This document shows positions 1 through 33,474 of a stretch of 33,474 bases of DNA, in pieces. The notes under the pieces were generated by a model. It was not told the DNA's origin and ran no database searches. It saw only the letters and a list, made by a program, of their open reading frames with translations. Source of the DNA: an uncultured Treponema sp. (GTDB taxonomy: Bacteria > Spirochaetota > Spirochaetia > Treponematales > Treponemataceae); NCBI GenBank assembly GCA_947167345.1, contig CAMVHR010000033.1, forward strand, positions 1-33,474. Direction: 5' to 3'. The position numbers and the translations under genes are program-made. How positions within the stretch are numbered: the first letter of the stretch is position 1; each line of letters starts with the position of its first letter.

Positions 1-765
1 CCAGAAGAGATTCCGCTTGAAATCATATATGAAGATGAAAATGTCTGTGTTGTAAATAAAAAACAGGGAATGGTTACTCATCCTGCATGTGGCAACTGGT
101 CTGGAACGTTGGTAAATGCTTTATTATTTCATTGGAATAGGGAAAAAATTTCAAAAGTGAAAGAAGCTCCTTCTAAAGCTGAGCTTTTAAAAAAGAGACG
201 TCCTGGCATTGTTCATCGCCTAGATAAAGATACTTCTGGCATTATAATTACTGCTAAGAATCGTGATGCAGAAGAATGGCTTGGAAAGCAGTTTAGAAAT
301 CATCATAAGCTTATAAAAGAATATATTGCAATTTGTATGAACAGGCCTCAGCATCAGCATGGTGTCATAAAGACGCAGATTATACGTGATCCTAAAAACA
401 GAAAAATATTTAGGGCTGTAACAGGCACGGATGATGGAAAGTTTGCACAGACTGCATATTATTGCATAGCCTGTTACGGAGAATATTCTTTAATGCGTAT
501 ACGTATTGCGACTGGAAGAACTCATCAAATAAGGGTTCATATGAAGTATTTAAATTGTCCTATATTAGGTGATCCGTTGTATGCAAAAACAGATAAGATC
601 TTCCCATCTGCTACGTTAATGCTTCATTCTAGGCTTCTAAAGATACAGCTTCCTAATGAATTAGTTTATCATACATTTAAAACAAGAACTCCTTTACGAT
701 TTAAAAAGATATTAAAGGAACTTCATACTATGTATCCAAAGATTCTTTTGTCCAGAGACAGGTGA
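1..765 (+). CDS. RluA-family pseudouridine synthase (5' truncated by window)
   Basis: This enzyme converts uridine to pseudouridine in rRNA or tRNA. The frame is open from base 1, so the true start lies before the window. The family motif HRLDKDTSG, which carries the catalytic Asp, is encoded near 211-240. Further on, GRTHQIRVHMKYLNCPILGD is the conserved C-terminal substrate-binding motif of RluA-type enzymes. No S4 domain is visible in the part present, though it could lie upstream. The gene ends in TGA that overlaps the GTG start of a second synthase, so the two are probably co-transcribed. AT-rich codon use matches the other host genes. The RNA target (RluC, RluD or another type) cannot be told from this fragment. 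Confidence 0.93.
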   Translation, partial: PEEIPLEIIYEDENVCVVNKKQGMVTHPACGNWSGTLVNALLFHWNREKISKVKEAPSKAELLKKRRPGIVHRLDKDTSGIIITAKNRDAEEWLGKQFRNHHKLIKEYIAICMNRPQHQHGVIKTQIIRDPKNRKIFRAVTGTDDGKFAQTAYYCIACYGEYSLMRIRIATGRTHQIRVHMKYLNCPILGDPLYAKTDKIFPSATLMLHSRLLKIQLPNELVYHTFKTRTPLRFKKILKELHTMYPKILLSRDR

Positions 766-1526
766 ATTTCTTGATGTTAAAGACTATTACTGTTATACAT
801 GAACCTTCTAATGCTGAGCCATTTGTTGTTTTACATAAACCTAGAGGCTTGCCTAGTGCTCCTTTAAAAGATGGGGATGAAAGCGCATACACTCAGGCTG
901 AATTATTATTCCCGTCATTACGAAATGTTAGTGGAAAAAAGAATGTTGAACATGGACTTGTTCATAGAATTGATACAGAGACCGAAGGTCTTCTTTTGAT
1001 TGCATCTTCTCAGAAATTTTATGATTATATGCAGAATATACAGAAGAAGGGGCTTTTTTTTAAGACTTATAAAGCTGTTTGCGATGTAAAAATCAGAGAG
1101 AAGGAGAAACTTGTTGAAAAAGGTTTTCCTAAAGATTCACACTTTATTGATCTAAATGATTCTGATGTTGATTGTGTTGTAAAATCTTACTTTAGGGCTT
1201 ATGGTCTTGGTAGAAAGCAAGTTCGTCCTGTAATAGATGTGTCTGGACGTGCTGCAATGAAAAAGGCTTCTGCGGATGTTTATGAAACTCATGTAACAGG
1301 GACTTTTGATGTTGACAGAACGGTTTGCAATGTTACTTGCTCAATAACAAAAGGCTACAGGCATCAAGTGCGGTGTCATCTTGCATGGATTGGGCTTCCT
1401 ATAAAAGGTGATCCTATTTATTCAAAACTTTATAATGGGCATGATGAAAGCAGTGATTTTTATTTTACTGCTACAGGATTTGGATTTCCATGCATTGGTG
1501 GAACTGAAGTGAGGTTTTCGCTATAG
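762..1526 (+). CDS. Second RluA-type pseudouridine synthase
   Basis: A 254-residue protein with the motif HGLVHRIDTETEGLLLIAS, in which the Asp of HRIDTETEG is the expected catalytic residue. A C-terminal GYRHQVRCHLAWIGLPIKGD segment also fits the family. It is more divergent than the gene before it, with TETEG in place of DTSG. The GTG start at 762 gives a 4-base GTGA overlap with the upstream stop, typical of coupled translation. ATG at 774 is an alternative start. The RNA target is unknown. It is the last intact host gene before the prophage scar on the left side. Confidence 0.88.
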   Translation: MNFLMLKTITVIHEPSNAEPFVVLHKPRGLPSAPLKDGDESAYTQAELLFPSLRNVSGKKNVEHGLVHRIDTETEGLLLIASSQKFYDYMQNIQKKGLFFKTYKAVCDVKIREKEKLVEKGFPKDSHFIDLNDSDVDCVVKSYFRAYGLGRKQVRPVIDVSGRAAMKKASADVYETHVTGTFDVDRTVCNVTCSITKGYRHQVRCHLAWIGLPIKGDPIYSKLYNGHDESSDFYFTATGFGFPCIGGTEVRFSL

Positions 1527-1581
1527 GTAATGTAATAATCTAGGTTTTAGTAAACATTCATAAGGCAAAGGGGATCAAGCC

Positions 1582-1595
1582 GAGACTTAAGTCTC
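1582..1595. repeat. 14-bp perfect palindrome at the TnpA remnant end
   Basis: GAGACTTAAGTCTC is a perfect palindrome overlapping the stop codon of the TnpA remnant. IS200/IS605 elements carry subterminal imperfect hairpins that TnpA recognises, so this may be what is left of an element end. It could also be chance or a later rearrangement. Confidence 0.45.
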
Positions 1596-1740
1596 ACGCT
1601 TTATAGTTGCTTCATTCAAGCCTACTGTACTTACATAATAGCCTTCCGACCAGAAATGGTGGTTTCCAAACTTATATTTCAAGTTCGCATGTTTATCCGC
1701 AATTTGTGCGGCTCAAAAATCAGGCTATTATTACAAGTTT
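1587..1740 (-). pseudogene. IS200/IS605-family TnpA transposase remnant
   Basis: On the minus strand the DNA encodes DKHANLKYKFGNHHFWSE followed by GYYVSTVGLNEATIKRET and a stop. This is the C-terminal part of the small HUH/Y1 transposase of IS200-like elements, including the helix that carries the catalytic Tyr. Another short frame upstream (SLIFE) appears to continue the homology, which implies a frameshift. The N-terminal half with the HUH motif is absent. Intact TnpA is about 130-155 residues, so this is a dead fragment. It lies at the left edge of the phage sequence and may mark the event that removed the phage early region. Confidence 0.8.
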
Positions 1741-1822
1741 TTTTATAAGGGCTTCCTGAAGGGCTTGGCTGAAATTGACAGATGCCTAGAAAACCATTAA
1801 AATAAAGATTGTCTCCTGATTG

Positions 1823-1860
1823 GGAGTTGTTAAGGATTTCTTGGCAACTCCTTATTTTAT
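1823..1860 (+). terminator. Hairpin with T-rich tail
   Basis: GGAGTTG (1823-1829) pairs with CAACTCC (1845-1851) around a 15-base loop and is followed by TTATTTTAT. It resembles a rightward intrinsic terminator, but the loop is long and the T tract is broken. It lies between the IS200 remnant and the first phage-like bases, so it could instead be part of the lost IS end. Confidence 0.4.
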
Positions 1861-1950
1861 GCCCCGTAAAAAGCAAAAGTGCGTGGCAATGTAAAGCCTG
1901 AGGAAAAGAATCCTGCGGATGCTGTCCTGCGGATCATGGGCAACGGGTAA
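1859..1950 (+). other. Possible small-terminase remnant before terL
   Basis: ATG at 1859 starts a short frame (MPRKKQKCVAM, then stop). Another frame from GTG at 1879 gives 23 residues (RGNVKPEEKNPADAVLRIM and flanks) and ends in TAA directly before the terL ATG. The basic MPRKK start and position fit a broken small terminase subunit, but the fragments are too short for homology to be judged. No intact small terminase gene exists in the window. This is the first sequence with the phage-like base composition. Confidence 0.3.
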
Positions 1951-3621
1951 ATGGACTATGAATATAACCAGTATGCCGATGATGTTGCTGGCGGACGGAT
2001 TACAGTCTGCCGTACTGTAAAGCTGGCGGTAAAAAGGCACCTGAATGACCTCAAAAGACAGGAAGACTCCTTTCCGTACATATTTAAGGACGATTATGCG
2101 CAGCGGGCAATAGACTTTTTCTGTGAGCAGGTGCATACGAAAGGTGCGCTTGCAAGGCAGAAACTGCATCCTGAGCCGTGGCAGCAGTTCATCATAGCCA
2201 TGATTTACGGATGGCGGCGCAAGGACAACGGCAAAAGGCGGTTCCGCAGGGTCTACCTGCAGGTGGCGAGGAAGAACGGCAAGACTTTCTTTGCATCGGG
2301 TGTGGGGCTTTATGACCTTGTGTCGGAGCCTGGTGCGGAAGTGTATTCCGGGGCAACCAAGAGGGACCAGGCAAAGATTGCTTTTACCAACGCAAAGAAT
2401 ACCGTCCGTTATTCGTCCGTGCTGTCACAGTTCATAAAGGTTCATGCCCAGAGCCTGACGTGCGGTGACGGGAAGTTTGAGGCTCTCAGCTCCGACAGCA
2501 AGATGCAGGACGGTCTCAATCCCTCATGCGCAATCATTGACGAATATCACGCCCATAAGTCTGACGAGCTTCTGAACGTAATAGAATCGGGCATGGGCGC
2601 AAGGCAGCAGCCGCTTACATTCATAATAACTACCGCAGGTCATGAGCTTTCAAATCCTTGTCATGAGGAATACGAGCGTGTCTGTAAGATGCTGGAAGGA
2701 GCGAAAGGCTATGAGAATGACAGCTATTTTGCCATGATTTACGAGCTTGACAAGGGTGATGATCCTTCCAATGAGCACAACTGGATAAAGGCAAATCCCA
2801 ACCTTGACGTTTCCGGGGCAATAAGTACGGACGACCTTCGCAAGGCCCTAATGAATGCAAGGCAGAAAAGCACGGGCATGGCGGAATTCCTCACCAAAAG
2901 GATGGACGTATGGATCAACAATGCCGAATGCTGGATTGACGACATGCACTGGAGCAGGTGCGTGAAGAGGTTCAGCGAGAAGAACCTTACGGGGCTAAAG
3001 TGCTTTGGTGCCCTTGACCTGTCAAAAACCACCGACTTTACGGCATATACTCTCTATTTTCTGCTGCCGGACGGCAGAAAGTATGCGAAGCACCGTTTTT
3101 ACATTCCGAAAGACATGATTGAGGTTAGGATGCGCACTGATACATATCTTATTGAAAAATGGGTGAAGGGCGGTTACATAACGGCGACACCAGGCGAGAC
3201 GGTTGATTACAGCTTCATGTTCGAGGACATCAGGAAGGACGCACAGGTCTATGACATTGAGGAAATCGCATACGACCGCAACCTTTCAAGCCTTATAATC
3301 GCACCTCTCGCGGACAGCTTCAACATGGTGGAGTTCAACCAGGGCATAGCGTACATGAGTGAGCCTAGCAAGGCATGGGAAAAGGCTGTGTCTGAAAGAA
3401 AAATAATTGACAACAATCCCGTCATGCGCTGGATGGTCAGCTGTGCGACGATAAGGACAGACCCGAACGACAACATAAAGGTTGTAAAGCCTCAGTTCAC
3501 GAAGAGCAGCAAGCGAATTGACGGAGTCATTACCAGCATAATGGCAAACAACCGCCTTGACGTGTACTATGCAGCTGATGCGGCCGAAAAGTCCATGGAC
3601 GTAAGCAGGATGATTTACTGA
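1951..3621 (+). CDS. terL: Terminase large subunit
   Basis: The ATPase/nuclease motor that cuts and packages phage DNA through the portal. The 556-residue length is usual for the Terminase_1 family. The Walker A-type motif ARKNGKT is at residues 106-112 and the Walker B IIDEY, with Asp-Glu at 197-198, follows. A conserved acidic strand ALDLSKTTDFTAY later in the protein fits the RNase H-like nuclease. ATG 1951 comes directly after an in-frame TAA, so no longer version exists. Only a weak GGG-rich ribosome site precedes it. A terminator-like hairpin follows the stop at once. Small-subunit partner: only possible scraps upstream. Confidence 0.95.
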   Translation: MDYEYNQYADDVAGGRITVCRTVKLAVKRHLNDLKRQEDSFPYIFKDDYAQRAIDFFCEQVHTKGALARQKLHPEPWQQFIIAMIYGWRRKDNGKRRFRRVYLQVARKNGKTFFASGVGLYDLVSEPGAEVYSGATKRDQAKIAFTNAKNTVRYSSVLSQFIKVHAQSLTCGDGKFEALSSDSKMQDGLNPSCAIIDEYHAHKSDELLNVIESGMGARQQPLTFIITTAGHELSNPCHEEYERVCKMLEGAKGYENDSYFAMIYELDKGDDPSNEHNWIKANPNLDVSGAISTDDLRKALMNARQKSTGMAEFLTKRMDVWINNAECWIDDMHWSRCVKRFSEKNLTGLKCFGALDLSKTTDFTAYTLYFLLPDGRKYAKHRFYIPKDMIEVRMRTDTYLIEKWVKGGYITATPGETVDYSFMFEDIRKDAQVYDIEEIAYDRNLSSLIIAPLADSFNMVEFNQGIAYMSEPSKAWEKAVSERKIIDNNPVMRWMVSCATIRTDPNDNIKVVKPQFTKSSKRIDGVITSIMANNRLDVYYAADAAEKSMDVSRMIY

Positions 3622-3647
3622 CGCTCTGCTAATGCAGGGCGTTTTTT
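3622..3647 (+). terminator. Intrinsic terminator between terL and portal
   Basis: CGCTCTGC (3622-3629) pairs with GCAGGGCG (3634-3641), including one T-G wobble, around the loop TAAT. Six T residues follow. This is a textbook rightward terminator one base after the terL stop. It is unexpected inside a head operon and implies a separate promoter, or anti-termination, for portal and the genes beyond. Confidence 0.75.
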
Positions 3648-3670
3648 CATGCCCGAATGACTGTATTTTT

Positions 3671-4957
3671 ATGAAGCTGTTTGGACTTGAAATCAGAAGG
3701 GCACCGAAGAAAGTGCCACTTTCTCAATATACTGGAAACTGGACTGGGGCATTCCGCTATCATACGGACATGACTGTAGCTGAACTGCTGGAAAACGCAA
3801 CCGTAAATGCCTGTGTCGGTGTTATTTCCGATGCAGTGGCATCACTTCCTGTCGGTGTGTACAGGAGAGTTTCGGACGGAGGAAGAAAACTGGAGTCAAA
3901 GGCTCCTCTTTACCGTCTGCTGAAAATACGGCCAAACCTTAACCAGCATACATTCGTACTGTTAAAGCAGATCATGATGCATCTTCTGCTCAGGGGAAAT
4001 GCCTTTATCTTCAAGGAATGGGAAGGAACTGAGCTTACAGGGCTTTCCGCACTCAATCCTGAAGCAATGGAAATCCGCAAGATGGAAGGCAGAAACGAAT
4101 ACTACTACCGCTATCATCTTGACGGCTCTGTCTATGACCTTACCAGAGACAGCATACTTCACATTCCTGCAATGGTGTGGCGTGGGGTATGGGGGCTTTC
4201 TCCTATTGAATATGCAAACAAGGCAGCCCATCTTGGCAACAGGATGGATGATTACGCAGAGCATGTGTTTGACGGTGGAATTCACTCAAAGCTGAAAGTC
4301 ACGGTTCCAATGTCTGAGAAGAATTTTTCAGAAGATGATGCAAAGAAGCTGAAAGAGCGTCTTGCGAGTGCTTACGGCGGAGTAGAGAATGCAAAGTATC
4401 CTTTCATACTCACGCAGGGAATGCAGGCGGAATCGCTGAATCTTCCGGGGAACTCTGACAGCCAGCTTGTAGAGAACCGCAGTTATTCTGCAAAAGAAGT
4501 GGCTAAGATATTCCGTGTTCCGCTCTCAAAACTTGGTGAGGCAGACGCAAAGTACAATAACAATGAGCAGCAGGAAAGAAACTTTTTGCAGAGCACCCTT
4601 AATCCATGGTTAAGGCTTCTGGAGCAGTATTTCTGTGATTTACTGCCTGTATATGACCGTGAGGACTGCTACGTAGAGTTTGACAGAAACGCCATGCTGC
4701 AGGCGGACAGCTCAATAAGGATAGAAAACTACCAGAAGCAGCTTCTGCACGGAATGCTCACTCTTAACGACATCAACAGGATGGAAAACCGCCCTCTTAT
4801 TGACCCTAAGATTGGCGATGTCCGCTTTATGCCTGTAAATGAGGCTCCTGTAACTCCTGAGTATGTGGCTGCATACATGGCAAATCAGAAAGCCATGCTG
4901 AAAGCTCAGGAAGAAGGTTCTGACGGTAAAAAAAAAGAGAACTCGGGCAGTCTGTAG
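3671..4957 (+). CDS. Portal protein (HK97 family)
   Basis: Forms the dodecameric ring at the capsid vertex through which DNA passes. The protein is 428 residues and matches the HK97-type portal pattern, for example PLYRLLKIRPN, LLRGNAFIFKEW and ILHIPAM. The C-terminal half contains the usual VPLSKLGEADAKYNNNEQQ segment. An earlier ATG at 3632 lies inside the terminator hairpin, so ATG 3671 (MKLFGLEIRRAPKK) is preferred, although neither has a good ribosome site. The end encodes DGKKKENSGSL. The lysine codons are an unbroken A9 run, from which a -1 shift enters an open frame of 165 more residues. Confidence 0.93.
   Translation: MKLFGLEIRRAPKKVPLSQYTGNWTGAFRYHTDMTVAELLENATVNACVGVISDAVASLPVGVYRRVSDGGRKLESKAPLYRLLKIRPNLNQHTFVLLKQIMMHLLLRGNAFIFKEWEGTELTGLSALNPEAMEIRKMEGRNEYYYRYHLDGSVYDLTRDSILHIPAMVWRGVWGLSPIEYANKAAHLGNRMDDYAEHVFDGGIHSKLKVTVPMSEKNFSEDDAKKLKERLASAYGGVENAKYPFILTQGMQAESLNLPGNSDSQLVENRSYSAKEVAKIFRVPLSKLGEADAKYNNNEQQERNFLQSTLNPWLRLLEQYFCDLLPVYDREDCYVEFDRNAMLQADSSIRIENYQKQLLHGMLTLNDINRMENRPLIDPKIGDVRFMPVNEAPVTPEYVAAYMANQKAMLKAQEEGSDGKKKENSGSL
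4928..4936 (+). other. A9 slippery run, candidate -1 frameshift site
   Basis: Nine A residues encode Lys-Lys-Lys in the portal frame (GGT AAA AAA AAA GAG). Slipping back one base gives AGA GAA CTC and continues in frame 1 to 5433 without a stop. The frame -1 ORF opens only at 4930, just after a TAA, and has no ATG, GTG or TTG until 5134. Long A runs support both ribosomal and polymerase slippage. A real single-base indel or a sequencing error would look the same. Confidence 0.6.
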
Positions 4958-5433
4958 CCGATTTTTTAACAGAATTCCGCGACTTTGACGAATCTGAGCA
5001 TCCTCGTGATGAACATGGGCGTTTTGTCTGCAAAGGAGGTGGCTCTGCCGGCATTCTAAGGGAAAAGTCTGTTAAAATCCTCAAAAGTAAAATAGGTAAT
5101 TATACAAATCTAAAATATGATGTTGACGCACATTTGAACGGTCGGAGCATTAAAAAACTAACCAGTGACAAAGCTTTGAAAAAATCGCTTGACAATGGGT
5201 TTACAAAATCCAATCATTTTGAGGCAGCCGCAAGAGTATTTGCCTTGTATAAAAAGGCGACAAAAATGAAGCCTGAAAAGGACAGAAATTCAGACCCAAA
5301 CATATTGTCCGTAAAAAGATTTTATACAGATTTTAAATTGAAAAGCGGAAAACAGGCAACAGTAAAGATTACTGTAAAAGAAACCAAGCAGAATGGGCAC
5401 ACAATTTATTCTGTTGAACTTCTGAAAAAATAA
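4930..5433 (+). CDS. Frame -1 portal extension with LPD3/PBECR-like nuclease domain
   Basis: Read after a -1 shift at the portal A9 run, this adds 165 residues to make a fusion of about 587. It begins with a linker FDESEHPRDEHGRFVCKGGG, a sequence type often seen in phage head proteins before a variable toxin-like domain. The C-terminal part (NGRSIKKL, SNHFEAAARVFALYK, VKRFYTDFKL, VKITVKETK, YSVELLKK) resembles the LPD3/PBECR group of barnase/colicin E5-like RNase folds. That is a family-level judgement by eye. From about 5050 the DNA becomes markedly more AT-rich than the portal gene, which suggests a swapped-in domain. If translated alone the only start is TTG 5134, without a ribosome site. 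A broken gene remains possible. Confidence 0.6.
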   Translation, partial: KKRELGQSVADFLTEFRDFDESEHPRDEHGRFVCKGGGSAGILREKSVKILKSKIGNYTNLKYDVDAHLNGRSIKKLTSDKALKKSLDNGFTKSNHFEAAARVFALYKKATKMKPEKDRNSDPNILSVKRFYTDFKLKSGKQATVKITVKETKQNGHTIYSVELLKK

Positions 5434-5437
5434 AAAT

Positions 5438-5455
5438 CCCGCTTTTTCAAGCGGG
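5438..5455 (-). terminator. Leftward terminator of the yjcQ-like transcript
   Basis: CCCGCTT (5438-5444) pairs with AAGCGGG (5449-5455). On the minus strand the hairpin is followed by a T-rich run (complement of 5425-5437). It would end the antisense yjcQ-like transcript. In the plus direction it has no T tract but could still slow polymerase after the portal extension. Confidence 0.65.
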
Positions 5456-5510
5456 GACGAACACCAACCATAAAGGAACTCATTACGGCATTCTGGTCTT
5501 GCCATTGCTG

Positions 5511-5581
5511 GTTTAGACGTGCACGGACTGAAATCCAGTAACCGTGCCCTCGCCTCGTCTAGCCAACGTGGGTTAAACGAG
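5511..5581. other. Strongly structured non-coding element with two alternative folds
   Basis: Fold 1: TAGACG (5514-5519) with CGTCTA (5556-5561), then GCACGG (5521-5526) with CCGTGC (5542-5547), then ACTG with CAGT inside. Fold 2: the arm from 5554 (CTCGTCTAGCC) pairs in 10 of 11 positions with 5571-5581, ending in ACGAG. Fold 2 uses the same CGTCTA bases as fold 1, so the two exclude each other. The element lies in the 183-base gap between the portal extension and the yjcQ-like gene and would be the 3' UTR of the latter. No known RNA family is recognised. Confidence 0.55.
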
Positions 5582-5616
5582 AGTGATTGTAGTATAAATC
5601 ATGCTTTTCAGAATTG

Positions 5617-6012
5617 TCAAGATTTTATAAATCCAGTTACGTCTTTGAGGTTCTTTACGGTCTGCAGGACCTTCATGATGGCGGTGTTTTCTGCCTGGAA
5701 TCTGATTCCCTGTACCGTGATGGACGGATTTTCAATCTTTATACCGAACCTCTCGTATTGTTCCCTATCTTCAAACGGATCTTCTGCATCCGGTTCCCCA
5801 TAATCAGAAACCTTTATTCCTGTGACGAATCCTTCCCGAATCATCATGTCCAGAATTCGGGCAAACCTGTTCCGACTAATGCCAAAATGTTCAGCAGTGA
5901 AGTTTTCCCTGTCAAAAATGTCAGAATCAAGGCTCTTTTCAATGTAGTGCAAAATCCGGCACATTACGCTGAATGTGGTTTTCATGATTAAATCATCGGT
6001 TTTATCCTTCAT
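5617..6012 (-). CDS. YjcQ-family winged-helix phage protein
   Basis: A 131-residue protein of the YjcQ type, small phage proteins with a winged-helix fold and unproven function. The middle segment (ENFTAEHFGISRNRFARILD, then REGFVTGI) and the C-terminal VQGIRFQAENTAIMKVLQTV followed by a K-rich helix fit the family. ATG 6012 is taken as the start; ATG 5985 (MKTTFSVMCRIL) is possible. A longer TTG start at 6051 would lie inside the repeat array and is not favoured. The gene runs against all its neighbours, with its own terminator downstream, so it behaves as an inserted moron. The inverted repeat and 23-bp array directly upstream suggest it may regulate itself and the divergent lysis operon. 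Confidence 0.75.
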   Translation of the reverse strand: MKDKTDDLIMKTTFSVMCRILHYIEKSLDSDIFDRENFTAEHFGISRNRFARILDMMIREGFVTGIKVSDYGEPDAEDPFEDREQYERFGIKIENPSITVQGIRFQAENTAIMKVLQTVKNLKDVTGFIKS

Positions 6013-6147
6013 GCAAATACAGTCACAACTTATTAAGAAGTTGTGACGCAATTACTTAAGAAGTTGTGACGCAATTACTTAAGAAGTTGTGTCGTGATTA
6101 CTTAAGAAGTTGCGTCGCAAACTTTAAAGCAAAAGTGACTGTATTGC
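6013..6147. promoter_or_regulatory. Divergent control region with nested inverted repeats
   Basis: GCAAATACAGTCAC (6013-6026) is mirrored by GTGACTGTATTGC (6135-6147), so the pair frames the whole repeat array. Inside, GTCACAACTT (6022-6031) and AAGTTGTGAC (6038-6047) form a perfect 10-bp operator-like palindrome overlapping the first repeat. On the minus strand TTGTGA, 16 bases, GATAAA is a possible promoter for the yjcQ-like gene, overlapping this palindrome. I see no convincing plus-strand promoter hexamers. Binding of a dimeric regulator is inferred. Confidence 0.55.
6033..6124 (+). repeat. Four tandem 23-bp repeats (iteron-like)
   Basis: Copies lie at 6033-6055, 6056-6078, 6079-6101 and 6102-6124. 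The first two are identical, the third differs at a few positions and the fourth is more diverged. Each begins TTAAGAAGTTG and contains the half-site TTGTGAC or a variant. There are no spacers. The period is close to two helical turns, so bound proteins would line up on one face of the DNA. The array is between divergent genes, with no replication gene nearby. Confidence 0.9.
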
Positions 6148-6157
6148 AGGGGCGGCT

Positions 6158-6409
6158 ATGAATGATGAAATAAACCTGACAAAGACTATCATGGACATTT
6201 ACGAAAAAGTTACTTCCATACAAAAGGACACCCAGCACCTTACAAAAAGGGCAGACGTTACTGACTCCGCCATAAAGGAGCTTGAAAAGCGGCTTGACAA
6301 GGTTGAAGCCGGTGGAGCAAAGGAAAAGGCAGAGATGTTTGACTATGTTGTCAAAGGCATAGTGACCGTAGCAATCAGCTTTGCGGCCGTAAGGCTTGGA
6401 CTTAAGTGA
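6158..6409 (+). CDS. XhlA-like small membrane protein of the lysis cassette
   Basis: An 83-residue protein with an N-terminal amphipathic, coiled-coil-like stretch (IMDIYEKVTSIQKDTQHLTK to EKRLDKVEAG) and one C-terminal hydrophobic helix (VVKGIVTVAISFAAVRLGL). This is the layout of XhlA-type proteins, which assist holin and endolysin at the membrane. ATG 6158 follows a GGGGCGG ribosome site. It is the first gene after the repeat array, directly upstream of the holin. The assignment rests on architecture and position rather than a diagnostic motif. Confidence 0.6.
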   Translation: MNDEINLTKTIMDIYEKVTSIQKDTQHLTKRADVTDSAIKELEKRLDKVEAGGAKEKAEMFDYVVKGIVTVAISFAAVRLGLK

Positions 6410-6416
6410 GGTGCAG

Positions 6417-6692
6417 ATGGATTGGGATTATGTCGGAAAGATAGCCGTTTTTACAGTAGGAGTTACACAGCTGATCAAGAAGTTCGTGCAGCCCAAAAGC
6501 GACAGGATTAAGGTTTTGATCACCGTGCTTTCTGGAGCTGCTGGCGGACTGCTACTGTATTACCTGCCACAGCAGGTTTTCCTGACGGTAGTAGGTGTAT
6601 CGGTGGGAGTGCTTTTCTATGACGGAATACTGAAAGCCGTTGAAAAGCGTATTTCGGAACTGGGAATTGCTTCAAAAAAGGAGGATATATGA
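6417..6692 (+). CDS. Putative holin
   Basis: A 91-residue protein with two or three hydrophobic segments: KIAVFTVGVTQLI near the start, then VLITVLSGAAGGLLLYYLP and VFLTVVGVSVGVLFYDGI. The tail is charged (KAVEKRISELGIASKKEDI). Holins of this size let the endolysin or its signal out of the cytoplasm. ATG 6417 has GAGG about 6 bases upstream and is preferred over the TTG at 6396. The end overlaps the start of the next gene by 4 bases. No specific holin family is recognised, so the call rests on topology and context. Confidence 0.65.
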   Translation: MDWDYVGKIAVFTVGVTQLIKKFVQPKSDRIKVLITVLSGAAGGLLLYYLPQQVFLTVVGVSVGVLFYDGILKAVEKRISELGIASKKEDI

Positions 6693-7156
6693 GATGCATA
6701 AGAAAAATGCTTTTGTTCGTGCTGTGCTTCGCACTGTGCTCTGTAGTGTTCTGCTTGCAGCAGCCTGCTTTCTCGCAGGATGCGCAAGCACGCAGGGAAG
6801 GATTGACGGCTCTGTCATCGAGCATCAGAGACGGATTGGAGAATATCAGGCTTCAGTCCAGTATTATCTCGGAAGAATTGATGCAGGTGCGGAACGAATT
6901 GACGGTATCAGAGAAAGAGCGGAAAGCCTTGGAGGAGAAGTCGACGGCATTATCGGACTCTTTGATGAATATCAGCGGGCAGTTGAACAGCTGCTACGAG
7001 ACTATGAAGCTTTACGAGATGCAGTTGAAAAGGCAGAAAAAGACGCTGTCGGCGCTTATTCTGGTTTTTACGATCCTGGTGGTCCTGAAGATATGCGGGT
7101 ACTTCCTTTACTGGAAGGGAATAAGGGTTCCGCGGTGGCTGGACATACTGCTTTGA
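6689..7156 (+). CDS. Candidate inner-membrane spanin (frame 2 of overlapping pair)
   Basis: A 155-residue protein with an N-terminal hydrophobic signal or anchor (MLLFVLCFALCSVVFCL), then a long coiled coil (about 35-115) rich in Glu, Lys and Leu heptads. A strong membrane helix follows near the C terminus (about 120-141, LSALILVFTILVVL) with a short positive tail. It thus has a periplasmic coiled coil fixed to the inner membrane. It overlaps a lipoprotein gene in another frame over almost its full length. AAGGAGG at 6678-6684 precedes ATG 6689 by 4 bases. A C-terminal anchor is unusual for an Rz-type spanin, which is anchored at the N terminus, so the partner role is inferred. Confidence 0.65.
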   Translation: MRCIRKMLLFVLCFALCSVVFCLQQPAFSQDAQARREGLTALSSSIRDGLENIRLQSSIISEELMQVRNELTVSEKERKALEEKSTALSDSLMNISGQLNSCYETMKLYEMQLKRQKKTLSALILVFTILVVLKICGYFLYWKGIRVPRWLDILL

Positions 7157-7170
7157 GGAGTCCTTTCTGA
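6694..7170 (+). CDS. Candidate outer-membrane spanin lipoprotein (frame 1 of overlapping pair)
   Basis: A 158-residue protein starting MHKKNAFVRAVLRTVLCSV with a clear lipobox LAGC (Cys 30), so a signal peptidase II lipoprotein. The mature part is a long alpha-helical, coiled-coil-like region (RRIGEYQASVQYYLGRIDAG and on to about residue 125), then a Gly/Pro-rich tail. Disruption of the outer membrane together with an inner-membrane partner is the expected spanin role. ATG 6694 is 5 bases after the start of the frame-2 gene and can use the same AAGGAGG. The stop TGA overlaps the next ATG by one base. ORF extension up to 6640 would run into the holin gene and is not favoured. Lambda Rz1 is a precedent for nesting, but it is much shorter. 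Confidence 0.7.
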   Translation: MHKKNAFVRAVLRTVLCSVLLAAACFLAGCASTQGRIDGSVIEHQRRIGEYQASVQYYLGRIDAGAERIDGIRERAESLGGEVDGIIGLFDEYQRAVEQLLRDYEALRDAVEKAEKDAVGAYSGFYDPGGPEDMRVLPLLEGNKGSAVAGHTALRSPF

Positions 7171-7631
7171 TGGGTGACGTTAGGCAAAAATACACGGGAT
7201 GGCAGACCGTCCTTCTGAACAACAGGAAGCTTCTGGAAGAAGACTTTTCTAAAATAGGCAATTACGGCTGCCTGTTCCTGTGCCTGTGCTCCATTGCGGA
7301 GGAATGGAACGAGGCAAGGCACAACCAGCGAAGGGTAGATGTGCTTGACCTTTACATAAAAAGCCGGAACAAAGGTTTCTTGAAGGAAGATTTTTTCTGC
7401 AAGGATCAGTGTGCAATCCTTGCACTGGCAACAGGACAGGAATGGAAAAAGGAAGTCTTTGAAAGTATGCCTGGACCTGTTCCGTGGAATTCCTATACCG
7501 TTGAAAAATGGCATAACAAAAGAACGGATCTTACACATTTCAGAAGGCGGTGGGGTGATACCGTTGCATCAAGCGTAACCGTCCGTGAAGGTGTCTTGCA
7601 GGAATATTACATTTATTCGGTCGTCCTTTGA
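7170..7631 (+). CDS. DUF261-like protein, candidate endolysin
   Basis: A 153-residue protein with a segment YGCLFLCLCSIAEEW near residues 32-46 that resembles the start of DUF261 proteins of Borrelia cp32 phages. It looks like a papain/C39-like fold, with a Cys after Gly at the head of a helix. Possible His partners are further on, including one in EKWHNKR. If it is a cysteine peptidase or amidase it would be the cell-wall enzyme of this lysis block, which otherwise has none. GAGGAG lies 10 bases before ATG 7170. No signal peptide is seen, which fits a holin-dependent enzyme. The function remains inferred. Confidence 0.55.
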   Translation: MGDVRQKYTGWQTVLLNNRKLLEEDFSKIGNYGCLFLCLCSIAEEWNEARHNQRRVDVLDLYIKSRNKGFLKEDFFCKDQCAILALATGQEWKKEVFESMPGPVPWNSYTVEKWHNKRTDLTHFRRRWGDTVASSVTVREGVLQEYYIYSVVL

Positions 7632-7658
7632 GGTGACCATGATTTATAGAGGTGCATG

Positions 7659-8393
7659 ATGGCAGGTAAAAACAACGGGCTGTCATTCTGCAGCGTATCT
7701 TCTCGCGTAGAGGTGCGCAGCAAGGATGACGGCAAGAAATTCATAAAGGGTGTGATACCCTACGACAAGGAATCTGAGAATCTGGGTTACTTTGTCGAAA
7801 TCATCAGGAAAGGTGCATTCAGTAGATCCGTAAAAGACGGTGACATAATATGCATGTGGGCACATAACAGCCAGTACGTGCTTGGAAGGTCATCCGCAAA
7901 GACTCTTGTACTTGAAGACCGTGATGACGGACTTCATTTTGAATGTGAGCTCTCCAATGCATCATGGGCTTCTGATGTGTATGAGGCTATAGAACGCGGT
8001 GACGTTCCCGGTGTCAGCTTCGGTTTCCGTGTTGTACAGGATAAGTGGACAAGGTTTGAAGGTGATCAGCCTTCATTGAGGGAACTTCTGGACGTTGACC
8101 TTTTTGAAATCAGTGTTGGAGTCGCTTTCCCTGCCTATCCCGATGCATCCGCCAGTACGAGGGAGCTTTTCAAGGAAGCTGGTATTGACGTTGACAAGGT
8201 TTCTGCAGTCCTTGCACGTGCAAAGTGCGGAAATGACTGTCTAAATGAGGATGATGTAATGGTCTTTAGAAATGCCATCTCATCACTTGAAAAATTTATT
8301 CCTGTTCCAAAGCCTGTTTCTTCTGAACCTGCATATCTTGGCAGGGCTAGGGAAATTGAGATTCTTGAGGCAGAGACCACAATAGGAGATTGA
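7659..8393 (+). CDS. Prohead maturation protease (HK97/S78 family)
   Basis: Cleaves scaffold sequences from the capsid protein during head maturation. The protein is 244 residues. The catalytic His is in MWAHNSQ (His 69), the nucleophilic Ser in GVSFGF (Ser 120), and the acidic strand LFEISVGVAFPAYPDA follows, all in the usual order. ATG 7659 is preferred over ATG 7656 because the AGAGGTG ribosome site ends at 7654 and leaves better spacing. It precedes the capsid gene by 4 bases, as in most HK97-type head operons. Confidence 0.93.
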   Translation: MAGKNNGLSFCSVSSRVEVRSKDDGKKFIKGVIPYDKESENLGYFVEIIRKGAFSRSVKDGDIICMWAHNSQYVLGRSSAKTLVLEDRDDGLHFECELSNASWASDVYEAIERGDVPGVSFGFRVVQDKWTRFEGDQPSLRELLDVDLFEISVGVAFPAYPDASASTRELFKEAGIDVDKVSAVLARAKCGNDCLNEDDVMVFRNAISSLEKFIPVPKPVSSEPAYLGRAREIEILEAETTIGD

Positions 8394-8397
8394 AAAT

Positions 8398-9609
8398 ATG
8401 AACGAGTTTGAAAAGCTTTCCTTGCAGGAAAAGATTGACGTCCGCGAGCATACCATTAAGGAAATGCGCACCCTCAATGAGGGATGTAAGGACGATAAAG
8501 GAGAAATCCGCGCCTTTACTGCAGAAGAGGATTCAAAGTACAAGGCAATGTCTGAAGATGTCCGCAAGCTTACGGATCTTATTGCAAAGGAAAAAAGAGA
8601 GCTTGAGCTTAAAGGCTTTACAAGCTCTGTTCCTTTTGCAAATCCTGAAGGTGGAAACGGAAAGAACGGCTCACAGCTTGAGGTTTTCCGCCATTACCTT
8701 TGCACTGGTGAAATCCGCGCCGACATGGACAAGAGAACTCTTTCCGTTGACGACTCTGGGGCTGCAGCAGTCCTTGCTCCTCAGGAACTTGTAAAGCAGA
8801 TTCTTTCACCTGCAGAAAGCAAGTTCTCACTTCTTGACAGGGTTTACACTGTCCATCTTAGCAAGGCAAGCGGAATCGGCGTTCCTTATGAAAAGACCGA
8901 CGCTTCTGATGCTGACTGGACTACTGAAATTCCTGAAAGCATCAAGGATGATGAGGATCTTGAATATGCAAAGCGTGAGCTTGGTGCACACATGCTCATA
9001 AAGCTCATTACTGTATCTGACAAGACTTTGAAGACAAATGCTTTCAACGTTGAGCAGCTCATTGCCGACAAACTTTCATACAAGATGCGTTCAGCTCTTG
9101 AAAAGGGTATTGTCGCAGGAACTGGTACTGGTCAGCCTCTCGGCCTTTTCGTTGCAAGTGCCAAAGGAATAAGCACCGCCCGTGACATTGCAGCTGCTTC
9201 TGCAACAGCCCTTGACGGTGACGACATCATCAAGGCAAAACGCAGCGTAAAATCTGTTTACCGTTCAAGAGGAGAATGGCTTTTCCATCCTGATACAGTA
9301 ACAAAGCTCCTTACACTTAAGGACAAGAACGGACAGTACATCTGGCGCTCAGGCCTTACAGTAAATGATCCTGATACTCTTGACGGATCACCTGTAATAG
9401 AAAGCGAGTTTGCTCCTGCTGAAATGGCAACAGGTGCTTATGTCGGAATGTTCGGCGACTATTCAAAGTACTGGATGACAATGGTTGACTCTATTGCAAT
9501 CCGCCGTCTTGAGGAAAAGTACTATCCTTCCGTAGGATTCAGTGCAAAGACTTATGCGGACGGACAGCCAGTCCTTGAAGAGGCATTCTGCCGCATCAAG
9601 ATGGGCTGA
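8398..9609 (+). CDS. Major capsid protein (HK97 fold)
   Basis: A 403-residue capsid subunit. The first 90 or so residues are charged and helical (LQEKIDVREHTIKEMRTLNE and on), as in the delta scaffold domain that the protease removes. The rest shows HK97 hallmarks such as LVKQILSPAESKFSLLDRVY, the EKGIVAGTGTGQPLGLF loop and the C-terminal GDYSKYWMTMVDSIAIRR. GGAG before ATG 8398 is a good ribosome site. Codon use is highly biased, as expected for the most abundant virion protein. A hairpin follows the stop. Confidence 0.95.
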   Translation: MNEFEKLSLQEKIDVREHTIKEMRTLNEGCKDDKGEIRAFTAEEDSKYKAMSEDVRKLTDLIAKEKRELELKGFTSSVPFANPEGGNGKNGSQLEVFRHYLCTGEIRADMDKRTLSVDDSGAAAVLAPQELVKQILSPAESKFSLLDRVYTVHLSKASGIGVPYEKTDASDADWTTEIPESIKDDEDLEYAKRELGAHMLIKLITVSDKTLKTNAFNVEQLIADKLSYKMRSALEKGIVAGTGTGQPLGLFVASAKGISTARDIAAASATALDGDDIIKAKRSVKSVYRSRGEWLFHPDTVTKLLTLKDKNGQYIWRSGLTVNDPDTLDGSPVIESEFAPAEMATGAYVGMFGDYSKYWMTMVDSIAIRRLEEKYYPSVGFSAKTYADGQPVLEEAFCRIKMG

Positions 9610-9627
9610 TTCTAAAAGGCGTGTTTT

Positions 9628-9653
9628 ACAGTGCCGCCGTGAGGTGGCACTGT
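9628..9653 (+). other. Hairpin after the capsid gene
   Basis: ACAGTGCC (9628-9635) pairs perfectly with GGCACTGT (9646-9653) around a 10-base loop. There is no T tract, so it is not a standard terminator. It may protect the capsid mRNA 3' end or cut expression of later genes. Confidence 0.6.
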
Positions 9654-9683
9654 AACTGTGTATGAAAAAGGAGACTTATTGCG

Positions 9684-9848
9684 ATGGCTGAAAAAAATGA
9701 AGGCAAGAAAGTAAAGGCTGAATTCCTTGAAACACTTTATACGGATCTTGGAGTCTTGCAGAAAGGAAAGTCTTTTGACATTCCAGAAGAGCGGTATACC
9801 GCATGGGAAAAGGCAGGACTTTGCAAGAAGCCTGAAAAGAAGGAATAG
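9684..9848 (+). CDS. Small protein after capsid gene
   Basis: A 54-residue protein starting MAEKNEGKKVKAEFLETLYT, with a middle GVLQKGKSFDIPEERYTAWE and a Lys-rich end. An AAAAAGGAGA ribosome site is upstream of ATG 9684. The form (short, charged, with a beta-strand pair, then an IPEERY-type turn and a 'GLC' end) is common in small ORFs between phage capsid and connector genes. Their role is not known to me. Intact and in step with neighbours, it ends 12 bases before the connector start. Confidence 0.7.
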   Translation: MAEKNEGKKVKAEFLETLYTDLGVLQKGKSFDIPEERYTAWEKAGLCKKPEKKE

Positions 9849-9860
9849 CAGGAGGTTTCC

Positions 9861-10397
9861 ATGGCATACATAACAAAAGAGATGTTATGCGAGTTTGCAG
9901 GGAAATTTCCTGAAGAAGAATCCCAGATGCCACAGGTGTATGCTGACAGTGCCATGGAAACGGTAGCAAAATATCTGGGCTATGATCCTGAGATGAAGGA
10001 CTATGAAGTCTGTTTGCGAGGAGACGGAACAGATTCTATAGTTCTTCCCTCCGTCTGTCAGGAGCTGGTTTCTGTTGAAATTAATGGACAGGAAATCTCC
10101 GAAGACGACTGGGAGTGGCGAAAGAATTACCTTTCAAGAATCCTTCCTTCTGGGGAATCTGAGATATTTTCAAGCAATCAAAAAATAAAAGTTAAGTTCA
10201 GGGGCGGTTATGATCCAGTGCCACAGAAGATTGTAATTACAGCCCTGCAGCTTGCAACACTTTACTGGGAAAGTTCGGGCGGAAACCTTGCCGTGTCCAG
10301 CACGTCCTATGCCGACATGGGAACCCGTGTGTTCAATAATTTCCATGAGGAACGTTTTTTGAAGCAGATAAACGAATGGAGGATATACAATGTCTGA
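9861..10397 (+). CDS. Head-tail connector (HK97 gp6-like)
   Basis: A 178-residue protein of the type that forms the ring below the portal. The N-terminal helices (MAYITKEMLCEFAGKF to VAKYLGYDPEM), then the strand region VCLRGDGTDSIVLPSVCQEL and the helix PQKIVITALQLATLYWESSG, match the gp6/connect_1 pattern. AGGAGG precedes ATG 9861 with ideal spacing. It overlaps the next gene by 8 bases. Position directly after the capsid gene supports the call. Confidence 0.8.
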   Translation: MAYITKEMLCEFAGKFPEEESQMPQVYADSAMETVAKYLGYDPEMKDYEVCLRGDGTDSIVLPSVCQELVSVEINGQEISEDDWEWRKNYLSRILPSGESEIFSSNQKIKVKFRGGYDPVPQKIVITALQLATLYWESSGGNLAVSSTSYADMGTRVFNNFHEERFLKQINEWRIYNV

Positions 10398-10881
10398 AAA
10401 ACCGTTTATAAGCATCCGTGCTGACATAGAGGACGTGGAGGAGCGTCTTTCAGAAACTTCAAAAAGCCTTAAGAGCATCCGCAGGCAGACTGTCGGAATT
10501 GCGGCAAGGACTACCGTAAAACAGATAAAGACAGTTATCCGTGCCACTACTAAAAGACATTCAGGAGAGCTTTTAAAGACTTACGGTTATAAGGTTAAGA
10601 AAGACGGTACTTCTGCATCCGTCTATCCGAAGACTGCCGCCTCAAACAACCACCTTATTCTGGCAAGGATAGCAACGCTGTCATTCGGCAACGACATTTC
10701 CATCAACAGGCGGAAATGGCTGCAGGTGAACGGCAGCGGCTTCTATGCACGTCCAAAAAGCGTGCACATAGACCCCCGAGGATTCGTGCAGTCCGGCGAA
10801 ACCTTTGCAGGGAAAGGGGCATACATGGCGGAAGTCGAAAAAATGATACAGAAGGAGCTTGACAAGACATGGAAGAAATAG
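10390..10881 (+). CDS. HK97 gp10-like head-tail/tail completion protein
   Basis: A 163-residue protein with an N-terminal helix (IEDVEERLSETSKSLKSIRR) and a basic middle. The end of the chain (FAGKGAYMAEVEKMIQKELD) is helical, as in gp10-type tail completion proteins. Many of these begin with such a helix and then a Lys/Arg-rich beta core. It overlaps the connector gene (8 bases) and the following gene (13 bases). No diagnostic motif was found, so position carries much of the weight. Confidence 0.6.
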   Translation: MSEKPFISIRADIEDVEERLSETSKSLKSIRRQTVGIAARTTVKQIKTVIRATTKRHSGELLKTYGYKVKKDGTSASVYPKTAASNNHLILARIATLSFGNDISINRRKWLQVNGSGFYARPKSVHIDPRGFVQSGETFAGKGAYMAEVEKMIQKELDKTWKK

Positions 10882-11360
10882 GCGTTGAAGAAAACGGTTC
10901 TTCTTTGTGCAGGTACATCAAGGAAAAACTGCCGTCCTGCCTTGAAAGGCTAGAAACCAGCGATACTCCGCTGCCGATGCCCGAAAAAGTCCTTTTTGGC
11001 GTGGCAGATGTTTCAAGGCATGAGCAGAAGGTTTTGCTGGCGATTGTACCGTACAGCATAGAAGAGTCCGAGGGAACAATTGGGGATGCCGAACAGAGCC
11101 AAAAATTTGTAGTGGGCATTGTCTGCAGGGGAAGAGCCTATGACGTTCTGATTAGGCAGATGTGCCGTTATGCAAAGGCTGTTGCCGAAGTCCTTCGGGG
11201 TGGCTGGAGTCTTGGCGGAGCAGTGCTTGACGTTGCCGTAAACAGGACAGACTTTTACCCCGATGCAGGAACGGTTGAAAAGCAGATGACTGTTGCAGAA
11301 ATAGAAGTGACTGTAAGGACAGAGGGCGGAATGCCGTCCGAAACAGATCCGTTTGAATGA
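10869..11360 (+). CDS. Putative tail terminator / tail completion protein
   Basis: A 163-residue protein. The N-terminal helix (SSLCRYIKEKLPSCLERLET), a beta core (FGVADVSRHEQKVLLAIVPY) and a helical DVLIRQMCRYAKAVAEVL match the general shape of tail terminators (lambda gpU/HK97 gp11-like). These cap the tail tube at the head end. It lies in the expected slot just before the tail tube gene. The start overlaps the previous gene. No family motif is decisive. Confidence 0.55.
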   Translation: MEEIGVEENGSSLCRYIKEKLPSCLERLETSDTPLPMPEKVLFGVADVSRHEQKVLLAIVPYSIEESEGTIGDAEQSQKFVVGIVCRGRAYDVLIRQMCRYAKAVAEVLRGGWSLGGAVLDVAVNRTDFYPDAGTVEKQMTVAEIEVTVRTEGGMPSETDPFE

Positions 11361-11372
11361 CAGGAGGTCGAT

Positions 11373-11939
11373 ATGGAAAAAGAAAAAAAGACGATGGTAA
11401 AGAAGTACATGATTGGGATCTTCCTCAATGGTGGAACTCCTGAAGAGCCTGACTGGATAAGAATCAGGAAATCGACGGCCCTTGAACTGAACCTGAACCC
11501 AGAAACACAGGACTACGACTACATTGACAATGAGAACCCGACAACAGAGGTAATCAAATACAAGCCGTCCCTCAACCAGGCACTGACAATGTACAAGGGT
11601 GAACCTGACTATGAGTTTGCCTTTCCCCGTTTTTATGGTCTTGCCGTGGGAGACAAGGCAAAGTGCGAGGTGCTCATCGTGTTCATGCAGGAAAGCAGGG
11701 AAAAGACCATCGGAGAAGACCCCGATGCATCTTCGGTCACGGGCTACCTTGCATGGAAAAATGAAGCAGCCCTTACATTTTCCACTCTCAATGGCGTTGA
11801 TTCTACACTGGGAATGGACATCAACTTTGGCGGCCACATGGAAAAGGGCTTTGCATACCCCGATGCAGAAACAAAGAAGCCCGTGTTCGTGAAAGAATCT
11901 TCTGATGAAGCCGGATGGGTTGACCCGTTTTCTGCATGA
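11373..11939 (+). CDS. Major tail tube protein
   Basis: A 188-residue protein with a strong AGGAGG before ATG 11373. It contains a segment KSTALELNLNPETQDYDYID and later YEFAFPRFYGLAVGDKAK. A beta-rich composition and this opening motif are common in siphovirus tail tube proteins. The gene sits between the terminator and the tail chaperone. The stop TGA lies inside the ATGATG of the next gene. The identity is supported by order and size more than by a named domain. Confidence 0.75.
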   Translation: MEKEKKTMVKKYMIGIFLNGGTPEEPDWIRIRKSTALELNLNPETQDYDYIDNENPTTEVIKYKPSLNQALTMYKGEPDYEFAFPRFYGLAVGDKAKCEVLIVFMQESREKTIGEDPDASSVTGYLAWKNEAALTFSTLNGVDSTLGMDINFGGHMEKGFAYPDAETKKPVFVKESSDEAGWVDPFSA

Positions 11940-12502
11940 TGAACCTGACCAAGGAAAATCCCCCGGAACACATTGAAGTCGGGGGAAAGGCATACAGAAT
12001 CAAGACATGGTTCAAGTACTGGCTGCGCTTCCAGCAGATATGCAACGGGAAGGATGAGGAAAGGAACTTTGACTTTCTGTTTGTAGATGAAATTCCGAAA
12101 GACAGGGTTGCTGCACTGGCAGGACTCATGGCCTTTGCAAGTCCACGGTCTCTGCTGCCCAGAAGTTTCGGGGAAAAGGGGCCAAAGATTCTGGACTACA
12201 CAGTAGATGCAGACCTCATTTATGCAGCATTCGTGCAGCAGTACGGCATTGACCTTATGACGGGGAAAGGGGTGGACGGAAAGCCACTGCACTGGCACAA
12301 GTTCCTTGCACTCATGGACGGACTGAGGGAAACGAGGCTGACAGACGTAATGGATCTCCGTTCCTATGACAGTACGGACAGAACGACCTATGAACAGTGG
12401 CGGGAAAAGTCAAAGGAGGCATGGAGCCTTGAAGGGCTTGGCAGCCTTGATGATGGGGATGCCACCAGAATGCTGGAAGAATTCAACGAAAGGTTTGAGT
12501 GA
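11936..12502 (+). CDS. Gp15-family tail assembly chaperone
   Basis: A 188-residue protein of the phage Gp15 family (as in Listeria A118). The central VDADLIYAAFVQQYGIDLMT and the following LHWHKFLALMDGLRE fit it well, as does the DLRSY turn. These proteins are thought to work as gpG-like chaperones of the tape measure. ATG 11936 overlaps the tail tube stop; ATG 11939 is the alternative. In the +1 frame near the end, SERAARLRQSLSSKYSFLD continues to a stop at 12557, possibly a cut-down gpGT-type frameshift product. No slippery sequence is obvious. Confidence 0.8.
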   Translation: MMNLTKENPPEHIEVGGKAYRIKTWFKYWLRFQQICNGKDEERNFDFLFVDEIPKDRVAALAGLMAFASPRSLLPRSFGEKGPKILDYTVDADLIYAAFVQQYGIDLMTGKGVDGKPLHWHKFLALMDGLRETRLTDVMDLRSYDSTDRTTYEQWREKSKEAWSLEGLGSLDDGDATRMLEEFNERFE

Positions 12503-12553
12503 AAGGGCGGCAAGGCTCCGTCAGTCCCTGTCGTCCAAGTATTCTTTTTTGGA

Positions 12554-12589
12554 TTAATCATCAAACCATCCGTGTTTATATCCAGACAT
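12554..12589 (-). CDS. Eleven-residue ORF, remnant of a third membrane-protein copy
   Basis: The minus strand encodes MSGYKHGWFDD with a strong AGGAGG in front of the ATG. GYKHGWF copies the juxtamembrane GYKKGWF of the 66-residue protein in the same operon. It looks like a third copy that has lost its membrane helices, or a small leader peptide. Confidence 0.4.
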   Translation of the reverse strand: MSGYKHGWFDD

Positions 12590-12610
12590 AGAAATACCTC
12601 CTGCAATTTA

Positions 12611-12841
12611 TTATTCCTCTGACTCTGTAAGCTGCACAGAAGTTGCTGAATCATCGCCTTGATTTGATTCAGTGTCACAACTCGATTCTTGATTTGAAAT
12701 CCAAAGGAAAGGACAGCAAGATTGAAAGGTACCTTTCTTATGTTCTCGGTAAACTATGAATACAGCTATCAAGAATACGAGTACCTCTGGCTGCAACACA
12801 ACATAAAAAAATGTTCCTATTATGCAGAAAAGCGTGTTCAT
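12611..12841 (-). CDS. Small membrane protein, second tandem copy
   Basis: A 76-residue protein whose first 38 residues (MNTLFCIIGTFFYVVLQP, then a second hydrophobic stretch) duplicate the 66-residue gene just upstream. The remainder is different: a polar, Ser/Glu-rich tail (QESSCDTESNQGDDSATSVQ). Two short hydrophobic segments predict a membrane hairpin or paired helices. The ATG comes three bases after the upstream stop, so the two are translationally linked. It is antisense to the tail operon. Superinfection exclusion is suggested by position only. Confidence 0.65.
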   Translation of the reverse strand: MNTLFCIIGTFFYVVLQPEVLVFLIAVFIVYREHKKGTFQSCCPFLWISNQESSCDTESNQGDDSATSVQLTESEE

Positions 12842-12844
12842 AGA

Positions 12845-13045
12845 CTAGTCTTGATCATCAGAGGTCATAAGGCTTGTCATGATTGCAACATCAACCAAGT
12901 CGTCCAAGTCCTCTTTTGTCTGTTTTTCAAACCATCCCTTTTTGTAACCAACAATTACCAGTACCAGAGCGATGACAAACGGAAGCACGCCCGGCTGAAA
13001 CAAAACGTAGAAAAAAGTTCCTATTATGCAGAAAAGCGTATACAT
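12845..13045 (-). CDS. Small membrane protein, first copy of antisense module
   Basis: A 66-residue protein with two hydrophobic segments, TLFCIIGTFFYVLF and VLPFVIALVLVIVGY, then GYKKGWFEKQ and an acidic tail (EDLDDLVDVAIM and on). AGGAGG precedes the ATG. A strong promoter lies just upstream on the same strand. A plus-strand ORF over the same DNA (12722-13105) lacks a ribosome site and protein-like features. Siting between tail chaperone and tape measure matches the HK97 gp15 superinfection-exclusion moron, which is also a small inner-membrane protein. Sequence similarity to that protein cannot be judged here. Confidence 0.75.
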   Translation of the reverse strand: MYTLFCIIGTFFYVLFQPGVLPFVIALVLVIVGYKKGWFEKQTKEDLDDLVDVAIMTSLMTSDDQD

Positions 13046-13066
13046 AGAGATTGCCTCCTAAAATTG

Positions 13067-13108
13067 ATTATATGTCATTGCAGTCATGTTGACAAGCAAA
13101 AATGACTG
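13067..13108 (-). promoter_or_regulatory. Strong sigma-70 promoter with operator for the antisense module
   Basis: On the minus strand TTGTCA (complement of 13090-13095), a 17-base spacer and a perfect TATAAT (complement of 13067-13072) form a near-consensus promoter. CAGTCAT (13081-13087) and ATGACTG (13102-13108) make a perfect inverted repeat straddling the -35 box, a likely operator. The promoter drives the small membrane protein genes and is likely active in the lysogen, when late genes are silent. Confidence 0.8.
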
Positions 13109-13126
13109 TTTCCTAGAAGGTTGTTT

Positions 13127-15853
13127 ATGGCAAAGAAAGCAAACGCATCAATAGTAATATCGTCGGACACAAAATCGGCGGAAAAGGGACTCAAGAAGGT
13201 TTCAAAGGAGATTGCGTCCTTTGGAAAAAAAACGAAGAGCCTAGGATCCCTTTCCAAGGATTTAAGTGCAATTGGGATGGTGTTTAATGGTGCAATATCT
13301 GCTATTAAAACTTGCAACGCTGTCATCAATGATCTGACCGATGCCTACAAGGTGCAGGCGAATGCCGAAACCCTTCTGGAGACTGCAGCACGGAACAATC
13401 CGTACCTGAACGGCGCAAACGTCACGAACCTAAAGAACTACGCATCACAGCTCCAGAGCATATCCGTATACGGTGACGAACAGCTTTTGCCGATGATGGC
13501 CCAGCTTGCAGCCGCAGGACGTACCGAAGAACAGATAATGAAGATAATGTCTGCATCAATAGACGTGGCTGCATCGGGTGCAATGTCCCTTGACAGTGCG
13601 GTAAAGAACCTGAACAAGACTTTTGCAGGAAATGCAGGAGAACTTGGCGAAGCGATCCCCGCAATACGAAACCTTACCAAGGAACAGCTGAGCAACGGAG
13701 AAGCTGTAAAGATTGTTGCAGAGCAGTACAATGGCATGGCGGAGGAGACGGCAAGGGCAACGGGAAGCGCACAGCAGCTGTTGAATGCATGGGGAGACCT
13801 TAAGGAACACCTTGGAGAAGGGCTTGAAAAGGCCGTTGCACCAATCCGAAGGGCGTTGACAAGCCTCATAACGAGCATAAACGACACCATAGGCGGCATA
13901 AAGCAGGCGCGCAAGGAAGCGAAGGAACTGAAGGACATCCTTGACGGCAAAACCGAAGGAAAGGACAGTTCTGCATTTGACACTGCTGCAAAGGCGCTGG
14001 AAGCAAGAAGGAACGAAGCCGCGGAATTCTACAAGGCATCCCTTGGGCGTGCAGTGGAATCGTGGGTTCCGGGAATGTCCAAGAGTACGGCAAGGCTCCA
14101 GATTCTGGATGCATTCAAGGAAAAGAGCTATGAAGAGCTGACGAAAGCCGGTGCATCAGTAGACCTTCTCGAAGCAAAGCAGTGGTACGACCAGCTTCAG
14201 GAATATGAAAGGCAGCTGTCCGAGGTGCGTTCCGAGTACAGCAAAAAGTACCAGGAAGAGCAGGAAAAGGAAAAGCAGAAAGCCCTTGATGCACGAAAGG
14301 CGGAAATTGATGCCGCCGTGGATGCCGCAAACAAGCAGATAGAAAAGGAACAGCGCAAGATAGAGCTTGAAGAGCGCAGCGGCAAGGCAATTGCAGAAAG
14401 CGAAAAGAACCAGAGGCTTTACAATGCAGCCTACGCAGCATACCTTGAAATGCTGGAAAAGGATGCGAACCCTGACGAACTTGAACAGTCCGAAGGTGCA
14501 CGGGACATCTACGAAAGGATGCGCAAATGGCAGAAAGGCGCGGGAAACGGTGCTTCAAAATCTGGCAAGGCGGCAAAAGCTCCTGCAACATGGGAACAGC
14601 AGGTTGCGGAGCTTTCAAGGTCAATTGAAGCCGTACAGGCGGAAATCGACAGGCGGCGCGAAGTCGAGGGCGGAGGAGATGAAGTTTCTGAACTGGAAAG
14701 CATCCTCAAAAAGTACCAGGACGGCTTCGTAAAGCTGCTCACCGAAAACCCAGACAAGGACTGGGAAAAGGAAATACACGGCAGCCTTGAAGAGCTGTAC
14801 GGAAAGATGGAAGAGACCGCCGAACGGCTTGCCGATGCAAAGGGCGGCATAAAGGCAAAGGAAGACGTTCAGAATTTCCTCAGGGCAGTGGAAAAGGCCA
14901 TTGACGAATCTGCTGAAAAGGAGGAGATGAAGCTTTCCGAAATCCTTGAACAGCAGAAGGCTGCACTCATTGCACAGGCAGAGGAACTTCTTTCAAACAG
15001 AAACCTTCAGGCGGACGACCGCATAAAGATAGAAGAGCGTGTAAGGGATGCAACCATAGCAATAGACAGGCAGATTACCGAGGCAAAAAGGCAGGAAGCC
15101 GAAGAACAGAAGGCAATAGACAAGGCGGCTTGGCAGGAAAGGATTCAGACAGGGCAGCAGTTTGCAAGCCAGCTTGGAGAACTGCTTGGAACTCTTTCAG
15201 AGATAAACCGAAAGGCGGCGGAAGCTGACAGGCAGGCTGAACTTGCAGAACTGGAAAAGAAGCATGAGGAAGGTCTTCTTTCCGATGAGGAATATGCACA
15301 GAAGAAACTTGACATAGAAAGGGATGCAGCAAGGCAGCAATATAAAAGTGACTTATGGCAGTGGACTAAAAACTGTGCTTCCATCGTTGCCCAGACTGCA
15401 AAAGCTGTTGTGTCCGCACTTTCAAGTGCAGGAAATCCAATCTTAGGAATTGCCCTTGCAGGTATTGTAGGCTCTATTGGTGCCGCCCAGCTTGGTGTAG
15501 CACTTGCACAGAAACCTAAGCCTCCTTCTTTTGCAACTGGTGGTATCGTTCCTGGTAACAGCTGGACCGGCGACAAGGTGCAGGCAAACGTAAACTCTGG
15601 AGAAATGATTCTTACAAGGGCACAGCAGGCGGATTTGTGGAATACTCTTAACGGAAAAGGCGAGGGCGGAGGATATAACGTTTCCGTAAACAACTACATG
15701 GGTGGAAGGGCAAAGGTGAACACAAAACAGGAAAAAGGTGGCCTTACAATCGAGGTTCTTGACCAGCATATAAACTTACAGATGGCAAGGGGTGGATATG
15801 AGACTGGATTCTCCGGGCGAGAAGTAGCACAAAAAGGAACGGTGGTTTTATGA
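13127..15853 (+). CDS. Tail tape measure protein
   Basis: A 908-residue protein that sets tail length. The N-terminal part has repeated Gly/Ala/Ser-rich helices (SAEKGLKKVSKEIASFGKKT) and a TMP core (GDEQLLPMMAQLAAAGRTEE). The middle (about 260-700) is a long, highly charged coiled coil. Near the C terminus comes a hydrophobic stretch (ILGIALAGIVGSIGAAQLGV), then FATGGIVPGNSWTGDKVQA, a sequence seen in many tape measures. ATG 13127 is preferred over TTG 13121 because AGAAGG then has good spacing. The end overlaps the next gene by 4 bases. It is short for a long-tailed phage, suggesting a tail of roughly 130 nm by the usual 0.15 nm per residue rule. Confidence 0.93.
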   Translation: MAKKANASIVISSDTKSAEKGLKKVSKEIASFGKKTKSLGSLSKDLSAIGMVFNGAISAIKTCNAVINDLTDAYKVQANAETLLETAARNNPYLNGANVTNLKNYASQLQSISVYGDEQLLPMMAQLAAAGRTEEQIMKIMSASIDVAASGAMSLDSAVKNLNKTFAGNAGELGEAIPAIRNLTKEQLSNGEAVKIVAEQYNGMAEETARATGSAQQLLNAWGDLKEHLGEGLEKAVAPIRRALTSLITSINDTIGGIKQARKEAKELKDILDGKTEGKDSSAFDTAAKALEARRNEAAEFYKASLGRAVESWVPGMSKSTARLQILDAFKEKSYEELTKAGASVDLLEAKQWYDQLQEYERQLSEVRSEYSKKYQEEQEKEKQKALDARKAEIDAAVDAANKQIEKEQRKIELEERSGKAIAESEKNQRLYNAAYAAYLEMLEKDANPDELEQSEGARDIYERMRKWQKGAGNGASKSGKAAKAPATWEQQVAELSRSIEAVQAEIDRRREVEGGGDEVSELESILKKYQDGFVKLLTENPDKDWEKEIHGSLEELYGKMEETAERLADAKGGIKAKEDVQNFLRAVEKAIDESAEKEEMKLSEILEQQKAALIAQAEELLSNRNLQADDRIKIEERVRDATIAIDRQITEAKRQEAEEQKAIDKAAWQERIQTGQQFASQLGELLGTLSEINRKAAEADRQAELAELEKKHEEGLLSDEEYAQKKLDIERDAARQQYKSDLWQWTKNCASIVAQTAKAVVSALSSAGNPILGIALAGIVGSIGAAQLGVALAQKPKPPSFATGGIVPGNSWTGDKVQANVNSGEMILTRAQQADLWNTLNGKGEGGGYNVSVNNYMGGRAKVNTKQEKGGLTIEVLDQHINLQMARGGYETGFSGREVAQKGTVVL

Positions 15854-16203
15854 TAATTTACAAGTGGCCGAAAGAAGTACCCGATAAAGCCTATGGAATT
15901 GAGCCGGGGTATGATGACAATGTAGTAAGGACGGAAAGTGACAGCGGGATAGTACTTCAGTATTCAAAGAATACGTTTACACCAAAAACGTATTCTTTTG
16001 GAGTACACATGACTAAAAAGCAGAAAGCGGTCTTTGATGACTGGTACAATAATACTTTGGGCGGTGGCTCAGCTCCGTTTTATTTTAAGTCTCTTGACGG
16101 CGGTGAAAAACTTGTCTCATACATGTTCTCAGAACCTCCTTCACCGGATGTAAACGGAAATTTCGTTGACGTTACGATGAATGTCAGGGAGTCGGCTATA
16201 TGA
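15850..16203 (+). CDS. Minor tail protein, lambda gpM-like position
   Basis: A 117-residue beta-rich protein. The segment PKTYSFGVHMTKKQKAVFDD followed by WYNNTLGGGSAPFYF is typical of small distal tail proteins found after tape measure genes. The four-base ATGA overlap with the tape measure gene and a similar overlap with the next gene show tight coupling. It fills the place of lambda M. A named family cannot be proven by eye. Confidence 0.65.
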   Translation: MIIYKWPKEVPDKAYGIEPGYDDNVVRTESDSGIVLQYSKNTFTPKTYSFGVHMTKKQKAVFDDWYNNTLGGGSAPFYFKSLDGGEKLVSYMFSEPPSPDVNGNFVDVTMNVRESAI

Positions 16204-16661
16204 CGGCAGAACAGCTTTATGCAACCCTGAGTCATAGCGGAAACTATGCATTGAAATATCTTGCAAAGTTTCACCACGATTCTTACGGAGATCTTCTTCT
16301 TGTCAATAATAACGAGGCTGTAGAGTATGACGGTGAAACTTATCTTCCTTCTAATTTTTCCTATTCCCGTCCAAAAGTAACAGGCGGTGTCCTGCAGAAC
16401 GGAGAGCTGAGGGTGTCACTGATTGGCAATTCCCTGCCTGAGCTTTTCCGCCTTGGCGACTACCTTATGACCGTGGATATTGTGGGAGTAATGATTGCCA
16501 GTGGGGAAGTTGCACCGCTAAGGATATTTCACCATCAGTACGGAACAATGACCGTAACAGGCTCCATGGATTTGCAGATAAGCTTTACAAATGATGATCG
16601 GATGGGGATGGTGTTCCCTCCTAATGTCTTCGATTCTGACAATAACCGGGGAAACACATAA
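16200..16661 (+). CDS. Minor tail protein, DUF1833/gpL-like
   Basis: A 153-residue protein with the patterns LKYLAKFHHDSYGDLLLVNN, an EYDGETYLPSNFSYSRP segment and a C-terminal LQISFTNDDRMGMVFP. This fits DUF1833-type proteins that occupy the lambda L position in the tail tip complex. It does not show the cysteine cluster of the lambda L Fe-S domain. Translationally coupled to its upstream neighbour and followed by the gpK-like peptidase. Confidence 0.7.
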   Translation: MTAEQLYATLSHSGNYALKYLAKFHHDSYGDLLLVNNNEAVEYDGETYLPSNFSYSRPKVTGGVLQNGELRVSLIGNSLPELFRLGDYLMTVDIVGVMIASGEVAPLRIFHHQYGTMTVTGSMDLQISFTNDDRMGMVFPPNVFDSDNNRGNT

Positions 16662-16674
16662 TGACTGTAATGTC

Positions 16675-17034
16675 ATGGATATAGAAGATTTGCTGGGAAA
16701 GCCATATAAGGAACATGGCAGAGGTAACGGAGGTTATGACTGTTACGGAATAGCAATAGAAGTAGAGCGAAGGCTTGGGCATTATCTTCGGGATGTACTC
16801 TATACAACACATGATCTTGAGCTGAGCGGTCTTGCTCCTACTTTAGGACTGTATCCTGTTAATCGAATTGAGCGTGGTACTGTAATTGAAATAGAATCAA
16901 AGGGAGAACTTCATATAGCGGTGGCTCTTGACGACCGCCTTATGATACACGCTACTTATGACAGGGGTGTCTGCGTCCATCCTATAAAAGCTTTTAATGT
17001 CAGGGGGATTTATGGCTTCGGTTTATGTGTTTGA
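16675..17034 (+). CDS. NlpC/P60 cysteine peptidase, tail tip (gpK-like)
   Basis: A 119-residue NlpC/P60 domain that cuts peptidoglycan cross-links during infection. Cys 23 in GGYDCYGIAIEVER is the nucleophile and His 80 in ELHIAVALDDRLMIHA the base. The JAB domain seen in the front half of lambda gpK is absent. ATG 16675 (MDIEDLL) is chosen: it puts the NlpC fold at its usual beginning, though its ribosome site is weak and coupling to the upstream stop (16661) is likely. The end overlaps the giant tail tip gene by 23 bases. Confidence 0.85.
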   Translation: MDIEDLLGKPYKEHGRGNGGYDCYGIAIEVERRLGHYLRDVLYTTHDLELSGLAPTLGLYPVNRIERGTVIEIESKGELHIAVALDDRLMIHATYDRGVCVHPIKAFNVRGIYGFGLCV

Positions 17035-20000
17035 TGGTATAGGAAGTGACTATTCCCTTTATTCCTTTAATGGAAAAATTTCCGACAATATTTCTCTTGA
17101 TTTTGATAAATACATAATACTACGGGCTGGAGAGCGTCTTTTACCAGAAAGTATTGTAAATGAGTCTGACATAATATATATCCGAAGAATTCCAGGAGGA
17201 GTTACAGCCGTTGTCGTTACGGCAGTAGTCGCAGTTGCAGTTGCCGTCGGTGTCGGAGTCTATGCCTATAAGAAGACCAAGGACATGATGAAGTCCCTGT
17301 CAAAGCTTCAGGATAACCAAAAGCTCGGTACTAAATCGGCTGGCAATTCGGCAGTCCAGAAACTTCCATGGGTAAAAGGAGCCTCAAATCAGGCGGCAAC
17401 AGGGCAGACTTTTCCTTACATAATAGGCGATACTCTTTTTACTCCGTACAAGCTCTGTCCTGACCACATGAAGATAATGGGCACGGACGGCAAGGATTCT
17501 TACTATTATCTTGTTCTTGAAGCAGGTTTTGCACCTTTACGAATTAGGGAAATAAAGATAGGAACAAATGTTGTAAAGACTTTCAACACGGATTATCCGC
17601 AGAACGGTGTATTTAAATTTGATAGCGGCAATTTCTATGATGATGAAAATATTATAGAAATTGCCCAGAATGGACCGTTTACGACAGAAGGATTTGAAAG
17701 CAAAATCCTCATGACTGAGTACATGGAAGAAATTCCGCACAGGTACGAATCTGGATCTGCCGCAGAAAGGCAGACTATCACTGATGAATGGCAGACGGGA
17801 CTTGTAAAGCAGCTTCCAGGCAATGCCATGTCCGTAGAAGTCATAATACTGTTTGACGGACTTACATGGTTTAACGGCAATTCCGGGAACTGGCAGAATA
17901 CCAGTGCTACAATCCAAGTCCAATGGACAAACGTAGACAACCCGAAGGAATCAGACTGGATTAACTTTACAGGTGGATTCAATCAGAACGGAACTTACAG
18001 CAATACATTTACAAGAAATTCAAAAGTACAGATGCGTTTTTCAGCCGTGCAGGATTTTAATGCATCACAGGCTTATGGAAAAAATATCAGCGTAAGGGTA
18101 AGGCGTACTACACAGGAACGTGAGAGTAACGGACGCGAAGCCTGTTACCTTATGGCAGTTCAGACAACGTGTTTTGACTATGCAAAGAGTTCAAAAAGTT
18201 CCCTTGTTCCGGCGGTTCCTTTGGAGCCAGATTTAAGGGATAAATGCACAAGAATAGGCCTTAAGGTAAAATCTTCTGCCGTAACCGACGGAAAGCTTGA
18301 CAAGATATCTATTACAGTGACAGGCTGTTGCCGTGTCTGGGATAAAGATTCACGGTCATGGACAGATGAAAGGGTTCCTACAAGAAATCTTGCCGCATGG
18401 GTTTTTGAAATACTTACCAGTCCCGTTCACCGTCCGTCACAATATGATGATTCGGAGATTGACCTTGAAAGTTTCGGTACCTGGTATGAATACTGCGAAA
18501 AAGAAAGTTTTTACGCTGACGGCGCAATCTCACAGTCGGCGACAAAACAGTCTACCATAGATTCACTTGTCTCAAATGGCAATGCAGCCCTTGTCATAAA
18601 TGAAATGACAGGGAAAATAGAAGTTTACATAGACAATGGCAGGGATTACAGCATAGCCCTGCTTACCCCTGATAACATACTCAGCCTTACGGCCGTAAAA
18701 CAGATAAAGCGTCTTGCAGATGGTGTAAGGGTTACATACGTAAACAGGGATGCGGGTTTTGACACTGACAGTGTTACATTCATGCGAAACGGCAGGGAGT
18801 ACAAGCCTTCTACTGATACGCTTTCCCCAGTCTCCCTGTCTTATATAACGGACTTTAATCAGGCATATAAATATGCATGGAGACGGATGGCGGAAGAAAT
18901 TGCACGTCCACTGACGGCAACTGTAAAAGTCGGTGCAGCAGGTGTATTTTACTCTCTTTTTGACTGCGTTCAGCTTCAGCATCCTGTTTTATGCATCGGA
19001 CTTGGGCATGGAGTCATTCAAAGTCTTTCATGGAAAGAAGGAAAGCTTGATTCCATAGGACTTTTTGGAACTGTAGATTTCCCAGAGGCAGGAGAAACAG
19101 GCATAATAATCGAATGCAGCCAGACTGGTGGAATCCTAGCCCTTAAAGTTTCAGGTAACGGGAAAACGAACATGTTGAAAGTGCTGGATTCCGTAAACTA
19201 CACGGATAAAGTATGTCCTTCAGAAGGTGACACGCTCAGTTTTGGAACTCTTATGGAAGACGGGTCTTTTGACCTTGTATCTACAAAAATGCTGATTACG
19301 GGCATTGAGCCGGCGGGCGAAGGGGCAACGCTTACCCTTACCGAATATAACGATGCCGTATATAAATACGGGGAACTGCCTGTATACAAGTCAAACATAA
19401 CTCAAAAGCCTGAAAGCTCTCTGCTTACCCTAAAGGACGTAAGGGAATATGTTGACCCTACGGACATAACGGCAGCCATAGGAGAAATCTCCGCAGGTAC
19501 GGCACCACTTCAAAATCCTGATGATGTTGCAAGGCTGGATGCTGTTGCTGAGAAAGACGGAATATCGCTTTACTGGCCGCCGCTTGGTCTTGGGTTGAAG
19601 AATACCGTCCAGTATTACAAGGTGGAGTACTCTACGGATGGCGGAAACGAATGGAATGAAGCAGGCGAAAGTAAGTCAAACTTTATGACGTTCTCCTTTG
19701 ACCGTGAGCTGTTCGGCTATCCAGAAGCAGATGAGTTTGCTACATGGCGGTTCAGGGTAAAAGCCGTATCTGTCTGTGACAAGGAATCAAAGGAATGGAC
19801 TTGTTCGACAGTAGATGCTTCTGGATATGGAACATGGAGACTCCAGCCACCATACATATATACAAGGGTATCTGACAGAACCTTGACACTCATGATGTCC
19901 CAGCCTCAGAGATCTGATAAAAGGACGGTATACGGAACCGTAATGTATCGGGTGCAGATAAGGCGGCCTGATATTGATGAGGACTGGTTTAAGCCATCGG

Positions 20001-21910
20001 TAAGCAAAGATCCGGAAGGAAACGAAGAAAACTACAAGGACGGGAAAGGCTTTGTAGAGACTGACGGTGTTTACATTCAGACAATGCCTTTAAAAGGCCA
20101 GGAACAGAAAGATCTTGTAGATACAGCCTATATGTTTAAGGTTTCCGCCTGTAACGAGGCTGGAGAAAGCGGAAGTTCTGAAATTACCGCAACTGCACTG
20201 TGTACGAACATCAAGGATATAGTCCGTGCAAATGAGACCGCAAAGAAGGCTTATATATCCCAGCTTTCCGCACTCTGTGCAAACATGGGTGCCATCTTTC
20301 AGGGTGCGATGGGTCGGAACAACAACCTGTGGGATCTTTCAACTTTTATCGACGATTACGGAAAGCAGCATTATGAAGGACATTTCAGGGTTGGAGGAGA
20401 CAAAGAATTCATAGAAGTCATTCCTGTCGTAAATGACCGTGAGGAAGTTGTAAATTATCACGTCCACTTTGTGGCAGGATCATTTGATGTATCCGCAGAA
20501 GCTACAATTATAAACGGAGAAGTTATCATTCAGGAAAAAACAGAAAGCCTTTTACGTGCAAGGCTTTCTTCCAGTGGTCTGTATTTTGACAGCCGGAAAT
20601 CACTGGATTCAGAATGGGAACTTGGCTCTAAATATTCTACGGACGGCATCATAACCGAAAGTATAAGATCTTCGGGTAGTCTTGTAATAACCAACGGTAA
20701 CGGCTATGTTGAGGGAATTGAGGGACATGACATTGGAATTCCTTACATCTCCGACAGTTCCCGTGTATATCATTTTGACGGGAACCTGTTAGACCAGAAG
20801 GGCGAGTCTTCCATAGTACTTGTCGGAGATACTGTAAAAGTTTCGTATAAGTTTAAAGGAGCTGACGACAGTACGAATGAAAGGGATTTTTCCCCTGCTG
20901 TCAGAAACGGAAAGTCTGTTTACGGAGCCTTTAAACTTAGTCATGTAATTGAAGGCGACTGCTGGACGGTGGATTTCTGGGTAAATTTCCTTCCAGACCA
21001 TGTAGGAACTTACTTTTCAGCCGTAAGTGAAAAGGACTCTGTAAGTTTATTTTATGCCGATGATGAACTTCCATACAGTCTCCCCGGATACTGGATGGAA
21101 AATGATCCTTACGGTATCGGAGCTTCTGCAGGGTGGTTTGTAAGGTGTGGAAATTCTACCGTCCGCATTTCAGCTCCTGAAGGATGGACTCACATTGCAT
21201 GTGTCAAAGATTCGGGCTACATTCGGTTTTTCATAGGCAATCAGGAAATAAGCTTTCCCCGTTCTTCTTTCGGAACTGAACGTGTAAAACTTTTGATAAA
21301 CGAAGTCATGGAAATGCTTCTTATTGACGAGCTGATGATCGACTGCACTACGGCAGAGACGGAAGGAACCTTTAGGGACGTTACAAGAAAAAGGCTTCCG
21401 TGGGGAAGCCTTGACTACAGGAAGCCGTGGTTTATCTTTGACGCTGCGGACACATCCTTTGTACGTAGCAACATAATAACAAAAATTGCTACCGACATTT
21501 CAAGGCAGTCAGCACATCCTGTGGGCGAACCATACATTCAGCTTCCGGGTGAACTGAATCCTGCTGAGTTGTACGGATTCGGTACGTGGGAAGATATAAG
21601 CCATCTGTTTTCAGATAATTTCCTGCGTGTTATTGGCGAAAATTCCGCAGCTTTCGGAGTAGTCCAAGAGGAAGGACTCCCGAATATTACAGGATCAATA
21701 AACAATATCCAGTGCGAACGGGGTCACAATACGAGTGCATCAGGAGCGTTTGCTGTTTCAAATTACCGAGGACTATCTGATGGAGGTTCAGGAAATGATA
21801 TGGCATTTCACTTTAGCCTTGATGCCTCCAGAAGCAGTTCCATCTATGGAAAAAGTTCACATGTTACGCCGCAGAACATGGCAATTAGGATTTGGAGAAG
21901 AACAGAGTAA
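17012..21910 (+). CDS. Giant tail tip protein, gpI-gpJ-like with fibronectin III and LamG-like domains
   Basis: A 1632-residue protein. The first 60 residues (ASVYVFDGIGSDYSLYSFNG and on) resemble a beta-grasp domain as in lambda gpI, followed by a hydrophobic stretch (about 62-88). A gpJ-like body then follows (NQAATGQTFPYIIGDTLF, WVFEILTSPVHRPSQ, then VRVTYVNRDAGFD). Residues about 840-940 look like a fibronectin III domain (YYKVEYSTDGGNEWNEAG). Residues about 1250-1450 look like a concanavalin/LamG jelly roll (VYHFDGNLLDQKGE, WTHIACVKDSGYIRFFIG). GGGGGA before ATG 17012 supports that start. It joins the tail tip to host receptor binding. Confidence 0.85.
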   Translation: MASVYVFDGIGSDYSLYSFNGKISDNISLDFDKYIILRAGERLLPESIVNESDIIYIRRIPGGVTAVVVTAVVAVAVAVGVGVYAYKKTKDMMKSLSKLQDNQKLGTKSAGNSAVQKLPWVKGASNQAATGQTFPYIIGDTLFTPYKLCPDHMKIMGTDGKDSYYYLVLEAGFAPLRIREIKIGTNVVKTFNTDYPQNGVFKFDSGNFYDDENIIEIAQNGPFTTEGFESKILMTEYMEEIPHRYESGSAAERQTITDEWQTGLVKQLPGNAMSVEVIILFDGLTWFNGNSGNWQNTSATIQVQWTNVDNPKESDWINFTGGFNQNGTYSNTFTRNSKVQMRFSAVQDFNASQAYGKNISVRVRRTTQERESNGREACYLMAVQTTCFDYAKSSKSSLVPAVPLEPDLRDKCTRIGLKVKSSAVTDGKLDKISITVTGCCRVWDKDSRSWTDERVPTRNLAAWVFEILTSPVHRPSQYDDSEIDLESFGTWYEYCEKESFYADGAISQSATKQSTIDSLVSNGNAALVINEMTGKIEVYIDNGRDYSIALLTPDNILSLTAVKQIKRLADGVRVTYVNRDAGFDTDSVTFMRNGREYKPSTDTLSPVSLSYITDFNQAYKYAWRRMAEEIARPLTATVKVGAAGVFYSLFDCVQLQHPVLCIGLGHGVIQSLSWKEGKLDSIGLFGTVDFPEAGETGIIIECSQTGGILALKVSGNGKTNMLKVLDSVNYTDKVCPSEGDTLSFGTLMEDGSFDLVSTKMLITGIEPAGEGATLTLTEYNDAVYKYGELPVYKSNITQKPESSLLTLKDVREYVDPTDITAAIGEISAGTAPLQNPDDVARLDAVAEKDGISLYWPPLGLGLKNTVQYYKVEYSTDGGNEWNEAGESKSNFMTFSFDRELFGYPEADEFATWRFRVKAVSVCDKESKEWTCSTVDASGYGTWRLQPPYIYTRVSDRTLTLMMSQPQRSDKRTVYGTVMYRVQIRRPDIDEDWFKPSVSKDPEGNEENYKDGKGFVETDGVYIQTMPLKGQEQKDLVDTAYMFKVSACNEAGESGSSEITATALCTNIKDIVRANETAKKAYISQLSALCANMGAIFQGAMGRNNNLWDLSTFIDDYGKQHYEGHFRVGGDKEFIEVIPVVNDREEVVNYHVHFVAGSFDVSAEATIINGEVIIQEKTESLLRARLSSSGLYFDSRKSLDSEWELGSKYSTDGIITESIRSSGSLVITNGNGYVEGIEGHDIGIPYISDSSRVYHFDGNLLDQKGESSIVLVGDTVKVSYKFKGADDSTNERDFSPAVRNGKSVYGAFKLSHVIEGDCWTVDFWVNFLPDHVGTYFSAVSEKDSVSLFYADDELPYSLPGYWMENDPYGIGASAGWFVRCGNSTVRISAPEGWTHIACVKDSGYIRFFIGNQEISFPRSSFGTERVKLLINEVMEMLLIDELMIDCTTAETEGTFRDVTRKRLPWGSLDYRKPWFIFDAADTSFVRSNIITKIATDISRQSAHPVGEPYIQLPGELNPAELYGFGTWEDISHLFSDNFLRVIGENSAAFGVVQEEGLPNITGSINNIQCERGHNTSASGAFAVSNYRGLSDGGSGNDMAFHFSLDASRSSSIYGKSSHVTPQNMAIRIWRRTE

Positions 21911-21925
21911 GGAGGTTATAAAAAA

Positions 21926-22495
21926 ATGGAATATATTATAGTCGATAAAGGTTTCATAACAGGACACGGTGCCGTTGCCAGAGACGGACGGCTTCCTGCT
22001 GGAGCTGTTGCAGTTGAAAATTTCTGCGGCCGTGTAGGTGATTCCGTTGAACTGTATGATACGGACTGGAAAAGACTTTCAGATAAGGCTCTTTTTTCAA
22101 AAGGCCTTTTGAAAATTCCCAGCGGCTTCAAATGGGATGAGAAAGAAGAAAAAACTGTTGAGATGACTTTAGAAGAAAAGCTTTCTGCCGGCATTGAGAA
22201 GATTCCAGAAGGAATGAAGCTTGTGGACGGAAAGTTAGTCTGCATGAGTATTGAGGAAAAGGTCAGTGCAGGGCAGATGACCGTACAGGAAGCATCGGAA
22301 GAGGTAAGGAGCCTGCGGGATTCCCTTCTGGAAAATACCGACAAGTACATGCTGCCTGATTTTCCTATAGGAGATTCTGAAAGGGAAACTGTAAGGAAAT
22401 ACAGGAACATGCTCCGTCATCTGCCGGAGGAGGAAGGTTTTCCTTTCATAGAGGTTCCAGGACTGGATATTGAGGAGGTTATGAATGGTAATTGA
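21926..22495 (+). CDS. Tail fibre assembly chaperone-like protein
   Basis: A 189-residue protein with an AAGGAGG ribosome site. The front half has beta-like segments (VAVENFCGRVGDSVELYDTD). Two related stretches, EMTLEEKLSAGIEKIPEGMK and MSIEEKVSAGQMT, form a short internal repeat. The C-terminal YMLPDFPIGDSERETVRKYR then NMLRHLPEEEGFP is typical of tail fibre assembly chaperones and caudal proteins. It lies between the tail tip and the fibre gene, with an 11-base overlap downstream. Confidence 0.65.
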   Translation: MEYIIVDKGFITGHGAVARDGRLPAGAVAVENFCGRVGDSVELYDTDWKRLSDKALFSKGLLKIPSGFKWDEKEEKTVEMTLEEKLSAGIEKIPEGMKLVDGKLVCMSIEEKVSAGQMTVQEASEEVRSLRDSLLENTDKYMLPDFPIGDSERETVRKYRNMLRHLPEEEGFPFIEVPGLDIEEVMNGN

Positions 22496-23966
22496 TTTAA
22501 CCCTTGACGGGCTGAAAGTCCCTGCTTTAACAGGATACAAGACAAAGATTGGAACTGTCGTTAAGGAAACGGCAGAAAACAAAGGGCGGCTTACGGCTGC
22601 TGAGGTTGCAGACAACATAGCAATGCCATGGATCCGCTCAAGGCCCATACAGGTAGATTCAGACTGTACTCTGGGCAGGGCGGACTATGACGCAAGGATA
22701 ATGGCCGTTACTCCCGGCATTACGATAACTCTGGGCGGAGCATCATACGCAGGATGCACCGTCACTGTATATGCGTGCATTGATGGCGGCTCCGTCACGG
22801 TTGAGACGGGAAGCGACAGCAAGCCTGTTTCAGCTGGATGTTCAGCCGTATTCATGTGGAATGGTACAGCCTTTGCAGTTTCTAATTTTGCAAATACTGG
22901 TCAAAGTACCAAAGATAAAGATAATAAGGCTAGGGGACCTTATTCAAATGGAGATTGGGCTTTTAACTGCATGAGCAACGCTTCTTATCGCTTAACTGCA
23001 GAACAGGAATCAATTCTTGTAACTGGGACTGCTTCAAAATCTGCCCCTACTGGGCATTCAGGAGGAGCTCATATAGCTGTGGCAAATCTTGATAAACTGA
23101 CAGCATTGACATGGGACGGGGATCCTCCTTCTCTACCTAAAAATATGGCAGTAATAAAGATAAAACCTAACAATACTGAACAAGACAGAAAAACATTCTT
23201 TCTTTTAACATATTTTGTGTCAAACACAGCACCGACATGGGCGGCATGGAGTTGCAGAAAATCAAAGGAAACAGGGGCATTTCAGGCTGTCTTCTTGTTA
23301 GGTTTCAATGCTCCAGACTCTACAACTGGTAAATATCTGTCTTTCCAGCAGGACCCCTTTAACAGACCTGCAAATTTTTCGTGGACAGACCAATGGCTCT
23401 CTTTTAATTTTTACCTTTCCGATATGGAACCCGATGAGGAGGGGTATATATATATAGGCCTTACAACATCCGTTGGCTCTGGAAACATTTGTTGCTGGGC
23501 TACGGCAGACAGGAATACTGACCGTATTATTATGAATGCAAGAAGTTTTGTCTATGGAATCTCTGGGGGTTCTTGGGCTGGGGGGACTTTTTCTAGCAAT
23601 ACCGTTCTTGATTCATTCTCCTATACTTCTATCGGGAAGATTCTAATGGTTCCTATTGATAAAAATCACAGGGATATTCTTGTTGGGTTTGCTACAAGGG
23701 CTTACCCTGAAATTCTTCCTTGTATTAGTTGGTTTTTTCAGAACAAAGGAATACTAGATAAAAATCCTCCTTATCCTTGCATCCCCATTTTTACTGAGGT
23801 TGGAATAAATCACCAGTTGCCGAAAATAGGAGTATTTATACCTTCTGACATAGTGGATAAATATGTCGTACAAATCCAAGGCTGTTACTTTCTTCCTCTG
23901 CGCGCTGACTCAATTGCAACTAGAGAAGGATTTCTTATCTATTGGTGTTGGACCGAATCTGTATAG
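22485..23966 (+). CDS. Putative tail fibre / receptor-binding protein
   Basis: A 493-residue protein. The N-terminal part (about 1-130, VPALTGYKTKIGTVVKETAE, GITITLGGASYAGCTVTVYA) has phage-like composition and probably attaches to the tail. From about residue 145 (NTGQSTKDKDNKARG) the DNA becomes much more AT-rich and codon use changes. The remainder is beta-rich with many aromatic residues and no recognised domain, as expected for a receptor-binding head. It is the last rightward gene, followed by a hairpin. No variable repeat or reverse transcriptase of a diversity-generating system is present. Confidence 0.65.
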   Translation: MVIDLTLDGLKVPALTGYKTKIGTVVKETAENKGRLTAAEVADNIAMPWIRSRPIQVDSDCTLGRADYDARIMAVTPGITITLGGASYAGCTVTVYACIDGGSVTVETGSDSKPVSAGCSAVFMWNGTAFAVSNFANTGQSTKDKDNKARGPYSNGDWAFNCMSNASYRLTAEQESILVTGTASKSAPTGHSGGAHIAVANLDKLTALTWDGDPPSLPKNMAVIKIKPNNTEQDRKTFFLLTYFVSNTAPTWAAWSCRKSKETGAFQAVFLLGFNAPDSTTGKYLSFQQDPFNRPANFSWTDQWLSFNFYLSDMEPDEEGYIYIGLTTSVGSGNICCWATADRNTDRIIMNARSFVYGISGGSWAGGTFSSNTVLDSFSYTSIGKILMVPIDKNHRDILVGFATRAYPEILPCISWFFQNKGILDKNPPYPCIPIFTEVGINHQLPKIGVFIPSDIVDKYVVQIQGCYFLPLRADSIATREGFLIYWCWTESV

Positions 23967-23967
23967 A

Positions 23968-24005
23968 GAAAAATGCCCTGAATCAATCTTTGCGACTCAG
24001 GGCAT
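23968..24005 (-). terminator. Terminator between fibre gene and BrnTA
   Basis: ATGCCCTGA (23973-23981) and TCAGGGCAT (23997-24005) form a 9-bp perfect stem. On the minus strand it is followed by TTTTT, so it acts leftward as an intrinsic terminator. Rightward it lacks a T run but may also end the late transcript. Confidence 0.75.
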
Positions 24006-24033
24006 AAAAGAATTATTACTAATTTAGATAGCG

Positions 24034-24279
24034 TCATTCTGACAGTATCTTTTCAATTATGAATCTGGAAACGCTTTTGCCGCTAGACAAGAAAAAAAGG
24101 ACTCCTGTTAAGGAGTCCAGTAAGGTTTCCTTTTTGCCATGCTGGGCGTAATAGTCGGATAAGATGTCTTGAAGGAAAGTAATTAGTTTGTCAGAAAGTA
24201 TCTTGCACAATTCCGTGGCAGGTAGGTTTAGACAGCTTGCTGCACCTTTACCTCGTAATCTACCTTTGCTTATTTTCAT
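24034..24279 (-). CDS. Small ORF downstream of brnA, doubtful
   Basis: An 81-residue frame starting ATG 24279, which overlaps the brnA TGA as ATGA. The N-terminal part is basic (MKISKGRLRGKGAASCLNL) and the rest helical (ILSDKLITFLQDILSDYYAQ). A perfect intrinsic terminator lies inside it (24092-24118), encoding LLDSLTGVLFF, so most transcripts would not cover the end. I do not recognise it. It may be an unused frame or a trailing remnant. Confidence 0.3.
   Translation of the reverse strand: MKISKGRLRGKGAASCLNLPATELCKILSDKLITFLQDILSDYYAQHGKKETLLDSLTGVLFFLSSGKSVSRFIIEKILSE
24092..24118 (-). terminator. Intrinsic terminator of the brnTA operon
   Basis: On the minus strand GGACTCCT, loop TAAC and AGGAGTCC (24099-24118) form a perfect 8-bp stem followed by seven T residues (complement of 24092-24098). 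This is a strong leftward terminator about 160 bases after the brnA stop. Confidence 0.85.
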
Positions 24280-24590
24280 AAGCATTTCTGCAGCAGTTCC
24301 TTGTCGTCAATACAAAGGTCAATCATCCTGCTAAGAATGGCCGTGTAGCCTTTACCCAGCTTCTTTGCTTTCTCGATTGTACGTGGAAGCAGACGGATAG
24401 CAACAACCTGACGTTTACGCTCTTCACGCTGAAGGAGTGCCTGTCGTGCAAATTCCTCATACTGTTCATCGGTGAATTCTGGACTGTCTTCGTCATAAGT
24501 AACAGGCATTTTTGATGCGGCATCAATTTCTGCAATCTGCTCTTCTGTGGGCTTTACGTTCGTATCAAGTACATATTTAACTGTTGCCAT
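24276..24590 (-). CDS. brnA: BrnA-family antitoxin
   Basis: A 104-residue DNA-binding antitoxin that neutralises BrnT and represses the operon. The front half (SKMPVTYDEDSPEFTDEQYE) is the signature of BrnA-type proteins. The C-terminal VVAIRLLPRTIEKAKKLGKG then YTAILSRMIDLCI is a ribbon-helix-helix with the usual LGKGYT motif. ATG 24590 has GGAG upstream and overlaps the toxin end by 14 bases. The order toxin-first is usual for brnTA. Confidence 0.9.
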   Translation of the reverse strand: MATVKYVLDTNVKPTEEQIAEIDAASKMPVTYDEDSPEFTDEQYEEFARQALLQREERKRQVVAIRLLPRTIEKAKKLGKGYTAILSRMIDLCIDDKELLQKCL

Positions 24591-24849
24591 AGTAAATCTC
24601 CTTTTCTTTTGCATTTGCAATGCGGGCGGAAATAAGGCGAGTCACATCACCTCTTTCCGTAAACACGACTGTAAGAATGTCCTTGACCATTCCGATGGTA
24701 ATAAAGCGCTCTTCCTTTATGGTGCTGTGGAAACTGTCAAAAACTTCAACCCTTTCTGTATCGGCGAAAACAAGAGCAGCTGTTTCAAAAGAAATTCCAT
24801 GTTTCTTTTTGTTTTTTTCGTTCTTGTTTTCGTCCCATTCAAAATCCAT
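24577..24849 (-). CDS. brnT: BrnT-family ribonuclease toxin
   Basis: A 90-residue RelE-like RNase that stops translation. The sequence shows all family marks: FEWDENKNEKNKKKHGISFE at the start, then AALVFADTERVEVFDS, a central EERFITIG, and RLISARIANAKEKEIYY. ATG 24849 is preferred to an upstream TTG at 24864. It is transcribed from a promoter with a palindromic operator immediately upstream. It sits next to the integrase, a common place for stabilising toxin-antitoxin pairs on prophages. Confidence 0.93.
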   Translation of the reverse strand: MDFEWDENKNEKNKKKHGISFETAALVFADTERVEVFDSFHSTIKEERFITIGMVKDILTVVFTERGDVTRLISARIANAKEKEIYYGNS

Positions 24850-24855
24850 AATTAT

Positions 24856-24884
24856 ATAATACAAAAAGTATTACATTTTGGCAA
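24856..24884 (-). promoter_or_regulatory. brnTA promoter and operator
   Basis: On the minus strand TTGCCA (complement of 24879-24884), a 17-base spacer and TATTAT (complement of 24856-24861) form a good sigma-70 promoter. TAATAC and GTATTA make a palindrome around a 5-base centre (24857-24873) inside the spacer and -10 box, a likely BrnA-BrnT operator. Confidence 0.7.
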
Positions 24885-24902
24885 GGATAAAGTTTATTTT
24901 GT

Positions 24903-25988
24903 TTATACCGTCAGCATGGAATCCTGTTCTGTTATGAACTCCGGCACGGCTGCAACCGCATCCTTTTTCTTTCTATCTGATACCACCGCATACTGCATTG
25001 TAGTCTGAATGCGAGTATGACCAAGCAACCTCATGACAGTGTACAGATCTGCACCATATTCAAGCAGAAGTGTTGCATCCGTATGTCGTGCCGTGTGCCA
25101 GCTTACGTTCTTGCGTATTCCTGCGGCTTCTGCCCAGCCGTGTAGGTAACGGTTTGTTGTAGTTCTGGTCTTTGCCAGTTCAGGAAAAATAAGTGAGTCT
25201 ATGTCATGCCCCTCTGATTCTCCAATTATGGCAAGAGTAGTGGGTTTGACAGGTACTACTACGAGCTTACGTGTTTTCTTCTGTCTCTTTATTATTTCCA
25301 TTCTTTGGAAATCAACATCTTTCCATTTTAATTGGATTAAATCAGAAATGCGGAAACCCGTGCAGCAGCCGAAAAGAAAAGCCTTGCGGATTTCGGTCTG
25401 TAAAGATTCAGGCATTGAGCCCTTTCTGGAATAAGGAGTAACCGCCATCTTTCGGACTTCTTCCAAAGAAAGAAATTCTTTTTTGCTGTCCGGCACTGAT
25501 ATGTGCCTTATTCCGCTCGACGGATCACGGGTAATAAGTCCGTCACGAACGGCTTTTTTAAGGCATTGCCGTACTAAACAGCAGTATTTTTCCTGTGTAT
25601 GCGCTGACTTTAATCCCGAATCCTTTTTTATACGTTCCTGAAAATCCTCAAACCATCCCGGAGTAATGTCAATAAGCCTTATGCGCCTGCCGCCGAATCT
25701 GTCGAGATAGGGGAGACACTTATATATGATGGAATCCCTTTTTAACAGGCTCTGTTTTTCGACATACTCATAAAGCGAAAGCTTAGACTCCGGCGGTGTA
25801 ATGCCGTTCTGTCCCTGTATTAAGAGCAGCTCTTTCTTGCTCCTCATAAGCTCAGCAAGCTTCATGATCTCTTTGTTTTGTTCCGGATTTTCCGAAACAT
25901 GCAACCCTGTGGATTCTTCCGTTCTGATTCCACCCGACACTGTGACAATATGCACAATGCCCCTTCTGATTCTGATTTTTACTCCCAT
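24903..25988 (-). CDS. int: Tyrosine recombinase/integrase
   Basis: A 361-residue phage integrase. The N-terminal arm-binding part is followed by a core-binding SAM-like domain (about 70-165). The catalytic domain has Arg 213 (TGFRISDL), a Lys near 237 in the RQKKTRK hairpin, His 298 and Arg 301 (HTARHT), His 324 (LLGHT) and Tyr 333 (MQYAVV), all in place. The type with 'TGFRISDL' and 'ARHT' is common among Bacteroidetes-style integrases. ATG 25988 has an AAGGGG ribosome site. The gene points away from tRNA-Leu, with 11-bp repeats between the two. Confidence 0.95.
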   Translation of the reverse strand: MGVKIRIRRGIVHIVTVSGGIRTEESTGLHVSENPEQNKEIMKLAELMRSKKELLLIQGQNGITPPESKLSLYEYVEKQSLLKRDSIIYKCLPYLDRFGGRRIRLIDITPGWFEDFQERIKKDSGLKSAHTQEKYCCLVRQCLKKAVRDGLITRDPSSGIRHISVPDSKKEFLSLEEVRKMAVTPYSRKGSMPESLQTEIRKAFLFGCCTGFRISDLIQLKWKDVDFQRMEIIKRQKKTRKLVVVPVKPTTLAIIGESEGHDIDSLIFPELAKTRTTTNRYLHGWAEAAGIRKNVSWHTARHTDATLLLEYGADLYTVMRLLGHTRIQTTMQYAVVSDRKKKDAVAAVPEFITEQDSMLTV

Positions 25989-26018
25989 ATCTGATGCCCC
26001 TTGAAAGTGCAGGTTCCC

Positions 26019-26051
26019 ATGACCGCATTACGACCGCATTATGACCGCATT
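26019..26051. repeat. Three 11-bp tandem repeats upstream of int
   Basis: ATGACCGCATT, ACGACCGCATT and ATGACCGCATT follow one another without gaps (26019-26029, 26030-26040, 26041-26051). A second pair of related 10-mers (AAATGAGGGC, AAATGAAGGC) lies just beyond (about 26060-26080). Such arrays next to int are typical of integrase arm or excisionase sites near the attachment site. Alternatively they are operators for int. Confidence 0.7.
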
Positions 26052-26190
26052 TTTTATGTAAAATGAGGGCAAATGAAGGCAATTAATGCAAAGTCTCAAA
26101 ACCGAGGTTATGCGGAATATTTCTTGCGGTTGGAAAATAAATTATTGTAATACAAAGAATTACATTTTATAAAAATGACAAAAAGGCAAT

Positions 26191-26216
26191 AAAAAAGACC
26201 GCTGAAAAAGCGGTCT
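26191..26216 (-). terminator. Terminator after tRNA-Leu
   Basis: On the minus strand AGACCGC, loop TTTTTCA and GCGGTCT are followed by six T residues. It lies 8 bases after the tRNA 3' end. Its presence shows the tRNA transcription unit is complete. Confidence 0.9.
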
Positions 26217-26224
26217 GTATCTAT

Positions 26225-26308
26225 TGCCCGGAACAAGACTTGAACTTGCACACCCGTTAGAGCTCTAGTACCTGAAACTAGCGTGTCTACCAATTCCACC
26301 ATCCGGGC
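26225..26308 (-). tRNA. tRNA-Leu (anticodon CAG)
   Basis: An 84-base tRNA with a 7-bp acceptor stem (GCCCGGA with TCCGGGC), discriminator A, and no encoded CCA. The anticodon stem CTAGT/ACTAG holds the loop TTCAGGT, so the anticodon is CAG. A variable arm (GAGCTCTAACGGGTGT region) marks the type II leucine class. The T arm is GCAAG-TTCAAGT-CTTGT. It stands at the prophage border, but its 3' end is not seen repeated on the left side. Confidence 0.95.
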
Positions 26309-26320
26309 TTATATCGTAAT

Positions 26321-26348
26321 ATTATATCTATTTTTTTATTTTGGTCAA
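26321..26348 (-). promoter_or_regulatory. Promoter of tRNA-Leu
   Basis: On the minus strand TTGACC (complement of 26343-26348), a 16-base A-rich spacer and a perfect TATAAT (complement of 26321-26326) lie 12 bases before the tRNA 5' end. This is a near-consensus sigma-70 promoter. Confidence 0.8.
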
Positions 26349-26377
26349 TAATGAAAAATGTATTTTGTAATTGATTT

Positions 26378-26776
26378 CTAAAAAAATCCCATTCTAGTAA
26401 ATATAATTCCTACTATGGCAAATAAAACTGCAAGGCTTACAATATAAAGCCAAATAGGAGCATCATCATTCCGTACTTGCTTGAATTTTTGTATAGATTT
26501 ATCTTTTGTTTTTCTTTTAACAGATTTTGATGAATTTGTTATATTTTTGTGAGAATAAGATTCAGAATGACTTGTACCGAAAATGTCATCAGGTGTCATT
26601 GCATAATGGCATTTTGGACAACCATCTTTAAAAGCTGTCACAGCCCCCATGTGTCCACATTGTGGACATCTGACTGCAGAAAAAAATCTTCCGCAATGAG
26701 GACAGAAGCGCGCATTTGCTGCTACTTCCTCACCGCAGTTTTCACAAAAATACTTTGCACTTTTTGAGCTTGCCAT
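26378..26776 (-). CDS. Double zinc-ribbon protein with C-terminal membrane helix
   Basis: A 132-residue protein. Two zinc ribbons are seen at Cys 11, 14, 25 and 28 and at Cys 37, 40, 53 and 56. A Ser/Lys-rich linker follows (about 65-103). The C-terminal hydrophobic helix (about 108-128, WLYIVSLAVLFAIVGIIF) anchors it in the membrane, with the ribbons likely on the cytoplasmic side. No particular function can be assigned. The start is 3 bases after the stop of the upstream gene, so the two form an operon. Confidence 0.85.
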   Translation of the reverse strand: MASSKSAKYFCENCGEEVAANARFCPHCGRFFSAVRCPQCGHMGAVTAFKDGCPKCHYAMTPDDIFGTSHSESYSHKNITNSSKSVKRKTKDKSIQKFKQVRNDDAPIWLYIVSLAVLFAIVGIIFTRMGFF

Positions 26777-26779
26777 AAT

Positions 26780-27742
26780 TTATTCTGTACCTAAATTATC
26801 TACGGAATAATTATAAATCTGCCATATACCGTCTCTCTGACGGACGTAATATGTATATCTCTTTTTTTCTATAAAAGTCCCATTGTCAAAGTATTCCAAG
26901 ACTTTTACACTTCCTTCAACTTGAGAATATGTAGTTGTTTCAATTTCAAACTTAGAAGGAATTGCAACTATATCTGAATCAATTCTATTCTGCTGCAAGT
27001 CTGAGCGGAATGCAGCAAGCATCTGATTTCTTCCGTCTGCACTTTCAGCATTATATCTGTTGCTTCTAGCTGGATTTCTCTTGAGCATTTCTTCAAGATT
27101 CATATAAAGAAAATATTGATCCCATAAGCTTCTTTGTCGGGCAATGATAGTCTGTTCTATAACTTTATCTGGACTGATTTCTTCTGGTTGCAACACTGCT
27201 GCCGTTGAAACAGCAACAGGAATTTTAGAAGATGAAGCAGAAGCTGGAGAAGGGCGAACTTCCAAACTCAAGCGATTAGAAATTATATATTGATTTTTTT
27301 TATTATAAAGTTCTGGATAGAATCGTAAATCTACATAGTAAATTGAGGCGCGTTTTACATCCAAAAATTCTTTTAAGTTTTCTACAAAGGAATATTCTTC
27401 TCCTGGCTCAAGAGCAATTTCTCTGAAGTAAACTGCTTGACTGGTTGTTCTTTTTTCAACAAGGGCATTTGTAGATGGCAGCTGAGAGTTCTTTACATCA
27501 AATGCATTAAAATCAATGCTGAACATGTGGTCATCCGCCATCTTAAATCGAAGTGTTTCACTTCCTGTATTTGCAACTGTAATATGAATTTTTACAGGAT
27601 TATTTTCAGAATCTCCTGGATAATACATTGTTCTATCGTAAAACTTGATTGAAACCTTTGCATTATCAGATAAAGATTCCGATGCATGTGTATGGGCAAA
27701 AACAAGAATAGTTGTTATAATACATATTAGTATTCGTTTCAC
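26780..27742 (-). CDS. Conserved periplasmic protein
   Basis: A 320-residue protein with a clear signal peptide (KRILICIITTILVFAHTHA). A beta-sandwich domain follows (about 25-165; IKFYDRTMYYPGDSENNPVK, HITVANTGSETLRF), similar to intermediate-filament- or BsuPI-like folds. Then comes a Ser/Ala-rich linker near 170 and a helical C-terminal part with a strand-rich end (KRYTYYVRQRDGIWQIYNYS), similar to lipoprotein or nuclear-transport-factor-like folds. I do not recognise the family. Divergent from mfd, with a 63-base gap that must hold promoters for both. Confidence 0.8.
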   Translation of the reverse strand: MKRILICIITTILVFAHTHASESLSDNAKVSIKFYDRTMYYPGDSENNPVKIHITVANTGSETLRFKMADDHMFSIDFNAFDVKNSQLPSTNALVEKRTTSQAVYFREIALEPGEEYSFVENLKEFLDVKRASIYYVDLRFYPELYNKKNQYIISNRLSLEVRPSPASASSSKIPVAVSTAAVLQPEEISPDKVIEQTIIARQRSLWDQYFLYMNLEEMLKRNPARSNRYNAESADGRNQMLAAFRSDLQQNRIDSDIVAIPSKFEIETTTYSQVEGSVKVLEYFDNGTFIEKKRYTYYVRQRDGIWQIYNYSVDNLGTE

Positions 27743-27805
27743 AGTAATAACTCCCGTCTGTATATCAGACTTAGTTAAATTTCTTTACTTGAATATCGGT
27801 TGTTT

Positions 27806-30800
27806 ATGAAAAATAATTTATCACTTTTTCCTTTGTTAAAATCTTACGAATCTTTTTATTCATCTGTAACACAAATTGCAGATGATAAAGTTTCATATCC
27901 TGCAGATATTTTTGGATTAAAAGGCAGTTTGTCATCCTTTTATATGGCACAATACATGCAGAGAAGAATTTTAGACAGAATCCATGATGAGCAGTATGAT
28001 ATTAGGCATGATAGTTTTCAAGAAGATTTTATTGTCATTGCATCTTCAGAAAAAGAAGCTGATGAATTTGAGTCTGACTTCAATACAATTTGTAATGGCG
28101 ACATAAATGTTTATAAAATGCCTTGGTGGGGAACTTTACCATATCGTCCCGCAGCAAAAGGTTCTTCTGTTTTTGGGCAGAGAGCCTGTGTACTTTCAAA
28201 GCTTTCATCAAAAAATCCTAAAACAGAAAATCCGAGGGTGTTTATAATTCCACTGAGAGCCTTGCTTTCTCCAGTTCCATCACCTTCATACATAAGAAGT
28301 ATCATTACAAAGATTCGCAAAGGTCAAAAATTAGATCCTGAACAACTTGCTAACCGTCTTATTGAGCAGGGATATATTAGAGTACCACGTGTTACTGTAA
28401 AAGGAGAATTTGCATTGCGAGGTGAAGTGCTTGATGTTTTTATGCCAGGAGAATCATTTGCCAGCCGTATAGTGTTTGATTTTGATACTGTTGATCAAAT
28501 TAAACTTTTTGATGCAGAATCTCAATCATCAAAACAGAATTGTGAAAGTCTTATTATTTATCCAATGAAAGAAGTTGTATGGACAGATGAATTATGTGAA
28601 AAACTTGATAATTTTTTTAAAAAAGAGGATGAAGTAGGAATTTCAAATGATTTTGCAATTTATGATGCCAACCGAAAAAAAAGCATTCACTCTTCATTTT
28701 CTCAAGCATCATACAAAGAAAGCAAACAGGTTCCTTTAGAACAAGAATATATTCACCTTGGACTAACAGAAGAGGCCAAAAAAGAAAAGGAACGTATCCT
28801 TGCAGAGCTGTCTGTTACCAGAATGTCAGAAGGAGAAGAATTTTTTTACGGTATTCTGTGGGATTCTAGTTATTCAGTTTTAGATTATATAGATGAATCC
28901 TCTTGTGTTTTTTGTATGGATTATGAACGATTGTGTAATGCTCAAAAACTTTTAAATAATGAATATTCTATTTCATATAGGTCAGCGAGGCAAAAATTTC
29001 CAGTTTTACGTCCAGAATTAGTTTTGTATGATTTTAATCAAATCATACAAAAACACATAAAGCGTATCCATTTTCATTCTCTCGAATCAGAAGAGTCATT
29101 TGAAAACAATATGTCAAAGTCTTCATTTCACATTCAAAGTGAAGCACCTCAGAGTTTTTTTGGAAATATCAATTATTTTAAGGAGCAATTGACATCTTTA
29201 CAAAATGAAGGTTGGCATATATATATTTTTGCTGATAGTGAAAATCAGTGTTTACGAATAAAAGAAGTTGTAAGGGATTTTTTATCTGTTGATTCAAAAT
29301 ACCTTTATCCTGTAGAAGTTCTTCCATTTGCCATTACAGAAGGTTTTTCAATTACGGATGAAAAACTTTTAGTAATTCAAGAGAATGAAATTTTTGGAAG
29401 AAAAAAGGCAGCTCCAAAATCAATTCGCAAGGCAAAATCAAAGGTTATTGATACTTTTGTTGAATTGACCCCAGGTGATTATGTGGTTCATGTAAATAAT
29501 GGAATTGGACTTTTTAAAGGTATAGAACGAATAAAGTCTATGGGAACAGAACGTGATTACATAAAACTAGAATATGCGGATGAAGAATTTGTTTTTGTGC
29601 CCATAGAGCAAGTAAATTTAGTTCAGCGATATATTGGAAGTGAATCAGAAAAACCTCGTCTTGACAGAATTGGTTCTAAGAGTTGGAATGCTCGTAAAGC
29701 AAAAGTTCAGCAAAAGGTTGAAGAAATTGCAGAAAAGCTTATAGATTTGTATTCAAAGCGTACGGCTTCCCGTGGGTATGCTTTTCCAAAGGATACAGAA
29801 TGGCAGGCTGCATTTGAAGCGGCTTTTCCTTATGAAGATACTCCAGATCAGTATGTAGCAACTCAAGACATAAAAAATGACATGGAACGTCCTGTTCCTA
29901 TGGATAGATTAGTCTGTGGTGATGTAGGTTATGGAAAAACAGAAATAGCAATGAGAGCCGCTTTCAAAGCTGTAATGGGAGGAAAGCAAGTTGCATTTTT
30001 GGCTCCTACAACAATTTTAGCCGAGCAACATTATGAAAACTGCATTGAACGATTTAAAAATTTTCCAGTGCAGATTGCTATGCTTTCCCGTTTTGTATCA
30101 CCTTCAGAACAGAAAAAGGTAATTGAAAAACTTGCTGCAGGAAAAATTGACATAGTTATAGGTACTCACAGAATTATCCAAAAAGATGTCTTGTATAAGG
30201 ATTTAGGATTAATGATTATCGATGAGGAACAGCGTTTTGGTGTTAAGGACAAGGAAAAACTAAAGGTTTTGAAAACTAATATTGATAGTCTTGCTATGAG
30301 TGCAACGCCAATTCCACGTACATTACACATGAGCCTTTTGAAAATTAGAGATATGTCTTTACTTACAACACCTCCTCATAATAGGCAACCTATAGAAACT
30401 GCAATAGAGGCTTATTCTGATGAAAAGGTTGCACAGGCTATCCGCCAGGAAGTAGAGAGAGGTGGACAGGTATTTTATCTTCATAATAGAGTTGAAACTC
30501 TTGAAGCTACAAGAACAAAACTGGAACAGCTTGTTCCTGAAATGATGATCGATATTGCTCATGGACAGATGACTAGCGATCAATTAGATGATATTTTCAG
30601 GCGATTTAAAATGGGGGGATTTAATGTTCTTGTTGCAACAACTATTATTGAAAATGGAATAGATATTCCGAATGTAAATACTATTATTATAGATCGTGCC
30701 GATATGTATGGAGTTAGCCAGTTATATCAGCTTAGAGGACGTGTAGGACGTAGTGACCGCAAAGCTTACGCGTATTTGTTTTATCCTGAAAATAAGGCTC

Positions 30801-31459
30801 TTAGTGAAGTTGCTATGAAGCGTCTGCAAGTTATAAGTGATTTTACAGAATTAGGTTCTGGTTTTAAGATTGCCATGAAAGATATGGAAATTCGTGGAGC
30901 AGGAAATCTTCTTGGAAAAGATCAAAGTGGAGATGTTTATGCTGTAGGTTTTGAAATGTATCTTCAGCTGTTAAATACAGCCATAGAGAGACTTTCAAAT
31001 AGTAACTGGCATGCTCCAGAAGAAGTTCTTTTGGAACTCGAGTATACAGGCTTTATTCCTGAAAATTATATTCAAGATGCTGAAACAAAAATGGAACTGT
31101 ATAAAAAAATTGCATCAATTGGATCTCAAGACGAGCTTGATGCTGTTTATAATGAAATGTACGACAGATTTGGTCCTATTCCAGACGAAGTTAACAGTCT
31201 TTTAAGTCTATCTAAAATACGTATCATCTGTAATATGCTTTCTATTGTATCTTTACGAGAAAAAAATGGAATTGTTAGCATAGAATTTGGAGATTTATCA
31301 AAACTTAATATAGACAAGATTCTTCGAGTCATAAAGAAAAATACAGGAGAGATTATGCTAGATTCTGCACATCCAAATATTTTGAGATTAAAGACGAATT
31401 CTATAGATCTAAAAGTAAAAAGCGAATTTATAAAAGAAAAACTTGAACAGATAGCTTAG
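27806..31459 (+). CDS. mfd: Transcription-repair coupling factor
   Basis: Removes stalled RNA polymerase and recruits UvrA to damage. 1217 residues, the usual length being about 1100-1200. The N-terminal UvrB-like part is present, then a CarD-like RNA polymerase-binding domain (about 552-620; PGDYVVHVNNGIGLFKGIER). Walker A GDVGYGKT is at 705-712 and the DEEQ box at 806-809. Helicase motifs (SATPIPRT, LRGRVGRSDR) follow. The C-terminal TRCF domain ends the chain (YIQDAETKMELYKKIASIGS). ATG 27806 is preferred over TTG 27800. Confidence 0.97.
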   Translation: MKNNLSLFPLLKSYESFYSSVTQIADDKVSYPADIFGLKGSLSSFYMAQYMQRRILDRIHDEQYDIRHDSFQEDFIVIASSEKEADEFESDFNTICNGDINVYKMPWWGTLPYRPAAKGSSVFGQRACVLSKLSSKNPKTENPRVFIIPLRALLSPVPSPSYIRSIITKIRKGQKLDPEQLANRLIEQGYIRVPRVTVKGEFALRGEVLDVFMPGESFASRIVFDFDTVDQIKLFDAESQSSKQNCESLIIYPMKEVVWTDELCEKLDNFFKKEDEVGISNDFAIYDANRKKSIHSSFSQASYKESKQVPLEQEYIHLGLTEEAKKEKERILAELSVTRMSEGEEFFYGILWDSSYSVLDYIDESSCVFCMDYERLCNAQKLLNNEYSISYRSARQKFPVLRPELVLYDFNQIIQKHIKRIHFHSLESEESFENNMSKSSFHIQSEAPQSFFGNINYFKEQLTSLQNEGWHIYIFADSENQCLRIKEVVRDFLSVDSKYLYPVEVLPFAITEGFSITDEKLLVIQENEIFGRKKAAPKSIRKAKSKVIDTFVELTPGDYVVHVNNGIGLFKGIERIKSMGTERDYIKLEYADEEFVFVPIEQVNLVQRYIGSESEKPRLDRIGSKSWNARKAKVQQKVEEIAEKLIDLYSKRTASRGYAFPKDTEWQAAFEAAFPYEDTPDQYVATQDIKNDMERPVPMDRLVCGDVGYGKTEIAMRAAFKAVMGGKQVAFLAPTTILAEQHYENCIERFKNFPVQIAMLSRFVSPSEQKKVIEKLAAGKIDIVIGTHRIIQKDVLYKDLGLMIIDEEQRFGVKDKEKLKVLKTNIDSLAMSATPIPRTLHMSLLKIRDMSLLTTPPHNRQPIETAIEAYSDEKVAQAIRQEVERGGQVFYLHNRVETLEATRTKLEQLVPEMMIDIAHGQMTSDQLDDIFRRFKMGGFNVLVATTIIENGIDIPNVNTIIIDRADMYGVSQLYQLRGRVGRSDRKAYAYLFYPENKALSEVAMKRLQVISDFTELGSGFKIAMKDMEIRGAGNLLGKDQSGDVYAVGFEMYLQLLNTAIERLSNSNWHAPEEVLLELEYTGFIPENYIQDAETKMELYKKIASIGSQDELDAVYNEMYDRFGPIPDEVNSLLSLSKIRIICNMLSIVSLREKNGIVSIEFGDLSKLNIDKILRVIKKNTGEIMLDSAHPNILRLKTNSIDLKVKSEFIKEKLEQIA

Positions 31460-31637
31460 AATTATATATAGGTTGCCTAAAAAATGCTGTCTTGAGGAGA
31501 AAACTTTATTACTAATAATTGGTATTCTGTCTACTAAAGAAAATGATATTATATCTATCTAACATATTTTCTTATACGATTTTATTTCTGTTTGCCCATA
31601 ATAAGTTCTTTTTCTTTATCTAATTCTGCTTTTTTAT

Positions 31638-33474
31638 TTATAAGGTCTTATTTATTCTTGCAATTTTCTTATATAATTCTATATATGATACATGTTCTTT
31701 GGGTATTGACTTTTCCAAAGATGTATCTTTTTCAAATGATTCATTATATTTACGCCAATTTTCTTCATCTTTTGCTGTCCATCCATGAATTTCTTGAGTT
31801 GCGAGAGTCTGCAATTTTGAAACGTCTGCAATTTCATACCATTTTTTTGAAAATACATTTTCTAAAGCTATCCTCATTTTTTTATCACTTTGAGGAGCTT
31901 TCATTATAAGAATCTGTTTATCTGAAAAATCTTCTATAACCTCGTAATTACATTTTTCAAGTAGATTTTTATAATCTGAAGAATTAAAAAAAGTATTTTT
32001 GTCTTTTGAATTATAGAAAATGTATTTATATAATCCTCCCCAAAGATTTTGTGATAAAGATTCTCGTTTTCTTAAATTTGTTACAGGAAATATATAAGCT
32101 TGTGTAATACTATAATATTCTGGCAAAACACTGTTCATTACATTTAAGAAATGTTCTTCTGTATATGGTTCATAGAGATAACACGTTGCTGTTTCTTCAT
32201 AAGATTTTACTCCCAAAGACATTGCTGTAGCAAATTCAATGCGTGGTAACGGATTAAAACCTGCTGTAAAACTAAATGGAAGATTACTACGAAGCATAGC
32301 TTTGTGAAACGTTTCTACTTGTGACAAATAAGCTGTAAATTCACCTCCATTTAATCTTGTAAAATTAAAAATAACACGATATAAAATTGGAATATTACAT
32401 TCTTCATGATATACAGGTTCTGGAATATTTTTTATGCAAACTAATTTATTTTTTTCTTCAATTAATTGAGGCTCATAAACTTTTACATCATTTTTTTTAT
32501 TGCATATACCACAAGGATGTGAACACGAAGTTTCACATCGTGGTGTTAGCTTGTTTTCCAAGGATTTCTGCCATTCCTTTTTATAAAAACTTTTAGGTGG
32601 TCCTAAGCTCACGTTATCCCATGGAAGGCTTTCATCTGTTTTCCATTCTCTGAATATCCAGTCATGAACATTAAAATCTGCCTGATCAAAAGCTTCATTC
32701 CAAAATTTCATGTTAGTTCTCAGATAATCTTCCCATGCATCAAAACGAGCTCCTTTCTTATATGCATTTAAGATGATGCTTCCAACATCAGAGTTCCCTC
32801 GACTAAGTAAACCTTCCAATATAGTTAAGTCAAAATTGTGACGGTTAAGTTTAAATTTACCACGAGGAAGCTTTGAGTAAATGTAATCAATTTTCCTTTT
32901 TGCTTCTTCTGGTGTAAGTTGCTTTACCCACTGATAAGGTGTATGAGGCTTTGGAATGAATACTCCGATGTTAACATTGCATTGAATTCTTGTCTGCTGC
33001 TGTAAATCTAGCAGAAAATCTACAATAGTCTCTTCTTCAGTCTTTATAGTCTCATCAACAGGAAGCCCTATCATAAAGTAAAATTTTGCACTACTCCACC
33101 CCATTGTTTTTGCTTGTTTTATGATTTCTACTAAATGCTGTGCATATACTTCTTTGTTTAAACTTAGTTGCCAAGCTTCCTCTGGAGTTTCTACAGCAAA
33201 TGTTAACCCACTTTTACGTACTGATGACAGTTTTTCCAGAATAGGCAATGAAAAACTATTAACTTTTAATGAAGGGAGTTGAAATGATATATTGTATCCT
33301 TCATAGCGTTTATTAAGGATTTCTAGAAGTCCATTTATATCAGGAAAATCAGCAGAACTTAAAGAGTTCAAACTTATTTCTCTATAACCAGCATCAAATA
33401 CAAGATGATCTATTTCGTCTATTATAATTAGAAGCATTTCCAAAAATTTTATTTTTAATATCATTTTTATTCTT
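31638..33474 (-). CDS. Radical SAM protein fused to DUF2344 (5' part beyond window)
   Basis: The frame is open to the window edge, so the N-terminal part with the radical SAM CxxxCxxC cluster is outside. The part shown has the later strands of the radical SAM barrel (GYREISLNSLSSADF, KFYFMIGLP, KPHTPYQWVKQ), then a Cys cluster (CETSCSHPCGICNKKN). DUF2344 follows (about 390-600, FTAYLSQVETFHKAMLRSNL, FTAGFNPLPRIEFATAMSLG). This fused form (TIGR03960 plus TIGR03936) is common in bacteria. The gene converges on mfd. The stop at 31638 may come early: a -1 base change would add INKKAELDKEKELIMGKQK. Confidence 0.9.
   Translation of the reverse strand, partial: RIKMILKIKFLEMLLIIIDEIDHLVFDAGYREISLNSLSSADFPDINGLLEILNKRYEGYNISFQLPSLKVNSFSLPILEKLSSVRKSGLTFAVETPEEAWQLSLNKEVYAQHLVEIIKQAKTMGWSSAKFYFMIGLPVDETIKTEEETIVDFLLDLQQQTRIQCNVNIGVFIPKPHTPYQWVKQLTPEEAKRKIDYIYSKLPRGKFKLNRHNFDLTILEGLLSRGNSDVGSIILNAYKKGARFDAWEDYLRTNMKFWNEAFDQADFNVHDWIFREWKTDESLPWDNVSLGPPKSFYKKEWQKSLENKLTPRCETSCSHPCGICNKKNDVKVYEPQLIEEKNKLVCIKNIPEPVYHEECNIPILYRVIFNFTRLNGGEFTAYLSQVETFHKAMLRSNLPFSFTAGFNPLPRIEFATAMSLGVKSYEETATCYLYEPYTEEHFLNVMNSVLPEYYSITQAYIFPVTNLRKRESLSQNLWGGLYKYIFYNSKDKNTFFNSSDYKNLLEKCNYEVIEDFSDKQILIMKAPQSDKKMRIALENVFSKKWYEIADVSKLQTLATQEIHGWTAKDEENWRKYNESFEKDTSLEKSIPKEHVSYIELYKKIARINKTL

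Follow-up and report, generated by a model that had tools for sequence, protein, structure and literature searches.

In phage lambda the genes Rz and Rz1 are nested, the short Rz1 lying inside Rz. Two-component spanins are defined with an i-spanin that is a type II membrane protein carrying an N-terminal TMD and an o-spanin carrying an outer-membrane lipoprotein signal, their genes adjoining or overlapping and mostly part of a lysis cassette, and membrane fusion is the working model for their action (PMC6139136); i-spanins with N-terminal TMDs are likewise those listed in a second account (PMC7692668). Type II i-spanins were the only kind sought in the survey of Kongari et al. (2018; PMC6139136), which reports at least one periplasmic cysteine in 507 of 528 two-component systems and, for about 70% of the embedded o-spanins, a start at 0.4–0.5 L of the i-spanin. 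A type I protein with a C-terminal TMD was proposed there as a possible i-spanin, outside the survey's own search (PMC6139136). Among the matches listed from the open-licence literature no example of a type I i-spanin is found, which does not prove its absence. In the main text of a study of 38 prophages of Treponema (2024; PMC11144348) the words spanin, lysis, holin and endolysin do not occur.

In the present work, we have analysed a 33,474-base stretch of Treponema DNA (the whole of which is called the window) and loci related to it, and we describe a pair of genes, i and o, that are overprinted over nearly their entire length. Read from the sequence, i starts at ATG 6689 (6689..7156, forward strand; 155 aa) and o at ATG 6694 (6694..7170, forward strand; 158 aa), with an AAGGAGG ribosome binding site (6678..6684, forward strand) upstream of both, at spacers of 4 nt and 9 nt, respectively. 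The two genes have 460 nt of sense codons in common (6694–7153), or 463 nt with the stop of i, and o is read in the +2 (= −1) frame relative to i. The genes around the pair are tightly packed, the stop of the preceding holin-like gene (TGA 6690–6692) falling within the ATGA junction at the start of i and the stop of o (TGA 7168–7170) forming a TGATG junction with the ATG at 7170 of a DUF261-like gene. A preliminary description of this DNA had proposed two near-coincident starts behind a single AAGGAGG and an overlap of 463 nt, both of which are borne out. The sharing of one ribosome binding site, which it had also proposed, holds for the window but perhaps not for some relatives (e.g. L002 and L023), in which o starts first and an AGGAG that may serve i lies inside o codons 2–3; L046 has the same alternative start arrangement.

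The protein i, the predicted inner-membrane member on the evidence of hydropathy, homologues and AlphaFold, has an N terminus, MRCIRKMLLFVLCFALCSVVFCLQQPAFSQ, that is signal-peptide-like (residues 1–29) with a putative cleavage between AFS and Q; here and below, signal peptide, lipobox and membrane helix were judged by rules and Kyte-Doolittle hydropathy. The 19-residue hydropathy maxima of i are 2.28 at residue 7 and 2.56 at residue 122, as compared with 0.14 mid-protein, and the best window (about residues 122–140; 7052..7108, forward strand) marks a C-terminal membrane helix. A single-chain AlphaFold model places helices at residues 26–70 and 75–143 (mean pLDDT 70.5, pTM 0.38). Hence, of the signal, coiled coil and C-terminal helix that had been ascribed to i, the first and last agree with hydropathy, whereas the coiled coil appears only as a long helical region in the model. 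There is no lipobox in the window's i, and its residues 31–110 hold one cysteine, none being present there in 12 of the 34 loci described below. After the membrane helix follows the tail KGIRVPRWLDILL, with PRWLDILL at residues 148–155. This tail (7130–7153), of the PRWLDILL / IPYLLNLLL type, is well kept across loci, and its retention even in those in which o stops short of it makes a function of its own probable.

The protein o, identified from its sequence and homologues, is the predicted lipoprotein member, with the lipobox FLAGC and a conserved LFDEYQRAVEQLL stretch; the codon of the lipobox Cys30 is at 6781..6783 (forward strand). When both strands of the 33,474 bases were scanned for a lipobox, a hydrophobic core and a Shine-Dalgarno sequence, o was the sole ORF that passed. 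Hydropathy reveals no hydrophobic segment after residue 50 of the window's o, and a cysteine after residue 48 of o is present at 7 of 34 loci. In an alignment of 24 chosen o rows (A7, from which loci without a standard lipobox were left out), Cys30, Phe90 and Tyr93 are invariant at identities down to 20%.

Protein searches at E ≤ 0.001 recovered 5 relatives of i and 17 of o, and DNA loci were obtained from IMG/VR scans and whole-genome searches, the genome counts including the window's own genome. Single-sequence searches found i in 2 of 59 genomes and o in 4 of 117. An o profile matched 4 of 392 genomes of the phylum, one of which (G175) was judged chance; an i profile matched 14 of 200 genomes of the genus, weak matches included, and a wider i profile 25 of 390 genomes of the order, several of them weak or chance. 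A tblastn search of the window's i, the window's o and the i of L006 against 50,697 phage records gave nothing at E ≤ 0.01. A profile search of contigs with alignment A1 yielded no match, and one with A5 yielded four Treponema MAG contigs, which were taken as contigs of G021, G501, G091 and G525 and were not recounted. Matches at L019 (G175, E 9e-4), L052 and L063 were judged to be chance repeat or coiled-coil matches and were dropped, as were L061, apparently another kind of small membrane protein, and L030, L031, L056, L057, L059 and L062, where the matches fall within long frames (489–698 aa).

Intact overlapped pairs are present at 34 loci, viz. the window, 13 IMG/VR loci and 20 genome loci, so that the homologue search proposed in the preliminary description finds both frames kept intact in 33 related loci. 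The frame of o relative to i is identical in all 34, the offsets of the starts range from −22 to +5 bases, and the overlap extends over 321–460 nt (107–153 codons; median 405.5), comprising 73–100% of i (median 91%) and 90–100% of o (median 98%). At a hydropathy threshold of 1.6 the C-terminal helix of i passes in 34/34 loci, its N-terminal one in 28/34 and the N-terminal segment of o in 33/34, and no segment in the middle of i or later in o exceeds this threshold in any of the 34. A loose lipobox rule is satisfied by o in 26 of the 34, so that the claim of a 158-residue protein with a lipobox at Cys 30 stands for the window but fails to extend to eight related partners. Some of the loci are near-duplicates (the i of L039 equals that of L038, and L043–L008, L041–L042 and L002–L023 are 91–96% identical in i), hence the 34 represent fewer independent events. 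The i of L040 is cut by a contig end, the o of L064 and the i of L046 start at TTG, and repeat fetches (e.g. L009) are uncounted. A region of 3,336 bases around the pair is present twice, in identical form, in one single-contig genome (L006 and L009, G067:C1).

Such an arrangement could in principle arise if a single gene were real and the other frame an accident of codon usage, and we have therefore considered each frame with the other held fixed. With i of the window fixed, o stays open in 0.36% of 5000 draws in which synonymous codons are permuted and in 0 of 5000 in which they are resampled; with o fixed, i stays open in 1.5% (permutation) and 0.04% (resampling). In 23 overlapped loci o stays open in 0–13% of permutations and at most 0.02% of resamplings of i, and i in 0.02–15% and at most 0.26%, respectively, when o is fixed; at every locus the codons were resampled from the window's own usage, as counted in seven long ORFs. 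The similarity of the partner frames was compared in 22 chosen locus pairs, each frame being fixed in turn under 400 synonymous permutations, and whichever frame was fixed, at most one permutation in 400 reached the real similarity in 21 of the 22 pairs. The exception in both directions is L029–L006 (22/400 and 7/400). The partner z exceeds that of the third frame in 44 of 44 tests; the third frame, which served as the control, also gives raised values (z −1.0 to 7.8), as expected if the DNA is constrained or shared by descent, and part of the partner signal is thus unspecific. Ten further pairs gave partner z values of 1.0–10.0, above the third frame in 20/20 tests, the weakest being L029–L055 (1.0) and L054–L055 (1.7) with i fixed, and L006–L049 (2.2) and L060–window (2.3) with o fixed.

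Silent changes point in the same direction. In six close pairs, which have some loci in common and are not all independent, 89 single changes silent in i introduce no stop in o (5.5 expected) and have a milder effect on o than expected in 6/6 pairs (P < 0.05 in 3), while 51 changes silent in o introduce no stop in i (2.8 expected) and are likewise milder in 6/6 (P < 0.05 in 2). Silent rates agree in part. The pS of i is 0.31 between the window and L003 as against 0.60, 0.62 and 0.67 for the three genes closest to the pair; farther off, however, pS is 0.23 and 0.29 in the protease and head genes and 0.51 beyond, and these low protease and head values indicate that recombination clouds the comparison. 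The pS of i is also below that of its flanks in L008–L022 (0.19 vs. 0.22–0.49), L038–L041 (0.44 vs. 0.71–0.82), L041–L042 (0.09 vs. 0.18–0.69) and L002–L023 (0.09 vs. 0.38–0.73), and the opposite holds for L023–L040 (0.32, above flanks of 0.00–0.14). The naive pN/pS of o is 0.48–1.20 in the six pairs and exceeds 1 in two of them (window–L003, 1.14; L038–L041, 1.20); because the silent sites of o are second codon positions of i, this ratio is biased and is not counted as support.

The single-gene explanation can draw on these two ratios above 1, on the raised third frame and on L067, in which i is kept and o is broken by stops. The preliminary description had named homologues with one frame broken and the other kept as evidence against its proposal, and L067 is the one locus of this form, as compared with 34 that keep both frames in one register. 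We read L067 as a relic, since few other ORFs surround it and an intact copy, L049, is present in the same genome; L028 is a remnant of both frames. The shared register, the codon-shuffle, partner-similarity and silent-change results in both directions, and the alignment of the 24 chosen o rows with their three invariant residues render a single-gene explanation exceedingly improbable. The dual-coding test that had been proposed is thus answered in favour of both frames, with silent rates concurring in part and the ratio of o dissenting in two of six pairs; these results support both frames as conserved coding sequence, and we hold the double gene in the window to be genuine with near certainty.

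The region containing the pair is a prophage. PHROG/Pfam-type annotation of the window identifies genes for a terminase (1951–3621), a portal (3632–4957), a head maturation protease (7656–8393) and a major head protein (8398–9609), and the order between portal and protease is haemolysin/XhlA-like, holin-like, the i/o pair and DUF261-like. The first of these (6158..6409, forward strand; 83 aa) is an XhlA/haemolysin-like small membrane protein, a candidate holin or holin partner, with matches to the 'hemolysin' families PHROG 937 (E 9e-7) and PHROG 1193 (E 2e-5) and a match to Pfam XhlA (E 0.008) that is under the Pfam cut-off. The second (6417..6692, forward strand; 91 aa) is termed holin-like from its position, its hydrophobic segments and a relative in the same place in L003; it matches the PHROG 1299 holin family only at E 0.089 and has no Pfam match. 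A lone LPD3 domain (5134–5433; Pfam E 1e-13), perhaps the leftover of a larger polyvalent protein, is located between the portal and lysis genes, and direct repeats at 23-base spacing (6003–6140; unit like CAATTACTTAAGAAGTTGTGACG; best kept 6026–6117) are present just upstream of the latter.

The gene downstream of the pair (7170..7631, forward strand) encodes a candidate endolysin, possibly papain-like. At 21 bits it misses the curated Pfam cut-off for DUF261 (PF03196; 26.1) and is called DUF261-like only, whereas the neighbours in L038 (66.9) and L054 (27.5) pass. The function of DUF261 is unknown according to its Pfam listing. Cys34 and His123 are invariant in 7 aligned rows, and a predicted model (pLDDT 83) has a middling resemblance to papain-like peptidases (best Z 7.3). 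Candidate hydrolase neighbours at 16 loci, picked by eye out of the 34, were compared with Pfam, and 10 of them exceed the curated cut-offs for Amidase_2 (L012, L015), CHAP (L002, L046), DUF261 (L038, L054), C39_2 (L049), M15/VanY (L060) and M23 (L064, L065). Four others are DUF261 matches below the cut-off (the window, L006, L008, L055), the six DUF261 cases counting only if DUF261 is a hydrolase, and the candidates in L050 and L058 have no Pfam match. Genes with a Lipase_3 domain lie directly downstream of the pair in two further loci (L010:5513-6127 and L026:1919-2554) and possibly encode a lipid-attacking lysis enzyme.

A lipoprotein and an inner-membrane helical protein are what a spanin needs, and the pair recurs beside holin-like genes and several unrelated cell-wall hydrolases; on these grounds we propose, with a probability of roughly three in four, that i and o form a two-component spanin whose inner-membrane member is inverted (type I). 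The same features speak against an envelope complex with a role other than outer-membrane disruption (viz. superinfection exclusion, lysis timing, control of antiholin or endolysin, or a domesticated host function), as does the standing of o as the only ORF of the window to pass the lipoprotein scan. Such another role, which we consider unlikely though worth retaining, would accommodate several deviant loci. The lipobox rule is missed by LFSDC in L023 and L040, FWRGC in L032 and LGGGC in L050, and the distant relatives L054, L055, L064 and L066, which are weak profile matches (E 8e-6 to 8e-4), have no suitable cysteine; L029 passes only as FVRGC, and L006 and L010 only with a cysteine at −3. 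The far branch without the cysteine may be a variant with another anchor or may put the pair to a different use, and its members L054 and L055 nevertheless adjoin DUF261-like genes. L027 (G093) and L053 are away from recognisable lysis genes. The neighbours of L027 are, by eye, not recognisably phage, and its genes are separate, the lipoprotein preceding i and joined to it by ATGA; its i is a homologue (probability 97.7 by hhalign over 76 columns at the C terminus), and no homology of its lipoprotein to o is detectable beyond the lipobox. The position of this i directly behind a lipoprotein gene in itself counts in favour of the spanin proposal. L053 adjoins a Schlafen/AlbA_2 gene. In L032, a Mu Gp27-like gene, the second gene downstream of the pair, suggests a Mu-like prophage; the intervening gene (L032:1098-1412, reverse strand) has a weak match to PHROG 739 'Rz-like spanin' (E 0.0067), and that neighbour, not the pair, whose spanin function is predicted, could be the spanin there. 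Possible domesticated copies are the pairs or pair-like genes whose neighbours do not resemble phage lysis genes (L027/L068, G093; L053, G592; L066, G598).

Comparison with spanin families speaks against the reading as a two-component spanin. A match to PHROG 3268 'spanin' is given by 2 of the 19 i rows (best E 6e-4) and one to PHROG 89 'Rz-like spanin' by a single row (E 0.003), amid equally weak matches to tape-measure and other families; of the o rows, 24 in all, 3 have a match to PHROG 89 (best E 0.003). The window's own i and o match no PHROG spanin family, and no link to a known spanin rises above noise. The spanin pair inferred in the preliminary description is favoured by dual coding, the recurring anatomy and the holin-like and hydrolase neighbours, and is weakened by the 8 of 34 lipobox failures and by the broken o of L067.

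If the pair acts as a two-component spanin, both proteins would be translated from one message beside the holin and endolysin genes. The i protein would be exported by its N-terminal signal, which is putatively cleaved, and its C-terminal helix would arrest it in the inner membrane (N-out, C-in), with its helical domain pointing outward; o would be lipidated at Cys30, sorted to the outer membrane and seated there, its exported domain facing inward. Contact between the two domains across the periplasm would give a complex, restrained by the cell wall for as long as the endolysin has not removed this barrier; the domains would then collapse and fuse or tear both membranes as the last step of lysis. 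Alternatively, i alone might be a unimolecular spanin, with an N-terminal lipid and a C-terminal helix, to which o is an accessory. A u-spanin has the same C-terminal anchor, and a lipobox-like N-terminal cysteine is found in the i of 5 of the 34 loci (L010, L012, L015, L029, L050). It is absent from the other 29, the window included, 13 of the 34 have no cysteine at all in residues 11–36 of i, and o is kept as a lipoprotein in most loci, which makes this alternative very improbable.

Set beside lambda Rz/Rz1 (embedded) and P2 LysB/LysC (overlapped), the two-component spanin proposed here is alike in combining a lipoprotein with an inner-membrane helical protein, in its overlapping genes and in the holin and endolysin genes beside it. 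If the frame naming of the 2018 survey is so understood, o is in the −1 frame like 116 of the surveyed systems (PMC6139136). It differs from both in that i has an N-terminal signal and a C-terminal anchor where theirs has an N-terminal TMD, in that o starts at about 0.01 L of i and both members are full length, and in sequence, in which no similarity rises above noise. In terms of the definition, the pair has adjacent, overlapping genes (460 nt) among holin-like and endolysin-like neighbours and a lipoprotein signal on o (FLAGC, Cys30; 26/34 by the loose rule) with predicted sorting, but in place of a type II i-spanin with an N-terminal TMD it has a C-terminal helix in 34/34 loci and a signal-peptide-like N terminus; a second, N-terminal anchor on i besides this helix is conceivable. 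We do not file the pair as a classical two-component spanin, though it would work like one. Neither i nor o of the window combines a lipobox and a C-terminal TMD in one chain as a unimolecular spanin does. The u-spanin gp11 of phage T1, as described, is likewise lipid-anchored to the outer membrane at its N terminus and held in the inner membrane by a C-terminal TMD. It is, however, a single chain whose periplasmic domain is mainly beta, whereas here each anchor belongs to a separate polypeptide and i is predicted to be helical. The transposable prophages of Leptospira (PMC8705779) are also spirochaete prophages with predicted lysis modules; their o-spanins are defined as embedded in i-spanin genes, and the type I layout does not appear in the portion of that text examined.

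If the proposal is correct, candidate outer-membrane lysis genes become available for Treponema prophages, and "spanin-less" phages could be searched for a co-extensive −1 frame over a protein with a signal and a C-terminal helix. A spanin would be able to work with its inner anchor at the N or the C terminus, a constraint on models that require the partners to meet C terminus to C terminus. The overlap of 107–153 codons, kept across two host families, is a strong natural case of stable overprinting. A broader statement, viz. that spirochaete phages lyse by means of an inverted two-component spanin whose genes have been overprinted end to end from a time before the host families of the order diverged, and which splits the polarity of a u-spanin over two proteins, appears to us somewhat favoured. 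The preliminary description was right that the layout is unlike the classic examples, the 2018 survey having been limited to type II i-spanins (PMC6139136). What is chiefly new is the predicted polarity of i, whose inner anchor would be inverted relative to the N-terminal anchor of lambda Rz. The pair would thereby supply the type I i-spanin proposed in that survey, where it is, as described, a possibility without example (PMC6139136), and for which there is here a conserved candidate family.
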